This document shows, piece after piece, positions 1 to 64,000 of a stretch of 64,000 bases of DNA. A model generated the notes under the pieces. That model was not told where the DNA came from, searched no databases, and worked only from the letters and a program-made list of their open reading frames with translations. The stretch spans positions 1 through 64,000 of the forward strand of contig CAJQON010000030.1 in assembly GCA_905479995.1 (NCBI GenBank), given 5' to 3'. How positions within the stretch are numbered: position 1 is the stretch's first letter; each line of letters opens with the position of its first letter. The DNA is from an uncultured Flavobacteriales bacterium (GTDB lineage Bacteria > Bacteroidota > Bacteroidia > Flavobacteriales_E > Vicingaceae). The position numbers and the translations under genes are program-made.

Positions 1-39
1 AAGAAGCAAAGATCCAAGCAAAAGAGTAAATATATTTAA

Positions 40-657
40 TCATGATACTAACTGTTGTACGTAGTTATAAACGGCACGAAGAATCGCAGTTTTTTTCTCA
101 TTACCTTCAGACTCAAGGTATAAGCTTTCAAAGCGTGTTTCGTAATCAGGCATGTGCGTCTCAAAATAATCTTGTAGATGCGCTTGCCAACGTAGTTGTT
201 CTGATTCATTTAACGTGTGCGGGAAGTTACGAGCACGATAGCGAAACAACAATGGTTTGATACGAGGATCACTCACATTCGGTTCAAAATCAATAAGCTG
301 TTCAGGCGTTGATTGACGGATCATATCAATGGCTGTTTTATCCGCATGAGAGAAAAAACCATCATAAAGTAAAGTATCTACATTTGACGATTTCTCATAG
401 CCAGGATCAATACTGTATAAGTCGATCAACTTTTGGCGAATTTCTGGGTTTTCACGAATTACTTTCAAGTTTCGCAAACAGGCTTCACGATCAACATTAA
501 GCGCGATAGCATTTTCAGCCGTTAACGTTTTTGCTGGGGCAAGAATAGGGCATTTGTTAAGATGAACAAGTTTAACAGGGACCGGTAATTCATCAGGACC
601 CAATTCAGAACGCTTGGTATACATACGTTGGTGTAATTGTTCTGCATCTAGTTCAAG
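40..657 (-). pseudogene. sbcB: sbcB 3' portion (exonuclease I C-terminal fragment), foreign to its surroundings
   Basis: About 205 residues matching the C-terminal ExoI domain, which in the whole enzyme packs against the nuclease domain. Family-typical stretches are [30 protein letters not shown] and [14 protein letters not shown]. The nuclease domain is absent. The DNA looks richer in GC and in CG-containing codons than the rest of the window (judged by eye). The closest source is inferred to be gammaproteobacterial. Confidence 0.75.
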
Positions 658-1740
658 AAAAACCGTCTTAAACTGATCCGCCAAAACGCCCATTAGTTGA
701 TACAATACTGGCTTTTTAAGATCTAAAAAGCTATAATAATAACGTACAGCACGACGCAAAATACGACGAATCACATAACCAGCGCCTGTATTGCTTGGCA
801 ATTGACCATCAGCAATAGCAAAACTCACTGCACGAATATGGTCAATCAATACACGGAATGCCATATCTTTTTTGAAAGTCGCTCCTGTATTATCGTATTC
901 ACCTTCGTATTTCAAACCAGTTGTTTTCTCTAAGAAAGACATGGTTGGTTCAAATAAATCGGTATCGTAGCTACTCGTTTTGTTTTGCAAAGCCATTGTG
1001 ATGCGCTCAAAGCCCATTCCTGTATCAATGTGTTTAGCTGGCAAATCAACCAAACTACGATCAGCCTTACGTTCAAATTGTATAAATACTAAATTCCAGA
1101 TTTCAATTACTTCAGGATGGTCTTCATTAACCAAAGAACCGCCATCTACTTTTGCACGCTCTTCGTCGCTACGTAAATCAACGTGAATCTCAGAACAAGG
1201 ACCGCAAGGACCTGTTTCGCCCATTTCCCAAAAATTATCTTTTTTGTTTGCCTTTAAAATTTTGTCTTCGGTCAAGCCGTTTCTTTCCAAAACAGCTTTC
1301 CACAAATCATATGATTCGCTATCCATTTCAGTTTTATCCGTTTCATCACCTTCAAAAACAGTAAAGTATAATTTGGTTTTATCTACTTTATAAACATCCA
1401 CCAATAATTCCCACGCCCACTCTATAGACTCTTTTTTAAAGTAATCACCAAAGCTCCAATTTCCTAACATCTCAAACATAGTGTGGTGATAGGTATCAAC
1501 ACCAACTTCTTCCAAATCGTTATGCTTACCAGAAACACGCAAGCATTTTTGTGAATCTGATATTCTGTTATATTTAATCGGACTATTACCCAAAAACAAA
1601 TCTTTAAACTGATTCATCCCAGCATTGGTAAACATTAAAGTTGGGTCATTTTTAATTACCATAGGTGCAGAAGCTACAATTTGATGCTGCTTTTTTTGGT
1701 AAAAATCTAAGAATACTTGTCGAATTTCTTTTGAATTCAT
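40..1740 (-). CDS. Chimeric reading frame: N-terminal alanyl-tRNA synthetase joined to C-terminal exonuclease I
   Basis: Residues 1 to about 361 are a clear class II alanyl-tRNA synthetase catalytic region ([73 protein letters not shown]). Normal AlaRS is about 870 residues, so the rest of the anticodon-stem-recognition region and the editing and C-Ala domains are missing. From residue 362 the protein becomes the C-terminal domain of exonuclease I (SbcB): [32 protein letters not shown] and [14 protein letters not shown] are ExoI signatures, without the N-terminal DEDD nuclease domain. ExoI of this kind is typical of Gammaproteobacteria, whereas all neighbours are Bacteroidota-like. The join lies near 655-660 and keeps the frame. 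The start is the conserved MNSKEIRQ. I see two real gene fragments; whether they are joined in the genome or by assembly/amplification cannot be told from sequence. Confidence 0.85.
658..1740 (-). pseudogene. alaS: alaS 5' portion (truncated)
   Basis: This is the AlaRS-derived part of the chimera, about 361 of an expected ~870 residues. It holds the ATP- and alanine-binding class II core (motif-2-like [16 protein letters not shown] and the GMGFER motif-3 region) and stops inside the helical tRNA-recognition region. It is divergent from an M23 peptidase gene, an arrangement I recall from other Flavobacteriia, so this part looks native. As AlaRS is essential, an intact alaS must exist in the true genome. 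Confidence 0.75.
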
Positions 1741-1841
1741 GTGCGTTAAAAATTGTTAAATAAGCGTTAACAAGCCACAATTGACCTTAAACTATATTTA
1801 TTTGATTAAATTTGCTGTCAAAATTAGTATAATATCTTTAG

Positions 1842-2813
1842 ATGGCTAAAGCAAAATACAGATATAATCCACATACTTTAAGTTATGAAAAAATAGAGGC
1901 TACTATTAAAAGTAGAGCTATTCGGTCATTTATGTTTTTAGGAGCAGGTCTTATTATTGGTATCGGTATTTATTTTGTTACAGATACATTTATAGATTCT
2001 CCTAAGCAAAAACAGCTTAAGCAAGATAATTCTGATTTATTAGCAAGATATGCTATACTAGACAAAAAAGCAGAACAACTTACTGCAGTTTTGGAAGATA
2101 TTCAACACAGAGACGACAATATTTACCGTATAATTTTTGAGGCTGAACCTATTGCTAGCGAAATTAGAGAAGCTGGGTTTGGTGGAGTTAACCGTTATAA
2201 AATGCTGGAAAACTACAACAATGCTGAGCTCATTATTAATACCTCTAAAAAACTAGACAAGCTTTCAAAACAACTTTACATTCAGTCTAAATCTTTTGAC
2301 GAAGTGTTTGAGATGGCCAAGAAAAAAGAGGAAATGTTAGCTGCATTACCCGCCATTCAACCTGTTTCTAATAAAGATTTAACAAGAATGGCGAGTGGAT
2401 ATGGCTACAGAACAGATCCAGTTTACAAAACCATTAAGTTTCATGCTGGAATGGACTTTACTGCCCCTAGAGGAACTCCAATTTACGCTACTGGCGATGG
2501 AAAAATAATTCAAGCCAATGCCGCTGCCAGAGGCTATGGTAATCATGTTCGTATTGATCATGGTTATGGATACGTTACACTTTATGCTCATATGAATAAA
2601 ATGGCTGTTGTAAAAGGTCAAAAAGTAAAACGTGGTGATGTAATTGGCTACGTTGGAAATACTGGAAAATCTGTGGGACCACATTGTCATTATGAGGTTA
2701 GAAAAAACGGAAATCCAATTAATCCTGTAAACTTTTATTTTAACGATTTAACTCCTGAACAATACTCAAAAATGCTGGAATTGGCCAACGATCCTACTCA
2801 GTCTCTTGATTAA
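1842..2813 (+). CDS. M23 family membrane-anchored metallopeptidase
   Basis: Predicted cell-wall endopeptidase of the lysostaphin/LytM type acting on peptidoglycan cross-links in the periplasm. Residues 1-25 are cytoplasmic, about 28-48 form one transmembrane helix (FLGAGLIIGIGIYFV), 55-165 are a helical, probably coiled-coil linker, and 180-300 are the M23 domain. The zinc site looks complete: HAGMD (His201, Asp205), LYAHM (His250) and the HCH motif (281-283). The start is supported by the conserved MAKAKYRYNPHTLSYEKIE. It is divergent from alaS (101 bp apart), and its TAA overlaps the stop codon of the convergent acyltransferase gene. Confidence 0.93.
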   Translation: MAKAKYRYNPHTLSYEKIEATIKSRAIRSFMFLGAGLIIGIGIYFVTDTFIDSPKQKQLKQDNSDLLARYAILDKKAEQLTAVLEDIQHRDDNIYRIIFEAEPIASEIREAGFGGVNRYKMLENYNNAELIINTSKKLDKLSKQLYIQSKSFDEVFEMAKKKEEMLAALPAIQPVSNKDLTRMASGYGYRTDPVYKTIKFHAGMDFTAPRGTPIYATGDGKIIQANAAARGYGNHVRIDHGYGYVTLYAHMNKMAVVKGQKVKRGDVIGYVGNTGKSVGPHCHYEVRKNGNPINPVNFYFNDLTPEQYSKMLELANDPTQSLD

Positions 2814-3553
2814 TTATTCGATCTCCATTCAAACTTTTTACTTTGCTCAATTCCGTTCATAACCTTATACAAAAGGTTATCTACATTGTCACTATAATCC
2901 AATTCTAAGGGTTGCTTTATCGTTAATTCAAGTGCAGTTCCTCTTTTCTTCAAAAAAAGACCCTTCTTATCAAAAGCCCTTCTAAATCCATTAATTACAA
3001 CTGGAACAACAACTGGCTGATAGTTTCTTATAATATGAGCAGTACCCTTTCTTCCATCAGCAAAAGCCTTGGTAGTTCCTTGAGGAAATGTAATGACCCA
3101 ACCAGCCCTTAATGCCTCTTCAATATTCTCCGTGTCTTTTTTATCCACTTTCCGCTTAATATCTTTTCCTGCTTCTCTCCATGTTCTTTTAATAGTAATT
3201 GTTCCAGATAGAGCAAGTAATTTAGGCAACAAACCAGCCTCCATTGTTTCTTGAGCAGCCACATAATACAAATCGATTAACTTGCATTTAAACATCGATT
3301 TTAAACTAATTTTATTTGGCTTATTATCTAATGCACTATGCATCACATGTGTCATAAATGCTACATCAGCAAAATAAGTTTGATGATTGGAAACGAATAA
3401 CACATTTTTACCAGGCAAGTCTCTTAATAGCTCTGCCCCAATAATTTTAGGATTATTGCTTTTTGTAAATCTAAAATAGGAGATAAACCCAAAAATCCTA
3501 ATAATGAATTTTCTTAAAAAAATATATTGTCCGAACGTATCTTTCTTTAACAA
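2810..3553 (-). CDS. Lysophospholipid (1-acylglycerol-3-phosphate) acyltransferase family protein, PlsC-like
   Basis: Likely transfers an acyl chain onto a lysophospholipid or related acceptor at the inner membrane. It is 247 residues, usual for PlsC-like proteins, with a hydrophobic N-terminal segment (about 10-28). The acceptor motif is NHQTYFAD at 56-63, which places five residues between His57 and Asp63 instead of the canonical four. The EGTR-type motif is FPQGTTK (156-162), with Gln in the Glu position. These substitutions look like a subfamily trait rather than decay, because the frame is intact. The start appears to be TTG, as no ATG lies near the N terminus. Substrate unknown. Confidence 0.8.
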   Translation of the reverse strand: MLKKDTFGQYIFLRKFIIRIFGFISYFRFTKSNNPKIIGAELLRDLPGKNVLFVSNHQTYFADVAFMTHVMHSALDNKPNKISLKSMFKCKLIDLYYVAAQETMEAGLLPKLLALSGTITIKRTWREAGKDIKRKVDKKDTENIEEALRAGWVITFPQGTTKAFADGRKGTAHIIRNYQPVVVPVVINGFRRAFDKKGLFLKKRGTALELTIKQPLELDYSDNVDNLLYKVMNGIEQSKKFEWRSNN

Positions 3554-3600
3554 AGCAATGCTTTTAATTCGAACAAGATAGTGAAGAATTTGAAAACAAC

Positions 3601-4524
3601 TTATTTTATTTTCTTTTTTAAAGAAATCTTATCACCAACATTGGGCTGAGTACCAACAATAATATTGTTCTTTTTATATAACAACTTCAACTTCACGCCA
3701 TAAAGTTGAGAAATATCTCGCATCGTTTCTCCAGCTATAACCGTATGAAATTGCTCTGAAGCTTTATTTCTTTTTGGCTGCAAATAAATAATATCATCAA
3801 CCTTTAAAACATCCGTTTTATTTAAATCGTTGTACTTATAAATTTGCCAAAGATTCATGCTGTAATCTTGTGTAATTCTATAGAAGGTATCTCCCTTTTT
3901 TGCTATTATAAACTTAATATTATTGTGCAATCTAATGGTACGAAAACTTTTACTCGAGCTTAACGCAACAGCCGTTCGTTCCTTTTTAATTTTTCGAGGT
4001 GGCACTTTGGCATAATTATCATATCGATATAATTCAAAATCTTCAATAAGTTTAATTAACAAATCGGCATATTTTGGATTAGTGGCATAACCTGCTTTTT
4101 TCAAGCCTTTTGCCCAACCTTTATAATCGGTTTTTTTTAATTCAAACAAAAATGAATACCTGCCTCTTGTGGTTAAAAATTCAGAATGATCACGAAAAGA
4201 ATCATAAACATCACTGTATTTTCTAAAGCATTCATTTTTTTCATCATCATCTATTCGCATTGATTTCCCTGTCCATCCTTTGTGACATTTTATTCCAAAA
4301 TGATTTTTGGCATAAACTGCCAATGGACTGTTTCCATCTCCCGACTCTAAAATACCTTGAGCCAAGGTAATACTTGCAGGAATACTAGAACGTTGCATTT
4401 CTCGAATAGCATCATCTTTGTACGTTTCTATATATTGTTCGCGCGTAATTCTTTTTTCCGCTGGTTGACAAAAAGCCAATGCTGCAGAAATTAAAAAACA
4501 AAATATGAATGCAATTTTTTTCAA
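3601..4524 (-). CDS. Secreted glucosaminidase-domain protein with two LysM repeats
   Basis: Predicted peptidoglycan N-acetylglucosaminidase (GH73/FlgJ-like) in the periplasm or at the wall. The N terminus is a signal peptide (KKIAFIFCFLISAALAFCQ). The catalytic domain covers roughly residues 25-165, with TREQYIETYKDDAIREM, IPASITLAQGILESGDGNS (catalytic Glu in the ILESG motif) and NHFGIKCH. Two LysM peptidoglycan-binding modules follow (about 200-248 and 257-305). The frame can be opened at TTG 4539, but a TAATTTTG box at 4537-4544 would overlap that codon, so I prefer the TTG at 4524, which gives a classic MKKI signal peptide. A glucosaminidase beside a PlsC gene is common in Bacteroidota. 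Confidence 0.88.
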   Translation of the reverse strand: MKKIAFIFCFLISAALAFCQPAEKRITREQYIETYKDDAIREMQRSSIPASITLAQGILESGDGNSPLAVYAKNHFGIKCHKGWTGKSMRIDDDEKNECFRKYSDVYDSFRDHSEFLTTRGRYSFLFELKKTDYKGWAKGLKKAGYATNPKYADLLIKLIEDFELYRYDNYAKVPPRKIKKERTAVALSSSKSFRTIRLHNNIKFIIAKKGDTFYRITQDYSMNLWQIYKYNDLNKTDVLKVDDIIYLQPKRNKASEQFHTVIAGETMRDISQLYGVKLKLLYKKNNIIVGTQPNVGDKISLKKKIK

Positions 4525-4603
4525 AACACTAAGAAACAAAATTAAACGAGAATAAGGAATTGTTAAGCCATAAACTCACAAGATATTAACAAGTTAATAT
4601 TGA

Positions 4604-5527
4604 TTACAATTCAATACCAAAACGACTCTTAAATCCAGCATTACCCTGAAGCCCTCCAGTATGTATTACTACAATTGTCTTGCCATTTAATTCTGAAGTG
4701 TTTTTGAGCAAATCAACTATTCCGAAAAGCATTTTTCCAGTATAAATGAGGTCTAATGCTATGTTATGTTTTTGTTTAAAATGAGTAACAAACTCAATTA
4801 ATTCAGGCTTAATTTTTGCATACCCTCCAAAATGGTAGTCAGTAATTAATCCCCAATTCTCTGAAGTAGCAACCTTAAATTTTTCACTGTATTTATCCAA
4901 AAGTATATTCACCTCTTCCACTAAGAAATCACCACCTTTTAATGCAGGAAACCCCAAAACCTTCTCATTAGTGCTCGCAACAAGTCCAGCCATAGTACCT
5001 CCAGTACCAACAGCAGTGCATATAACATCAAAATCAACATTAACATTGGCTAATATCTCAGTGCAACCTTTTACAGCTAGAACATTTGAACCTCCTTCGG
5101 GTACCATATAAAAATCTCCAAATTCATCTTCTAATGCTTTTAGAAAATTAACCTGCATTTTATTTTTATATTCTGACCTCGAAATATAAGTCAATACCAT
5201 TCCATCATTAACAGCTTGCTGCAATGTAGTATTTAAAGGCAATTGTTCTTCTCCTCGAATAATGCCAATTGATTTTAATCCATACTCCTTACACGCTGCT
5301 GCAGTTGCTGCAATGTGATTAGAATAAGCTCCTCCAAAAGTTAAAATAGTGCTTTGATTCAATTTCTGGGCTTCTAAAATATTGTATTTTAGTTTTCTCC
5401 ATTTGTTACCAGAAATGATAGGGTGAATTAAGTCTTCCCTCAGTATAAATAATCGGCTATTTTTTTGACTAATAAAATCATCAAAGAGCTCGGTTAAGAG
5501 GGTATTTTTTTCATTAACTATTGGCAT
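4604..5527 (-). CDS. PLP-dependent ACC deaminase / D-cysteine desulfhydrase family enzyme
   Basis: Fold-type II PLP enzyme of the 1-aminocyclopropane-1-carboxylate deaminase/D-cysteine desulfhydrase family, forming alpha-keto acid and ammonia (plus H2S with D-cysteine). Length is 307 residues, normal for the bacterial family. The Schiff-base lysine is expected at Lys42 in ISGNKWRKLKYN. The stretch FGGAYSNHIAATAAACKEYG carries the conserved SNH motif, and TAVGTGGTMAGL is the phosphate-binding glycine loop. The substrate cannot be fixed from sequence; marine bacteria are more likely to use D-cysteine or D-amino acids than ACC. It lies 18 bp downstream of the response-regulator gene on the same strand, so co-transcription is possible. 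Confidence 0.88.
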   Translation of the reverse strand: MPIVNEKNTLLTELFDDFISQKNSRLFILREDLIHPIISGNKWRKLKYNILEAQKLNQSTILTFGGAYSNHIAATAAACKEYGLKSIGIIRGEEQLPLNTTLQQAVNDGMVLTYISRSEYKNKMQVNFLKALEDEFGDFYMVPEGGSNVLAVKGCTEILANVNVDFDVICTAVGTGGTMAGLVASTNEKVLGFPALKGGDFLVEEVNILLDKYSEKFKVATSENWGLITDYHFGGYAKIKPELIEFVTHFKQKHNIALDLIYTGKMLFGIVDLLKNTSELNGKTIVVIHTGGLQGNAGFKSRFGIEL

Positions 5528-5545
5528 AATGCCAAAGTTAACATT

Positions 5546-5920
5546 CTAAGAGTTATGTTTCAGAACTTTTTTTATTTCAGTGACAATAGTTTCTTTCGAC
5601 AAGTCTCCTTTCGAGATAAAACCATCAGCTCCACAATCTTTTATTTTTGAAACAATTGCAATATCAGCATACGATGAACAACCTATAATCTTAACCTCAG
5701 GAAATACACGCTTCACCTTCATAGTAGTTTCATATCCATTTAGGTAAGTCATGTGGATATCTGTAAACATAACATCTACAGTATTAGAAGCTAAAAAGGG
5801 GATAACATCAATTCCATCAGAACATTCTCCTACTACCTTTAAACTTTCAATGCTATTAATTAAATTAGCAAGTGCTTTTCTTACCTCTAAGTTATCATCA
5901 ACTATCAGTATTCGTATCAT
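5546..5920 (-). CDS. Stand-alone receiver-domain response regulator
   Basis: A CheY-like receiver of 124 residues with no output domain. Acidic pocket Asp8/Asp9 (LIVDDN), phosphoacceptor Asp54 (MFTDIHM), the Ser82/Ser83 switch position (GCSSYA) and Lys104 (FISKGD) are all present, so phosphorylation should be possible. The sequence resembles the receiver of NarL/FixJ regulators, but the stop codon falls where the HTH would begin, so it probably acts by protein contact. No histidine kinase gene is nearby. It is divergent from the XRE gene at 6038, and a palindrome between them overlaps its predicted promoter. Confidence 0.9.
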   Translation of the reverse strand: MIRILIVDDNLEVRKALANLINSIESLKVVGECSDGIDVIPFLASNTVDVMFTDIHMTYLNGYETTMKVKRVFPEVKIIGCSSYADIAIVSKIKDCGADGFISKGDLSKETIVTEIKKVLKHNS

Positions 5921-5960
5921 AATCTAAAAAATTTTAATTTATACTATTTTATTACTTAAA

Positions 5961-5991
5961 CAAAAATAGGAATTAATTGTCTAAATGACAA
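5961..5991 (-). promoter_or_regulatory. Predicted promoter of the receiver-domain gene
   Basis: On the minus strand TATTTTTG at 5961-5968 matches the Bacteroidota -7 element TAnnTTTG. TTG at 5989-5991 sits 20 bp upstream as a -33 element. The left arm of the palindromic operator lies inside this spacing, so a protein bound there should block RNA polymerase. Confidence 0.4.
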
Positions 5992-6011
5992 TCTATATAT
6001 CATTTAGACAA
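5977..6011. promoter_or_regulatory. Perfect 12-bp inverted repeat, probable operator
   Basis: TTGTCTAAATGA (5977-5988) and its exact reverse complement TCATTTAGACAA (6000-6011) are separated by 11 bp. It is the only strong palindrome noticed between the divergent receiver and XRE genes, at the place expected for an autoregulated XRE repressor. Half-site centres are about 23 bp apart, roughly two helical turns, which fits a dimer or pair of dimers on one face of DNA. Confidence 0.65.
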
Positions 6012-6037
6012 CGAAATATTTATTAACATTGTTAATT

Positions 6038-6379
6038 ATGGACATTGGCCAAAAAATTAAAGTCTTACGAGCGGAAAAAGGACTAAATCAGCAACAACTA
6101 GCTGATCTTATCAACAAAACACGCACCTTAATTTCTCACATCGAAACAACATCAAAAGTTAATTTTTACACACTTGAAGAGATCTCTAAAGCTTTAAACG
6201 TAGATGTTTCCTATTTCACTAAAAATCTTCCTTCATCTGCTTTATTGGGTGAAGCAAATGAGCCGTATGCCAAATTAGAGGAAAAAATTAAACAATTAGA
6301 TCGAGAAGTCGAATTGTTAAACGAAATAGTTTCTCACCAAAAGGAAATTATTAAACAACTAAAGCAAAAATCCAAATAA
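6038..6379 (+). CDS. XRE-family HTH regulator with C-terminal coiled coil
   Basis: Small DNA-binding regulator of about 113 residues. Residues 1-62 form a Cro/C1-type helix-turn-helix (IGQKIKVLRAEKGLNQQQLA, NKTRTLISHIE, LEEISKALNV). Residues 75-113 are charged heptads (LEEKIKQLDREVELLNEI), a likely dimerisation coiled coil. The frame opens at TTG 6029, but ATG 6038 gives the usual family N terminus. It probably binds the perfect palindrome at 5977-6011 and controls itself and the divergent receiver gene. Family members of this size occur singly in Bacteroidota chromosomes, and nothing here suggests a prophage or toxin-antitoxin pair. Confidence 0.85.
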   Translation: MDIGQKIKVLRAEKGLNQQQLADLINKTRTLISHIETTSKVNFYTLEEISKALNVDVSYFTKNLPSSALLGEANEPYAKLEEKIKQLDREVELLNEIVSHQKEIIKQLKQKSK

Positions 6380-6437
6380 TTAGTCCTCCGAACAGAATTC
6401 CTTTTTATCTTCCTTAAACTTTGTACTTTTGTTAATA

Positions 6438-6620
6438 ATGAATGATTTTTCAAAAGAAAATAACTTAACAAACGATGATTTCTATCTCACCACTGAAGGA
6501 TATCGAGTTTTCACTGAAAAATACCTCTTAAAGAGAGGCTATTGTTGCCAAAATGGATGCCGACATTGCCCATATGGCTACAATAAAAGTAAAGGAAGGA
6601 TAATTAAAACAAAAAAATGA
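6438..6620 (+). CDS. DUF5522 small cysteine-rich protein
   Basis: About 60 residues. The C-terminal half holds a tight cysteine motif, RGYCCQNGCRHCPYGY, that defines the DUF5522 family and looks like a metal-binding knuckle; the tail is Lys/Arg-rich. Function unknown. The frame opens at TTG 6429, but ATG 6438 is preferred. A TACTTTTG box at 6424-6431 would give a nearly leaderless transcript. The TGA stop overlaps the ATG of the urocanate hydratase gene in an ATGA junction (6617-6620), which implies co-transcription and translational coupling. Confidence 0.85.
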   Translation: MNDFSKENNLTNDDFYLTTEGYRVFTEKYLLKRGYCCQNGCRHCPYGYNKSKGRIIKTKK

Positions 6621-8617
6621 GCACAACCACAACTATGGATTTTAAATCGCAAATTAAACAAGGAATTCCAAACGAACTACCTTCTTTTAAGGAATTGGAC
6701 AAGAGCGTTTCTCATGCTCCAAAACGAAAAGCAATTCTTTCTGTTGAAGAACAAAAATTAGCCTTAAAAAATTCGCTGCGCTACTTTGACAAAAAACATC
6801 ATTCTGAATTAATTAAAGAATTTAAAGACGAATTAGAAAAATACGGACGAATTTACATGTACCGATTTCGTCCTACCTATAAAATGTGCGCCAGGCCCAT
6901 TAATGAATATCCTGGAAATTCTGTACAGGCTCAATCCATTATGCTCATGATCCAAAACAATTTGGACTATGCCATAGCTCAACATCCTCATGAATTAATT
7001 ACCTATGGTGGAAATGGTGCTGTATTTTCAAACTGGGCTCAATACCTCCTATGCATGCAATACCTTTCAGAAATGACAGACGAGCAAACCTTAGTAATGT
7101 ACTCAGGCCATCCAATGGGACTATTCCCTTCTCATAAAGATGCCCCGAGAGTTGTAGTAACCAACGGAATGATGATACCAAACTACTCCAAACCAGATGA
7201 TTGGGAAAAATACAATGCCCTTGGTGTAACACAATATGGCCAAATGACTGCTGGTTCTTACATGTATATTGGACCCCAAGGAATTGTGCATGGAACAACA
7301 ATTACTGTACTAAACGCTTGTAGAAAAATTGACGACAAAGGGACTGCAGGAAAGCTATTTGTAACTTCTGGCTTAGGCGGAATGAGTGGTGCTCAACCAA
7401 AAGCTGGAAATATTGCTGGAGTAGTATCTGTTACTGCAGAAATTAATCCCGAAGCTTCATACAAAAGACAAGAACAAGGTTGGGTAGATGAGGTTATAGC
7501 TGATTTAAACGAACTTTGCGCCCGAGTAACAAAGGCCAAAAACAACAAAGAAGTTGTTTCAATTGCATATAGTGGAAACATAGTTGATGTATGGGAAAAA
7601 TTTGATGAAGAAAACATTTACATTGATTTAGGCTCTGATCAAACTTCATTACACAACCCATGGGCTGGAGGCTACTATCCAGTAGACATTACTTTTGAAG
7701 AATCGAATGACATGATGGCTAACAACCCTAAATTGTTTAAAGAAAAAATACAAGAAACACTTAAGAGACACGCAAACGCTATAAATAAACATACAGCAAA
7801 AGGTACTTACTTTTTCGATTATGGCAATGCTTTTTTACTTGAAGCTTCAAGAGCTGGAGCTAACATTATGGCTGAAAATGGTTTAGATTTTAAATACCCT
7901 TCATATGTGCAAGACATTATGGGGCCAATGTGTTTCGATTATGGATTTGGTCCTTTCAGATGGGTTTGTACCTCTGGAAAACCTGAAGATTTGCAAATTA
8001 CAGACAACATTGCTTGCAGTGTTTTAGAAGAAATTATGAAGGAATCTCCAAAAGAGATTCAGCAACAAATGCAAGACAACATTACTTGGATTAAAGGCGC
8101 TCAAGAAAACAAATTGGTCGTAGGTTCACAGGCTCGAATTCTTTATGCAGATGCTGAAGGAAGGATGAAAATTGCTGAAGCATTTAATAATGCTGTAGCT
8201 GACGGAACACTATCTGCCCCAATTAATTTAGGAAGAGATCATCATGATGTTTCTGGAACTGATTCTCCTTACAGAGAGACTTCAAATATTTATGACGGAT
8301 CACAATTTACAGCCGACATGGCGATACATAATGTAATAGGCGATTCTTTTAGAGGTGCCACTTGGGTTAGCATTCACAATGGTGGTGGTGTCGGCTGGGG
8401 AGAAGTAATTAACGGTGGTTTTGGAATGACTTTAGATGGTTCTGCAGATGCTGACAGAAGACTTAAATCGATGCTTTTTTGGGATGTAAATAATGGAATA
8501 GCCAGAAGAAGCTGGGCAAGAAACGAGGAAGCTATTTTTGCCATTCAACGTGAAATGGACAGAAATCCACAACTAAAAGTTACCCTACCTAATATTGTTG
8601 ATGAAGGATTGCTATAA
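6617..8617 (+). CDS. hutU: Urocanate hydratase
   Basis: Catalyses the second step of histidine degradation, urocanate to imidazolone propionate, using tightly bound NAD+ as an electrophile in the cytosol. Family signatures are clear: TYGGNGAVFSNWAQY, GSYMYIGPQGIVHGTT, GLGGMSGAQPKAG (NAD-binding, about 252-265), DQTSLHNPWAGGYYP, and GPMCFDYGFGPFRWV with the active-site region cysteine at about 437. At 666 residues it is longer than the ~555-residue proteobacterial enzyme, with an extended N terminus, as in the long form found in Bacteroidota. No hutH, hutI or hutG is in the window. Start ATG overlaps the DUF5522 stop. Confidence 0.95.
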   Translation: MSTTTTMDFKSQIKQGIPNELPSFKELDKSVSHAPKRKAILSVEEQKLALKNSLRYFDKKHHSELIKEFKDELEKYGRIYMYRFRPTYKMCARPINEYPGNSVQAQSIMLMIQNNLDYAIAQHPHELITYGGNGAVFSNWAQYLLCMQYLSEMTDEQTLVMYSGHPMGLFPSHKDAPRVVVTNGMMIPNYSKPDDWEKYNALGVTQYGQMTAGSYMYIGPQGIVHGTTITVLNACRKIDDKGTAGKLFVTSGLGGMSGAQPKAGNIAGVVSVTAEINPEASYKRQEQGWVDEVIADLNELCARVTKAKNNKEVVSIAYSGNIVDVWEKFDEENIYIDLGSDQTSLHNPWAGGYYPVDITFEESNDMMANNPKLFKEKIQETLKRHANAINKHTAKGTYFFDYGNAFLLEASRAGANIMAENGLDFKYPSYVQDIMGPMCFDYGFGPFRWVCTSGKPEDLQITDNIACSVLEEIMKESPKEIQQQMQDNITWIKGAQENKLVVGSQARILYADAEGRMKIAEAFNNAVADGTLSAPINLGRDHHDVSGTDSPYRETSNIYDGSQFTADMAIHNVIGDSFRGATWVSIHNGGGVGWGEVINGGFGMTLDGSADADRRLKSMLFWDVNNGIARRSWARNEEAIFAIQREMDRNPQLKVTLPNIVDEGLL

Positions 8618-8630
8618 GCGGACCTCAGTC

Positions 8631-8670
8631 ATAAGCTCCGTGTTTTAAAGGTTTTTTTGACGAAGCTTAT
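8631..8670 (+). terminator. Possible terminator/hairpin after hutU
   Basis: ATAAGCTCCGT (8631-8641) pairs with ACGAAGCTTAT (8660-8670) with one mismatch; the loop is about 18 nt and itself contains a T run. TTTT follows the stem. The long loop makes it weaker than a classic terminator. Confidence 0.35.
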
Positions 8671-8726
8671 TTTTACATTAAAATTGGAATCCCGATTATC
8701 TAAAATTAATCCCTTTAATTGAATAG

Positions 8727-8760
8727 TTGGTCGATAATTTCAAGCTATTTATTATATTTG
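8727..8760 (+). promoter_or_regulatory. Predicted promoter of the T9SS Asp-box protein gene
   Basis: TATATTTG at 8753-8760 fits the -7 consensus TAnnTTTG, with TTG at 8727-8729 as a -33 element 23 bp upstream (slightly long). The leader to ATG 8806 is about 40 nt, A-rich, with no Shine-Dalgarno sequence. Confidence 0.4.
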
Positions 8761-8805
8761 CACACTAACTAAACAAAATAAAAAACTAACTAAACACTGA
8801 TAATT

Positions 8806-10764
8806 ATGAAAAAATCTTTTCTACTTTTTTCGGCTATTTCAATCTTTGTAGCAGCAAATGCACAAGATAGAAGCGTAGCACTTCACCGCGTGGCGAAAAA
8901 TCATATGGCAGCTATTGACCAAGGACTTGCAGTTCCTGGAAAAACAGTAGCTATTCCAAATACAAAGGCTTCAAGCGTTGAAGACATTGCTACACCATAC
9001 AACCTTTATGGTATTCTTGGAAACAGACAAAATCAAATTGTTTACAATCCAGACATTAATACTGTTGCTTTTGTACACAGACAAAACAATGGTGGACCAG
9101 GTGCTGCGAATGTAGCTAAAGGAATTATGTCTTTAGATTATTCTAAAGATGGTGGTACAACATGGACAGTAAATCCTTACCAAACTACTCCTACTGGAAG
9201 TGGTCCGACATGGAATGGTAACAGATACCCAAATATGGGAATCTATAACCCTCCAGGAAATACAAATCCTGACAACGCTATTATGTTATCTGTTGGACCA
9301 AACTTAGAAACTGGAGCAGGAAGTAACGACAATGGATGGGCTCAAACATTCCGTGTATCTTTTAAGTTAGATGGAACTAGTATTGACGAGACTTATGATG
9401 CAAACTCTATCTCTACTTTAGGTGACAAGAACGAATGGGGTGCTGGTGGATTTTATGTAACATCACAAGGAACTGCTTGGTATGTTTCTACAAACACTAA
9501 CAACTCTGGAGCTACGCCAAACGCAAGTTACGATGTAGCTGATAATTACTCTAAATACTTTATTGTTAGAGGTGATTATGATGCTGTAAATGTTAAGTTT
9601 GACTGGACTGTTGTTGATACAATTACTCCTGGATGGAATACTACCCTAAGTAATGGTACTGCATTTAACATGGGTGGATTAATGAACATGGCTTGGTCTG
9701 TTGACGGAAACACAGGATATGTAGTTATGATGGGATCATGGGGTGCTAATACAATGTGGAGACCATATGTATTAAAAACTACTGATGCTGGTGCAACTTG
9801 GAACAACGTTAATGATTATGACTTTTCGAACGAAGCATTGTTACAATGTCAAATTCTTCCAGCTAGCGATCAAACGATAAGACCTTGGTTTAGCGATTTT
9901 GATATGGTTGTAGATAGTGCTGATGAATTAAGAATATTTTGTCAGATTCAATCTGGATCTTCTCCACATCCTGATTCTTTAGCTTTTGCTTATACAGCAC
10001 CACAAACTACTGGATTATATGAAGCAACTACCAACGGTACTGGATGGGATCTTGTATGGGTTGATTCTATTTACGTAGAAGACCATGAATACGATGCAGT
10101 TAACCAATTAACTCACTTTGTAAGACCACAAGCTTCTAGAAGCCAGGATGGTTCAAAGTTATTTTACACTTGGATAGGATCAGATCCTACTTTCTCTGCT
10201 GCTAGAGAATATCCAGACGTACATTCTAGAGGACATGAAATAGCTACTGACCTTTGGACACCAATTACAAACTTAAGTGCTTTAAACGGATCTAACTACA
10301 TTGCTTCTTACCCAACTATGTCGGTAGAAGTAATTGAAAATGGAGCTGAAAAAGCTTGGGAGCTTCCTATAGTGTATGCTCACAACTTTACTAGTCAATT
10401 AACTGACGGAACAGTGCCTTGTCAATACTCTTATTTAAGAGGTGTTGGTTTTGATCAAGCAGACTTTACTGAAACTGCAATTGCTGATCCTTGTTTAGGT
10501 GTTGGTTTAGCAGAAACAAAAATTGTTGCACAAGAAGCTACAGTTTACCCGAACCCAACAAATGGAGTAATTGCTATTCGATTAACAGATGTTAGCGAAT
10601 TTAATTATACAATTGTTGATGTTTTAGGAAATGTTGTTACTAACAACATCGTTTCTGGAAACTATACTTCAATAGACTTAAGCAACAATGCTAAAGGTGT
10701 TTACTTTGTAACAATTGAAACTGAAAACAATTCAGTTACTAAAAAAGTAATGCTTACAAAATAA
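8806..10764 (+). CDS. Secreted Asp-box (BNR-like) protein with T9SS type A sorting domain
   Basis: Exported protein of 652 residues. Residues 1-19 are a signal peptide (SFLLFSAISIFVAANA). The body contains Asp-box motifs SKDGGTTW (about 112) and TTDAGATW (about 326), which mark sialidase-like beta-propellers, but no sialidase catalytic residues can be assigned. The last ~75 residues (from VYPNPTNGVIAIRL to TKKVMLTK) are a type IX secretion C-terminal domain, which directs passage through the outer membrane and is usually cleaved. Promoter at 8727-8760 and a strong terminator at 10782-10810 mark it as a single-gene transcript. Function beyond a secreted propeller is not known. Confidence 0.88.
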   Translation: MKKSFLLFSAISIFVAANAQDRSVALHRVAKNHMAAIDQGLAVPGKTVAIPNTKASSVEDIATPYNLYGILGNRQNQIVYNPDINTVAFVHRQNNGGPGAANVAKGIMSLDYSKDGGTTWTVNPYQTTPTGSGPTWNGNRYPNMGIYNPPGNTNPDNAIMLSVGPNLETGAGSNDNGWAQTFRVSFKLDGTSIDETYDANSISTLGDKNEWGAGGFYVTSQGTAWYVSTNTNNSGATPNASYDVADNYSKYFIVRGDYDAVNVKFDWTVVDTITPGWNTTLSNGTAFNMGGLMNMAWSVDGNTGYVVMMGSWGANTMWRPYVLKTTDAGATWNNVNDYDFSNEALLQCQILPASDQTIRPWFSDFDMVVDSADELRIFCQIQSGSSPHPDSLAFAYTAPQTTGLYEATTNGTGWDLVWVDSIYVEDHEYDAVNQLTHFVRPQASRSQDGSKLFYTWIGSDPTFSAAREYPDVHSRGHEIATDLWTPITNLSALNGSNYIASYPTMSVEVIENGAEKAWELPIVYAHNFTSQLTDGTVPCQYSYLRGVGFDQADFTETAIADPCLGVGLAETKIVAQEATVYPNPTNGVIAIRLTDVSEFNYTIVDVLGNVVTNNIVSGNYTSIDLSNNAKGVYFVTIETENNSVTKKVMLTK

Positions 10765-10781
10765 GTTTAGCTTAACTAAAC

Positions 10782-10810
10782 AAAAAGCCCCGCAAATTGC
10801 GGGGCTTTTT
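10782..10810. terminator. Strong bidirectional intrinsic terminator
   Basis: AAAAAGCCCCGCAA (10782-10795) and TTGCGGGGCTTTTT (10797-10810) are perfectly complementary. The GC core is followed by T runs on both strands, so it can stop the T9SS gene from the left and pheT from the right. Confidence 0.9.
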
Positions 10811-10832
10811 TTATGCGACTACATTTCCAGAA

Positions 10833-13247
10833 TTACCTTAACTCTGCCTGAAATTCTTTAGTTAATACATTAATAATTTTTGTCATTACCTTATCAACAT
10901 AACCATCAGTTAAGGTTTTATTTTCATCTAAAAATTCAAAACTAATCCCATAAGATTTCTTTCCTTTAGGCAAGTTCTTTCCTTCATAAACATCAAACAA
11001 ATTAATTTCTTTTAATACATTTCTATCTTGATTTCGCGCAGCTTTAACAATAGCTTCATAAGCTACACCCTTATCCAGCAAAAGAGCCAAATCTCTTCTC
11101 ATTGCCGGAAACTTAGGAACTTCTTTATAGGTTACCTTAGCCATTGCAACTAACTTCATTAGCACATCACAATTAATTTCGGCATAGAAAACTTCTTTAT
11201 CTATACTAAAATTATTTTTTAACGCTTCGGTAATTTTACCAAACTGAACCAACTCATTTTTATTAATGCTATATGTTAACCCGTATGCTAAATGCGACAA
11301 AGTAGCTTCTTGGGCAGTAAACCTCAACTTATTTAGCCCAAATCGTTCAATTAAGGCATTTACAACACCTTTTAATTGGTAAAAATCAACATCATTAGCA
11401 GTTGTATTCCAATTCTCTAGCTCGGCCCTTCCGGTTATATAAATACTTAAGTAACTAGATTCATTAAATTTAGTTTCTTTTTTAGTGTAGGTTTTCCCCC
11501 ACTCAAACAAATTTAAATTGCCAGATTTTCTATTCTGATTATAAACAATTGTTTCCAGTCCATTAAAGACCATAGACTGTCGTAAAACACCCAAATCTTT
11601 ACTTAACGGATTCTTCATAGTTACTAAACTATCTTCTAATCCTTTATAATAATCTACTTTAGTTAAAGAGTTAGATAAAATTTCATTAAAGCCATTGGCC
11701 GCTAAAAATTCTGAAATGATATTGGTTACTTTTTCCTTTTCAGGCTTATCTCTGTAAGCCAAAGAAGAGCTTAATAGAGGTGGAATTTCAATATTATTGT
11801 ATCCGTAAATTCTCAACACTTCCTCTATAATGTCAACCTCTCTAATAACATCAGCTTTAAAAGGTGGAACAGAAAGCTGTAAGCCATCATTTGTTTCAGC
11901 AACCACTTCAATTTCTAGGGTTGTTAAAATATTCTTAATCAATTCTCTATCTATGCTTTTTCCAATTAAACGATCGCAATTCTGGTAAGAAAAATCAACC
12001 TTAAAATTTTCTATTGGTGTAGGGTAAAAATCTGAAATTTCAGAACTAATATCTCCTCCTGCTACTTCTTTAATTAAGTTTGCGGCTCTTTTTAGTGCAT
12101 AAATAGTAATATTTGGATCTGCCCCTCTTTCAAATCGAAATGAAGCATCGGTATTTAATCCGTGCCTTTTAGCCGACTTTCTTATTGAAACAGGGTTAAA
12201 ATATGCACTTTCTAAAAATAGTGATGTGGTGGCATTAGTTACACCAGAATCAATTCCTCCAAAAACACCCGCAATACACATCGGTTCTTTTTCATTTGCA
12301 ATCATTAAGTCATGCTCCGACAATTCTCTTTCTACCTCATCAAGCGTAGTAAACTTGCTTTTACTTATTGCTGATCCAACTACAATTTTGTTCCCCTCAA
12401 TTTTAGCTGCATCAAAAGCATGTAAAGGCTGACCGGTTTCATGTAAAACAAAATTAGTTACATCAACAACATTGTTTATTGGGGTTAAACCTACGCTTAA
12501 CAGGCTATTTTTTAACCAATCGGGAGATTCTTTAACGGTAATGTTTTGGATAGAAACACCAGAATACCGCGGACACAATTCAGGATTTTTCACTTCAACA
12601 TCAATTGTTAAATTGGTATTGTCCACTTTAAACGCATCAACCGAAGGTTTTATTAATTCTGTTTTTTCTGTTTGATTAAGCACTGCTACTAAATCTCTAG
12701 CAACTCCAATATGACCTGTTGCATCAGCTCTATTTGGAGTTAACCCAATTTCAAACACATAGTCATCCTCTATTTTAAAATAATCTTTTACGAGCATTCC
12801 AACCTGAGTACTTGGCTCTAAAACCAAAATCCCATCATGTCCTTTACCCATTCCAATTTCATCTTCAGCACAAATCATTCCTTCTGATAGCTGACCTCTG
12901 ATTTTAGACTTTTTTATTTTGAAACTCTCCTCGCCTGAATATAAGGTTGTTCCAATTGTAGCAATTACTACTTTTTGACCCACTTGAACATTAGGTGCAC
13001 CGCAAACAATATTTAATGGTTCATCATTACCAACTGATATAGTGGTTACATTTAAACGATCCGCATCAGGGTGTTTTTCTTTGGTTAAAACTTCGCCAAC
13101 CATTAATCCTTCTAATCCGCCCTTAATAGTTTGAATCTTTTCTAATCCTTCTACTTCAAGACCACTATCAGTTAATAGCTCAGACACTTTGTTTGCATCA
13201 AGATTAACCTTAATATAATTTTTAAGCCAATTGTATGAAATTTTCAT
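10833..13247 (-). CDS. pheT: Phenylalanyl-tRNA synthetase beta subunit
   Basis: Beta chain of the cytosolic (alpha-beta)2 PheRS that charges tRNA-Phe. At 804 residues it has the full bacterial layout: N-terminal tRNA-binding OB fold (about 40-150, HPDADRLNVTTISVG and CGAPNV), B3/B4 editing domain (about 210-380, GVFGGIDSGVT and ESAYFNPVSIRKSAKRHGLN), B5 domain (about 400-475), the catalytic-like core (480-690), and the C-terminal ferredoxin-fold anticodon-binding domain (FPAMRRDLALLLDKGV to GYVDKVMTKI). pheS is not adjacent, which is common in Bacteroidota. A TACTTTTG box lies 23 bp upstream of the ATG. Confidence 0.97.
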   Translation of the reverse strand: MKISYNWLKNYIKVNLDANKVSELLTDSGLEVEGLEKIQTIKGGLEGLMVGEVLTKEKHPDADRLNVTTISVGNDEPLNIVCGAPNVQVGQKVVIATIGTTLYSGEESFKIKKSKIRGQLSEGMICAEDEIGMGKGHDGILVLEPSTQVGMLVKDYFKIEDDYVFEIGLTPNRADATGHIGVARDLVAVLNQTEKTELIKPSVDAFKVDNTNLTIDVEVKNPELCPRYSGVSIQNITVKESPDWLKNSLLSVGLTPINNVVDVTNFVLHETGQPLHAFDAAKIEGNKIVVGSAISKSKFTTLDEVERELSEHDLMIANEKEPMCIAGVFGGIDSGVTNATTSLFLESAYFNPVSIRKSAKRHGLNTDASFRFERGADPNITIYALKRAANLIKEVAGGDISSEISDFYPTPIENFKVDFSYQNCDRLIGKSIDRELIKNILTTLEIEVVAETNDGLQLSVPPFKADVIREVDIIEEVLRIYGYNNIEIPPLLSSSLAYRDKPEKEKVTNIISEFLAANGFNEILSNSLTKVDYYKGLEDSLVTMKNPLSKDLGVLRQSMVFNGLETIVYNQNRKSGNLNLFEWGKTYTKKETKFNESSYLSIYITGRAELENWNTTANDVDFYQLKGVVNALIERFGLNKLRFTAQEATLSHLAYGLTYSINKNELVQFGKITEALKNNFSIDKEVFYAEINCDVLMKLVAMAKVTYKEVPKFPAMRRDLALLLDKGVAYEAIVKAARNQDRNVLKEINLFDVYEGKNLPKGKKSYGISFEFLDENKTLTDGYVDKVMTKIINVLTKEFQAELR

Positions 13248-13269
13248 GTGCTACTTCGTTTTAATCGAA

Positions 13270-13277
13270 CAAAAGTA
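13270..13277 (-). promoter_or_regulatory. Predicted -7 element for pheT
   Basis: The minus strand reads TACTTTTG here, matching TAnnTTTG, about 23 bp before the pheT start. No good -33 TTTG was found at the expected spacing. Confidence 0.35.
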
Positions 13278-13327
13278 ACACTTTTTTAGGGGTGTAATGC
13301 TATTATTGATAGCACAATAAGGAGGTT

Positions 13328-14083
13328 TTATTTACGAGGATCGATGAACACTCTTTTTTCCTTCTTTTTCTTTTTCACTTTTTTCTTTTCTTTTTCTGCA
13401 TGAAAAAAGTAACGTAGGTCAATGGTTAAATAATTTCCTGTCAATTCAAATGATGTTTCTACAGGAAGTTCTCTCCCATTATAGCTAACAAACTCAGTCA
13501 TAATAGTATTAAAAGCACGGTGCAGCGATGCACCAAAATATAAAGTTCCACTCTTCTCTGTTCGATATTCCCATCCAACATTTGCTAAAAGAGCTGTTTG
13601 AACCCAGTTAGATCGATTTACAGCACTTGTAAAAAGGTCACTATACGTAAAAAGTGGAGTAGGATAAAAATCAACAGAAAGCCCTCCTGCAACAGTCATA
13701 AACATGTTTCTATTTAACTGCACGTTGACCAATCCTAGCACAGGAATTTCATAATTAACCAACCTAAAACTTGATTCGCTAGTGATTGAAGAGTCTGCAT
13801 CAACAATTGTTAAATCAAAATTTCGTTTTAAGTAGCTCAATCCCATTTCTATAGAAAGAGATTTAGTAAATCCTTTCCGAACAACCATTCCAAACCCCAT
13901 ACTCACTTGTGGACTATTGGTGAATTCTATAGTGTTTTGTGTTTTTTCTTGACTACCAGCATCAAATAACTGAATAGGAATAATAGGTTTTAACTGAATC
14001 CCAACTTTTGTAACACGCTCTTGCGCCATCAACTTAAGTGAAAATAACAGGAGGAATATATATAGCGCTATTTTGTAATTCAT
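13328..14083 (-). CDS. Outer-membrane beta-barrel protein, PorT-like type
   Basis: Signal peptide at 1-20 (IALYIFLLLFSLKLMAQ), followed by about 215 residues of alternating hydrophobic/polar strands typical of small Bacteroidota outer-membrane barrels (TKVGIQLKPIIPIQLFD, VSMGFGMVVRKGF, LSIEMGLSYLKRNF, YLTIDLRYFFH). An unusual Lys-rich tail follows the last strand (KKVKKKKKEKRVFIDPRK, about 233-251), probably periplasmic. The exact function is unknown. It is upstream of pheT on the same strand, 80 bp apart, with its own TAGTTTTG box at 14102-14109. Confidence 0.7.
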   Translation of the reverse strand: MNYKIALYIFLLLFSLKLMAQERVTKVGIQLKPIIPIQLFDAGSQEKTQNTIEFTNSPQVSMGFGMVVRKGFTKSLSIEMGLSYLKRNFDLTIVDADSSITSESSFRLVNYEIPVLGLVNVQLNRNMFMTVAGGLSVDFYPTPLFTYSDLFTSAVNRSNWVQTALLANVGWEYRTEKSGTLYFGASLHRAFNTIMTEFVSYNGRELPVETSFELTGNYLTIDLRYFFHAEKEKKKVKKKKKEKRVFIDPRK

Positions 14084-14101
14084 TGTAAAAGTAACCTACT
14101 A

Positions 14102-14109
14102 CAAAACTA
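14102..14109 (-). promoter_or_regulatory. Predicted -7 element for the beta-barrel gene
   Basis: TAGTTTTG on the minus strand fits TAnnTTTG, 19 bp before the start codon. The -33 element is unclear. Confidence 0.3.
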
Positions 14110-14163
14110 AGGTTTTACTCGAATATTGCTACCGATATTTGATTAAAGGGATGACAAAAAAAA

Positions 14164-14187
14164 ATCCAGACTTTTTCAAGTCTGGAT
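14164..14187 (-). terminator. Intrinsic terminator downstream of tRNA-Val
   Basis: ATCCAGACTT (14164-14173) and AAGTCTGGAT (14178-14187) form a perfect 10-bp stem with a 4-nt loop. On the minus strand a long T run follows the stem. It starts 7 bp past the tRNA 3' end. Confidence 0.85.
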
Positions 14188-14194
14188 AATCTTG

Positions 14195-14269
14195 TGGGCG
14201 ATGAGGGATTCGAACCCCCGACCCCCTCGGTGTAAACGAGGTGCTCTGAACCAACTGAGCTAATCGCCC
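14195..14269 (-). tRNA. tRNA-Val (anticodon TAC)
   Basis: Cloverleaf read on the minus strand: acceptor GGGCGAT pairs with ATCGCCC, D arm with TAGCTCAGTTGGT, anticodon stem CCTCG/CGAGG around loop TTTACAC (anticodon TAC), T arm with GGTTCGAATCC, discriminator A. The 3' CCA is not encoded (CAA follows), so it must be added enzymatically. Confidence 0.95.
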
Positions 14270-14416
14270 TAAAGCGGCTGCAAATATATACTAATTCTTA
14301 TTGATTACAACTATTCAATGAAAATATTTTAAGTATTATATGGCTTGTCGTTTTTCTTCAATCTAAAGATTTTACGAAAACTCCTAACAATCAATAAATT
14401 AAACCAATATGGTTTA

Positions 14417-15496
14417 CTAACCTATTAGCTTATTAAAGTAATTTAAGTAGTTATTTTCTTGAGATTTTACAGAGTAGTTTTTCTCAACTGTTAAGCGAGC
14501 CTGTTCTCCAACCTTCTTTCTTAAAGATGCACCCTCTATTAATAGAGAAATTGTATCTACCCATTCGTTTTCCGAATCGGCCAAAAAGCCATTAACACCT
14601 TGTTCAATTATATCTTTATTTACTCCTACTGGTGACATTATAGTAGGTATTTCTAAAGCCATATATTGCAAGCCTTTTAATCCACATTTCCCATTGGCCC
14701 ATTCATCATTTGGCAAAGGCATTATACCAATATCAAAACTAGAGAGTTCTTTTACTTCTGTTTCTTTTTCCCAAGGAAGACCAATAATATCAAGTAGATC
14801 GTTTTTATAATCACGATCTCCTATTACCTTAAACTTAACTCTATCTCCATATTTCTGCTTAATGCGAGACAAACTGCTTAATACGTATTCAAAATGTTGA
14901 ATAGTGGTTATGCTCCCACTCCACCCTATACAAATTTGATCCTTTGCTTCTTGATCTATTCTTAAATACTCTTCTGTATCAATGGTTGTTGGTATAATTT
15001 TTACATTTGAATTGCTTTCCGCTGCATAATCTTTAAGGTATTGATTGCCAGCAAAAACAAGGTCAGAAATTGCAATTATTTCTTTTGTTTTACCTGGATT
15101 TTTCATCCAATTAAAACTTTTGTTCGCTTCAGAAACATTCGCCAACCAAATAGAGTCGTCAAAATCAAAAACCAGTTTCGCTTTAGATTTAGCAAATCTT
15201 CTTTCAAATAAAGTAGTTCCGGTTAAGAAGGCTTCTCTTTGAATAAAAATAATATCGTAGTTAGAGGCATTGATGTAATTAGACATTCTAATAAAAAAAC
15301 CTTTAAGAATTATGAAAGCTTTTTTTAGCAAAAAACCTTGTTTATAAAACACTTGATCAGCTTTTTCGGAAATAAGGAAGGAATATTCACAATCCCAACC
15401 CTTCTCTTTAAGAAAAGTGAGGTATTGCTCAAATCTAAATCGTTGACTTGGCGATCGGTTGGGGCGATGGGTGGCTACAAATAAAATTTTAGGCAT
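14417..15496 (-). CDS. Glycosyltransferase, GT4-like
   Basis: Predicted GT-B fold glycosyltransferase of the surface-glycan locus, 359 residues. The N-terminal domain begins with PKILFVATHRPNRSPSQRFR and contains LVFDFDDSIW. The C-terminal donor-binding domain contains ICIGWSGSITT, IGIMPLPNDEWANGKCGLKG and an E-rich distal motif. It closely resembles in pattern the enzyme at 31230-32363 (FDDD, GWIGS, KGKCGFKLIQYMGMG), so the two ends of the minus-strand locus carry related transferases. It sits 1 bp from the epimerase stop, so same operon. Sugar and linkage unknown. Confidence 0.85.
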   Translation of the reverse strand: MPKILFVATHRPNRSPSQRFRFEQYLTFLKEKGWDCEYSFLISEKADQVFYKQGFLLKKAFIILKGFFIRMSNYINASNYDIIFIQREAFLTGTTLFERRFAKSKAKLVFDFDDSIWLANVSEANKSFNWMKNPGKTKEIIAISDLVFAGNQYLKDYAAESNSNVKIIPTTIDTEEYLRIDQEAKDQICIGWSGSITTIQHFEYVLSSLSRIKQKYGDRVKFKVIGDRDYKNDLLDIIGLPWEKETEVKELSSFDIGIMPLPNDEWANGKCGLKGLQYMALEIPTIMSPVGVNKDIIEQGVNGFLADSENEWVDTISLLIEGASLRKKVGEQARLTVEKNYSVKSQENNYLNYFNKLIG

Positions 15497-15497
15497 A

Positions 15498-16490
15498 TTA
15501 TTTTTCCCAAAAAGATGGTAGCTTTTTATTTATTTCAATGTTATCAAATTTGGCACTTTCTCTGGAGCCAACTTTTTGTGCCCAATTGGCCATCTTCTGA
15601 ACACCTTCTTTTAAACTCACAGAATCTGAAAATCCAAAAACCTCTTTAGCTTTAGCATGATCTGCATGAGCATGAACTACCTCGTTTCTTGCAGGCAAAT
15701 GATTTAAAGGTTCTGTCATATTCATAACCGACTTAATTGTTTCTGCTAACTCTAACACGGTGTATTCTTTATCTGCACCAATATTAAATATTTCGTTAAT
15801 TGTTTTAGTATTTGTAACACAGTTGGCAATATATGGAGCAACATCACTAATGTAACTGAATGCTCTAGTTTGTTGTCCATCGCCAAACACAGATAAAGAC
15901 TTCCCTTGCATGAGCTGATTCATAAAGATTCCCACTACATTTCGATATTTATCACCAATATTTTGATATTCACCATAAACATTATGTGGTCGGAAAATGG
16001 TGTATTCTAAACCAAACATTTCATGAGCAGCTTTTAAGTCTAGCTCCACTGCATATTTAGCCACTCCGTATGGATCTTCTGGTTGTGGATTCATATCTTC
16101 AGTCATTGGTGGTTTTAACGCACCATATACTGCAATAGATGAGGTAAAAACAAATCGCTCTATGTTATGCTTAACTGCTTCATTAATTAAGTTTATACTT
16201 CCTATTAGGTTGTTTTCGTAATTAAACCTTCTTATAAAGTGACTCAACCCTTCTGCTGCGTATGCGGCCAAATGATAAATATAGTTGAATTCGTATTTTT
16301 CAAATAATTCTGCTATTAGTTTTGTATCTGTAATAGATCCTTTAATAAAAACTGCTCCTTCTGGCACATGATCTTCAAACCCACCACTTAAATCATCTAA
16401 GACAATAACTTGGTGGCCACTATTTAGCAACTCTATACAAACATGTGCACCTATAAACCCTGCACCTCCAGTAACTAATGATATTTTCAT
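15498..16490 (-). CDS. NAD-dependent nucleotide-sugar epimerase/dehydratase (extended SDR)
   Basis: Extended short-chain dehydrogenase, likely acting on a UDP- or GDP-sugar to supply a precursor for the glycan. The NAD-binding GGAGFIGAH is at residues 7-15. The catalytic Ser/Tyr/Lys are in TSSIAVYG and DPYGVAKYA, the YxxxK motif. Length 330 is normal for UDP-glucose 4-epimerase-like proteins, and RPHNVYGEYQ is typical of that subgroup. The exact reaction cannot be told by sequence alone. It is placed between WecB and a glycosyltransferase on the same strand. Confidence 0.9.
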   Translation of the reverse strand: MKISLVTGGAGFIGAHVCIELLNSGHQVIVLDDLSGGFEDHVPEGAVFIKGSITDTKLIAELFEKYEFNYIYHLAAYAAEGLSHFIRRFNYENNLIGSINLINEAVKHNIERFVFTSSIAVYGALKPPMTEDMNPQPEDPYGVAKYAVELDLKAAHEMFGLEYTIFRPHNVYGEYQNIGDKYRNVVGIFMNQLMQGKSLSVFGDGQQTRAFSYISDVAPYIANCVTNTKTINEIFNIGADKEYTVLELAETIKSVMNMTEPLNHLPARNEVVHAHADHAKAKEVFGFSDSVSLKEGVQKMANWAQKVGSRESAKFDNIEINKKLPSFWEK

Positions 16491-16556
16491 ATTTGTTTTT
16501 TTTTCAAAACTAATAAAATAATGCTTTAAGTAATGCTAAAACAAAAGGCAATAAAG

Positions 16557-17648
16557 TTAATTCAACTCCAATAAGCACTCAACAATTCTGTCTCCAGCAT
16601 TTCCATCCCAATATTGTGGTATGGTTCCTTGTTTTATTTTTCCAGATAAAATCTCTTTTGTTTTTTGAAGTACTTCGTTTAAATCGGTTCCAACCAAATG
16701 GTTGGTTCCTAAACTAACAGTTGAAGGCCTTTCAGTATTATCTCTAACCGTTATGCATTGCACTCCGAGTACTGTTGTTTCCTCTTGAATTCCTCCACTA
16801 TCTGTAATAACCAATATTGCTTCTTTTTGAAGCGCCAAAAAATCGATATAACCTAATGGCTCAAGCAATAGAACATTTTTACTCAACCCATTTAATAGCT
16901 TGTAATTTTCCAATTGCTTTCTTGTTCTTGGATGTATTGGAAAGATAATATTTTTTAATGCTGCTATTTTATTTAAAGACTCTACTAAGTTGATTAGTGA
17001 ATTCTCTTCATCTACATTTGATGGTCTATGAAAAGTAATTAGGATGTATTCTTTCTTTTGAATATTTAAACTTTTGAATATTCGGGAATCTGCCACACGT
17101 GGCAAATAGTGCATCAAGCTGTCTATCATCACATTACCTACATAATGAATTTTGTTCTGATCAACTCCTTCTTTTATTAAATTAGTTAAACCACTTTTTT
17201 CAGATACAAAAAGAAGGTCGGATATTACATCCGTTAATTTTCTATTCACCTCTTCAGGCATCAAATCATCAAAACTCCTAAGGCCTGATTCAACGTGAAT
17301 TACTTTGATGTTTAGTTTTGATGCGACTAGCGCACAAGCAAGAGTAGAATTAACATCTCCAACTACTAAAACTATGTCTGGAAGTTCTGTTTTTAATACT
17401 TCTTCAAATTTTAATATAATATTTGCTACCTGCTGGGCATGAGACCCTCCACTTACACCCAAATAGTGCTTTGGTTTTGGTAATTCTAGTTCTGTAAAAA
17501 AAACTTCCGACATTTTTTCGTCAAAATGTTGACCTGTATGGCAAATTACATGCTCAAAATCGTTAGGGAATTTTAAAAATGACTTATGCAATGCTGCAAC
17601 TTTCATAAAGTTAGGTCGAGCTCCCACAACAGATATAATTTTCTTCAT
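16557..17648 (-). CDS. wecB: UDP-N-acetylglucosamine 2-epimerase (non-hydrolysing)
   Basis: Interconverts UDP-GlcNAc and UDP-ManNAc (or a related UDP-2-acetamido sugar) in the cytosol. It is 363 residues, full length. Family features are ISVVGARPNFMKVAALH at the N terminus, VVGDVNSTLACALVA, HVESGLRSFDDLMPEEVNRK (substrate and catalytic Asp/Glu residues), ITFHRPSNVDEE (catalytic His) and ITDSGGIQEETTVLG (UDP binding). In related loci a WecB homologue (WbpI type) makes the ManNAc-configured precursor that WbpG/HisH/HisF later modifies, which fits the genes upstream here. A TATTTTTG -7-like box lies about 23 bp before the start (17671-17678). Confidence 0.93.
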   Translation of the reverse strand: MKKIISVVGARPNFMKVAALHKSFLKFPNDFEHVICHTGQHFDEKMSEVFFTELELPKPKHYLGVSGGSHAQQVANIILKFEEVLKTELPDIVLVVGDVNSTLACALVASKLNIKVIHVESGLRSFDDLMPEEVNRKLTDVISDLLFVSEKSGLTNLIKEGVDQNKIHYVGNVMIDSLMHYLPRVADSRIFKSLNIQKKEYILITFHRPSNVDEENSLINLVESLNKIAALKNIIFPIHPRTRKQLENYKLLNGLSKNVLLLEPLGYIDFLALQKEAILVITDSGGIQEETTVLGVQCITVRDNTERPSTVSLGTNHLVGTDLNEVLQKTKEILSGKIKQGTIPQYWDGNAGDRIVECLLELN

Positions 17649-17708
17649 ATACTTAACAGTTCTTCTACAGCAAAAATAGCGTATATATTATTGGTTTTTT
17701 AGCTTTTT

Positions 17709-18920
17709 TTAGGTTAAAATAGATTTATAAACTTGATAGTATTTTTCAATTCCTTTGGATAATGAATAGTAATCGTTTGATTTTTCAATCAGTGCATTTG
17801 AGTTGTACCCTTTACTGCTTTCAAACATCTTAGTTAAAACCTTGTTATACGCACTTTTATCAAAACTATTCACCAAAAAATCTGGCATCACATCTTTCAT
17901 AATAATATCCACATCACCAACACCTGTATTACAAACTATAGGAACTCCCATATTCATAATTTCGCCCATTTTAGTTGGCGAAGATGCTTTTTTGGAATAA
18001 AATGGTTTAATAAAAAAAATAGAAAAATTGCTTGCTTTTATATACGCTGGAACCTCGTTTCTATTCGCTGATATTACAATAATACTAGCTGAATCAATTC
18101 CCTTTTGTACTGCAACTTTTAAAATGTCGTCTTTATCATCCTTAGTAATAAATAAAAATTTTGAATTTGGTTTTATGACTTGTAATTCCTTGAAAAAGTC
18201 GAGCATTTCATCAAGCATATACCATGTACCAATAGAACCTAGGTAAGACAAAACAAATGCATCTTTAGCTACCCCTAAATCAGCCCTACAATCTCTAACT
18301 TCATTATTGTCATTAAATAATTTCTCATCTGCACAACAAGGTATAACTGCTATTGGCGACTGCTTTTTTAATTTCCACGACTCTATTTCTTCTGTTCCGT
18401 TATAAGTTAAAGATATGTTATGTGCTGAATGTTGTAAAAACTCTTTTTCCTTTCTTTTAAAATAGTTATACGCCTTATTTTGAATCCAACTTTTTTTACT
18501 CCAAATCCCTCCATCCAATCGCTCATCTGCCCAAAAACCTCTCATATCAAAAATATACGGCACATTGTATTTCCTTTTTGCCCAAAGCCCAACAATTGCA
18601 GTAATGTAGCTTCTACAATGTATTAGCTTAATGTTGTTTGTTTTAATTTCAAGTTTTACCGTTTTCTTTAACTGATAAATGTCAAAAAGTGTCGAAATAA
18701 AAGGTGGTTTCTTTGTATACTGAAGGGCTTTCCAATGAATACCATTTTCAGCAACAATATTCTTAATTGTATTTTTATTGAGTTTAAAAGCTTCTTTTTT
18801 CTCAAAACTTATTAGTGTAAAGTTTAAGCCTTTTTTAGATAGCCCAACAACATAAGGCAAAACTTGTGATTGCCCTAATGGATCAGTTAATCCATCATAT
18901 GTAAGGTAAAGTACATTCAT
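17709..18920 (-). CDS. Glycosyltransferase, GT4 family-like
   Basis: GT-B fold transferase of 403 residues. The N-terminal domain starts MNVLYLTYDGLTDPLGQSQV and contains FDMRGFWADERLDGG. The C-terminal half has LSYLGSIGTWYMLDEML and a late KMGEIMNMGVPIVCN donor-site motif. The frame can be extended to TTG 18941, but ATG 18920 gives the usual N terminus of this group. It is divergent from the membrane protein at 18974, with 53 bp between them. The acceptor is unknown; assembly of the locus glycan on a lipid carrier is inferred from context. Confidence 0.87.
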   Translation of the reverse strand: MNVLYLTYDGLTDPLGQSQVLPYVVGLSKKGLNFTLISFEKKEAFKLNKNTIKNIVAENGIHWKALQYTKKPPFISTLFDIYQLKKTVKLEIKTNNIKLIHCRSYITAIVGLWAKRKYNVPYIFDMRGFWADERLDGGIWSKKSWIQNKAYNYFKRKEKEFLQHSAHNISLTYNGTEEIESWKLKKQSPIAVIPCCADEKLFNDNNEVRDCRADLGVAKDAFVLSYLGSIGTWYMLDEMLDFFKELQVIKPNSKFLFITKDDKDDILKVAVQKGIDSASIIVISANRNEVPAYIKASNFSIFFIKPFYSKKASSPTKMGEIMNMGVPIVCNTGVGDVDIIMKDVMPDFLVNSFDKSAYNKVLTKMFESSKGYNSNALIEKSNDYYSLSKGIEKYYQVYKSILT

Positions 18921-18973
18921 TTTAGTAGCTTTGAATATCAATTAAAAAATGGCTTGTGAATAGTGTGTTATCA

Positions 18974-20290
18974 ATGTGGGATGTTCTTTTAACTCCCTTA
19001 TACATTTTCATAATTTATTTGGTTGGCTTAAGAATCAAAGCTACACAAATATTAAAACATCCTGAGTACAAATATTTTGTAAAAGGGTTATCTGCAAAAA
19101 TGTTAGGCGGAATAGCGTTTGCTTTTGTGTATGTATTTTATTACAAAGGTGGAGATACGATAACCTACTTCAATGATTCTACTGTTATTAACAAGCTACT
19201 ATTCCTTAAGCCAAGCAATGGGCTATCGGTATTATTTGGTAACTTAAGTCCTGAAAACTATGCAAGTTTTAACTGGAATACTTATTGGCCACACTTATAT
19301 ATTTGGAGTGATGACAACACCTTCTCTGTCGTAAGGTATACTACTATCTTTAATATATTTTCTTTTCGGAACTATTTACCAACTACGCTGCTGGTAAGCT
19401 GCTTCTCTTATATTGGAATATGGAATCTTTTCAGGTTATTTAAAACAATTTACCCTAAATATGAAAAAGTATTTGCAATTGCCATTCTGTTTCTACCTAG
19501 TTTTATTTTTTGGGGCTCAGGCATTATGAAAGATACTTATATTGTTGGAGCCAGCTGCTGGATTACTTATAATTTTTATCGTATAATGATAGTCCGAAAA
19601 AAAGTACTACTTAATCTGTTCTTTTTTATACTAAACTTCATCATCATAATAAACATCAAACCATATGTAATTGCTTGTTTAATTCCTAGTATGCTTTTTT
19701 GGTTAAACCAAGCATATATTGGTAAGGTTAAATCTCCTATATTTAAAGTCTTAGTTCTTCCTATAGCTCTTGTTGCTTTTTCGTTTGCTGGTCTTTATAT
19801 ATTTAGTAAGGTGGGGCAATCAATGGGAGACTACGGCAGCCTCGATTCTGCTATAGAAAAAGCAAGAGTTACGCAGCAAGATTTACTTAGGGAAGATGCA
19901 TACGGAAGCAATAGCTATAATTTAGGGAATATTGATGGATCACTTACAGGGCTCCTAAAAATTGCACCTATTGCAATTTACACTGCAATTTACAGGCCTT
20001 TTATAACTGAAGCAAAAAACGTAATGATGCTCTTTTCTGCATTAGAAAATCTTGCATTATTAATTTTTACTTTAGTTATTATTTTTAAAGTAAAACCCAA
20101 AAAGCTAGTTAGTATTACAAAAACCAACCCCTTAATTCAATACTCGCTAGTATTTAGTCTAATATTAGCTTTTGGCGTTGGAATTGCAACTGCAAATTTT
20201 GGTGCTTTAGTAAGATATAAGATTCCATTAATCCCATTTTATTTCTCAGCACTATTTTTAATCTACAAAATTTATCAAGATAGTAAATAG
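18974..20290 (+). CDS. Polytopic membrane protein, possible glycan polymerase (Wzy-like)
   Basis: About 438 residues, with roughly 9-11 hydrophobic helices (LLTPLYIFIIYLVGL at the start, then FAIAILFLPSFIFWGSGI, LFFFILNFIIIINI and LVFSLILAFGVGIATANFG). A large loop near residues 85-140 carries Trp/Tyr residues. This pattern resembles O-antigen polymerases and ligases, but no diagnostic motif can be seen, so the role is inferred. It is the only plus-strand gene inside the minus-strand cluster. An upstream GTG at 18956 could add six residues. Alternative: a membrane-embedded GT-C-like transferase. Confidence 0.6.
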   Translation: MWDVLLTPLYIFIIYLVGLRIKATQILKHPEYKYFVKGLSAKMLGGIAFAFVYVFYYKGGDTITYFNDSTVINKLLFLKPSNGLSVLFGNLSPENYASFNWNTYWPHLYIWSDDNTFSVVRYTTIFNIFSFRNYLPTTLLVSCFSYIGIWNLFRLFKTIYPKYEKVFAIAILFLPSFIFWGSGIMKDTYIVGASCWITYNFYRIMIVRKKVLLNLFFFILNFIIIINIKPYVIACLIPSMLFWLNQAYIGKVKSPIFKVLVLPIALVAFSFAGLYIFSKVGQSMGDYGSLDSAIEKARVTQQDLLREDAYGSNSYNLGNIDGSLTGLLKIAPIAIYTAIYRPFITEAKNVMMLFSALENLALLIFTLVIIFKVKPKKLVSITKTNPLIQYSLVFSLILAFGVGIATANFGALVRYKIPLIPFYFSALFLIYKIYQDSK

Positions 20291-20329
20291 TAGCATATTG
20301 GAAATCTAAATTAGCTTAGTTAAAATTAA

Positions 20330-22177
20330 CTACCCCCATTTTTTGTACCACATACTAAAGTAAATAAGTGCCCAGACTCTCTTAAAATGATAATCGTGTC
20401 CGTTTTTAAATTCGTTAACTAACTTTTCAATAAAATTATAATTAAAAAGCCCCATTTGATTTATTATTTGTCGATTTAGATACTTATCAATTAAATAATA
20501 TAAATCGTTAAGTAGCCACACGCCCATTGGAGCAGGAAAGCCCCATTTTTGACGATACACTAAATCTTTTGGAAGATAACTTGAAAGTAGCTTTTTAAGT
20601 AAGTACTTCTGTTCACCTTCATTAACCTTCAACTCTAAGGGTAAATTAATAGCAAATTCTACTAAATTATGGTCTAACAATGGCACTCTTAATTCTAAAC
20701 CCGTACTCATAGACGCAATGTCTACTTTATGTAATAAATCGTTACTCAAATAATTCTGTATGTCAAATAGCGATATTTTTTGAAATGGATGAATTGGTAA
20801 ATCATTAATTTCATTCCAGTTTTGAAGGGTAGAAGAATGGACATATGTTTCTGAAAACAGCTCTGATATTTCCTTTTCTGTAAACATATACTGCTCTTGT
20901 GATAAAATGTGTAACCAAGAATTATCCATGCTAGGAATATCCATTACTCTCGAAGCTCTTTTATGTTTAGGGTTTGAATAACTCAATAATGCTGATGCAA
21001 TCTTTAACCCCGTTTTGCCGCCAATTTTTTTTAACTTTTCTACTCTATTATACCAATTATAATAACCATATCCCATAAATAATTCATCACCTCCATCTCC
21101 ACTTAATGCTACAGAAACATGCTCTTTTGTTTTTTCTGAAAGAATAGTGGTAGGAATTACTGAAGGAACAGCAAATGGTTCATCGTAAGAATTTACAATA
21201 TTTTCCACATTGCTTTTTGCTTCTTTTTCTGTAACCATTTGCCTATGATGATTTGTCTTTAAGTGCTGTGCTACTCTTGTAGCATACTTAGACTCATCAA
21301 ACTTGGCTACATCAAAACCAATGTTAAAAGTTTCAATGGGCTGATTGCTTATTTCTTGATATATTGAGCATATTAAAGAGCTATCTGTACCTCCGCTCAA
21401 AAATGAACCAATCGGAACGTCTCCCATTTTTCTATATTCTACCGATTGAGTTAATTTTTCCTTTAACTCTTCTAGTGCTTCTCCTTCAGCTATATTATTT
21501 GGACCAGAAAATTGATCTATTAAACTATAATATTGCTCAATTTTTAATTCCTTTTTTTCATTTAATATTGCACAATGACCAGGTTTTAGCTTAAAATAAT
21601 TGTTAAATATTGTCTGATCATTTGGTATATACTCTAAAAAAAGGTAATCTTTAACCGATTCCTTATTTAGCTCTCGAGGCAAGCCTAAAAACAATAAGGC
21701 TTTTAATTCTGAGGCAAATACAAAGTTCTTTCCATCAAAATAATACAACAAGGGTTTAATCCCAAATCTATCTCTAAAAAGAGATAATTGTTTGCTTTTT
21801 TTGTCCCATATTGCTATAGCAAACATCCCATTTAGGTAATTAACAAAATCTGACTTGTACTCAACAAAAGCTTCTAAAATTACTTCTGTATCAGATTTAG
21901 TATTCCATTTTCGATCTATGTTTTTAGCTATTTCTTCAAAGTTATACACCTCTCCATTAAACACCATAACATATCGTCCACAATGAGAGGTCATTGGCTG
22001 ATCAGCCTCATTAGTCAAATCAACAATACTTAAACGTCTATGGCCTAAACCAATTGGCGATTGTTCATCAAAAAAATAACCTTTAGAGTCTGGCCCTCTA
22101 TGAATAAGGGTGTCAGTCATGCCAACCAATTGATCCTGATTAAAATTATTTGAAACAAACCCAGCTATTCCGCACAT
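20330..22177 (-). CDS. asnB: Asparagine synthase (glutamine-hydrolysing) family protein
   Basis: 615 residues: N-terminal Ntn glutaminase domain beginning MCGIAGF with nucleophile Cys2, plus a C-terminal ATP-pyrophosphatase domain with the PP-loop SFLSGGTDSS (about 264-273) and SGDGGDELFMGY. Both active sites look intact. In glycan loci such AsnB-like proteins amidate uronic acids or other carboxylates rather than make asparagine; which applies here cannot be decided from sequence. It is downstream of the amidotransferase-methyltransferase fusion on the same strand and converges with the membrane protein gene. Confidence 0.9.
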   Translation of the reverse strand: MCGIAGFVSNNFNQDQLVGMTDTLIHRGPDSKGYFFDEQSPIGLGHRRLSIVDLTNEADQPMTSHCGRYVMVFNGEVYNFEEIAKNIDRKWNTKSDTEVILEAFVEYKSDFVNYLNGMFAIAIWDKKSKQLSLFRDRFGIKPLLYYFDGKNFVFASELKALLFLGLPRELNKESVKDYLFLEYIPNDQTIFNNYFKLKPGHCAILNEKKELKIEQYYSLIDQFSGPNNIAEGEALEELKEKLTQSVEYRKMGDVPIGSFLSGGTDSSLICSIYQEISNQPIETFNIGFDVAKFDESKYATRVAQHLKTNHHRQMVTEKEAKSNVENIVNSYDEPFAVPSVIPTTILSEKTKEHVSVALSGDGGDELFMGYGYYNWYNRVEKLKKIGGKTGLKIASALLSYSNPKHKRASRVMDIPSMDNSWLHILSQEQYMFTEKEISELFSETYVHSSTLQNWNEINDLPIHPFQKISLFDIQNYLSNDLLHKVDIASMSTGLELRVPLLDHNLVEFAINLPLELKVNEGEQKYLLKKLLSSYLPKDLVYRQKWGFPAPMGVWLLNDLYYLIDKYLNRQIINQMGLFNYNFIEKLVNEFKNGHDYHFKRVWALIYFSMWYKKWG

Positions 22178-22240
22178 GATTATTCCTTTATTGAATAAAT
22201 TTTTATGGTATCACCAATTTTAAACAAGGTTAAAACTGCG

Positions 22241-24181
22241 TTAATTATTTTTTTTAAATCCTCTTAAAATGATCCTTTTTTCTAATCTATTCCTTAAAAT
22301 TTCATCTTTGGAATCTTTAGTTATTGGAACAAAATTCTTAACCGAAGACCTACTACTCTTTATTCGGGTTAAACTCACCCCAGTAGTTAAAGTCTTTTGC
22401 GGGCTCAGCTTATACTCCTTAAACAACTTAACAATAGTTCCTACTGTATAATAGGAAAGATGCTCAGGGTAACAGATATTATTCCATTTATTTTTAAGAT
22501 AGTACCTACTAGCCGAATTAAAGTTTGGAGTAGTGCAATAAAACAAGCCCCCTTTTCTTAATAGTTTAGCTGTATTTTCAAGTTCAATTTGAGGAGTATT
22601 AATATGCTCAATTACTTCAAAAGAAGTAATTGCATCAAAAAAACTTGGTGAATACCATTCTGAATTAAGCATCCCTTTTTTCATAGAAATACCTTTGCCC
22701 TCACATATCTTTATGGCTTCATTAGTGAACTCCGTTCCATACACATTCCAACCTCTTTTTTTGGCTTCCTCCAAAAAATAACCCATACCAGAACCTACAT
22801 CTAAAAGATTATTTGTTTTTCTATACTTTTCCATTTCATCCAACAACTCATTATATCTTTTAATTGTAAGTGGTGGAAGGTAATCGTTTCTAGCATATTG
22901 ATTATAGTGTTCTATTAACTCTTGTTCTGTTGGTGTTTTTGATGTGAAAACAAAATCACATTCAGTACATTTAACCAAATAAGAGTCCTCATATCCTTTT
23001 AATGGTAGTATTTCATTACTAGCACAAGCGGTGCATATTGATTTTTTATATAAACTATTGGTTACATTTTTACTAAACAATTTTCTATATAATCCATATA
23101 TAAAATTCAACCATTTTTCATTATTTGCATAATCTTGATACGTTTTAACTGGCTGAGCTAAAATCGTTTCAAACTCATCTAAAGTAAAGCCTAACTTTTT
23201 AGCAACATAGCTCTTTTCTTTATCTACTGTCTCTGCATTATACGATTTCTTTTTAAGTTCTTCCAGCGCTTCATCACGTGTTATTTCTCCTGTACATATT
23301 TGTGTAGAAAAGGTAGCTCTTCTATAATCTACATTAAACTTTACAGGCTGAATATAAGATTGTACAAAACCTGTAAATTTAGACTCATAATGCTTTCCTC
23401 CATAATATTTCCAATCCAGTTCTTTTTTAAGAAGTTCCATTGCATCTGCTTTGGAAAATGGCACATAATTAAGAATGTAAACTATTTTAATTCCCTTAAC
23501 CACTTTGAAGTACAACTCTTTCTTAAAATCGAATGTTGGAAATGTTTTTAGTTTTTTTGTTCCAAATTTATTATGAATAGAAGTAAGAAGTCTTTTATCT
23601 TTAGGGTTATAAAACCAACTGTCTGGAAGTATTCCTTCTGTAGCATAGTTACCACCACTTAAAATATATTTGATATTATGCTTTGCTGCTACTTCGTGCA
23701 AAGCAGCTGGTATTGCTGTATCAGTTGGTATTTCCAATTCTACTATTGATGATTTCAGGAAGGATCGTTGTAAATCTTTAAATTCTTCCCAATCCAATAC
23801 ATAACTTTCGTAGTCAATTTCTAATTTACTACATACTTTTTTAATATTATTAACTGCTTCTTCCGAATTCCAACCATTATCCATATGAACAGCTAAAGGT
23901 CTCAAGCCTAATTGTTTTGCTTTATAAGCCACATAACAACTATCTATTCCACCACTAACACCAACTACACAATCATAATCTCCATTTGATCTTGATTGTT
24001 TAATTTCATTAACAATCAATTCTAATTCCTTATCACTTTCTGCTCCCTGGTAAACCAGTTGAGATGTTTTTTCAATGAATTCAGTACAATGATTGCAATA
24101 ACCTTTTTCATTAAATTCAATATAAGGATCTGATGTATCTATTACACACCTTTTACATTGCTGGTAATCTCTTTTTTCCAT
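22241..24181 (-). CDS. N-acetyl sugar amidotransferase fused to a SAM methyltransferase
   Basis: 646 residues made of two enzymes. Residues 1-375 are a WbpG/PseA-type amidotransferase: a zinc-knuckle-like N terminus (CKRCVIDTSDP, GYCNHC), PP-loop VGVSGGIDS, and DNGWNSEEAVNNI. Residues about 390-425 are a four-Cys ribbon (CTAC and CTEC), and 450-610 are a class I methyltransferase (LLDVGSGMGYFLEEA as motif I, FDAITSFEVIEHI, LLRKGGLFYCTTPN). The second half is like stand-alone glycan methyltransferases with their own Zn ribbon. It probably installs an amidine-type nitrogen on a 2- or 3-acetamido sugar with ammonia from HisH/HisF, then or separately methylates a sugar. The fusion is unusual to me. 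Confidence 0.88.
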   Translation of the reverse strand: MEKRDYQQCKRCVIDTSDPYIEFNEKGYCNHCTEFIEKTSQLVYQGAESDKELELIVNEIKQSRSNGDYDCVVGVSGGIDSCYVAYKAKQLGLRPLAVHMDNGWNSEEAVNNIKKVCSKLEIDYESYVLDWEEFKDLQRSFLKSSIVELEIPTDTAIPAALHEVAAKHNIKYILSGGNYATEGILPDSWFYNPKDKRLLTSIHNKFGTKKLKTFPTFDFKKELYFKVVKGIKIVYILNYVPFSKADAMELLKKELDWKYYGGKHYESKFTGFVQSYIQPVKFNVDYRRATFSTQICTGEITRDEALEELKKKSYNAETVDKEKSYVAKKLGFTLDEFETILAQPVKTYQDYANNEKWLNFIYGLYRKLFSKNVTNSLYKKSICTACASNEILPLKGYEDSYLVKCTECDFVFTSKTPTEQELIEHYNQYARNDYLPPLTIKRYNELLDEMEKYRKTNNLLDVGSGMGYFLEEAKKRGWNVYGTEFTNEAIKICEGKGISMKKGMLNSEWYSPSFFDAITSFEVIEHINTPQIELENTAKLLRKGGLFYCTTPNFNSASRYYLKNKWNNICYPEHLSYYTVGTIVKLFKEYKLSPQKTLTTGVSLTRIKSSRSSVKNFVPITKDSKDEILRNRLEKRIILRGFKKNN

Positions 24182-24226
24182 ACAATGACAAATTTACTAA
24201 AGAAGTTAGGCTAATGCTAAATTTAT

Positions 24227-24979
24227 TTAAAATCTCAATTCTGATTTTTCAGGGTAATTTATTAAGACTCCTTTTTGTGCTCCATGATAAACAAACATAC
24301 TTCCTGCAGCAAGACCATTTGCATATCCTTTATGGTAAGCTTCTTTTAAGTCATTAACCCCATTTGCACCACCAAGAGCAACTACAGGAATAGTTACTGC
24401 CTCTGAAATACTTTTAATCAACTCAATATCATACCCTTCCATTTTCCCATCTCTTTCTATAGATTGAATTATTATTTCTCCAGCGCCATTTTGCTCCATT
24501 AATTTTGCATACTCTACAGGCGAATACTTGGTAACTTTGCTACCACCTAATGTCCATGTTTTTTCTCCTCCTAAAAATTTCTTTTTCACATCAATACAGA
24601 CTACAATGGTAGATGAGCCAAATGTTTCTGAAGCTTCTCTTATAAATTGAGGGTTTTCAACAGCATAACTATTAATTATTACTTTTTCAGCACCTGCATT
24701 TATAATGGATCGTATATCTTCTACAGATTTAACTCCTCCTCCAACGGCAAATGGCATATTAGCCTCTTCACCAACATCTTTAACAAAATCCAAGGATATT
24801 AACCTATTTTCTTTTGATGCGAGTATGTCTAAAAACACTAATTCATCTGCTTTTAAATCGTTAAAAATTTTTACTGCGTTAATAGGGTCGCCAATATATT
24901 TGTACTTTTTAAAATTGACAGACTTTACTAAGCCTTGACCTTTTAATAATAAAACGGGTATAACTCTAGGTCTAAACAT
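24227..24979 (-). CDS. hisF2: HisF-like cyclase subunit of the glycan amidotransferase system (HisF2 type)
   Basis: TIM barrel of 250 residues related to imidazole glycerol phosphate synthase HisF. The first strand reads RVIPVLLLKGQGLVKSVNF, so the catalytic Asp of true HisF (CLDVKDG, Asp11 in the Thermotoga enzyme) is replaced by Leu, as in HisF2 proteins of Pseudomonas-type O-antigen loci. The second catalytic Asp is kept (VCIDVKK). This argues for a role in channelling ammonia to a sugar amidotransferase rather than histidine biosynthesis. Its ATG overlaps the hisH stop by one base (TAATG). WbpG-type partners are on both sides. Confidence 0.9.
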   Translation of the reverse strand: MFRPRVIPVLLLKGQGLVKSVNFKKYKYIGDPINAVKIFNDLKADELVFLDILASKENRLISLDFVKDVGEEANMPFAVGGGVKSVEDIRSIINAGAEKVIINSYAVENPQFIREASETFGSSTIVVCIDVKKKFLGGEKTWTLGGSKVTKYSPVEYAKLMEQNGAGEIIIQSIERDGKMEGYDIELIKSISEAVTIPVVALGGANGVNDLKEAYHKGYANGLAAGSMFVYHGAQKGVLINYPEKSELRF

Positions 24980-25602
24980 TAATCTAATTCTATAAAATTT
25001 TTCAATAATAATTCGCCAACATCATGACTCTTTTCAGGGTGATATTGTACCCCAAAAATATTCTCTTTTTCAAAAGCTGAAGAAAACAAATATTCGTATT
25101 CAGTATCATTTAAACCTAGCGAGCTATCGTTTAACTTTAAATGAAAAGAGTGAACAAAATAGAACTCAGATTTATCTGGAATGTTATTCATTAATTTACT
25201 CTCTTTAGCATTAACAATTTGATTCCAACCGGTATGTGGCACTTTAAATTTCAACGTATCATTTACATTAAATTTAACAACCTCAGCATCTATCCACCCA
25301 AGCCCTTCAAGGTCTCCCTCATCACTTCTATTCGTCATTATTTGCATTCCTAAACAAATGCCTAATGTTGGAATTTTATTTTTTAAAACCGCTTCATTTA
25401 GCGTTTCTATAAGGTTTAATTCTCTTAAATTACTCATTGCTTTCCCAAAGTGACCTACTCCTGGTAGTATCAATTTATCTGCACTTAATATCTCTTCTTT
25501 TTTTGAGGAAATTATAGTATCAACACCTAATCTGTCTAACTTCTTTTTGACAGAATTAAGGTTTCCCATCTTATAATCTATGATAACTATTTTTTGATCC
25601 AT
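24979..25602 (-). CDS. hisH2: HisH-like glutamine amidotransferase of the glycan system
   Basis: Class I glutaminase of 207 residues releasing ammonia from glutamine. Oxyanion region PGVGHFGKAM, nucleophile elbow GICLGMQ (Cys near 83), and the His/Glu pair of the triad in VQYHPEKS. It overlaps hisF2 and is 3 bp from the upstream glycosyltransferase gene, so the HisH/HisF complex is made in equal amounts. With two WbpG-like proteins nearby, its ammonia most likely feeds N-acetyl sugar amidation. No other his genes are present in the window. Confidence 0.92.
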   Translation of the reverse strand: MDQKIVIIDYKMGNLNSVKKKLDRLGVDTIISSKKEEILSADKLILPGVGHFGKAMSNLRELNLIETLNEAVLKNKIPTLGICLGMQIMTNRSDEGDLEGLGWIDAEVVKFNVNDTLKFKVPHTGWNQIVNAKESKLMNNIPDKSEFYFVHSFHLKLNDSSLGLNDTEYEYLFSSAFEKENIFGVQYHPEKSHDVGELLLKNFIELD

Positions 25603-25605
25603 ATC

Positions 25606-26898
25606 TTAGATATTGCTATTAATTAATTGAACTAACTCTTCCACTTTTTTTTCTCTTGAAAAAGAATATATTTCATCATCCGTTAAACCTGTATCTATAA
25701 CTTCTCCTTTTTCATATTTTTGATATAAAGAACTTACAACATCCACAATCTCGGTTAAATTATTTACCATATACTGAACATTCTTATCAGGGTAAAATGT
25801 GGTTTCTTTATTTTCAATACTCAACACAGTTAGTATTGGTTTTTTTGTAGCTGCATATTCATACAATTTCGCTCCTAAAAGTCCTTCATGCTGCCCTGTA
25901 TAATCAAACTTTAATAACAAAGAACTTGAAAGCTGATATCTTATTGAATCGGCATGAGAAACAGCATCAACAATTTCCACAATATTAGGGTATTTTATTT
26001 GAAACGCTTCAACTAAGCTAACATTAGCCGATGGTTTTAGCTTAATTCCAATAAACTTAATTCTAAATTTTGAAGGTTTAAAATCATTAATAAATTTTTT
26101 CATCCCTTCTATGAATAAATCAACACTATGAGTATCGTAAAGTGATCCTGCAAAAGTTATCGTAAAGCAATTTTCTTCTTTAATTTTTTCGAGCTTTAGT
26201 TTGTTTAACAATTCAAGGTCTATCCCATTTTCGTGAAGAAATCCTTTAGTCTTAGGGAATATCTTAATATTATCCGCTATAATCTTATCAGATGCTGCGA
26301 TAAAAAATGATGCCTGATCTAAATATTTTTCTTCAAGTTTCTTTTCTTGAAAGGAAATCATTTTCATTAAAGCACCTTTTACTGCATGATCTGTAGTCCA
26401 ACCATCTCTATAATCTAAAACATATGGAATATTAAACTCTTTATTTAATTTATAAGCATATTTAAATAGTGAAAATGGCTGCCCGGAAACAAGTATAAAA
26501 TCTACTTTGTTTTCGAGTAAATACGCTCGTGCATTTTCGTATAGAAAATAAGTGTCATCAAATGCATTAATTTTCCATTTCAAAACATGTTCGAAAGTAG
26601 TTATAGTTTTTCTTAAGAAATTTACAAAGAAATTTGTAGAGTTTAACATATTAGCTTTAACACTTCCCTTATAGCAAGCTCTAATTACTTTAATTTTCAA
26701 ACCCTCTTCTACTATATTTTCTCCTATGTCTTTTTTAAAATAAGAAGACACATTGGTTATACCCTTTTTCCATTTCCTAGTTATTACAATAGGTACAATG
26801 CCATTATCATAAAAATTATTTGCCCAAGAAAATGGTCGCTGAGCTGCCACAGATGGAAGCGGTGGAAAATCATAACATATTACAAGTGCTTTCTTCAA
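25606..26898 (-). CDS. Glycosyltransferase, GT4-like
   Basis: 430-residue GT-B transferase. The N terminus KKALVICYDFPPLPSVAAQR is the sugar-acceptor domain start typical of this group; YVLDYRDGWTTDH and FIAASDKI lie in the mid region, and ITFAGSLYDTHSVDLFIEGM starts the donor-binding half, with YEYAATKKPILTV near its end. The start codon is TTG: a stop codon lies directly upstream in frame, and no ATG lies near. The TTG overlaps the TGA of the preceding acyltransferase gene as TTGA (26895-26898). Sugar specificity unknown. Confidence 0.87.
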   Translation of the reverse strand: MKKALVICYDFPPLPSVAAQRPFSWANNFYDNGIVPIVITRKWKKGITNVSSYFKKDIGENIVEEGLKIKVIRACYKGSVKANMLNSTNFFVNFLRKTITTFEHVLKWKINAFDDTYFLYENARAYLLENKVDFILVSGQPFSLFKYAYKLNKEFNIPYVLDYRDGWTTDHAVKGALMKMISFQEKKLEEKYLDQASFFIAASDKIIADNIKIFPKTKGFLHENGIDLELLNKLKLEKIKEENCFTITFAGSLYDTHSVDLFIEGMKKFINDFKPSKFRIKFIGIKLKPSANVSLVEAFQIKYPNIVEIVDAVSHADSIRYQLSSSLLLKFDYTGQHEGLLGAKLYEYAATKKPILTVLSIENKETTFYPDKNVQYMVNNLTEIVDVVSSLYQKYEKGEVIDTGLTDDEIYSFSREKKVEELVQLINSNI

Positions 26899-27776
26899 TT
26901 ACTTTTTTTGTTACCAATGACTTTTCCAGGATTACCCACCACAATTTCATTTGGATTTACATCTTTAACAATAACTGCTCCTTGCCCAACAACGGAACCT
27001 TCTCCGATTGAAACTTTTTGACGCACTAAACTACCTATGCCCATAAACACATTTTTCCCAATTATTGATCCACCTCCTGTTACAATTTGGCAAGTCATAA
27101 TAACATTTTTCTTAATAATGCAATTGTGTCCAATATTTACAAATGCGCCAATTTTACAGCCATCTTCAACTATAGTATTATCAAGCGCTGCTCTTCTAAC
27201 TGTAGAGTTTGGACCAATTTCTACATTCTCTCCAATTATAACTCCACCCAATTGTGGAAATTTAATTAATTGATCATTTTCAAGTTCATAGCCCAACCCT
27301 TCTGAACCTATTGAACAAAATGATTTAATGATACAGTTCTTACCTATAACAGATCCTGAATGTATTACAACATTAGGGTAAATTACTGTGCCAGATCCAA
27401 TTTCTACATTTGGACCTATAAAACAATTTTCCGAAATTTCTATGTCACTCCTTTTCTTATAAATTTCAACTTGATTATCTAATGATATAGCTGTTTTACC
27501 TATATAATGCTGAACGACTTTAGAAAAAATTAATCTTGGAGAATCTTTGGTTAAAAGATAAGTAACCGATTCATTTGTATTAGATGCAAGATAATCTTGA
27601 GTTGAACATATTAAAGCTCCTTGTTCAACCTTTTCAATGTTCTCAGCAGATCTTGCCCACATCAAAACTTTAGACCCTTGATTATTAATTGAAGCAGCTT
27701 TAGATATAATTTTAGATTTATCTCCTTTGAGATCAAGGTCAAACAAATCACATATATCTTTCACATCAATCTTCAT
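26895..27776 (-). CDS. LpxD-like left-handed beta-helix N-acyltransferase
   Basis: About 293 residues. The N-terminal ~100 residues resemble the uridine-binding domain of LpxD. From about 105 there are many hexapeptide repeats (IGPNVEIGSGTVIYPNVVIH, IGENVEIGPNSTVRRA, IGAFVNIGHNCIIKKN), ending in the VVGNPGKVIG cap. The catalytic-type His is in NIGHNC. Such proteins in glycan loci acylate amino sugars on nucleotide carriers. With the WbpG/HisHF set nearby, acylation of a modified amino sugar is plausible, but lipid A LpxD itself is less likely in this context. ATG 27776 is chosen over TTG 27788. Confidence 0.83.
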   Translation of the reverse strand: MKIDVKDICDLFDLDLKGDKSKIISKAASINNQGSKVLMWARSAENIEKVEQGALICSTQDYLASNTNESVTYLLTKDSPRLIFSKVVQHYIGKTAISLDNQVEIYKKRSDIEISENCFIGPNVEIGSGTVIYPNVVIHSGSVIGKNCIIKSFCSIGSEGLGYELENDQLIKFPQLGGVIIGENVEIGPNSTVRRAALDNTIVEDGCKIGAFVNIGHNCIIKKNVIMTCQIVTGGGSIIGKNVFMGIGSLVRQKVSIGEGSVVGQGAVIVKDVNPNEIVVGNPGKVIGNKKSN

Positions 27777-27784
27777 AGACAAAT

Positions 27785-28255
27785 TCAACCTCCATTTTTC
27801 TTGAAAAATTTAGCTGGAGAACCATACCAAATTTCATTTGATGGAATATTAGATCTTACCTGAGAACAGGCTCCAATTATTGAATTGTCTCCTATTCTAA
27901 ACCCAGGCATCAAAGTAACATTAGCACCTATTAATACATTACTCCCAATTCCTTTTACTGATTTAATATTACCATCCTTTAAATTTGGTGTGTCAGTTAA
28001 AACAAAACTATACTTTATCGTGGTATTTTCTCCAACAATTGCATTTGCCGAAATTGTACATCGACTTCCCATTGTTGTGTTTTTCCCAATAACTACATTT
28101 TCCCTAATTTCACAATACGCTGTAAATTTACAGCCATCGCCAATATTAGCTCCTTTTCTTACTATACAGAAAGGTCCAATAGAAACATTTTCACCAATTA
28201 CCACATCTTCTTCAATGTAAGCTAATGGATGGATTTTTGCACTTTTACTAATCAT
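27785..28255 (-). CDS. Hexapeptide-repeat acyltransferase (WbpD-like O/N-acetyltransferase)
   Basis: 156 residues of nearly uninterrupted left-handed beta-helix repeats (IGENVSIGPFCIVRKGANIG, IGKNTTMGSRCTIS, IGANVTLMPGFRIGDNSIIG), with YGSPAKFF as C-terminal cap. Size and cap fit the WbpD/WlbB-type acetyltransferases that use acetyl-CoA on UDP-3-amino sugars. It lies between the PIG-L deacetylase and the LpxD-like gene (5 and 8 bp away), so one transcript is likely. The exact acceptor is unknown, and no aminotransferase gene that would provide a 3-amino sugar is in the window. Confidence 0.82.
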   Translation of the reverse strand: MISKSAKIHPLAYIEEDVVIGENVSIGPFCIVRKGANIGDGCKFTAYCEIRENVVIGKNTTMGSRCTISANAIVGENTTIKYSFVLTDTPNLKDGNIKSVKGIGSNVLIGANVTLMPGFRIGDNSIIGACSQVRSNIPSNEIWYGSPAKFFKKNGG

Positions 28256-28260
28256 CTATT

Positions 28261-28896
28261 TTATTCTATAATCCATCTTATTACTTCAAAAGCTTCAGCA
28301 TATTTAACCCCAATTTGAAGTCCACGAACTGAGGCTAATGATTTTACAAAGCTTTCATTTAAATACTCTCTTTTAGATTGAGATTTGTATTCCATTAAAG
28401 CGTCTACTTTTAACTGAATGTGGGATTCATCAAGAATAATAAAACTCCTAGTATTAAAGGTTACATTATTCCAAGGCATCTCATAACCTAGTATAGATGA
28501 GTTTTTATAAGCCCTCAATCCTTCTTCAGAAATTGTTTGATGATCCTGATGAATATCAGATGGACTAGGAACAAAAACTAAATCAGGGTTTAGCCTACTC
28601 CTTAAGACTATCATATCTTCTAAAATTTCTTGCCTATTTCTAGGGAAATCTCTAACGTCATAGTCCAACAAAATCAGGTTTTCTGGTTTAATTCCAAGCA
28701 CTTGAGTTGCCTTTTTAACTTCTTTTTTTAAAATGTCTGGATCTTCACCTTTTGGCAGTGATCTTCGACATGATGAAAAGGCGACATAAAAAACTTCGTT
28801 ATGTTTATTTAACTTTGCAATTGCTCCTCCACACCCCAACTCACCATCATCAGTATGAGGTGCTAAAACTAAAATTTTTTGATTAACTATATCCAT
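28261..28896 (-). CDS. PIG-L/LmbE family deacetylase
   Basis: Zn-dependent N-deacetylase-like protein of 211 residues. The metal motif is APHTDDGELGCGG near residues 12-24, a common variant of PHPDDE, and the second histidine motif is DIHQDHQ near 118. VFVPSPSD and FVAFSS-like segments complete the fold. Members remove acetyl groups from GlcNAc-type sugars, so it may provide a free amino group for one of the acyltransferases encoded just downstream. No signal peptide, so cytosolic. Confidence 0.88.
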   Translation of the reverse strand: MDIVNQKILVLAPHTDDGELGCGGAIAKLNKHNEVFYVAFSSCRRSLPKGEDPDILKKEVKKATQVLGIKPENLILLDYDVRDFPRNRQEILEDMIVLRSRLNPDLVFVPSPSDIHQDHQTISEEGLRAYKNSSILGYEMPWNNVTFNTRSFIILDESHIQLKVDALMEYKSQSKREYLNESFVKSLASVRGLQIGVKYAEAFEVIRWIIE

Positions 28897-28923
28897 TGAT
28901 ATTTCAAATTAATAAAGCCCAAA

Positions 28924-30051
28924 TTAAGCTTTTATTTTTAAAATTTTATACTTTATTATTCGGTACGGCTTACTATATCGTATATATAAATTTTGAATAG
29001 ACTTATATGCTAAATGCGACACAGGCTGGGCATTAACCATTTGATTAAACGCTGCTGGTGATAAATTTAATTTTTTAATAATGAATGTGATTAACTCCTT
29101 TTCATCTGCTTCTTTTAAAATAGGTTTTTCCAATTCTTTAAGGGCATGTTCTCGAGAAATTTGCTCGGAACAAATTAATGTTGACAAATGCGATCTCCTT
29201 TTATCTATATTGAATTTATAAGGCAAAAGATAGCCTTGGTAAAATTTTGTAAACAAAGATTCAAAATGCTTCCCACCATAATCTTCCCATTTCATTTTTT
29301 TGGAAATAATTTCTTTTACTTCAGCCTTATTATACTCAACATAGTTAAGAATTGACACTGAAGTTATACCCTTGATTTTTGTAAAATAAAATCGTTTTAT
29401 ATACCCTAGTGTTGGAAAAGTTTTGAGCTTAATACTTCCAAATTTACTGTGAATAGATCGAAGATTAATAAGATCATTCTTATCATGCGTCCAACAAGCT
29501 GGAATTGCTCCTTCAGTAGTAACATTTGTCCCGTTTAAAATATATTTAATTCCAAACTTATTAGCCACCTTAAACAATATAGCTGCAATCGCATGATCTG
29601 TAGGAATTTCAGCATCAACAACAGATGCTTTTAAATAAGACAACTGCAAATCCCTAAACTCCTCCCAGTCAATAACATAAGTGTGCAAATCAATTCCCTG
29701 AAGCTCTAATCCCCTTTTAATATTAAGGGTTGCTGTATCAGAATTCCAACCATTGTCTAAGTGAACCGCTAAAGGCCTTAAACCCAACTCCCTAACCAAG
29801 TAAGCCACATAAGTACTATCAACTCCTCCACTAACACCTATAATACAATCATACTTTTTTGAAACTCCACTCTTCTTAATCTTATTTACCAAGGGAACTA
29901 ATTGATCTTCTCCTTTTTTTAAATAGGTTAATCCTGATTGCAAAACCTCATCATAGGTTTGGCAATGATTACATAATCCTTCATCATTAAATTTAATAAA
30001 AGGATCGTTCTTTAAATCTAAAACACACCTTACACACTCCTCTCTACCCAT
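28924..30051 (-). CDS. N-acetyl sugar amidotransferase (WbpG/PseA-like)
   Basis: 375 residues; a second copy of the amidotransferase found as residues 1-375 of the 22241-24181 fusion, here without a methyltransferase. Features: CVRCVLDLKNDP and GLCNHC (Zn-knuckle-like), PP-loop IGVSGGVDS, DNGWNSDTATLNI, VIDWEEFRDLQ, and the conserved GGKHFESLFTKFYQ. The ATP-PPase type chemistry adenylates the acetamido carbonyl, and ammonia then makes an acetamidino group. One HisH/HisF pair in the locus may serve both copies. It is 27 bp from the next gene on the same strand. Confidence 0.9.
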   Translation of the reverse strand: MGREECVRCVLDLKNDPFIKFNDEGLCNHCQTYDEVLQSGLTYLKKGEDQLVPLVNKIKKSGVSKKYDCIIGVSGGVDSTYVAYLVRELGLRPLAVHLDNGWNSDTATLNIKRGLELQGIDLHTYVIDWEEFRDLQLSYLKASVVDAEIPTDHAIAAILFKVANKFGIKYILNGTNVTTEGAIPACWTHDKNDLINLRSIHSKFGSIKLKTFPTLGYIKRFYFTKIKGITSVSILNYVEYNKAEVKEIISKKMKWEDYGGKHFESLFTKFYQGYLLPYKFNIDKRRSHLSTLICSEQISREHALKELEKPILKEADEKELITFIIKKLNLSPAAFNQMVNAQPVSHLAYKSIQNLYIRYSKPYRIIKYKILKIKA

Positions 30052-30071
30052 AATATAAAATCTAAAACAAA

Positions 30072-31217
30072 CTACTTCTTCAACATTCTTTTATATGCAT
30101 TAATATAAATGATTTCTTCTGTTTCCCACGACTCCATTAATGGATTCTCAGACATTCTTTGCTTTGTCAAATCTACTATATTTTTATCTATTTTTTCAAT
30201 AGCATTCAAGAGAGCTCCCGCGTTTGGTTCAACTAGCCAACCGCATTTTTTTTCATTTACTACTCCTGATAAGTCTGGAAAATTTGATGAAATTATTGGC
30301 ACTCCCGCCAAAATGTATTCAAACAATTTATTTGGCAAACAATAATAATGACTTAAACACGAATTTTCAACCAAGCATAACCCCACATCGGCAGACCTTG
30401 TCAACCCTATTACCTCACTAGGTTCAACAGGTTTTTTATAATGTATGTTTTTATACTCTTTTGCATATTCTTTTATTTTCAAATCATAATCACCAAAACC
30501 AACAAATACTACATGGTTTGATGTTGATGATTTTGAAAAACATTCTAAAATGACTTCAACACCTCTATTTTTGAGTAAAGCACCTAAATAAATATACAAC
30601 ACATCATTATCAGGAATACCTAAACTCTCTTTGAGATTAAATTGATGTGACTCAACATTAAACAATGATTCCTTTGGAAGGTTTCTTAAAAGAGTAATTG
30701 AATTTCCCTTATATTTATTTTCATACCATTCTAAAATAGATGGACTAACAACCAACACTTCATCGGCAAATCTAATTAAAAACCACTCTATAAATTTAAG
30801 GTAGAGGTTCACTATTCCTTTTGATCCATTTCGCTCTGTTTCCAGCTCATGTGCATCATAAATCAATTTACTTTTTTTTCTCCATTTTAAAAAAACGCCA
30901 ATTACTAGTTCATTTATACCATGACACTGAACAACTGATATCTTCTCCTTTTTTACTCGTTTCCATATTTCAACATACCATTCTAAATAAAAACATATCG
31001 ATTTTAAAAAAGGTAGTTTATGGTAAAAACTAACCTTCAATCTCTCAACTCTAACTTCTTTAGAAATATCTGTAAATTGAGCTACATTAGGTGCCTGAAT
31101 ACCTAACATTAATATCTTATCAAACCAAAGGTAGTCTTCTATTGATTTAGATTCTTTTCGAGATCTGGAATCCCTAACTAATGGAGCTGAGTACAAATGA
31201 AGATTAATGCCTTTCAT
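30072..31217 (-). CDS. Glycosyltransferase, GT4 family
   Basis: 381 residues with a GT-B fold. KLIYDAHELETERNG lies in the N-terminal domain. The C-terminal domain has DVLYIYLGALLKNRGVEVIL, and PNKLFEYILAGVPIISSNFP, the donor-site EX7E-like region. It strongly resembles in pattern the enzyme at 37096-38190 (FDSHEYFTEV, YQGAINVNRGIEFMV, ALPNKLFNYIQSGVPVLAS). ATG start with 12 bp to the upstream gene, so the same operon. Specificity unknown. Confidence 0.88.
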   Translation of the reverse strand: MKGINLHLYSAPLVRDSRSRKESKSIEDYLWFDKILMLGIQAPNVAQFTDISKEVRVERLKVSFYHKLPFLKSICFYLEWYVEIWKRVKKEKISVVQCHGINELVIGVFLKWRKKSKLIYDAHELETERNGSKGIVNLYLKFIEWFLIRFADEVLVVSPSILEWYENKYKGNSITLLRNLPKESLFNVESHQFNLKESLGIPDNDVLYIYLGALLKNRGVEVILECFSKSSTSNHVVFVGFGDYDLKIKEYAKEYKNIHYKKPVEPSEVIGLTRSADVGLCLVENSCLSHYYCLPNKLFEYILAGVPIISSNFPDLSGVVNEKKCGWLVEPNAGALLNAIEKIDKNIVDLTKQRMSENPLMESWETEEIIYINAYKRMLKK

Positions 31218-31229
31218 GCAGTTTCAATT

Positions 31230-32363
31230 TTATATCTGCAAAAATAAAAAATAGTTACCCATATTTGCTTTAAATGAATAGTTTTCAGCTATTCTCTGAT
31301 AAGCTCTTTTTCCTATTGTTTCAAATTCACCTTTGTTATCTATTGCTTTAACAAACGTATCATACCAATCTCCCTTTTCAGGTGAAACAATATAACTGCA
31401 TAATTCATTTTTAATTATTTCTTTATTAGCAGTAATACCCGAAGCAACACTTACTATTCCCATCCCCATATATTGTATAAGCTTAAAACCACACTTCCCT
31501 TTAGCCACTTCGGTATTGTTTAGCGGCATTAAACCAATGTCAATTTTCATTAAACTCTCCTTTTCCCTCTCATAACTCCAAGTCAAATTTTCTATTGGAA
31601 AATCAACTTGAGGATTAAATTTCTTTCCACTAATTACAATTAATTTTATAGGATACAACTTACTTAACTTATTCAAATCTGGAACTATCTTTTCTAACAA
31701 TTGTAAATTATCATTTGAACCAATCCACCCAAAAGCTATTGCTTTATTACTAATTAAACTATAGTCTTTTCGAGGGAAATTATCATAATCAACACAAGTA
31801 GGAATAACCAATATCGAGTTTTCTAATAATGTAGAATTTTCTATTTGAACACACTCTTTTAAATAATTACTTCCAACTACAAATCTTTCATACAACCTCA
31901 AAGAGTCTTTAAACTTGTTTCCGTTCTCCAACATTATTTTACCATAAATACTTGTAATTATTTTTGGCTGATTTTTAGCTGCAGCAATGTCATCGTCAAA
32001 ATCTAAAATAACATTTGGGTGTATCGTTAAAAGCAACTTATCTAAAAACAAATTACCATAATCATTATAATGCAATAACTCTCTTCGAACAATTACGGTT
32101 TCAAATTTTAAGGAAAAAACAACTTGAAATGTCCGCACAAATAATCCACGAACAAAAAACCAAAACATATCTGATGCTAATAACTTTTCAAATTTTTGCT
32201 TGGACTTTATAGTAGTCCAAACAACAGCATTAAAATCATTTTCATTAAAAATATCAGCCCACTTTTTTGCTCTATATTGATACCCAGCATTTTCAATAGG
32301 AAAATTTTCAAAAAACAGTACTGATTTCTTAGCCTGTAGAGGCCATTTTTTGATTTGAATCAA
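31230..32363 (-). CDS. Glycosyltransferase, GT4-like; first gene of the minus-strand glycan operon
   Basis: 377 residues. Key segments are ILDFDDDIAAAKN, AFGWIGSNDNLQLLEKI, IDIGLMPLNNTEVAKGKCGF and KLIQYMGMGIVSVASG, matching the enzyme at 14417-15496 in order and spacing. The best start available is TTG 32363; there is no ATG before the conserved FFENFPIENAGYQYR. It is divergent from the ABC exporter genes, with about 209 bp between. Acceptor and sugar not known. Confidence 0.83.
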   Translation of the reverse strand: MIQIKKWPLQAKKSVLFFENFPIENAGYQYRAKKWADIFNENDFNAVVWTTIKSKQKFEKLLASDMFWFFVRGLFVRTFQVVFSLKFETVIVRRELLHYNDYGNLFLDKLLLTIHPNVILDFDDDIAAAKNQPKIITSIYGKIMLENGNKFKDSLRLYERFVVGSNYLKECVQIENSTLLENSILVIPTCVDYDNFPRKDYSLISNKAIAFGWIGSNDNLQLLEKIVPDLNKLSKLYPIKLIVISGKKFNPQVDFPIENLTWSYEREKESLMKIDIGLMPLNNTEVAKGKCGFKLIQYMGMGIVSVASGITANKEIIKNELCSYIVSPEKGDWYDTFVKAIDNKGEFETIGKRAYQRIAENYSFKANMGNYFLFLQI

Positions 32364-32534
32364 TACAAAGAAAATTGTAAGAAATCGAACCCAAAAATAA
32401 ATTGAGTAAAATATTAGTGAAAATAATATGGATTTTATTCGAGAAATATATGGTAGTTCTTTAATCCTAGCAAAAGTAAAGAAAGAATTACGAAGTATTC
32501 ATTAAGCTTAATTATTTCCATGCTAAATTATTTG

Positions 32535-32542
32535 TAATTTTG
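32535..32542 (+). promoter_or_regulatory. Predicted -7 element for the ABC exporter operon
   Basis: TAATTTTG followed by C fits TAnnTTTGC, about 30 bp before ATG 32573. No clear -33 TTTG at 19-21 bp. Confidence 0.35.
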
Positions 32543-32572
32543 CTAAAAGTCACATCTAGGGTAGTAGTAAAA

Positions 32573-33406
32573 ATGAATAAAAACAAGCTTATAATAGAGC
32601 CTTCCAAAAAGAAACTATCTTTAAACTTAAAAGAACTTTTAAAGTATAAAGATTTATTCCTACTCCTTTCATATAGAGACTACAAAGTAAGGTATGCACA
32701 AACTTTTATGGGGTTTTCTTGGGCATTTATTCAGCCTTTTATAACGCTATTAATTTTCACCTTGGTTTTTGGCAAAGCAGCTAAAGTTGATACGGGATCA
32801 GTGCCCTACCCATTATTTGCCATATGTGGAATGTCTGCTTGGTCATTTTTCTCGTATGTCCTAACAAATTCAGGTTCTTCTATTATTGGAGCACAGCAAA
32901 TGCTAAAAAAAATATATTTCCCCCGATTAATTATTCCTTTTTCTAAAGCTATTGTTGGATTTGTTGACTTTGGTATAACACTAGTATTTATAATTTTATT
33001 ATGTCTATACTATGGCTTTATACCATCCTCAAACCTTATTTTTCTTCCAGTTTTTATAATAATGACTATTATTTCATCATTAGCTGCCGGCATATGGATG
33101 AGTGCTTTAACTGTCAGATTTAGAGATTTTCAACATGTTATACCCTTCATGGTGCAAATAGGCTTGTATCTGACTCCAATAGGCTATCCGAGTGAATTAA
33201 TAGTGAAAAATATGTCTGACTGGATGTCTGCAATCTATTTTTTAAATCCAATGGCAGGAGTAGTTGAAGGATTTCGATGGTCAATACTTGGTGGTGCTCC
33301 ACCAAATGATATGATGTACATTTCTTTTATGGTGATCATAATCATCTTTATTAGTGGATTATTTTATTTTAAGAAAGTTGAAAAAGTAATGGCCGATATT
33401 ATCTAG
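32573..33406 (+). CDS. wzm: ABC-2 polysaccharide exporter permease (Wzm-like)
   Basis: 277 residues with an amphipathic N terminus (LLSYRDYKVRYAQTFMGFSW, typical of Wzm/TagG/KpsM permeases) and six predicted membrane helices (for example FITLLIFTLVFGKA, IFIILLCLYYGF, VIIIIFISGLFYF). It forms a dimeric inner-membrane channel that moves a lipid-linked polysaccharide to the periplasm with the ATPase encoded 1 bp downstream. The annotated start is ATG 32573; the longer TTG frame (32540) overlaps the promoter box. The TagG/Wzm class motif IYFLNPMAGVVEGFRW is clear near the end. Confidence 0.93.
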   Translation: MNKNKLIIEPSKKKLSLNLKELLKYKDLFLLLSYRDYKVRYAQTFMGFSWAFIQPFITLLIFTLVFGKAAKVDTGSVPYPLFAICGMSAWSFFSYVLTNSGSSIIGAQQMLKKIYFPRLIIPFSKAIVGFVDFGITLVFIILLCLYYGFIPSSNLIFLPVFIIMTIISSLAAGIWMSALTVRFRDFQHVIPFMVQIGLYLTPIGYPSELIVKNMSDWMSAIYFLNPMAGVVEGFRWSILGGAPPNDMMYISFMVIIIIFISGLFYFKKVEKVMADII

Positions 33407-33407
33407 T

Positions 33408-34637
33408 ATGAAAAAGGAAACCTCCATAAAAGTTAAAAATGTTTCAAAAAAATATGTTCTTGGATCTAAAAAAGATGGAAGCTTAAGGGGAACTTTTTCA
33501 AATCTATTTAAAAAATCTAACAAGATTGACAAACAAGAATTTATGGCCCTCGATGATGTTTCTTTTGAGATTAAAGAAGGTACAGCGCTAGGTATAATTG
33601 GAGCAAATGGAGCAGGAAAGTCAACACTTTTAAAAGTATTATCGAGAATTACTGAACCTTCAAATGGCCGTATAGAAATTACAGGAAGGGTAGCTTCCTT
33701 ACTAGAAGTTGGAACTGGGTTTCACCCGGAATTAACTGGTCGCGAAAACATTTTTTTAAACGGCACCATTTTAGGTATGAGCCGCAAAGAGGTAAAATCA
33801 AAATTTGATGAGATTGTAGAGTTTAGTGGCGTGGGGAAATTTATTGACTCGCCAGTTAAACATTACAGTTCTGGTATGTATGTTAGGTTAGCCTTTGCAG
33901 TTGCAGCCCATCTTGAACCTGAAATATTAATTATTGACGAAGTCTTAGCCGTTGGCGATGCTGAGTTTCAACGAAAGTGCTTAGGTAAGATGAAAGACGT
34001 AAGTCAAAACAAAGGAAGAACTGTAATTTTTGTGAGCCATGATATGGGTGCAATTAAGCAACTTTGTAGTGAAGCAATATTACTGGAAAATGGAAAAATT
34101 GCTAAACATGGTACGGTACAAGAATGTATAGGACATTACACTACAACCTTTAACTCAATCTCTGAATCTAAGGGAAAAACGCATATCGGCAATGGGAGTA
34201 TCTTGATTAATTCGGTTAAGTTACTTGATGAAGAAAATAATGAAACGACATTTTCTACTGCAGGTGGAACATTAAAATTCTTAGTTGATTATGCGTGTAT
34301 AACTAAAGTTGAATCAGTGATATTTAAAATCGAAATATTTAATGCATTAACAAATTCCATTGTTTTTGTTTGCAATAATTTCCATAGTAGTAAACCATTT
34401 AGCTCCTTAAAAAAGTCTGGTAAAGTAATGTGTGAAATTCCTAATTTACCTCTTAATTCAGGTCAGTTTTATATTAATATTCAATGTTTAAATAATTTTG
34501 AAATAGCCTATGAAACGAATAACTATATGAATTTTGAAGTATTTAAAGGTGATTTTTTTGGAACTGGAAACTTACCAAACCCTTCAAAAGGCTTGTTAGT
34601 AAATCACAATTGGCAAGAAATTGAATCTGATGAATAA
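33408..34637 (+). CDS. wzt: ABC exporter ATPase with C-terminal cargo-binding domain (Wzt-like)
   Basis: 409 residues. Residues 1-245 are the ATPase: Walker A GANGAGKST, signature YSSGMYVRLAF, Walker B LIIDEVLAVGD and switch His in FVSHDMG. Residues about 255-409 form a beta-rich Wzt C-terminal domain, which in characterised systems recognises the modified end of the finished polysaccharide. Its presence suggests a glycan with a specific non-reducing-end modification, which could be made by the sulfotransferase encoded next (8-bp overlap) or the methyltransferase in the fusion. The partner permease is the preceding gene. Confidence 0.93.
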   Translation: MKKETSIKVKNVSKKYVLGSKKDGSLRGTFSNLFKKSNKIDKQEFMALDDVSFEIKEGTALGIIGANGAGKSTLLKVLSRITEPSNGRIEITGRVASLLEVGTGFHPELTGRENIFLNGTILGMSRKEVKSKFDEIVEFSGVGKFIDSPVKHYSSGMYVRLAFAVAAHLEPEILIIDEVLAVGDAEFQRKCLGKMKDVSQNKGRTVIFVSHDMGAIKQLCSEAILLENGKIAKHGTVQECIGHYTTTFNSISESKGKTHIGNGSILINSVKLLDEENNETTFSTAGGTLKFLVDYACITKVESVIFKIEIFNALTNSIVFVCNNFHSSKPFSSLKKSGKVMCEIPNLPLNSGQFYINIQCLNNFEIAYETNNYMNFEVFKGDFFGTGNLPNPSKGLLVNHNWQEIESDE

Positions 34638-35421
34638 CCAAATACTTGTAATAATAGGCATGCATCGTTCTGGGACTTCGTTAACCGCTAGTTGGTTAAA
34701 TTCTTGTGGATTAAACATTGGCTCGAATATAAGTGGCAAAGGAACCGGAAACATTAAAGGTCATTTTGAGGATAACGATTTTCTACATTTTCATGAAGAA
34801 ATTTTAGCAGACAATAATTTAAATTATTTAACTGCAATTAACAGTGAAGTCAACATATTAGATCAACATCAACTAAAAGCGAGAAGCATTATTGACTATA
34901 AAAATAAATTAAATAGTCAATGGGGATGGAAAGAGCCAAGAACATGCCTTTTTCTTTCTTCTATTTATAAAGAGATTATACCTAATGCCAAACATTTAAT
35001 CATATTTAGACCTTTTCAAGATGTTGTTGACTCATTATATAGAAGAGATCTTAAAATTCTAAAAAATAAAATTGTCTTTCCTAGAGGGTACAATGAACTT
35101 TTTAAATTTAAAAAACAAAAAAAACAACTAGCCAACTTATATTTAGAGACTTGGATCAGATACAATCAAGATATTCTAGATTATATTTCTTCAATAAACA
35201 AAGAAGATTACCTCTTTATTAGTAATGAAAAATTGATAGAATCTAATCTAGAAATATTCAATCATCTAACAGAAAAATGGAAATTCGATCTTTCCTATTC
35301 TAATATAAATGAGATATTTGAAAGCAGTCTATTCCAAAAAGACACTCTAGATTATAACTTAAATAATGAGTTAGTAAGTTTAGCTGAAGAATTGCAAGAA
35401 AAACTTAAACGATACTTATAG
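34630..35421 (+). CDS. Sulfotransferase family protein
   Basis: About 264 residues. The 5'-phosphosulfate-binding loop is VIIGMHRSGTS at the N terminus, and the 3'-phosphate motif is FRPFQDVVDSLYRRD near residue 130. These identify a PAPS-dependent sulfotransferase fold, probably sulfating a sugar before export. ATG 34630 overlaps the wzt stop by 8 bases (a TTG at 34621 is possible), and rdgB starts directly after its stop. Acceptor unknown; other users of this loop (some kinases) lack the 3'-phosphate motif. Confidence 0.82.
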   Translation: MNNQILVIIGMHRSGTSLTASWLNSCGLNIGSNISGKGTGNIKGHFEDNDFLHFHEEILADNNLNYLTAINSEVNILDQHQLKARSIIDYKNKLNSQWGWKEPRTCLFLSSIYKEIIPNAKHLIIFRPFQDVVDSLYRRDLKILKNKIVFPRGYNELFKFKKQKKQLANLYLETWIRYNQDILDYISSINKEDYLFISNEKLIESNLEIFNHLTEKWKFDLSYSNINEIFESSLFQKDTLDYNLNNELVSLAEELQEKLKRYL

Positions 35422-36000
35422 ATGAAACTAGTTGCAGCAACAAATAACAAAAATAAGATTAAAGAAATAAAGCAACTAATTCCTTCGTCTATTGAACTAT
35501 TAAGCCTTCAAGATATTAATTGTTTGGAAGATATTCCTGAGACTTCTGACACTATTGAGGGAAACGCTATCCAAAAAGCACAATATGTTTATGATAACTA
35601 TGGCAAAAACTGTTTTGCAGATGATACTGGCCTATTAATCGAATCATTAAACAATGAGCCTGGTGTTTATTCGGCACGCTATGCTGGAGAACAAAAAGAT
35701 GCTAACGACAACATGAACTTAGTGTTGGAAAAGCTAAACGAATCATCCAACAGAAAAGCAAAATTTATTACGGTTATTGCATTAATAATTGATGGGAAAA
35801 CAACTTGTTTTGAAGGAATTGTAAATGGGGAAATTACACTATCCAAAAGTGGTAAAGATGGCTTTGGCTATGACCCTATTTTTAAGCCAAATGGTTATGA
35901 CATTACTTTCTCCGAGATGGCTATGGACCAAAAAAACAAGATAAGTCACCGAGGATTAGCCGTAAAAAAGTTGGTTAATTTTTTAGAAAGCGACCTATAG
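35422..36000 (+). CDS. rdgB: Non-canonical purine NTP pyrophosphatase (RdgB/HAM1)
   Basis: Hydrolyses dITP, ITP and XTP to monophosphates to keep deaminated bases out of nucleic acids. 192 residues, full length. Signatures: LVAATNNKNKIKEI at the N terminus, FADDTGLLIESLN (metal-binding acidic loop), PGVYSARYAG, and SHRGLAVKKL at the C terminus. It starts immediately after the sulfotransferase stop and shares the palindromic CTATAG with the convergent ddl stop. Confidence 0.96.
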   Translation: MKLVAATNNKNKIKEIKQLIPSSIELLSLQDINCLEDIPETSDTIEGNAIQKAQYVYDNYGKNCFADDTGLLIESLNNEPGVYSARYAGEQKDANDNMNLVLEKLNESSNRKAKFITVIALIIDGKTTCFEGIVNGEITLSKSGKDGFGYDPIFKPNGYDITFSEMAMDQKNKISHRGLAVKKLVNFLESDL

Positions 36001-36948
36001 TGAGACCGCAATAACATCATTTAGCATGGTGGTTAAATCAATCCTTTCGTGAGCAGCCATTTGAGGAATTAAACTCTCCTTAGACATCCCAGGAACTGTA
36101 TTAATTTCAATTAAATAAGGTGCATCATTTTGAATAATATAATCTGCTCTACAAATTCCTGTTAAATCTAAAATTTCGTAAATCCGCTTTGTTTCAGCTT
36201 TAATTTTCTGCTCCATACTCCTCTCTAGATCTGCAGGTGTTATTTCTTCAGACTCGCCTTTATACTTGGCTTCAAAATCAAAGAAATCGTTAGTGGTAAC
36301 AATCTCAGTAATGGGTAAAACAACAATTCCATTGCTGCCCTTGTAAATTCCATTGGTCACTTCCCTTCCTTCCATAAACGACTCTATTATCGCTTGAGTT
36401 CCATGCTTTAATGCCAATTGTATAGCAGTTCTCAATTCACTTTCTTCCTTCACTTTAGTTACACCAAAACTACTTCCTCCATCACATGGTTTTACAAAAC
36501 AAGGCAAACCAACTTTTGCAATTATTTCACTTAAATCAAACACCTCTTCTTTTCTTATCAAAACTGCCTCTGCAACTTTAACGTCAAAACTTTTAAGGTA
36601 TTGGTTGCAAACAAATTTGTTAAATGTAAGTGCCGCAGCCAAATGACTACAAGTAGAATATGGTAAGCTCAACATGTCAAAATAGGCTTGTAGCTTTCCA
36701 TCTTCACCAGGTGTACCATGAATTACAATAAAAGCATAATCAAACTTTACACCATTACATGAAAAATCACTACGATCAACAACCTGCTTTTCATCTCCAA
36801 CAAACGCAAACCAGCCTTCATCATCAATTCTAACTTTAATTGGATTAAACTTAGTTCGATCAATGTTGCTAAAAACCATTTCAGCACTTAATAAAGAAAT
36901 AACTTTCTCGTGACTATAACCTCCTTCAATAATGGCAATGTTTTTCAT
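35995..36948 (-). CDS. ddl: D-alanine--D-alanine ligase
   Basis: ATP-grasp ligase making the D-Ala-D-Ala dipeptide for peptidoglycan. 317 residues. IIEGGYSHEK begins the N-terminal domain, IHGTPGEDGKLQAYFD contains the substrate loop, LPCFVKPCDGGSSFGV binds ATP, and YLIEINTVPGMSKESLIPQ holds the Mg ligands. The signature GTPGEDG is the Bacteroidota form of HGxxGEDG. Its TAG overlaps that of rdgB as CTATAG. Confidence 0.95.
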   Translation of the reverse strand: MKNIAIIEGGYSHEKVISLLSAEMVFSNIDRTKFNPIKVRIDDEGWFAFVGDEKQVVDRSDFSCNGVKFDYAFIVIHGTPGEDGKLQAYFDMLSLPYSTCSHLAAALTFNKFVCNQYLKSFDVKVAEAVLIRKEEVFDLSEIIAKVGLPCFVKPCDGGSSFGVTKVKEESELRTAIQLALKHGTQAIIESFMEGREVTNGIYKGSNGIVVLPITEIVTTNDFFDFEAKYKGESEEITPADLERSMEQKIKAETKRIYEILDLTGICRADYIIQNDAPYLIEINTVPGMSKESLIPQMAAHERIDLTTMLNDVIAVSL

Positions 36949-37095
36949 AATACCTCTGCTTATTTCTCCAAATTTATTTCATCTTTATCAAATACTTACT
37001 CTTTCATAAAATAAATATTCATATTTCATTGTTAACTAAATCTATAAAAGTTTAAGTTCATTGAGCGAATGATTTTTACTTTTGAGACTAAGCTA

Positions 37096-38190
37096 ATGTC
37101 AAAAAAAAGAATAATAGTATCGGTTACCAACGACTTAACCACAGATCAACGTGTGGCAAAAATCTGCAACAGCCTTACTGACCTCAATTTGGAAGTAATA
37201 TTGGTAGGCAGAATACTAAAAAAGAGCATTCAAATTAACCGAAATTACTCCACCAAAAGGTTTAAACTTTGGTTTAACAAAGGCCCTTTATTTTACGCCA
37301 ATTACAACATTCGCTTATTTTTCTTCTTACTCTTTACTAAAACCGATTTTTTATGGAGCAATGATTTAGACACACTTTTGGCCAATCACATTATTTCTAA
37401 ATGGAAAAGCAAAAAACTCATTTTTGACAGCCACGAGTACTTTACCGAAGTACCTGAGTTGATAGATCGTCCAAAAGTTCAAAAAATTTGGAAACGTTTA
37501 GAACGAAAAATATTACCCCAACTCCAACACACTCTAACTGTTAGTCCTTCTATTGCAGAACTTTACAAGAAAGAGTATTGCATTGATGTAAAATTATTAA
37601 GAAACGTTCCTTACTTATCTAAACCTTCTGTAGAAGTAGAAAACATTAAAATTGAAGGATCAAAAATATTAATTTATCAAGGTGCTATAAATGTAAATAG
37701 AGGAATTGAGTTTATGGTGAAAGCCATGAAACATATTGACAATTCATTTTTATACATTGCTGGTTATGGCGACATTTCAACTCAAATTAGCCAATTAATT
37801 CAAGCTGAAGGCTTGACTCAAAAAGTAAAAATGTTGGGAGAAATTCCTCAAGAAAAACTGCATGGGTATACCATTCAAGCTGATTTAGGATTGAGCTTGG
37901 AAGAAGACAAGGGATTAAATTATCGTTTTGCTTTACCCAACAAACTTTTTAACTACATTCAATCTGGCGTTCCAGTTTTAGCCTCCTACTTACCAGAAAT
38001 GAGTAATCTTGTTAAACAATATCAATTTGGCTTATGTATAGAAAAGCATGATGTTCAACACATTGCCAACTGTATAAATTTAATGTTAGCTGACGAAGAA
38101 AAAATGAAGATTTGGAAATTAAATGCACTAAAAGCTGCCCAAGAATTAAATTGGGAAAATGAACACCATGTAATTGCAGATTTATTTTGA
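37096..38190 (+). CDS. Glycosyltransferase, GT4 family
   Basis: About 364 residues. SKKRIIVSVTNDLTTDQRV is the usual start of this Bacteroidota group; the frame can be opened at ATG 37069 with nine more residues. KLIFDSHEYFTEVPEL and KILIYQGAINVNRGIEFM mark the two Rossmann halves, with ALPNKLFNYIQSGVPVL in the donor site. It resembles the gene at 30072. It is first of a three-gene plus-strand operon: its TGA overlaps the next TTG start, and a UDG-like gene follows. Confidence 0.87.
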   Translation: MSKKRIIVSVTNDLTTDQRVAKICNSLTDLNLEVILVGRILKKSIQINRNYSTKRFKLWFNKGPLFYANYNIRLFFFLLFTKTDFLWSNDLDTLLANHIISKWKSKKLIFDSHEYFTEVPELIDRPKVQKIWKRLERKILPQLQHTLTVSPSIAELYKKEYCIDVKLLRNVPYLSKPSVEVENIKIEGSKILIYQGAINVNRGIEFMVKAMKHIDNSFLYIAGYGDISTQISQLIQAEGLTQKVKMLGEIPQEKLHGYTIQADLGLSLEEDKGLNYRFALPNKLFNYIQSGVPVLASYLPEMSNLVKQYQFGLCIEKHDVQHIANCINLMLADEEKMKIWKLNALKAAQELNWENEHHVIADLF

Positions 38191-39305
38191 AAACCATTAA
38201 CATCATATCATTTGACGTTCCTTTTCCTGCAAATTATGGCGGAGTTATAGACGTTTTTTACAAGCTAAAATACTTTCACAGTAAAGGCATAAAAATACAT
38301 TTGCATTGTTTTGAATATGGCAGAGGTGAACAAAACGAACTCAACAAATATTGTGAGTCGGTCAACTACTACAAACGAAAAACAGGTGCTTCTTCACAAT
38401 TATCTTCAACACCATATATTGTTAAATCTAGAACATCCAAACGACTTAAAACAAACCTTTTAAAAAACAACTACCCCATCCTTTTTGAAGGTTTACACAC
38501 CTGCTATTTATTAGACGACAAATCATTTGAAAACCGAATAAAAATTTTTAGAGAAAGTAATATAGAGCACGATTACTACCACCATTTAGCCAAAGCCGAA
38601 AAAAACATTCTTAAAAAACAGTATTATAAATCGGAAGCAAAAAAACTAGAGCGTTTTGAATCAATCATTCAACATGCTAACTTTTCTTTTGTGGTATCAC
38701 TAACTGACCTCAGCTATTTTGAAAAAAAATATCCGAAAAGCAAGTTCGAATTCGTACCTAGTTTCCATTCTGGTGATGCAGTAAAACCTAAAAGTGGTCT
38801 AGGTGAATATGTCTTATATCATGGGAATTTAAGTGTAGCTGAGAACAAAAATGCAGCTACCTACATGATTAAAAATATTTTTAACAACACTTCAACTCCG
38901 TTAATTATAGCAGGCTTAAACCCTCCAAACGAACTAGTACAACTTATAAGTAAACATGACAATGTGCAGCTTATCAAAAATCCAGATGATGCCGAAATGG
39001 AAAAATTAATAACCAACGCTCAAATTAATTTCCTTTATACCGATCAAGCAACTGGATTAAAACTAAAACTGCTCAATGTATTGTATAACGGAAGGCATTG
39101 TATTGTCAACTCTAAAATGGTAGAAGGGACTTCACTTAAAGACATTTGCTTGATAGAAGACGATATTACTAAACTCAAAAACTTAATAAAAGATCGTTTT
39201 ACAAGAGAAGTCTCAGCTGAAACAATAGAAAATCGAAAAATTAAATTGTCTCAAGAATATTCTAACGAAGTTAGCTTTAGTCGCATCATGAAACCCCTTA
39301 ATTAA
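38187..39305 (+). CDS. Glycosyltransferase-like protein
   Basis: 372 residues. INIISFDVPFPANYGGVIDV is a GT4/GT1-like N terminus; FVVSLTDLSYFEKKYP and YVLYHGNLSVAENKNAA mark the interdomain and donor regions. The start codon is TTG, overlapping the upstream TGA in a TTGA junction (38187-38190); no ATG lies near. Found next to a GT and a UDG-like gene in what seems a conserved Flavobacteriia arrangement, although why a repair gene is here is unclear. Specificity not known. Confidence 0.83.
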   Translation: MKTINIISFDVPFPANYGGVIDVFYKLKYFHSKGIKIHLHCFEYGRGEQNELNKYCESVNYYKRKTGASSQLSSTPYIVKSRTSKRLKTNLLKNNYPILFEGLHTCYLLDDKSFENRIKIFRESNIEHDYYHHLAKAEKNILKKQYYKSEAKKLERFESIIQHANFSFVVSLTDLSYFEKKYPKSKFEFVPSFHSGDAVKPKSGLGEYVLYHGNLSVAENKNAATYMIKNIFNNTSTPLIIAGLNPPNELVQLISKHDNVQLIKNPDDAEMEKLITNAQINFLYTDQATGLKLKLLNVLYNGRHCIVNSKMVEGTSLKDICLIEDDITKLKNLIKDRFTREVSAETIENRKIKLSQEYSNEVSFSRIMKPLN

Positions 39306-39306
39306 A

Positions 39307-39876
39307 ATGAAGTCGCTCATTAATGAAATAGAGAAATGTAAAATTTGTGAGCCACAATTACTATTAGGTGCTCGACCAGTTTTAGCTGCACATCCCAAAA
39401 GCAAAATTGCAATAATTGGACAGGCTCCCGGTACGAAAGTTCACAACAGCGGAATTCCTTGGGATGATGAAAGTGGCGAAAACCTTAGACGTTGGATGAG
39501 TATTGACAATGAAACTTTTTACGATCCAGAACAAATAGCTATAATTCCTATGGGGTTTTGCTATCCTGGAAAAGGCAAAAGTGGTGATTTACCTCCACGC
39601 AAAGAATGTGCTCCTCTATGGCATGAGTTGCTTTTTGAACAGCTTAAAGAATTAGAGTTAGTTTTATTAATTGGAAAGTATGCTCAAGATTACTACTTAA
39701 AAGAACAAGCTCAAAAAACCTTAACAGAAACAGTTAAAAACTTCAAAACCTATCTTCCCAATCACTTTGTATTACCACATCCATCACCAAGAAACAACAT
39801 TTGGCAAGCCAAAAATGAATGGTTCGGAAAAGAGGTGTTACCAGAACTGCAGGCAAAGGTAAAGGCTATTTTATAA
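39307..39876 (+). CDS. Uracil-DNA glycosylase family protein
   Basis: 189 residues with the UDG fold. Motif A is IIGQAPGTKVHNSGIPWDD and motif B is LPHPSPRNNIW near residue 155; ECAPLW occurs near 100. It lacks the four-Cys Fe-S cluster of family 4 (only CKICEPQ at the N terminus). The catalytic polar residue position is not clear, so activity on uracil cannot be claimed. Its TAA shares the palindrome TTATAA with the convergent anti-sigma stop. It starts 1 bp after the upstream glycosyltransferase. Confidence 0.85.
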   Translation: MKSLINEIEKCKICEPQLLLGARPVLAAHPKSKIAIIGQAPGTKVHNSGIPWDDESGENLRRWMSIDNETFYDPEQIAIIPMGFCYPGKGKSGDLPPRKECAPLWHELLFEQLKELELVLLIGKYAQDYYLKEQAQKTLTETVKNFKTYLPNHFVLPHPSPRNNIWQAKNEWFGKEVLPELQAKVKAIL

Positions 39877-41295
39877 GACCTTCAATTTTTCTTCAGCTTT
39901 AGTTTTATAAAAACCATTTGTTACTACAATTTGTTGCAATACAACTTTTGCTTTTGCAATTTCTTTCAATTCAATTAAAGTTAAAGCTTTAAACCAATTT
40001 GCCTCCTCATTAAATTCAGCCTCTTCATTCACCAATACTTTATCCAACTCAACAAGAGCGTTGCTATATTGATACAAATAATAATGACTCATCCCTCCAT
40101 AAAACTGCCCATTAACTTCAGTTGGATGCTCTTTTAAAATTATACTAAACTGCTCTAAAGCCATGGTATAATTTTTTGCTTTATAAAATCCAATTGCCTT
40201 TTCTAAAGTTGCTTTATAAGTAATCTCAACAAGTAACTCAGACCTCTCCTTGTCTGCCATATTTTTTTCTTCTTCTGAAGCAAAATCAGCAGAAATTGAT
40301 TTCGTTTCCACAACCTGATTTAAATCATACTCCTTTTGATACTCTTCAGTATAATCAATCACTTTATGATCATTTAACACCACTATTTTATCGTTCCTCT
40401 CTTTTAGCGCAGACACAGATTCTCTCTCCAGGGAAGGAGATTGCATAAACCCTTTAGCCTTCTCCTTTTTTTGTCGATTATCATTAAATCTTCTATCCTC
40501 TTCCTTTCTTTCTGCCTTTTTGATCTTATAGCTATCTTTGTTTTTCAGCAATCCATCTACATCCCGATCATTCTTTGCATGATTAGTTGCAGCAGCATTT
40601 CCAGCTATACTCAAACTAGGCGAATTAGCTACTACTTCTTCTTTTAACTTTTCTTCATTGGGTTCATCTGCAATAAGTACAGGAATTTCATCCTCTAAAA
40701 CTTCCTCTACCTCTGCATCCTCCATTTCTACTAAATCAAACGATTGTACATTCGGTTCTTGAGTAAGACCATTATTTTGCAACATTACACTGGCAACCTC
40801 ATCAATACTAATTTCAAAAGGTAGTGCGATCTCTTCTTTTTCCTCAATCTCTTCTTTAATATCAGTTTCACTTTCATCTATATTCATATTCGCCTTTGTC
40901 AAAACTTCTTCCATTGATTCTGTTGTGCTTTCTTCATTCAAAATAGCAACATCAACTTCATTGGTTATGACATCATCAAAAACATTAAACGTAAAATAAC
41001 TGCCAAAAACAACAACTAACAATGAAGCTGCTACCATTAAATTTCGCATAATGGGTCTTTTCGCTCCTAATTTATTTACGCGCTGATCTATTTGATTATC
41101 AATGGCAAAAAGCATAGAAGAATTTTGAGCATATCTCATCCCAGCCAACGCATCGGTACACAATTCGCAGTCGAGCATATGCTTTTCAACCTCATACAAT
41201 TCTTTGGTAGAAAGTTGTTTATTGATATACCTGAGCATAGATTCCTTCGAGATGCAAGTCGTGTTTGAAAATATGTGGTTATTTAATTCTTTCAT
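39871..41295 (-). CDS. Transmembrane anti-sigma factor with zinc-binding N terminus and TPR C terminus
   Basis: 474 residues. The cytoplasmic N-terminal ~75 residues carry the ZAS motif HMLDCELC (His39, Cys43, Cys46), which binds ECF sigma factors. One transmembrane helix lies near 84-106 (NLMVAASLLVVVFGSYFTF). The periplasmic part is long, acidic and disordered (many Glu, about 110-340), and residues about 360-470 form TPR-like helices (AIGFYKAKNYTMALEQFSII, YLYQYSNALVELDKVL). It is co-transcribed with the sigma gene 11 bp upstream. TPRs may sense a partner in the periplasm. Similar proteins often carry a zinc-finger and only a short tail, so the long tail is notable. Confidence 0.85.
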   Translation of the reverse strand: MKELNNHIFSNTTCISKESMLRYINKQLSTKELYEVEKHMLDCELCTDALAGMRYAQNSSMLFAIDNQIDQRVNKLGAKRPIMRNLMVAASLLVVVFGSYFTFNVFDDVITNEVDVAILNEESTTESMEEVLTKANMNIDESETDIKEEIEEKEEIALPFEISIDEVASVMLQNNGLTQEPNVQSFDLVEMEDAEVEEVLEDEIPVLIADEPNEEKLKEEVVANSPSLSIAGNAAATNHAKNDRDVDGLLKNKDSYKIKKAERKEEDRRFNDNRQKKEKAKGFMQSPSLERESVSALKERNDKIVVLNDHKVIDYTEEYQKEYDLNQVVETKSISADFASEEEKNMADKERSELLVEITYKATLEKAIGFYKAKNYTMALEQFSIILKEHPTEVNGQFYGGMSHYYLYQYSNALVELDKVLVNEEAEFNEEANWFKALTLIELKEIAKAKVVLQQIVVTNGFYKTKAEEKLKVL

Positions 41296-41306
41296 TTTAA
41301 TTTCTT

Positions 41307-41885
41307 TTAGGCCGACATTATGTTAGCCAAATTTCTTTTTCCATTTTGTATATAACTTTTTACTTTTTTAATTTCATAGCCGGTAATATCAGCTACCTCG
41401 CTGTAACATTTTTCTTCTAAAAAAAACAATTCAATGCATACTCGTTGCTCCTCTTTTAAATGTGTTAACGCCTCTTCCAACTTGGTCAACTTCACCTCAT
41501 TTTCTTCCTTCTCATGCACAGCAAATGGAGCTGCAAAAGTTTCTTCGTGCTCATAAGTTGCTTCGTACTCATTCACCCTCTTCTGCTTTGTTTGCTGCCT
41601 TCTTAAAAACATTAAACAATGGTTTCGCGCTACACTATGTAACCATGATTTAAAATTAGCGATATCGTGTTTTTTAAGGTCCTCTAGTAAATTTTCAAAA
41701 ATCTGTAAAACAGCATCCTTACTCTCTTCCTCATTTTTTAAATACTTTAAGCAAACTCCATAAACCAGGTGAGAGTATCTTTTATATAACTCTCCCACCA
41801 ATGTGTTATCGCCTTTCCTTTTGTACTCAGCGATTAACTCATTGTCGGTTAATGGTTGTATGTTTTTAGATTTAAAAATTCTCAT
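41307..41885 (-). CDS. ECF RNA polymerase sigma factor
   Basis: 192 residues. Region 2 (LIAEYKRKGDNTLVGELYKR, YGVCLKYLKNEEESKDAVLQ and SWLHSVARNHCLMFLRR) and region 4 (LEEALTHLKEEQRVCIELFF, YSEVADITGYEIKKVKSYIQ) are clear. A charged linker lies between. Likely kept inactive by the anti-sigma encoded directly downstream, and it starts 10 bp after the stop of the plug-domain gene, so all three form one operon. Target promoters unknown. Confidence 0.94.
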   Translation of the reverse strand: MRIFKSKNIQPLTDNELIAEYKRKGDNTLVGELYKRYSHLVYGVCLKYLKNEEESKDAVLQIFENLLEDLKKHDIANFKSWLHSVARNHCLMFLRRQQTKQKRVNEYEATYEHEETFAAPFAVHEKEENEVKLTKLEEALTHLKEEQRVCIELFFLEEKCYSEVADITGYEIKKVKSYIQNGKRNLANIMSA

Positions 41886-41895
41886 TAAAAATAGC

Positions 41896-42597
41896 CTAGT
41901 ATTCTTGTGCTAAATCGAAATAACTTTTGGTTTCTACAATAATTACCCCTCCAGTTATGTCTCCATAACGAGCTGGAACTCCACCAGTATAAACCTTCAA
42001 ACTCCCAATTGCCTGACCAGGAATCCCAATATTACCAGTCATTGATTTCATCCCATCAGTAATAAATTGAGTAGATTGTGGCCTACTCCCTCTTATGTAA
42101 ACATCCTTTCCATTTGGTGCTAAAACAACACCAGGAAGTGAAGTGGCAATAGCAATAGGATTATTTCTATTTACATTCCTCTTCAGTTCCTTTGTAGTTA
42201 AAATTTGAACATGCGGCTCATCTTTTGAGATTAAAGGAGTTCTATACGTAATCATTTGGTATGTTTCCAATTGCTCAGCTGTTGCTTCCATTTCAAAATT
42301 TACATAGGTGATTTTATCCGAAAGCACGTCAACATTTTGAACCTTTACAGGCGCATAACCTGCATATTTTGCCATTACTGCATATTTTCCAGAATTCAAC
42401 GCATTTATAGTGAACTTACCATCAAAATCCGCAGCATCACCCATTAAATTTTCTCCTACTTCAATGTATACCGAAACATTCCAAATGGGCTCTCCAGTAG
42501 CTTTATCTTTTACAATTCCTTTTATTTCACCTGTTTGAGCAGCAACATTTGTTAATACAAATAAAATTGCAGCTAGTGTTGTAGTTAGTTTTTTCAT
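41896..42597 (-). CDS. Carboxypeptidase-regulatory plus TonB-plug protein lacking a beta-barrel
   Basis: 233 residues. Signal peptide 1-20 (TTTLAAILFVLTNVAAQ), a CarboxypepD_reg-like domain (about 24-110, GIVKDKATGEPIWNVSVYIE), then a TonB receptor plug-like domain (about 135-230, VYIRGSRPQSTQFITDGMKS and VYTGGVPARYGDITGGVIIV). SusC-type receptors have the same order followed by a ~700-residue barrel; here a normal stop follows and no barrel remnants are seen. It is first gene of the sigma operon. It may be a periplasmic signalling or adaptor protein, but the function is unproven. Confidence 0.85.
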   Translation of the reverse strand: MKKLTTTLAAILFVLTNVAAQTGEIKGIVKDKATGEPIWNVSVYIEVGENLMGDAADFDGKFTINALNSGKYAVMAKYAGYAPVKVQNVDVLSDKITYVNFEMEATAEQLETYQMITYRTPLISKDEPHVQILTTKELKRNVNRNNPIAIATSLPGVVLAPNGKDVYIRGSRPQSTQFITDGMKSMTGNIGIPGQAIGSLKVYTGGVPARYGDITGGVIIVETKSYFDLAQEY

Positions 42598-42757
42598 TTT
42601 TTCTAAAGTTTTAAATTAAACAAATAATTAGCAATCGACATGTCATTAATTAAGAATATTCGCTTATTAGATGCAAGTGCACCTCAAATTCCATAAAAAT
42701 TTATGCTCTTTTTTTATTTATCCAAATAAATAACCGTTTATCATATTCTATTACGGA

Positions 42758-42787
42758 TTTGATTATTTTATTTTTACTTTAGTTTCG
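42758..42787 (+). promoter_or_regulatory. Possible promoter of the M13 peptidase gene
   Basis: TTTG at 42758-42761 and TAGTTTCG at 42780-42787 (one mismatch to TAnnTTTG), 18 bp apart, about 22 bp before ATG 42810. Confidence 0.3.
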
Positions 42788-42809
42788 TAAACAACCTAAC
42801 CATCATAAA

Positions 42810-44861
42810 ATGAACGCATTTAATAAAACAATAATCGGATTAACAGCCATTACCATTACTTTAGCATGTGGTAGTTCAACCGAAAAACCAACAGAAAAAG
42901 AAACGGATAAAACACCAGCATTTAATCTTTCGCAAATTGATTCAACGATGAGTCCTTGTGAGGATTTTGAACAATATGCAGTAGGAAATTGGTTAAAAGA
43001 CAATCCTGTTCCAGAATCGGAAAGTAGATGGGGAAGTTTTAACATTGTGCACGATGCCAATGAAATTAAGTTAAAAGCAATAATTGAGGATGCAACAAAA
43101 GCAAACGCTAAAAAAGGTACTCCTATACAGCAGGTTGGAGATTTTTATTCTTCTGCCTTAGACTCTACTACTATTAATGAGCTAGGCATCACACCCTTAA
43201 AACCTTTATTGGCAAAAATTGATGCAGTAACTGACATTCAAAGTTTAGTAGAAACAATGACAGAACTAAACAGAAACGGTTCAGGTTCTATTTTTAGCTA
43301 TGGTGTTGGAATTGATTCTAAAAACAGTTCACAATACATCACTTACATTTCTCAAGGTGGATTTGGTTTACCAGATAAGTCATATTACACACCAAAAGAT
43401 GAAAGAGGAGAGAATATATTAGTAGAATACACAAAGCACATTACTGCCTTATTTGCTCTTGCTGGTGATGAAGAAGCTATTGCTAAAGAAAAAGCTAATG
43501 CTGTAGTTGCTCTTGAAACCGACTTGGCTGCAAACTCTATGAGTAGAGTAGAAAGCAGAGATCCTTTAAAAACATACAACAAAATGACTGTTGATGAATT
43601 GCAAGCTTTAAATCCATCTATTGATTGGAATGCTTTATTTAAAAAAGCAGGGTTAAATAATATTGAGAACTTAGTGGTAAGACACACTAACTACATTTCG
43701 AAATTAAGTAAGGTATTTAAAACCCACGAAATTGAAAACTGGAAAACGTACATGAAATGGCATTTAATAAACGACATGGCTAGCAACTTAAGCCATGACT
43801 TTGAAAGTCAAAGATTCTCTTTTTATTCAACTACCCTTAGAGGAATTAGTGAAATGAAACCAAGATGGAAAAGAGCATTATCTAAATCTAACGGAAATGT
43901 TGGTGAGCAAATAGGAAAATTATTTGTAGAAAAACATTTCCCTGAAGAATCGAAACAAAAGGTAATGGACTTAATTGGAAACATTAATACTGTTTTTAAA
44001 GAAAGAGTTGAAAAATTAGAATGGATGGGAGATGCCACTAAAGCTAAAGCACTAGACAAACTTAGTAAGTTTACCTACAAAATTGGTTATCCAGACAATT
44101 GGAAAGACTTCAGCTCTATTGAAATTTCGAACAATACTTTAGCACAAAATGTAATGAACGTAAACAATTTTGGCTACACTGAAAATGTAGAGAAGCTAGG
44201 TCAGCCAATCGACAAAGGAGAATGGGGAATGAATCCACAAACCATAAACGCTTACTACAATCCAAGAATGAATGAGATTGTATTCCCAGCAGCAATTTTG
44301 CAACCTCCCTTCTTTAATCCTGAAGCTGACGATGCTATGAACTATGGCGGTATTGGTGGAGTTATTGGACATGAATTTTCGCATGGATTTGATGACCAAG
44401 GATGTAAATCTGATGGCGATGGTAACCTCAACAACTGGTGGGAAACACAAGATTCTATCAATTTTGCTGAAAGAACTGCTAAACTAGTTAACCAATTTGA
44501 TGCGTATGAAGTAGCAGAAGGTAACCACGTTGATGGAAAATTAACCTTAGGTGAAAACATAGCTGACATTGCTGGTATTACACTATCTTATTATGCTTTA
44601 GAAAAAGCGATGGCAGGAAAAGAAGATCCAATGATTGATGGTTACAATTACAAACAACGTTTCTTTTTAAGTTGGGCACAAGTATGGCACTCTAATTCAA
44701 AAGATGCTGCAATTATTAATCAGGTTAAAACCGACAACCATTCTCCTACTCGTTTTAGAACGATAGGTCCATTAACCAATATGGTTGAATTCCATTCAGT
44801 ATTTGGATGTGAAGAAGGTAAAATGATTGCTCCAGACAGCTTAAGGGTTACGATTTGGTAG
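42810..44861 (+). CDS. M13 family zinc metallopeptidase, lipoprotein (PepO/neprilysin-like)
   Basis: 683 residues. The N terminus is a lipoprotein signal ending in the lipobox LACG (residues about 18-21), so the protein is probably anchored to a membrane and faces the periplasm or outside. The M13 N-terminal domain begins MSPCEDFEQYAVGNW; the catalytic HExxH is in VIGHEFSHGFDDQG (about residue 520) and the third ligand Glu in GENIADIAGI (about 580). C-terminal FHSVFGCEEGKM is typical. It hydrolyses oligopeptides. A one-base gap separates it from the AlkC-like gene. Confidence 0.95.
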   Translation: MNAFNKTIIGLTAITITLACGSSTEKPTEKETDKTPAFNLSQIDSTMSPCEDFEQYAVGNWLKDNPVPESESRWGSFNIVHDANEIKLKAIIEDATKANAKKGTPIQQVGDFYSSALDSTTINELGITPLKPLLAKIDAVTDIQSLVETMTELNRNGSGSIFSYGVGIDSKNSSQYITYISQGGFGLPDKSYYTPKDERGENILVEYTKHITALFALAGDEEAIAKEKANAVVALETDLAANSMSRVESRDPLKTYNKMTVDELQALNPSIDWNALFKKAGLNNIENLVVRHTNYISKLSKVFKTHEIENWKTYMKWHLINDMASNLSHDFESQRFSFYSTTLRGISEMKPRWKRALSKSNGNVGEQIGKLFVEKHFPEESKQKVMDLIGNINTVFKERVEKLEWMGDATKAKALDKLSKFTYKIGYPDNWKDFSSIEISNNTLAQNVMNVNNFGYTENVEKLGQPIDKGEWGMNPQTINAYYNPRMNEIVFPAAILQPPFFNPEADDAMNYGGIGGVIGHEFSHGFDDQGCKSDGDGNLNNWWETQDSINFAERTAKLVNQFDAYEVAEGNHVDGKLTLGENIADIAGITLSYYALEKAMAGKEDPMIDGYNYKQRFFLSWAQVWHSNSKDAAIINQVKTDNHSPTRFRTIGPLTNMVEFHSVFGCEEGKMIAPDSLRVTIW

Positions 44862-44862
44862 T

Positions 44863-45942
44863 ATGAATTTAAAAGACGAATTCAATAAAGCCTTTGCTGA
44901 AGATTTAGCCACTAAATTTTCAGCAAAGGCTTTTTCTTTTGACTCCAAAGGGTTTGTTAATGCTATTATCAATAAACATTGGGAAGAAAAAGAGCTCAAA
45001 GAAAGAATGCGACACATTACACATACCATCAACGATTTTGTAAACGAGCCTTACCCCAAACAAATTGAAATTATTAGTCCTGTTGCCATTCAATATGGCG
45101 GCATGAAAGGAATGATTTTCCCAGATTTTATTCAAGTATATGGTTTGGATCATTTTGACAAATCAATAGCCGCTATGGCCTTATTCACACAATATTCTAC
45201 CTCAGAATTTGCCATCCGCCCATTTATAGAGAAATACCCAGAGAAAGCGATGGCTCAAATGAATATATGGAGTCAACACAAAAATGAACACCTTAGAAGG
45301 TTAGCTTCTGAAGGCAGTAGACCAAAATTACCTTGGGCTCCGCCACTCAGAAATTTCATTAAAGATCCTACGCCAAGTCTGAACATTTTAGAAAATCTCA
45401 AAAATGATGAATCATTATATGTTAGAAAAAGTGTTGCCAATCACCTGAACGACATTTCAAAATCTCAACCAGAATTGGTGCTAAAAATTGCTAACCAATG
45501 GTTTGGAGTTACTAAAAATACAGACTGGATTGTAAAACATGCTTTAAGAACCTTGCTAAAAAAAGGAGATAAAAGAGCGTTGGCGATTTTCGGTTTAGAC
45601 AATTCAAAAGGCATTAACACAATTGAATTAAGCATTGCTGCGGACCAACTTAAAATAGGTGAGTTTACACACTTCAATTTTGAGGTAGAAAACACGTCTA
45701 ATACAGAAAGGAACATCCGTTTAGAATATAAAATAGCTTACATTAAAGCCAACAAAAGTCAATCAGAAAAAGTGTTTCAAATATCAGAGTTTAGTTTAAA
45801 ACCAAAATCAAGAAAACACTTTAAACGAAAACAATGGTTTAAACAATTATCGACCAGAAAACATTATGCTGGCATACACCTTATTACATTAATTGTAAAT
45901 GGAGATTGCAAGAATTCAATTGAAGTAAATCTAATCGATTGA
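44863..45942 (+). CDS. AlkC-like DNA glycosylase with C-terminal Ig-like domain
   Basis: 359 residues. Residues 1-245 are HEAT-like repeats of the AlkC/AlkD alkylpurine-DNA glycosylase superfamily ([38 protein letters not shown], a hallmark of AlkC, and [20 protein letters not shown]). Residues about 250-359 are beta-rich ([20 protein letters not shown]), agreeing with the Ig-like domain found in one AlkC subfamily. It excises positively charged alkylated bases such as 3-methyladenine. One base separates it from the M13 gene; its TGA overlaps obgE by 12 bp at the convergent end. Confidence 0.85.
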
Positions 45943-46929
45943 TAGATTAATTCTTTCCCAAAGGATATCTTTCAACTCAACCAAACCTTGTTCGGCAACT
46001 GCAGAAATGAAAACACAAGTAATTTCTGGTAAATCTTGTTTCATTTCATCCATTAATTCCTCATCCAGCATATCAGATTTTGAAATGGCTAAAATCCGTT
46101 CTTTATCCAATAACTCTGGATTATATTGAGCCAACTCATTTAGCAAGGTGTCATACTCTTCTCGAATATCATCGCTATCCGCTGGTACCAAAAACAACAA
46201 TGCTGCATTTCGTTCAATGTGTCTTAAAAAACGCAATCCAAGACCTTTTCCTTCGTGCGCTCCTTCAATAATTCCAGGAATATCTGCCATTACAAAAGAT
46301 TGATGATCTCTGTAAGAAACAATACCTAAATTGGGCACTAATGTAGTGAAAGGATAATTTGCAATTTCTGGTTTTGCTGCGGTAATTACCGAAAGTAAGG
46401 TAGATTTACCTGCATTCGGAAAACCAACTAAACCAACATCGGCCAATACTTTTAATTCTAAAATTTTAGACTCTTCTACATATTCCTCACCTGATTGAGC
46501 GTATCGAGGAGTTTGATTGGTTGACGATTTAAAATGGTCATTTCCTAAACCACCACGCCCTCCTTTTACTAATATAAATTCTTGATTGTGTTCGGTAATT
46601 TCACACTCATCTTCCCCTGTTTCAACATCTTTAGCAATAGTACCTAAAGGCACTTCTATATAAACATCTTCACCATCAGCACCAGTACTTCTAGATGAAC
46701 CTCCAGCTCCTCCGTGTCCTGCTCTAATATGTCGTTTATACTTTAAGTGCAACAAAGTCCAAAGATTCTTGTTACCCCGCATTATAACATGACCACCTCT
46801 TCCACCATCTCCTCCATCTGGCCCACCTAAAGCAGTCCAATTATCTCGATGTAAATGGGTAGAACCCTTCCCTCCGTTTCCAGAGCGGCAATGAATTTTT
46901 ACGTAATCAATAAAATTACTATTGGACAT
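45931..46929 (-). CDS. obgE: Obg family GTPase
   Basis: 332 residues. Obg glycine-rich domain (1-158: [35 protein letters not shown]), then a GTPase domain (159-332) with G1 [12 protein letters not shown]3 [12 protein letters not shown] and G4 ISKSD. The C-terminal OCT domain of longer Obg proteins is absent. Required for late 50S ribosome assembly and stress response in other bacteria. It is downstream of adk and hpt on the same strand (24 and 12 bp gaps), a common Bacteroidota operon. Confidence 0.96.
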
Positions 46930-46953
46930 GTTTTGTGAATTTCTTAAGCTTGA

Positions 46954-47535
46954 TTATAATGAAACGTTAACTTCATCTATTGCGGCACAAAGTCTATCAA
47001 ATATATCGCTAATAGAACCAACACCATTTACCGCTGCATATTTGTTTTGGTTTTTATAAAAACCAGCTACCGGAGCAGTTTGATCATTATAAACAGCTAT
47101 TCTATTTTGAATGATTTTTGGATCAGCATCATCTGGTCTACCACTATCAATCGCTCTATTTTTTAGCCGACCTTTCAATTCTTCTTCTGGCACATCAATG
47201 CCCACCATAGCAGTAACAGCAGTTCCTTTGTTTGCTAAAAACTGATCCAAAGCTTCTGCTTGGGCAATAGTTCGCGGAAAGCCATCATAAATAACACCTT
47301 TAGCATCAGGATGCTTTAACACTTCTGATTCCAAAATTTTAATGGTAATATCATCAGGAACCAAATTTCCATTATCGGCATACGACTTGGCTAATTTGGC
47401 TAAATCAGACTCAGGATCTAATCCTCTAAAGACATCTCCAGTAGAAATATGAACCAATCCATAATGTTTTTTCAAACTTTCTGCTTGTGTTCCTTTTCCA
47501 GCTCCTGGAGGTCCAAATAAAACTATATTTAACAT
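46954..47535 (-). CDS. adk: Adenylate kinase
   Basis: 193-residue short form. P-loop GPPGAGKGTQAE at residues 7-18, NMP-binding STGDVFRGL, GVIYDGFPRTIAQAEALDQF, and the LID region reduced to RAIDSGRPDDADPKI without zinc cysteines. Interconverts 2 ADP with ATP and AMP. Between hpt (12 bp) and obgE (24 bp). Confidence 0.96.
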   Translation of the reverse strand: MLNIVLFGPPGAGKGTQAESLKKHYGLVHISTGDVFRGLDPESDLAKLAKSYADNGNLVPDDITIKILESEVLKHPDAKGVIYDGFPRTIAQAEALDQFLANKGTAVTAMVGIDVPEEELKGRLKNRAIDSGRPDDADPKIIQNRIAVYNDQTAPVAGFYKNQNKYAAVNGVGSISDIFDRLCAAIDEVNVSL

Positions 47536-47547
47536 TGCGCTATTTTT

Positions 47548-48084
47548 TTAATCGTTTAAAACGTAAATTGAACTTAAATTTCTTCCCAAACCATCATAAT
47601 CTAACCCGTATCCTAAAACAAATGCATTGGGAATTTCTACTCCCACATAATCAATAGAAAACGACTTTTTATATGCTTCAGGCTTATATAATAATGTTGC
47701 TATTTTTATACTTTTGGCTTTTTTCTCAGCCAACATTCCGTAAATTTTTTCTAAAGTATTTCCCGTATCCACAATATCTTCCACAACTACCACATCTTTC
47801 CCTTCAATACTTTCATCTAATCCAATCAATTCGTTCACCTGCCCTGTAGTTTCGATTCCTTGGTAAGACGACAGCTTAACAAAAGAAACGGTACTACTTA
47901 AATTAATAGATTTTAAAAGATCGGAAAAAAACATAAACGAACCGTTTAACACTCCAATAAAAAGAGGTTCTTTACCTTGGTAATCTATATTAATTTTGTT
48001 GGCTACTTTTTGCACCGCTTCTTGAAGATTCTCTTCAGAAATGAAAGGTTTAAACGATTTATCTTTTACGGTAATAATATTCAT
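47548..48084 (-). CDS. hpt: Hypoxanthine phosphoribosyltransferase
   Basis: 178 residues. The PRPP-binding motif is VVVVEDIVDTGNT near residues 96-108; FVKLSSYQG and FVLGYGLDYDGLGRNL flank the purine site. Salvages hypoxanthine and guanine to IMP and GMP. First gene of hpt-adk-obgE, divergent from purE. A minus-strand TACATTTG box lies 16 bp before the start. Confidence 0.95.
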   Translation of the reverse strand: MNIITVKDKSFKPFISEENLQEAVQKVANKINIDYQGKEPLFIGVLNGSFMFFSDLLKSINLSSTVSFVKLSSYQGIETTGQVNELIGLDESIEGKDVVVVEDIVDTGNTLEKIYGMLAEKKAKSIKIATLLYKPEAYKKSFSIDYVGVEIPNAFVLGYGLDYDGLGRNLSSIYVLND

Positions 48085-48099
48085 ATAAATATCTCAGCA

Positions 48100-48107
48100 C
48101 AAATGTA
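48100..48107 (-). promoter_or_regulatory. Predicted -7 element for hpt-adk-obgE
   Basis: Minus-strand TACATTTG matches TAnnTTTG. A weak TTTA at 48125-48128 is 17 bp upstream. Confidence 0.4.
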
Positions 48108-48149
48108 ATTAAATTAAATTTTGATAAAGCATATCGTAACCATATTGAC

Positions 48150-48157
48150 TACATTTG
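48150..48157 (+). promoter_or_regulatory. Predicted -7 element for purE
   Basis: TACATTTG matches TAnnTTTG, 19 bp before the purE ATG. It is identical in sequence to the box on the other strand for hpt. The -33 element is not obvious. Confidence 0.4.
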
Positions 48158-48176
48158 TAGTCTAAAAATTAATTTT

Positions 48177-48683
48177 ATGAAACCTTTAGTAAGTATTTTT
48201 ATGGGCAGTACAAGCGACTGGCCAGTTATGCAGAAAGCTGCAGACATCTTAAATGAATTTGAAATTCCTTTTGAAGTGAATGCTTTATCGGCACACAGAA
48301 CACCCGATGAAGTTGAAAAATTTGCCAAAAACGCCAAAGACAATGGAGTAAAAGTTATTATTGCTGCGGCAGGAATGGCTGCTCATTTACCGGGCGTTAT
48401 TGCTGCAATGACTCCAATACCTGTTATTGGTGTTCCAGTTAAAGCTTCTTTAGATGGAATGGATGCATTATTAGCAATTGTTCAAATGCCTCCAGGAATA
48501 CCTGTTGCAACTGTTGCTATAAATGGAGCACTTAATGCTGGAATTTTAGCAGCTCAAATGATTGCAACTGGTGATGAAGCTGTGATGCAAAAAACAATTG
48601 AGTACAAAAGCAACCTAAAAAACAAAATGGTTCAAGCGAACAAAGATTTAGCGGAATTTAAGTTTGAGTATCGCGTAAACTAA
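48177..48683 (+). CDS. purE: 5-(carboxyamino)imidazole ribonucleotide mutase (PurE class I)
   Basis: 168 residues. Converts N5-CAIR to CAIR in purine biosynthesis. SIFMGSTSDWPVMQKAADIL, the SAHRTPDEV motif (catalytic His) and IIAAAGMAAHLPGVIAAMTP are diagnostic of class I. Divergent from the purine salvage gene hpt, so purine synthesis and salvage share a 92-bp promoter region. A terminator follows directly. Confidence 0.96.
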   Translation: MKPLVSIFMGSTSDWPVMQKAADILNEFEIPFEVNALSAHRTPDEVEKFAKNAKDNGVKVIIAAAGMAAHLPGVIAAMTPIPVIGVPVKASLDGMDALLAIVQMPPGIPVATVAINGALNAGILAAQMIATGDEAVMQKTIEYKSNLKNKMVQANKDLAEFKFEYRVN

Positions 48684-48687
48684 TTGA

Positions 48688-48729
48688 AAAAAAATAGTGC
48701 GACTACTCTTAAGGTTGCACTATTTTTTT
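48688..48729. terminator. Bidirectional terminator between purE and the secreted-protein gene
   Basis: AAAAAAATAGTGC (48688-48700) pairs with GCACTATTTTTTT (48717-48729) around a 16-nt loop that can extend the stem slightly. The right arm includes the stop codon of the convergent gene. Confidence 0.8.
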
Positions 48730-49091
48730 CTTTCCAAAATGTAATGCGTAAGAATTAGTGATTCGCCCTTTAGTGAATAAACGTCTTGCAACCTCCAGCC
48801 ATTCTTCTTTAATTTATTTAAAATGGTGACAATGGAATTCATCCCATCAAACCCCTTAGAAATCAATTCAGTTCCTTGATTGTTTCCAGTATAAATAGCT
48901 ACTCTGGTTAATCCAGAGCTACTCCCTTCGGTGGTTCTAAACTCATCTTCATTGTTCAATCGAAGCTCCAAAATAACATAATCTCCTTTAGAAGTTAAGC
49001 TTTTCAATTTACTTACAACGCTACCCGATTCTTGAGCCATAGAGACGGTAGAAATGAACAATACAGCAATAACAATTAATACCTTTTTCAT
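48720..49091 (-). CDS. Small secreted protein of unknown function
   Basis: 123 residues: signal peptide 1-19 (VLIVIAVLFISTVSMAQ), then a mixed alpha/beta domain with ITILNKL-like and NGWRLQDVYSL segments, the last resembling small Bacteroidota proteins that end in a short strand (SLILTHYILERKK). I do not recognise the family. It is 9 bp downstream of the SRPBCC-GyrI protein gene, so probably co-expressed, and its stop lies in a terminator stem. Confidence 0.7.
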   Translation of the reverse strand: MKKVLIVIAVLFISTVSMAQESGSVVSKLKSLTSKGDYVILELRLNNEDEFRTTEGSSSGLTRVAIYTGNNQGTELISKGFDGMNSIVTILNKLKKNGWRLQDVYSLKGESLILTHYILERKK

Positions 49092-49100
49092 ATTTTAATT

Positions 49101-50111
49101 CTATTTAATCGGAAAAAATATAGCGGTTTCCCACTTTTCCGGGTTTGATTCTTTGGTTGGATCTGTTTTATATATTTCCCAAGGCGGACCAGTAACAACT
49201 ACTTTATTTTTTCTCATCCACTCATTTATTCCAAAATACGTTTCAGGAATTCGAGAATAATCACCATAATGAACAGCGGTTACTACTTTTCCCTCTTCAA
49301 TTTTATTTAATTTTATGTCATCAACACTCACTAATACCGAATCACCTATTGGTATTCCAGCTTCAATATCCACCAATGTATCTGACCAAAAGTGATAAAT
49401 TACCAGTGGTGATCCAGCAATTTCAATCTTTTCACTATCCAAATAAGTATTAATTCGCTCGTATAGTTTGCCGTGAATATTATTCATATCTACCGGATTA
49501 ATACTATCTCTAATAGATAAAAACCAACTTGAAAGAATCAACTCTTCACCAACCTCAACTCCCTGAATATTAGGAAGATTCTCAGTGTAAGTTTTCAAAC
49601 GAGACAACCCTAATTCGCAATTCTGACCTATTTCTTCTTCTAAAAATAAACCGAAAAATTTCATTATTGGATTAAAGCCTAACTCTACTTCACAAACCCA
49701 CTTCACCTCAATACCTTCACTAACCTCACTAAAATACCAATTGTGTCTTAGTGTAGAAAAGTCTAACTCCGCTTCGGTTTCTATCAAAGAATTTACTTCA
49801 GATTTAAGTATTTTTAGCTTTCCAGAACCTAAATCTTCATTTTCGGAGTCCCAAGTAAATGTGGCATTCTCTCCAGAAGACGGATAAGAATAAGCACTTT
49901 CATTTTCATAAATTGAAGAATCTTTTAAAGCCCAAGGAGACCAATTACTCCAGTTTTTAAGCTCATTAACTTGATTAAAAACCTGATGAACACTACCTTT
50001 TATTATTGTTTTACGCTCAAAACTAAACTTTGAAGGAAAAAACATAGATGCCACTGCAATAAGGAAAAGGAATAGTAAAAAAATATATAAAGCCCTCTTC
50101 AAAATATTCAT
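49101..50111 (-). CDS. Membrane-anchored SRPBCC-domain protein with GyrI-like C-terminal domain
   Basis: 336 residues. One N-terminal helix at about 6-24 (ALYIFLLFLFLIAVASMF). Residues about 30-170 are a polyketide-cyclase/START-like SRPBCC domain (KTIIKGSVHQVFNQVNELKN and NWSPWALKDS). Residues about 185-336 are a GyrI-like/AraC effector-binding domain (EGKVVTAVHYGDYSRIPETY, GPPWEIYKTDP and WETAIFFPIK). Both domains bind small hydrophobic molecules, so it may be an envelope ligand-binding protein. The two-domain order is frequent in Bacteroidota. Function unknown. Confidence 0.83.
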   Translation of the reverse strand: MNILKRALYIFLLFLFLIAVASMFFPSKFSFERKTIIKGSVHQVFNQVNELKNWSNWSPWALKDSSIYENESAYSYPSSGENATFTWDSENEDLGSGKLKILKSEVNSLIETEAELDFSTLRHNWYFSEVSEGIEVKWVCEVELGFNPIMKFFGLFLEEEIGQNCELGLSRLKTYTENLPNIQGVEVGEELILSSWFLSIRDSINPVDMNNIHGKLYERINTYLDSEKIEIAGSPLVIYHFWSDTLVDIEAGIPIGDSVLVSVDDIKLNKIEEGKVVTAVHYGDYSRIPETYFGINEWMRKNKVVVTGPPWEIYKTDPTKESNPEKWETAIFFPIK

Positions 50112-50257
50112 TGAGAATTCGCAATTGGTTGAACTATAAAAGTAAAGTTTTTAGAACAGCAAACCAATTAAACATGACTCAATTTAGCCCCTGGAAAGGT
50201 TGTAAAATAAGGGTTTTATATTTTTTACTATATTGGCTACCTTCAATTATTAACAAA

Positions 50258-51277
50258 ATGTGTCAATTACCTATCAAAGCACTTATAATTTTAGGAACAA
50301 TTCTGTTCGCTTTATCACCTGTTTATGGCATAAACTATGATGAAGAAAATAAAAAAGACACCGTTTCAGCTTTAGTTATAACACCAACTAATCCTTTATA
50401 CAGTTCCATTGCTCATTTAAACGGAGATCAGATTGTAAGCATTATAGATTCTTTATTAGAATTAGACAACATTCCCCTGGAATTAACTAGAGAGATAAAT
50501 GATTATGCTGAGCGCCAGTTGTTGACACATGATTATTACAATTCGCTAACTTATTATTACGAAGATTCAGAAATTCCAGCAGAATCTGCTTATGGAAAAT
50601 GGGACACTAGAAACATAAATTCTTATTCCGATGCCATTACAAAAAATGATTCTAACATAGTTCTTACCCTTACAGATAATGAGCATTTTTGCAATTATAT
50701 CGCTCCTATTACCGACCCTGTAGTAACGTCAAACTTTGGCTGGAGAAACGGAAGAAATCACAATGGAATTGATCTTGACCTTCAGGTTTGGGATCCTGTT
50801 GTTGCAGCTTTTGATGGAATGGTAAGAATTGCGCTATATCATCCGGGTTATGGCCGTGTAGTTGTAATACGACATTACAATGGACTCGAAACTCTTTACG
50901 CTCACTTTCATCGCTTAAAAGTTAAAACTGGAGATGTTGTATCGGCAGGTCAGGTTATAGGATTAGGTGGTAGTTCAGGTCAAAGCTCTGGAAGCCACCT
51001 TCACTTTGAAGTTAGATATAAAGGAAAACCACTGAATCCAAAACACCTTATTTCTTTTAAAAATAACGAACTAATTAGTGATTCTTTGGAGTTGGTTAAG
51101 CAAAAATGGAACTATTCGGCTCTTCCAAAAGGAGTAGAATACCACACTATAGAACGAGGAGATTTTATGTATAAAATAGCTTCGAGATATGGAATAAGCG
51201 TAAATGAATTATGTGACTTGAATGCTATTTCAAGAAAAAAAGTGTTAATTGTGGGCAGAAAACTTCGTATAAAATAA
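50258..51277 (+). CDS. Secreted M23 peptidase with C-terminal LysM
   Basis: About 339 residues from ATG 50258, which begins a signal peptide (CQLPIKALIILGTILFALS); the frame opens earlier at TTG 50111 but those residues look non-coding. The M23 domain is at about 150-260 with zinc motif HNGIDLD, LYAHFHRL and HLHFEV. The LysM module is at 290-338 (YHTIERGDFMYKIASRYGIS). Probably cleaves peptidoglycan. Divergent from the SRPBCC gene, and its TAA overlaps the next ATG (TAATG). Confidence 0.87.
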   Translation: MCQLPIKALIILGTILFALSPVYGINYDEENKKDTVSALVITPTNPLYSSIAHLNGDQIVSIIDSLLELDNIPLELTREINDYAERQLLTHDYYNSLTYYYEDSEIPAESAYGKWDTRNINSYSDAITKNDSNIVLTLTDNEHFCNYIAPITDPVVTSNFGWRNGRNHNGIDLDLQVWDPVVAAFDGMVRIALYHPGYGRVVVIRHYNGLETLYAHFHRLKVKTGDVVSAGQVIGLGGSSGQSSGSHLHFEVRYKGKPLNPKHLISFKNNELISDSLELVKQKWNYSALPKGVEYHTIERGDFMYKIASRYGISVNELCDLNAISRKKVLIVGRKLRIK

Positions 51278-51612
51278 TGTTCAACATCACCAATTATAAT
51301 CAACACCCAACAAGACCAGGATACAATGTTTTTAAATTTTACCAGCAAGAAAGAGCTGATAATTTCAAAGCCTTACTAGAAAAAGAAAACATTTGGTTTG
51401 AATATTCTGTTGATAAAGAAAATCTTGAAAAAACTCACTTTATGTTTGGTATTAGAGTAGCCGACCACAAAAAAGTAGTTCAGTTAAACTTCATTGTAAA
51501 TGGAAAGCACAGAAAGCCAACCATTTCAAATTTTTATGTTAGGATTTTTGTTTATGCTTTTGCAATTGGAATTTTACTTCTGGCGGTAATTGGCGCAATA
51601 CTTAAAACCTAA
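51277..51612 (+). CDS. Small protein with C-terminal transmembrane helix, unknown function
   Basis: 111 residues: a soluble N-terminal ~80 residues (YNVFKFYQQERADNFKALLE, MFGIRVADHKKVVQLNF), then a helix near 87-108 (FVYAFAIGILLLAVIGAIL). It may be tail-anchored. The start overlaps the stop of the M23-LysM gene by one base, so the two are coupled. Its TAA overlaps the convergent FadL-like stop by 11 bp. No known domain recognised. Confidence 0.72.
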   Translation: MFNITNYNQHPTRPGYNVFKFYQQERADNFKALLEKENIWFEYSVDKENLEKTHFMFGIRVADHKKVVQLNFIVNGKHRKPTISNFYVRIFVYAFAIGILLLAVIGAILKT

Positions 51613-53071
51613 AACCTAAAGTAAAGGTAATGTAGTGATCTTTTAAATTTGTACTGGCTACATCACTCTGGTCTGCAATAACAATTGTCTCAACATCTTG
51701 TGTTTTCAACGAATAAGCAATATCAAAATAGTACTCTTCTTCTTTTATACCTAGACCGGCCGAATAAATAGAAGCACTGTTATCTGACGAATATTTTTCA
51801 CTTAATGAATTACCCTGAAACCTGTATCCAGCTCTAATTCTAAAAGGATCTATTCTCCACTCTGTTCCAACTCTAATATTATGTGCCATAACAAAGTTGT
51901 TTCTTATGTTTTGATTTTCTGTTACAAACTCTGCGCCACTCCCACTATTGTAATTGTCTGTTTTTAAACGAGCTGAGGCATAATCTACTAACTCAAAATC
52001 ACCATTAATCACACCATAATTTCCAAGAATTATACTTGCACTTGAAATAAAACGATAAGGAGTTGTTACCACATAGTCATAAGAACCGTAAGGAGAAGCT
52101 TCCTCAAGTATTGTACCATCTTTATGCTCTGCAACTATCGATGATTCATAATCATCGTGCAAAGAATAAACTGTTGGTGTATGAAAAGCTGTACCTATAC
52201 GAAACCAATCCACCACTTTATAAATTAAACCTAATTTAAAGTTAAAACCAGCACCACTAGTACTCACATAATCATGCATGCTGTAACTATTAAAATCAGT
52301 TAAAGTATCGCTTGGATCAGCTGTTTCAGAATAATACCGATCATAACTAAATCGAACGGTTGGTATTCCAACTGATGCCCCTAAGTATAGCTTATTGTTA
52401 TAATTTGCTCCTGTTGCAAAAAACATTTCACCACTTCCTCCCCTAGTTTCATAAGAAGTAAATTGTGCTATATTTTTAGAATTACTAAATGCATGATTGT
52501 ATTGAGTAGAATCTCCAATTAATGGGTTTACCAAATAGGTTTGATAGGCCAAGTTTGCTGAAAAAGCATGATATTCATTAATATCTGTTTCGAAAGTTCC
52601 TTGCCCTGCATTTAACTCATTGGTAAATGTATTGAGTGCCGAAGAATCCGTAACTCCACTAACTGAAATACTTGTATTGAAGTTACTTGTCCTGTTATAA
52701 CCAACTCCGAAGCTAACACTCTTCCAATCACCCGAACCATCAAAAGTTCCAACCAGACCAACATTGGCAAAATGAAAATTTAATTTGCCGTCTTCGCTAG
52801 TGATTCCATCTGATTTGCTCTTCGAATAATTTTGATGAAAAGCTGGAGTAAAAGAAAAATCAGAGCTTTTATATACCCCAATTCCTCCAGGGTTAATGCT
52901 AAGTGAACTCATGTTTGCTCCTAAAGCACCAAAAGACCCTCCCATGGCATTAAATCTAGCATCACCATAAAAATCTAATGAAGAATAACGCAATACATCA
53001 AATTCATTTTGAGCTTTAACCTCAACGAAGAAGCTTATAGTACAAAACAGAATACAAATTATCTTTTTCAT
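51602..53071 (-). CDS. OmpP1/FadL-like outer-membrane transport protein
   Basis: 489 residues. Signal peptide 1-20 (KIICILFCTISFFVEVKAQ). RYSSLDFYGDARFNAMGGSF and ALGANMSSLSINPGGIGVY are the hatch-like N terminus of Bacteroidota FadL family proteins. The rest is a beta-barrel (SFGVGYNRTSNFN, IRVGTEWRIDPFRIRAGYRF), ending with an aromatic Phe in ITFTLGFRF, the outer-membrane assembly signal. It likely lets hydrophobic compounds cross. It is 22 bp downstream of the tyrosine-rich secreted protein gene. Confidence 0.9.
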   Translation of the reverse strand: MKKIICILFCTISFFVEVKAQNEFDVLRYSSLDFYGDARFNAMGGSFGALGANMSSLSINPGGIGVYKSSDFSFTPAFHQNYSKSKSDGITSEDGKLNFHFANVGLVGTFDGSGDWKSVSFGVGYNRTSNFNTSISVSGVTDSSALNTFTNELNAGQGTFETDINEYHAFSANLAYQTYLVNPLIGDSTQYNHAFSNSKNIAQFTSYETRGGSGEMFFATGANYNNKLYLGASVGIPTVRFSYDRYYSETADPSDTLTDFNSYSMHDYVSTSGAGFNFKLGLIYKVVDWFRIGTAFHTPTVYSLHDDYESSIVAEHKDGTILEEASPYGSYDYVVTTPYRFISSASIILGNYGVINGDFELVDYASARLKTDNYNSGSGAEFVTENQNIRNNFVMAHNIRVGTEWRIDPFRIRAGYRFQGNSLSEKYSSDNSASIYSAGLGIKEEEYYFDIAYSLKTQDVETIVIADQSDVASTNLKDHYITFTLGFRF

Positions 53072-53093
53072 GTCGCTCTAATTAAATAAATAA

Positions 53094-54479
53094 CTACCTT
53101 CTTCCTCCACTTCTAAATCCACTACTTTTTGAAGAGCCTCTACTCTTTGACGCTCCACCACTTCTAGATGAACCGCTCGGTCGTGAAGAACTACCTCTAT
53201 TATAACTCCCTGAAGACTTATTATAACTTGGCTTAGTATTACTTGAGCGATTGTACCTTGGTGTACTACTTTTTTGACTTGGTTTTTTATAACTGGGTTT
53301 TGAATAAGTAGACTTTGGCTTATTATAAGTTGTTCTTGGACTATTGTACCTAGTCCCACCAGTTTGTTTCGTTCCAGTTGACCTTGGAGAAGAATACCCA
53401 GAATTTTTAGGTATTGAACTCACCCGAGGTTTACTAGTTGTAGTTCCAGAAGGTCTATTTAAAGTACCCGTGTTTTTTGTATTTGTACGCGGATTAGTAT
53501 AAGTCGTTTTTGGAGTATTTGATCGTGGCGTAGTTGTGTTCGTATAATTTCTTGGTGAACTAGTAGTCGAAATACCCCTACCCTTATTAACCGTTCCTTT
53601 GGCTGCTGATTGATGATACCCTCTTACATCATTTTTTACAGCAGATTCATATTTTTGACCAAAGGTTCTAATTGGAGCAGAGGCCTTTTGACCATTTCCT
53701 GAGCTTGCATAACTTTTTCCAGCTGGTCTCCTCGCTCCATATCCAGAATAGTTTGAACCACTTCCTCGCTTGCCATAGTAATGACTATTATGATCGTAAC
53801 TGTTGTAATAATTATTAGATGCATAATTATTGCCATAATGGTGATACCCATTATTCCAAGGAGAATAACCCCCATAATAACCTGTACCGCAATAACCATA
53901 GCTACCTGAATAACCCCAGCCCCATGACCAACCTAACGACCAACCGCCATAGTAAGACCATCCAGCATTCCATCTAACTGGGCTAGGATTCCACCAGCTA
54001 TAGCTAGAATAAATACTTGTACCATAATAATAAGGATCATTATTGTACCAATAATAGTTGGTGTAGTAATCATCGTAATATCCACGAGTAGATCTTCTTC
54101 TAAATCGTTTAATACGAGAAGAATATTCATAATCATGGTATTCATTCCCATAATCATAGTCATCACCACTGTAATAGTTGTTGGTAATTCTTACATCTCC
54201 GTTATCATCTTCATAATAAGTCGTTGAATCGGTAATACCCATTCGCTTATTATAAGCCAATTCAGCTTCTCTAGAACTATTGTCTATATAATAATCAGTA
54301 GCTGTAGCATACTCGGTTTCAGATACAACACCTTCTTTTTCAACTTCATCAAGAATTGCCTCTTGGATTGATTTCTTATTTTTCTTTTTTGAAGAAGGGT
54401 AAAAATCATCCTGTGCAAAAGCTGTGCTATAGATTAAGATGAAACTTAAAACAACTCCTATCAATTTTATCGCTCTCAT
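53094..54479 (-). CDS. Secreted Tyr/Gly/Trp-rich protein with Ser/Arg/Lys-rich tail
   Basis: 461 residues. Signal peptide 1-22 (LIGVVLSFILIYSTAFAQ). Residues about 25-60 are charged helical (KKKNKKSIQEAILDEVEKEG); 60-120 are acidic and Tyr-rich; 120-245 are extremely rich in Tyr, Trp, Gly and Asn (YWYNNDPYYYGTSIYSSYSW, GWSLGWSWGWGYSGSYGY); 245-461 are Ser/Thr/Pro/Arg/Gly/Lys-rich (YNKPKSTYSKPSYKKPSQ, SSRPSGSSRSGGASKSRG). It looks largely disordered or adhesive, perhaps a matrix or envelope material; no enzyme domain is visible. Its N terminus resembles the 108-residue protein upstream. Function unknown. Confidence 0.78.
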   Translation of the reverse strand: MRAIKLIGVVLSFILIYSTAFAQDDFYPSSKKKNKKSIQEAILDEVEKEGVVSETEYATATDYYIDNSSREAELAYNKRMGITDSTTYYEDDNGDVRITNNYYSGDDYDYGNEYHDYEYSSRIKRFRRRSTRGYYDDYYTNYYWYNNDPYYYGTSIYSSYSWWNPSPVRWNAGWSYYGGWSLGWSWGWGYSGSYGYCGTGYYGGYSPWNNGYHHYGNNYASNNYYNSYDHNSHYYGKRGSGSNYSGYGARRPAGKSYASSGNGQKASAPIRTFGQKYESAVKNDVRGYHQSAAKGTVNKGRGISTTSSPRNYTNTTTPRSNTPKTTYTNPRTNTKNTGTLNRPSGTTTSKPRVSSIPKNSGYSSPRSTGTKQTGGTRYNSPRTTYNKPKSTYSKPSYKKPSQKSSTPRYNRSSNTKPSYNKSSGSYNRGSSSRPSGSSRSGGASKSRGSSKSSGFRSGGRR

Positions 54480-54551
54480 AATATGTCCTCCAAATTTAGT
54501 AATACTTGTTAATGAAATGTTAAACTCAAATACTGTGCCAGTTTTAAAATA

Positions 54552-54878
54552 CTAATGCCAACATGTTGCTATTAGAAATAAAGAATGGATAAAAACCTCT
54601 ACCACAACCTCTGCGACTACCTCTTTTGCAAAACTTCGATTCCTTTTTTTCCTTTTTTTTCTATGTTGATTGGCACCTTCTTCCTCATAAGCATATTCTT
54701 TGTTTTTTTCTAAATAATCCTTTTCAGTAGCGTACGCATCAGTGTTAACCAGGCTATCATTGTAGTATTGCTCAATATCAACTTTTTTCTTTTTTTCGTT
54801 GTATATTTCATCTTGAGAAAAGCCGCTCAGAGCGCCCTGAAACAAAAGGATAAAAAGCAGGTATTGAATAGATTTCAT
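54552..54878 (-). CDS. Small secreted Lys-rich protein, possibly frameshifted paralogue of the Tyr-rich neighbour
   Basis: 108 residues with a signal peptide (YLLFILLFQGALSGFSQ) followed by DEIYNEKKKKVDIEQYYNDS and a Lys/Arg-rich stretch (HRKKRKKRNRSF) encoded over A-tracts. After that the frame reads KEVVAEVVVEVF from GAG codons, unlike the GAA preference around it. One other frame reads KRGSRRGCGRGFYPFF with the favoured AGA and GGT codons. A single-base slip in the A-tract could thus have truncated or altered the protein. Family not recognised beyond the neighbour. Confidence 0.5.
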   Translation of the reverse strand: MKSIQYLLFILLFQGALSGFSQDEIYNEKKKKVDIEQYYNDSLVNTDAYATEKDYLEKNKEYAYEEEGANQHRKKRKKRNRSFAKEVVAEVVVEVFIHSLFLIATCWH

Positions 54879-54972
54879 TTGACTATAGTTTTACGTAAAA
54901 TTCGCTTAATTTTACCGAGTTAAACTTAATTTTAAAAGTTGTTACTTAACAAAAACTATACCTAAAAATATA

Positions 54973-56451
54973 ATGGCAAAAAATTTCACCACAAGAGAAG
55001 AAGATTATTCCGCTTGGTACAACGAATTAGTAGCAAAAGCAGACCTAGCAGAACACTCTGCAGTTAGAGGCTGTATGGTAATTAAACCTTATGGATATGC
55101 CATTTGGGAGAAAATGCAAGCTCAATTGGATAAAATGTTTAAAGAAACTGGTCATGAAAATGCCTATTTCCCTTTACTAGTTCCAAAGAGTTTGTTTGAA
55201 GCAGAAGAAAAAAATGCGGAAGGTTTTGCCAAAGAATGTGCAGTTGTAACGCACTATAGGCTTAAAACAGACCCAGAAGATAAAGCCAAATTAATTGTTG
55301 ATCCTGAAGCAAAGCTGGAGGAGGAATTAATTATTAGACCAACTTCTGAAGCTATTATATGGAATACGTATAAAGGATGGATAGAATCGTATAGGGATTT
55401 ACCTTTATTGATAAACCAATGGGCAAATGTGATGCGTTGGGAAATGAGAACTCGTTTATTTTTACGTACTGCAGAATTTTTATGGCAAGAAGGGCATACT
55501 GCTCATGCTACCAAAAAAGAAGCTGTTGAAGAATCTGAACAAATGATTAATATCTATTCAGAATTTGCACAAAACTGGATGGCAATGCCCGTAATTATGG
55601 GTAAAAAAGCTGATTCGGAACGATTTGCTGGAGCAGACGACACTTTTACAATTGAAGCATTGATGCAAGATGGAAAGGCTTTACAAGCTGGAACCTCTCA
55701 CTTTTTAGGTCAAAATTTTGCCAAGGCTTTTGATGTTCAATTTACGAATAAAGAAGGTAAAAGAGATTTTGTTTGGGCGACTTCTTGGGGGGTTTCTACC
55801 CGATTAATTGGCGGGTTAATTATGACACACTCTGATGACGAAGGATTGGTTTTACCTCCAAACTTAGCTCCAATACAAGTGGTTATTGTTCCTATTCATA
55901 AAGGTGAGGAACAATTGGCTCAAATTGCTGAGAAAGTAACAGGTATTAAAACTGCGTTAGAGGCAAAAGGTATTTCTGTGAAGTTTGACAATAGAGACAC
56001 TCATAAACCAGGTTTTAAATTTGCTGAATGGGAATTTAAAGGAGTACCTGTAAGAATGGCCATTGGACCAAGAGATTTAGAAAATGGAACAGTTGAAGTT
56101 GCCAGAAGAGATACAAAAGAGAAGCAAGTTCATGAAATTGAAGGTATTGCAGATCATATAGAGAAACTATTGACTGACATCCAAGACAACCTCTTCAACA
56201 AAGCATTAAATTATAGAAATGAGCACATTTCCGAAGCGAATTCTTGGGATGAGTTTAAGGAAATTTTAGAATCTAAAACTGGATTTATATCAGCTCATTG
56301 GGATGGAACTGAAGAAACTGAAGAAAAAATAAAACAAGAAACAAAAGCTACCATTCGTTGTATTCCATTGGATTCAAAAAATGAAGAGGGCGTTTGTATA
56401 TTTTCTGGAAAACCATCTAACAAAAGAGTGCTTTTTGCTAAAGCTTACTAA
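54973..56451 (+). CDS. proS: Prolyl-tRNA synthetase, archaeal/eukaryote-like type
   Basis: 492 residues, class II. Catalytic motifs: [56 protein letters not shown] and [16 protein letters not shown]. The anticodon-binding domain is at 285-385, and a C-terminal domain typical of the type lacking the editing (INS) insertion follows, with [16 protein letters not shown] at the end. This type is standard in Bacteroidota. A conserved hypothetical gene follows, 11 bp downstream. Confidence 0.96.
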
Positions 56452-56462
56452 ACGAAAAAAAC

Positions 56463-57158
56463 ATGGAAAAATCCAATAGCCCCAAAGAAATTATCCTTGA
56501 CATACTAAAAACAAAAGCTTGTTTAAAACAAGACGTTTTTAAGTCTACCATTGAAATTTTTGCAGATTTTAAGGCTGAAGGCAAAAAACTTGTTGAAGAG
56601 CTTAAAGCTGAAATGGATGGTGTTGACAAAAAAGTTATTGTAGATTTTATTGAAAAAGGAGATTACGAGTTCCACATTAAGTTTGGTGGAGACATTTTAG
56701 TCTTTTTTATGCACACCAATGTTTTTGAGTTTGACAAAAGCCATGCTATGTGGAGTACTTCTTACCTAAAAGAAGACGACTTAAGGGCGTATTGTGGAAT
56801 GATTAACGTTTACAACTTCTTAGCAGATTCGTTTAAATACAATAGAGCTAACGATGTGGGCTACTTGGTTGCAAGAATGTTTATTAATAAAGATTTACAT
56901 TATTTTGTTGAAGGTAAAAGACAGCTCGGCTTTTTATACAACGATTTTGTAAATGAAATAATTAGTACCAAAAAAATTAGACAGGTAATAGAATCGTCTA
57001 TTTTATACTCAATGGATTTTGACTTGCTAACTCCACGCTACGAAACGATGCAAGAGGTTAGTGTAAACGAAGTATTTGCGGTTACTAATGCTATGAATAT
57101 TAAAACAGGCAAACGATTGGGGTTTAAGTTTCAAGCCGATAACGATAATATTTTATAA
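56463..57158 (+). CDS. Conserved protein of unknown function downstream of proS
   Basis: 231 residues, cytosolic (no signal or membrane helix). Helical N-terminal half (PKEIILDILKTKACLKQDVF), followed by HIKFGGDILVFFMHTNVFEF, YCGMINVYNFLADSFKYNRA and RQVIESSILYSMDFDLLTPR. I recognise it only as a conserved Bacteroidota family; function unknown. Likely co-transcribed with proS. It ends 78 bp before tRNA-Glu. Confidence 0.72.
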   Translation: MEKSNSPKEIILDILKTKACLKQDVFKSTIEIFADFKAEGKKLVEELKAEMDGVDKKVIVDFIEKGDYEFHIKFGGDILVFFMHTNVFEFDKSHAMWSTSYLKEDDLRAYCGMINVYNFLADSFKYNRANDVGYLVARMFINKDLHYFVEGKRQLGFLYNDFVNEIISTKKIRQVIESSILYSMDFDLLTPRYETMQEVSVNEVFAVTNAMNIKTGKRLGFKFQADNDNIL

Positions 57159-57173
57159 TTTTTTGACAATATG

Positions 57174-57204
57174 TTTGTAGGGTAATTAAAAAATTATAAA
57201 TTTG
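57174..57204 (+). promoter_or_regulatory. Promoter of tRNA-Glu
   Basis: TTTG at 57174-57177, a 19-bp spacer and TAAATTTG at 57197-57204: an exact match to the Bacteroidota -33/-7 consensus with ideal spacing. A C follows the box, as often seen. Confidence 0.65.
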
Positions 57205-57235
57205 CACTCCTCAAATGAGAGGAAAACCAAAATTT

Positions 57236-57307
57236 GGCCCGTTCGTCTAGGGGTTAGGACGTCTGGTTTTCATCCAGGAAACAGGGGTTCGATTCCCCTA
57301 CGGGCTG
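57236..57307 (+). tRNA. tRNA-Glu (anticodon TTC)
   Basis: Cloverleaf: acceptor GGCCCGT/ACGGGCT (first pair G1-U72 wobble), D arm GTCTAGGGGTTAGGAC, anticodon stem TCTGG/CCAGG (outer T-G pair) around TTTTCAT, T arm GGGGTTCGATTCCCC, discriminator G. CA follows, but a full CCA is not encoded. Confidence 0.93.
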
Positions 57308-57311
57308 CACA

Positions 57312-57343
57312 AAAAAAAGCTACTCTTTCGAGTAGCTTTTTTT
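57312..57343. terminator. Terminator after tRNA-Glu
   Basis: AAAAAAAGCTACTC (57312-57325) and GAGTAGCTTTTTTT (57330-57343) are perfectly complementary around a 4-nt loop. Works on both strands, also for the convergent ABC ATPase gene. Confidence 0.92.
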
Positions 57344-57366
57344 ATTTTAGAGACCTACACTAGCCT

Positions 57367-58107
57367 CTAAGCTAATTCGCTATATTTTTCGATAGCTACT
57401 TTGGTGTCTCCAAAATACAAAAGCTCTCCTTTATGCATTAATATAGTTCTAGAGCAATACTTTTCTATCAAACCTGCACTATGGGAAACTAAAATAGCTG
57501 TTCGGCCTTGTATCCAATTCTCTTCCAACACTTTAGTCGCTTTATTTCTAAACTTATCATCCCCTACAGCAAATACTTCATCCAAAAATATAATGTCTGC
57601 TTTGGCATATATTGCTATTGAAAATGATAATCGTTGAATCATTCCAGAAGAATAGTATTTAATCTTAGTATCAACAAAGTCTTGCAGCTCAGCAAACTCA
57701 ATAATATCGTTAAATATTTCGTCTATTTGCTTTACTCGAAGACCTAAAGTAGAACCGTTCACATAAATATTTTCTCTTGCCGTTAACTCATGACTAAAGC
57801 CTACTCCTAAATTCAATAATAAGGAAGTTCCATTTTTAATCACCTCACCACCTTTATCAGGAGTATATGCACCAGACATTATTTTTGTTAAAGTAGATTT
57901 TCCACTACCATTACGTCCAATTACACCAATACATTCTCCTTTATAAATGTCTAGATTAACATTTTTAACTGCTTTGAGTTGCTGTTTTTTATTTTTTTTA
58001 TGAAGGTTAAATAACCTTTGTTGAATGGTATGAAATGACTTATCGGCAAACCGAAAAGTTTTATTTACATTTTTTAATGATAATGATATTTCATTTGTAG
58101 TATCCAT
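57367..58107 (-). CDS. ABC exporter ATPase, short form (second glycan locus)
   Basis: About 246 residues from ATG 58107 (a TTG at 58140 would extend it into the permease gene). Walker A GRNGSGKST, signature YSSGMIQRLSFSIA, Walker B IIFLDEVFAVGD and switch VSHSAG. It belongs to the Wzt/KpsT/TagH family but ends right after the ATPase core: no C-terminal cargo-binding domain, unlike the protein at 33408. The permease gene ends 4 bp upstream. Exports the glycan of the 57-64 kb locus. Confidence 0.92.
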   Translation of the reverse strand: MDTTNEISLSLKNVNKTFRFADKSFHTIQQRLFNLHKKNKKQQLKAVKNVNLDIYKGECIGVIGRNGSGKSTLTKIMSGAYTPDKGGEVIKNGTSLLLNLGVGFSHELTARENIYVNGSTLGLRVKQIDEIFNDIIEFAELQDFVDTKIKYYSSGMIQRLSFSIAIYAKADIIFLDEVFAVGDDKFRNKATKVLEENWIQGRTAILVSHSAGLIEKYCSRTILMHKGELLYFGDTKVAIEKYSELA

Positions 58108-58111
58108 AAAT

Positions 58112-58900
58112 CTAGAGTATTTCGGAAGCTCTACCTCCAATTTTTTTAACCATTACCAATCCTATTACTACAACAATAACTCCTTGAACAAAGTTTATTC
58201 CCAATAAATAAAAATTTGGAGCTTCATTATACATCATAATATTTCTGAAATTAATAATAATACCAGCCATTGGATTTGCATAATTTAAAATAGGAAGTTT
58301 TGCTGAAATTTTTTCATAATGATATAGCAATGGAGATATCCAAAACAAAAACATAACTACTAAACCCCATATTTGCTTAACATCTTTAGCTATGAGAAAA
58401 ACATTAGAAAGGATCATAGATACTCCAATGGAAAACAGAACCAAGTTAATAAATACCAATGGGAACCATAAAGCATTAAGCCCCAACGATAACCCATCAA
58501 GGTATAAGTAGACAATGAAAACAAACATATTAAACATAAAGCCTATAATAATGCTCAATTGGGTCGATATATATATATCTAACTTAGACATATTAGAGTA
58601 TTCGTAGAGGTATTTTTTAGTTTTTAAAACCACAATCATACCAGAAGTAGTTTCTGTGAAAACTCCCCATACTATTAATCCAATAAATAGGTAAACAGCA
58701 TAATTAGGTACGCTTACTTGAAGAATTATTGCAAAAGCTACATAATAAATGGCCATTTGCAATAAGGGCTTAATTAATGCCCAAAGCAACCCAAGTTTGT
58801 TTTCATAATAACGTAGCTTAAACTCAATTTTAGCCAATAGCCATATACGCTCTAGCCTATTACTCTTGGTTAAATCTTTATTTAAAATAGTTTGGCTCAT
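58112..58900 (-). CDS. ABC-2 polysaccharide exporter permease (second glycan locus)
   Basis: 262 residues with the amphipathic N-terminal helix (LAKIEFKLRYYENKLGLLWA) and about six membrane helices (IYYVAFAIILQV, YLFIGLIVWGVF, FNMFVFIVYLYLD, VVVIGLVMV). Same family as the permease at 32573, but diverged. It pairs with the ATPase encoded 4 bp downstream and lies 13 bp after the GT4-GT2 gene. Probably moves a lipid-linked glycan to the periplasm. Confidence 0.92.
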   Translation of the reverse strand: MSQTILNKDLTKSNRLERIWLLAKIEFKLRYYENKLGLLWALIKPLLQMAIYYVAFAIILQVSVPNYAVYLFIGLIVWGVFTETTSGMIVVLKTKKYLYEYSNMSKLDIYISTQLSIIIGFMFNMFVFIVYLYLDGLSLGLNALWFPLVFINLVLFSIGVSMILSNVFLIAKDVKQIWGLVVMFLFWISPLLYHYEKISAKLPILNYANPMAGIIINFRNIMMYNEAPNFYLLGINFVQGVIVVVIGLVMVKKIGGRASEIL

Positions 58901-58913
58901 TTATTTTTTAAGT

Positions 58914-61076
58914 TTATTTATTCAAAACTCTATACATTCTTTTAGCAATCAAACGTAATGTATTATTTCTTTTTAAAACAGAGATAACTTTTCCTTTTAA
59001 TAACCAATGATTGTTTGAAAACCCTGTCATTCCCCATGTTGGATTGTCGTAATTTATTCCAGGTCCATTTTGATTTAATAGATTGGAAATTTTATTTCCA
59101 TAGGCCTGAAATAAAGGCTGATGCCTTTCACTTATTACACTATATAAATACAACTCTTTGTTTTTATTAAATGCTTGTGCCATTGAGTTTGAACGTATTC
59201 TATATTGCCACCAAAGTTCTGGAAATGCTACTCCTCTTGCTCCATTTTTAACCATAGAAATTACACTGTCGTAATCTTCCATACCATAAATTAAAGCTGG
59301 ATCATTTTTCCCAAATGCTAAAAAATCGACCTTTTTATAAATCAGTGCACTACTATTTATCATATTATGAACCAGCAAATACGGTGGCTCTGGATTAAAT
59401 GTTGGCCAAGTAGATTTACTCTCTCCAAAATACTGTGCCCAACATCCTACAAAACTTACATTTTCATACTGTTTTAACACTTCTATAGCTCTACTATAAT
59501 AATCTGGACTTACCGTATCGTCTGCATCTAAAAAAGCTAAAAACTCACCTTTAGCCTTGTCTGCACCATAATTTCGAGTTAAGGATAAGCCTTCGTTTTC
59601 TTTATGGTAAACTGTAATGTTATATTTCTGTTCTATTTCTTGAAGTTTCTGAATACTATCTTCTTCAGAAGATCCGTCATTAACCACAATTATTTCAATA
59701 GAATTATAACTTATTTTTTCTAACGAATTAAGTGTGTCTTCAATGTAATTACCCATATTGAAATACGGGATTACAATACTTAACAATCCTCGTTCAGGAT
59801 TATCATTTGTTACTGAATGTTCTTTTCTTTCTATCGTTTCTATAAAATCAAACGTATTGGACAAGGCATCATTTTGAATTAGTTTATCTAATTCTACTAA
59901 CTTTTGAGAATATACAATGTCGTAATTTGTTGTTTTTTCAACTGCTAGCTGAGCTTGTTTCCCTATTAAATCTAATTCCTTTTTCGACTTGGATAGTATA
60001 GCTTTTAATGTATTTTCAAAACTTTTTTTATCGCTATGTTTAAAAATGAAACCACTCTTGTTGTGTTCAACTATTTCTATGTGTCCTCCATTTGATGATG
60101 TGATAACAGCTTTACCCATAGCCATAGACTCTATAACTGCATAAGGTAAGTTATCTACAATACTTGGCATTATAATAACATGCGCCTTTTTAAGCCGTTC
60201 TTTTAACAATTCTGGCCTCATGTTTCCCTCAAAAAGAATCAATCCTCTATTGATGTAAGCTTTATATTTTTGCTTCACATAATCAATCATATCAGCTTGC
60301 ACTGGATAAAAGAAATGTTGTCCTCCTCCTATTATTGAGATGGGTTTATCAAACCCATTGTCCCACATATTTTTAAGGTATGAGAGCATCTCCAAACCTC
60401 CTTTTTGAGGAGTTAATTTCCCAAAAAATACCATATCAAATTCCTCAAACTCTGGAATATCACCAGAGGTCCATTCATTTAAATATGGGTTAAAAATTCG
60501 AATTGGATTTTTATCCTCCAAATTCATTCTTGGAATTAACTCGTCTATTAAATATTGAGATGGTGAAACGACAAGATCGGACATCCTTATAGATGCTTTT
60601 TCCATTTCTCCAGCCCAGTAATCAGGAAATTTATAATGAGGAACCTGATTGTATTCAAAATACAAGAAACTAGGTGCGTGCATAGTCATAACAACTTTAA
60701 GGTTTTTAAAGTTGTTATAGAGCAATTTCTTTTTTTGTAGGGTATAAAATCCTATTCCCTTATAATCTTGGGTTTCAAGAATATCAGGAACACCTTTAAG
60801 TTCCATTTCAAGTTCTACAGTGTGAGCAAATTCTAAGCTTAATCTAGCATCGTCTCCTAATATTTCTCCTTGAGAAACTTGATTAGGGGGAAATCGGATT
60901 ACCTCAACATTTTTAATTGGTGTATCTCTCTGAATGGCTGAAATACTATAGTCGTTAACAAATACAGTTACGGAATGGCCTTTATTGACTAACATTTTTG
61001 ATGTATGCCAGCAATAAGTGCTTATACCTCCTCCATGTATGGGAGGAAACTCTGTTGTTAATAGCCAATAATTCAT
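58914..61076 (-). CDS. Bifunctional glycosyltransferase: GT4 domain fused to GT2 domain
   Basis: 720 residues. Residues 1-410 are a GT-B fold GT4: WLLTTEFPPIHGGGISTYCW, FDMVFFGKLTPQKGGLEML, and IMPSIVDNLPYAVIESMAMG (the EX7E-type donor site). Residues about 440-650 are a GT-A fold GT2: LSIVIPYFNMGNYIEDTL, EIIVVNDGSS, and FLAFLDADDTVSPDYY with the DxD-type metal motif. A two-enzyme polypeptide suggests two sequential sugar transfers. It is in operon with the ABC exporter. Sugars unknown. Confidence 0.9.
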   Translation of the reverse strand: MNYWLLTTEFPPIHGGGISTYCWHTSKMLVNKGHSVTVFVNDYSISAIQRDTPIKNVEVIRFPPNQVSQGEILGDDARLSLEFAHTVELEMELKGVPDILETQDYKGIGFYTLQKKKLLYNNFKNLKVVMTMHAPSFLYFEYNQVPHYKFPDYWAGEMEKASIRMSDLVVSPSQYLIDELIPRMNLEDKNPIRIFNPYLNEWTSGDIPEFEEFDMVFFGKLTPQKGGLEMLSYLKNMWDNGFDKPISIIGGGQHFFYPVQADMIDYVKQKYKAYINRGLILFEGNMRPELLKERLKKAHVIIMPSIVDNLPYAVIESMAMGKAVITSSNGGHIEIVEHNKSGFIFKHSDKKSFENTLKAILSKSKKELDLIGKQAQLAVEKTTNYDIVYSQKLVELDKLIQNDALSNTFDFIETIERKEHSVTNDNPERGLLSIVIPYFNMGNYIEDTLNSLEKISYNSIEIIVVNDGSSEEDSIQKLQEIEQKYNITVYHKENEGLSLTRNYGADKAKGEFLAFLDADDTVSPDYYSRAIEVLKQYENVSFVGCWAQYFGESKSTWPTFNPEPPYLLVHNMINSSALIYKKVDFLAFGKNDPALIYGMEDYDSVISMVKNGARGVAFPELWWQYRIRSNSMAQAFNKNKELYLYSVISERHQPLFQAYGNKISNLLNQNGPGINYDNPTWGMTGFSNNHWLLKGKVISVLKRNNTLRLIAKRMYRVLNK

Positions 61077-61129
61077 TCTCTAATTATACTTTATAATAAA
61101 ACACTTCCCTTTAAGAGATACAATAACTC

Positions 61130-63658
61130 TTATTTTTTCTTCTGATTTTTCTTAATCTTAGTTTTCACAACAGCTATTACAGATCTCTTTTCATAGGTGT
61201 TTTTGTACCATGCATTACTTTCTGTTAATTTTTTCTCTAAATGCTGACTAGTCTTCAATTGTGCTTTTAAAATTGTTAATTCTTCAGTAAGATTGTCAAC
61301 TACTTTATTTTTAGCTGTCATTGTATTTTTTAAGTCAACAAGATCAGCATTTAAGCTACTCACTTCCTTTTGATAGTCTAGAACCTGACTCTTTAAATCA
61401 TAAACTTCTGTTGAAAGTTTATTTTTAATTGTCTGAAATTTTTCTTTCGCTCTAACTAACCCTCTATTCTCGTAACTAACTAATTGAAGCTTTTTTTGTA
61501 ACTTGTTTAAATTTACACTGGCAAAATATTCCTCGATACCATCACTTATCCCCTCTAATTTCTCATCATCTAGTTGATGCTTCTCTATTGCAACATGTAG
61601 CGCATCCATTATTGATTCATATTCTTTAACAGACAGTTTTAAATTTTCAATACTGTGTATTCCTTCTTCTATCCTTAAAAGAATATATAACAATTGAGAT
61701 GGGTCTAAATCCCAAACTGTAATATGATAACTCCATCTCAATGCAAATGATTGAGCTCGTACAAGGTCACTAGGAATTAATGGACTAATATGATTTAAAA
61801 CGATTACTAGGTCATCAATATGTTTAGTAGAAATTTTTTGATTGGTAATTGAACTTTGATTAACTCTATAGTTTACTAAAGTTTTATCTACACCTATTCT
61901 AAAATTTGCATTATGATAACATTTAGGCATAATTTCTAAATCTTCGTAAAAAAGATGTCCAATAAACCTTATTTCTTCAAATACACATGCTCTAAATAAT
62001 TTATTCCAAACATTTGACTTAGTAATCCCCTTGCACAGCTTAATAATAGATTCATCACAACCTAAAACTTTTTCATCTGGATGATAAACTGATCCTTTAC
62101 GATTATTCGTAAAGGATTGATACCCAAACTCGATAATGTCTGCCTTTAAATTACTCTTGGTAAAATTTAACAAATCTTCTAAGGCATTTTCTTCATAAAA
62201 ATCATCAGAATCCAAAAAAGCAATGTATTCTCCTTGTGCAATATCTAACCCACTATTTCTTGCTCCTCCAAGTCCTTTATTTTCCTCATGTTCTACCAAA
62301 TAATATGGTGTTTGAACATCCTTCATAAAAGCCTTCACTTTTAGCCAAGAATCATCGGGAGTACAATCATTTACAATAATAATTTCAAATTGATTCAACA
62401 CCTCTTCACTCGTACTAAAAACAGAATTTAAACATTGCTCTATATATTCCGAAACATTATAAACCGGAATGATGATTGAAATTATTGGTTTAACACTCAT
62501 TTGTTGTTGTTTGTTTAGCTTCTCTTTAAAATTTATTTCCTTAAATGCTTCTTTCAAAACTGATGAATTTTCAATATCCGTATTCTCAAAAGCAACTTGT
62601 ATTTCTTTTAGATAATCTATCTTATCTGAAAGAATATTATTCTTTATTGACTTTACGCAGGTTAAAACCAACTCATCAATTATCTGCAGGTCTTTTTCAG
62701 TGATATTGTTTTTTCTAAAAACCTTTTTATTTTCTGGAAATAATTTTTCTCTTCCTTTAAAGTATCTTTTACATACTGCACTATTCGATTCAAGAAACTC
62801 TTCTTCTAAAGCATAATATTCTTGCTCTTCATAAGCTGCTCCCTTTCCTTTAAATTTAATAGAAAACAAATCCATCAGTTCCCTATTAATTGTACTCCAT
62901 TTTTTTCCATTTGTAAAATGCGGTTCAATGTGATTAACTGACCATCCAAAAGCTTGACCAATTAATGATAATGACTCATTATCACTCAAGTCTATATTAG
63001 AAACATCAACAGCATCCATATCAATAGCATTCATAAAATCCTTGATCAAACTTCCTTCTACAAATTCATTCTTATCAAAAATTTTAACTATAATATTATT
63101 TATTCCAAAGACATTCTCCCAATTCGTTAGAAAAACATCAAAATTAAAATACACATTATCTTTATTACAATCCTCCTTATACTGACTAAAACGTTTGAGT
63201 TTACCTACTTTAATATGCGTGGAATATAAAGATTCCGACATTTTACTTTGCTCTCTTAAATACGTTAAAATAGTTACCTCTTCAAAGAACCCAGACAGCA
63301 AGCTTTTTAAATTCTGAATTTCTTCTGTAGTTGTTAACCTCGAATGAAAGTGCTCACAAGATGAAATTACGGTGTGAATATTAGCAGGAAGATTAGCAAG
63401 TTCAATTGAAAGATCAACATAACACTTATCTTTAAATACCTGTTTCTTTTCTAAGTTATCAATATCCCTAGTAATAAAAAAATCATCATATCGATCATCT
63501 TTATAACAGTATGAGGCCAAATCTCTATTACACTCTTCTCCAGGAGATTGCAAAAAATAAAAACCTTTTGCATTTAACTTATTCTGGTTTGAGTGTAAAA
63601 ACTTTTGAATAGAAGTTGACCCTGTTTTTTCAGTACCTATATGAACAATAATTTTCAT
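61130..63658 (-). CDS. Sulfotransferase-like domain fused to GT2 glycosyltransferase and coiled coil
   Basis: 842 residues in three parts. Residues 1-260 resemble a PAPS-dependent sulfotransferase: IIVHIGTEKTGSTSIQKFL is the 5'-phosphosulfate loop, and SSCEHFHSRLT plus REQSKMSESLYSTHIK lie where a 3'-phosphate site would be. Residues about 390-650 are a GT2 domain: ISIIIPVYNVSEYIEQCL, IIVNDCTPDDSW, and IAFLDSDDFYEENALED (DxD-type). Residues about 715-820 are a long coiled coil (VSSLNADLVDLKNTM and NLTEELTILKAQL), and a Lys-rich tail ends the protein. One protein could transfer sugar and sulfate to the same glycan. The fusion seems uncommon. Confidence 0.87.
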   Translation of the reverse strand: MKIIVHIGTEKTGSTSIQKFLHSNQNKLNAKGFYFLQSPGEECNRDLASYCYKDDRYDDFFITRDIDNLEKKQVFKDKCYVDLSIELANLPANIHTVISSCEHFHSRLTTTEEIQNLKSLLSGFFEEVTILTYLREQSKMSESLYSTHIKVGKLKRFSQYKEDCNKDNVYFNFDVFLTNWENVFGINNIIVKIFDKNEFVEGSLIKDFMNAIDMDAVDVSNIDLSDNESLSLIGQAFGWSVNHIEPHFTNGKKWSTINRELMDLFSIKFKGKGAAYEEQEYYALEEEFLESNSAVCKRYFKGREKLFPENKKVFRKNNITEKDLQIIDELVLTCVKSIKNNILSDKIDYLKEIQVAFENTDIENSSVLKEAFKEINFKEKLNKQQQMSVKPIISIIIPVYNVSEYIEQCLNSVFSTSEEVLNQFEIIIVNDCTPDDSWLKVKAFMKDVQTPYYLVEHEENKGLGGARNSGLDIAQGEYIAFLDSDDFYEENALEDLLNFTKSNLKADIIEFGYQSFTNNRKGSVYHPDEKVLGCDESIIKLCKGITKSNVWNKLFRACVFEEIRFIGHLFYEDLEIMPKCYHNANFRIGVDKTLVNYRVNQSSITNQKISTKHIDDLVIVLNHISPLIPSDLVRAQSFALRWSYHITVWDLDPSQLLYILLRIEEGIHSIENLKLSVKEYESIMDALHVAIEKHQLDDEKLEGISDGIEEYFASVNLNKLQKKLQLVSYENRGLVRAKEKFQTIKNKLSTEVYDLKSQVLDYQKEVSSLNADLVDLKNTMTAKNKVVDNLTEELTILKAQLKTSQHLEKKLTESNAWYKNTYEKRSVIAVVKTKIKKNQKKK

Positions 63659-63675
63659 CTAACAAACGTAATAGT

Positions 63676-64000
63676 TTATACTCCTATTTTTCGGATAAGT
63701 ACATCGCAAAACATTTCTGGGTGGAGCGCAAAATAGAGCATTTCAAAGTTGTTGGCTAACATAAACTCATTGGTTGCTTGAACAACACCATATTCTTCAT
63801 TCGTAAAATGATCAAACATAATATAATCGTTCATTACAAGAAATCCGTTGGGTTTTAAAACTCTTAAACATTGAGCTAAATCTTTTTTTACAGATTCATA
63901 ATCATGTGCTGCATCAATATACATCCAATCAAAATAATGATCTGGAAATTCTGCCATTGTATTCCACGACAATCCCTTTTTAACTTTTACTTTGTCACCA
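63676..64000 (-). CDS. Class I SAM-dependent methyltransferase (partial, runs off the window)
   Basis: About 107 C-terminal residues are visible, and the frame stays open to the window edge. FDWMYIDAAHDYESVKKDLA and LKPNGFLVMNDYIMFDHFTN match the Methyltransf_24 family, whose Asp in DAAHDY and ND motif lie near the SAM and metal site. The N-terminal motif I is outside the window. Encoded 18 bp upstream of the sulfotransferase-GT2 gene, so it is probably part of the same operon and a tailoring enzyme for the glycan. Confidence 0.85.
   Translation of the reverse strand, partial: GDKVKVKKGLSWNTMAEFPDHYFDWMYIDAAHDYESVKKDLAQCLRVLKPNGFLVMNDYIMFDHFTNEEYGVVQATNEFMLANNFEMLYFALHPEMFCDVLIRKIGV

Follow-up and report, generated by a model that had tools for sequence, protein, structure and literature searches.

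The operon at positions 39871-42597 of the window, i.e., the whole 64-kb stretch of DNA analysed here, encodes a barrel-less TonB plug protein, an ECF sigma factor and a ZAS-type membrane anti-sigma factor, and it is a variant of ECF/anti-sigma envelope signalling that belongs to neither Dma/Das nor FecA/FecR. Two findings alter how the operon is read, namely that orthologues of the anti-sigma factor end in a TonB C-terminal domain (TonB_C) and that the predicted promoter regulon contains TonB. Based on comparative sequence analysis, the operon may form an autoregulated circuit for TonB and envelope homeostasis, with the free plug as the anti-sigma factor's in-operon receptor mimic, a reading that we place marginally above an even chance.

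Gene order and domains of the operon

ORF calling in the window places the three genes on the minus strand, separated by gaps of 10 bases (plug to sigma) and 11 bases (sigma to anti-sigma), and both coordinates and domains agree with those of an earlier note on this DNA. The features are listed below with the evidence for each.

41896..42597, minus strand: barrel-less TonB plug protein, 233 aa (ORF; Pfam)
42265..42525, minus strand: CarboxypepD_reg (REG) domain after the signal peptide, residues 25-111 (PF13620, 4.8e-14; PF13715, 5.5e-13)
41944..42213, minus strand: TonB receptor plug domain, residues 129-218 (PF07715, 1.1e-7)
41899..41943, minus strand: family-conserved C-terminal tail SYFDLAQxYK at the expected barrel start (alignment)
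41307..41885, minus strand: ECF sigma factor, 192 aa (ORF; Pfam; TIGR02937)
39871..41295, minus strand: ZAS-type membrane anti-sigma factor, 474 aa (ORF; H39-x3-C43-x2-C46; zf-HC2 matches of orthologues; AlphaFold2)
41071..41295, minus strand: cytoplasmic ZAS anti-sigma domain, residues 1-75 (HxxxCxxC in the sequence; HMM over orthologues)
40981..41046, minus strand: transmembrane helix, about residues 84-105 (hydropathy of orthologues; AlphaFold2 helix 82-113)
40396..40959, minus strand: disordered acidic periplasmic arm, residues 113-300 (pLDDT mostly <50)
40321..40389, minus strand: pre-TPR hairpin motif HKVIDYTEEYQ (YKVVDYxxEYQ), residues 303-325 (AlphaFold2 strands 304-307 and 310-313)
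39874..40227, minus strand: TPR domain, residues 357-474 (AlphaFold2; Foldseek)
42668..42697, minus strand: sigma-E-like operon promoter TTTATGGAAT-N14-CATCTA, with the -35-like element at 42688-42697 and the -10-like element at 42668-42673 (conservation, enrichment)

The plug protein had been described as a receptor cut down to its regulatory and plug domains. Both domains are present, but the regulatory one is CarboxypepD_reg and not STN, while Pfam finds no barrel in the 233 residues and the chain stops right after the plug. The short form is present in at least 10 genera with the same end point, where the barrel would begin, its core is conserved in the alignment, and a dN/dS of 0.11-0.13 (about 0.12) indicates purifying selection. 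The closest long homologue in nearly every relative is a receptor of ~1250 aa, and in a tree the short operon plugs group apart from these receptors, in a clade of their own; the TonB-box-like linker is degenerate in the short plugs. One Bacteroidales relative (L187) encodes, just upstream of the sigma gene, a protein of 807 aa in which regulatory and plug domains are found. The first description, of a barrel-less protein expressed from the sigma operon, is upheld, and a simple truncation or pseudogene is ruled out by the dN/dS values together with the conserved end. Solitary barrel-less plugs also occur away from any sigma gene (L118:9553-10398 and L108:1872-2738, in genomes G048 and G049). 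In the operon's own genome (C46), the ~1250-aa TonB receptor that is the plug's closest paralogue in nearly every relative searched is encoded in one run with two others, a secreted protein of 1376 aa and a protein resembling PorV/PorP (L124:1056-10065); together they have the look of a conserved receptor complex with a link to type IX secretion.

The sigma factor matches Sigma70_r2 (2.7e-12) and r4_2 (1.3e-8) in Pfam as well as the ECF model TIGR02937 (1.8e-24). The anti-sigma factor combines the H39, C43 and C46 motif with a transmembrane helix and a sigma gene 11 bases away, and its orthologues match zf-HC2, whereas neither a FecR nor a TonB_C domain is found by Pfam in the protein of the window. 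Its arm holds 50 D/E against 24 K/R in 188 residues. The TPR domain is weak in Pfam (7e-4), but AlphaFold2 models it with pLDDT block means of 90-97, and in Foldseek it matches the YbgF TPR (2xev, TMt 0.83). The long acidic periplasmic arm ending in TPRs, as originally proposed, is upheld by composition, AlphaFold2 and Foldseek.

The order plug, sigma, anti-sigma recurs in all 13 other genomes of the genus and, beyond it, in no fewer than nine genera or lineages, including the same-family genera g4, g7, g12, g14 and g16 and further Flavobacteriales lineages. Because it recurs so widely, the arrangement is not due to chance. In two lineages the plug gene is divergent from the sigma gene and not co-transcribed with it, and in g5 the plug gene is missing from a locus that keeps the same neighbourhood, sigma, anti-sigma and promoter. 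In a quick sigma tree, g5 shares a supported clade with species that have the plug, and this points to loss of the gene in g5. The earlier note knew of no described system with this exact layout, and no published description of it was found in the literature searched. Flanking the operon region, large polysaccharide or O-antigen-type clusters (14417-35421 and 57367-63658) contain glycosyltransferases, sugar epimerases and two ABC export pairs.

Promoter and predicted regulon

The motif TTTATGGAAW-N13/14-CATCTM precedes the plug gene in the operons examined and, in plug-less g5, the sigma gene. It is conserved across genera, with a few members deviating by 1-2 bases, and we take its TGGAA...TCTA form to resemble the sigma-E type. 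The published flavobacterial motif SM6, which contains a CGT box, looks unlike it (PMC9723704). The core pattern occurs once in the 64-kb window against 0.03 matches expected. Scanning with the exact pattern TATGGAAWN{13,14}CATCTM, against reversed controls, gave four matches against none in the own genome, 67 against 5 in the 14 genomes of the genus, and 29 against 1 in 11 genomes of the family that carry this sigma. Twelve family genomes without this sigma gave 5 against 9, at least four of the five lying inside genes. Within the family, promoter enrichment is confined to genomes carrying this sigma. A genome scan allowing two mismatches was too noisy to be relied on by itself (35 against 16 in controls), and motif matches inside sigma or other coding genes in distant loci were excluded from the promoter count.

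The genes downstream of predicted sites usually lie within ~100 bases of them. Recurrent downstream genes encode a TonB with a TonB_C domain, an exbBD-linked TonB/TolA-type transducer, a VWA-YfbK protein and a macroglobulin that both carry REG, additional proteins with REG, DUF4139 and, behind a longer leader, a large surface protein; an S41/PDZ protease is also among the predicted members. The TonB family ranks among the commonest predicted target families, and at class level sites lie upstream of TonB, ExbD/TolR, VWA-REG and DUF4139 genes. For example, an exbB-exbD-TonB/TolA-like-folC operon in the own genome (C57, L350:355-2241) has an internal predicted sigma promoter before the transducer gene, with TGGAATTT-N-CATCTA 9 bp before its start, while the 226-aa TonB of the same genome has only a degraded motif with three mismatches. 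In addition, L341 and L308 encode inner-membrane proteins that are Cys-rich at the N-terminus and have a CarboxypepD_reg domain in the periplasm; both carry the promoter motif, and the own-genome member of the pair ends in a receptor-like linker. The predicted regulon is well supported by these comparisons, and this sigma very probably controls TonB-type genes from the TTTATGGAAW-N13/14-CATCTM promoter.

Outer end of the anti-sigma factor and a proposed role of the free plug

Across Bacteroidota, the outer end of orthologous anti-sigmas consists of either TPRs or a TonB C-terminal domain; some of these proteins also have REG in the arm, combined with TonB_C (e.g., L113 and L166) or with TPR (L158). 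Chains that unite ZAS, a transmembrane segment, CarboxypepD_reg and TonB_C were observed at L113:9863-11251, L166, L173, L179, L196 and L207, mostly beside a divergent gene whose product also has a CarboxypepD_reg domain and is of the VWA-YfbK type where checked. In Cytophagales and Sphingobacteriales, the sigma gene often has a divergent neighbour that encodes a REG protein of ~600-690 aa; two such representatives are REG-VWA-YfbK proteins by Pfam, as is their homologue in the window's genus. Since the TonB C-terminal domain is the part of TonB that contacts receptors, it is plausible that the arm reads their periplasmic face.

The plug gene adjoins 22 of 43 TPR-type loci and none of 58 TonB_C-type loci; the Fisher value of 1e-10 for this association is only indicative, as the rows are related and uncorrected for phylogeny. 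The pre-TPR hairpin motif is almost confined to anti-sigmas with a plug in the operon, and the anti-sigmas of g5, where the plug gene is absent, have neither the hairpin motif nor a complete TPR. These patterns, with the plug found only beside TPR types and the joint absence in g5, fit the proposal of the earlier note that the plug may be a partner of the TPR arm, and this contact stands as a candidate. A co-fold of the in-frame plug-sigma-anti-sigma read-through chain of the relative L130 gave a pTM of 0.24, with pLDDT <50 over much of the plug and the arm, a model too poor to speak for or against contact. As judged from the comparative pattern, direct binding of the plug to the TPR arm could equally well hold or fail.

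The sequences themselves show the order of the genes, their domains and conservation, the promoter with its predicted regulon, and the alternation between TPR and TonB_C at the outer end; that the plug binds the arm directly, and which signal and sign the feedback has, is what we infer. In the favoured circuit, the ZAS domain would retain the sigma factor at the inner membrane, and the long disordered arm would span the periplasm so that its outer hairpin and TPR, or TonB_C in many relatives, could read the periplasmic face of receptors. Once freed, the sigma factor would use TGGAAW-N13/14-CATCTM promoters to drive the operon itself, TonB genes and envelope genes with REG, and would so help to set the supply of TonB/TolA-type force transducers and REG proteins. 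The secreted plug would mimic the receptor face without a barrel, most likely as a soluble ligand of the hairpin/TPR end of the arm, thereby closing a feedback loop. The signal may be free or unassembled receptor plugs, or a shortage of TonB. Counting against this reading, the circuit is present without the plug in g5 and at 21 of the 43 TPR-type loci, the plug gene is divergent in two lineages, the TonB-box-like linker of short plugs is degenerate, and the motif of the 226-aa TonB in the own genome is degraded; the plug is also evolutionarily dispensable for the circuit, since plug-less lineages keep the promoter and the TonB targets.

It could also be that the plug is solely an output of the circuit and acts elsewhere in the periplasm, for example in TonB binding or receptor assembly, without touching the anti-sigma factor. 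Several other predicted regulon members carry REG without being sensors, g5 retains circuit and TonB promoters without a plug, and the solitary short plugs of G048 and G049 lie away from any sigma, all of which agree with this explanation; however, the plug gene is tied solely to TPR-type anti-sigmas, and g5 lacks the plug together with the hairpin motif and some of the TPR, leaving it rather unlikely in our judgement. The resemblance of the promoter to the sigma-E type, together with the S41/PDZ protease and the macroglobulin in the predicted regulon, would suit a sigma-E-like stress response to the exposed plug/REG of unassembled TonB receptors, where TonB is one output among others and the free plug a competitor that damps or sustains the response. 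Yet no RseP/DegS-like partner is adjacent to the operon and the TonB family is among the commonest target families, and we consider such a response distinctly improbable.

Two further explanations concern the plug itself. Its conserved core would be expected if it were inserted in trans into the barrel of a receptor lacking its own plug, but the operon has no plug-less barrel partner beside it and the TonB-box-like linker is degenerate, which makes trans assembly highly improbable. Even less credible is that the plug gene is the decaying remnant of a full receptor that once occupied this position: although the 807-aa regulatory and plug protein just upstream of the sigma gene in a distant relative (L187) would fit, decay is contradicted by the low dN/dS, the common end point in at least 10 genera and the clade formed by the short operon plugs.

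Relation to described systems and meaning

The earlier note compared the operon with classic surface signalling, and this comparison did not hold, as Pfam finds CarboxypepD_reg instead of STN and no FecR domain on the anti-sigma factor. FecA/FecR signalling is excluded because its three defining domains, STN, FecR and the barrel, are all missing. What is shared with FecA-FecR-FecI is an ECF sigma factor, a membrane anti-sigma factor and a periplasmic domain derived from a TonB receptor, whereas the anti-sigma factor here is of the ZAS type and the circuit is predicted to act on TonB/ExbD and REG genes instead of a single transport operon. SusC/RagA and other TonB-dependent receptors of Bacteroidota likewise have an N-terminal CarboxypepD_reg domain and a plug, but the barrel is absent here, and with TIGR04056 the plug protein scores 40.9, far from the cut-off of 368.25 bits.

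By analogy, the operon would share with the RseA/sigma-E system a promoter of the GGAA/TCTA type, autoregulation, envelope targets and, possibly, the sensing of OMP parts, but it differs in anti-sigma architecture, in lacking RseB, DegS or RseP linked at the locus, and in having TonB transducers among its targets. The closest described system is Dma/Das (ECF21) of Bacteroides thetaiotaomicron, a set of dual membrane-spanning anti-sigma systems in which a Bacteroidota ECF sigma factor is paired with an anti-sigma factor of like architecture: a cytoplasmic domain and one transmembrane helix, followed by a long disordered tether. As here, dma2 sits in a three-gene operon (PMC13088901). The outer end of Dma is an outer-membrane beta-barrel; in the present operon it is a TPR domain (residues 357-474; TonB_C in relatives), and the barrel-less plug is a separate protein.

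Bacteroidota genomes encode many TonB-dependent receptors. In the literature searched, neither an account of how Bacteroidota match the amount of TonB to receptor demand nor a sigma factor answering envelope trouble in this phylum was found. The operon suggests that TonB supply is adjusted by sensing of periplasmic receptor parts. More tentatively, and with somewhat less than even confidence, a Bacteroidota-wide ECF circuit may sense the periplasmic face of receptors through TonB_C, or through TPR plus a dedicated free plug acting as signalling ligand, and so tune the supply of TonB/TolA. Should the free plug prove to be a ligand, part of a receptor would have been reused as a soluble signal, for which no description was found in the literature searched. 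Finally, the circuit proposed for the operon is open to testing: its promoter is defined, its predicted regulon includes the transducers, and in many relatives the anti-sigmas carry the receptor-binding domain of TonB.
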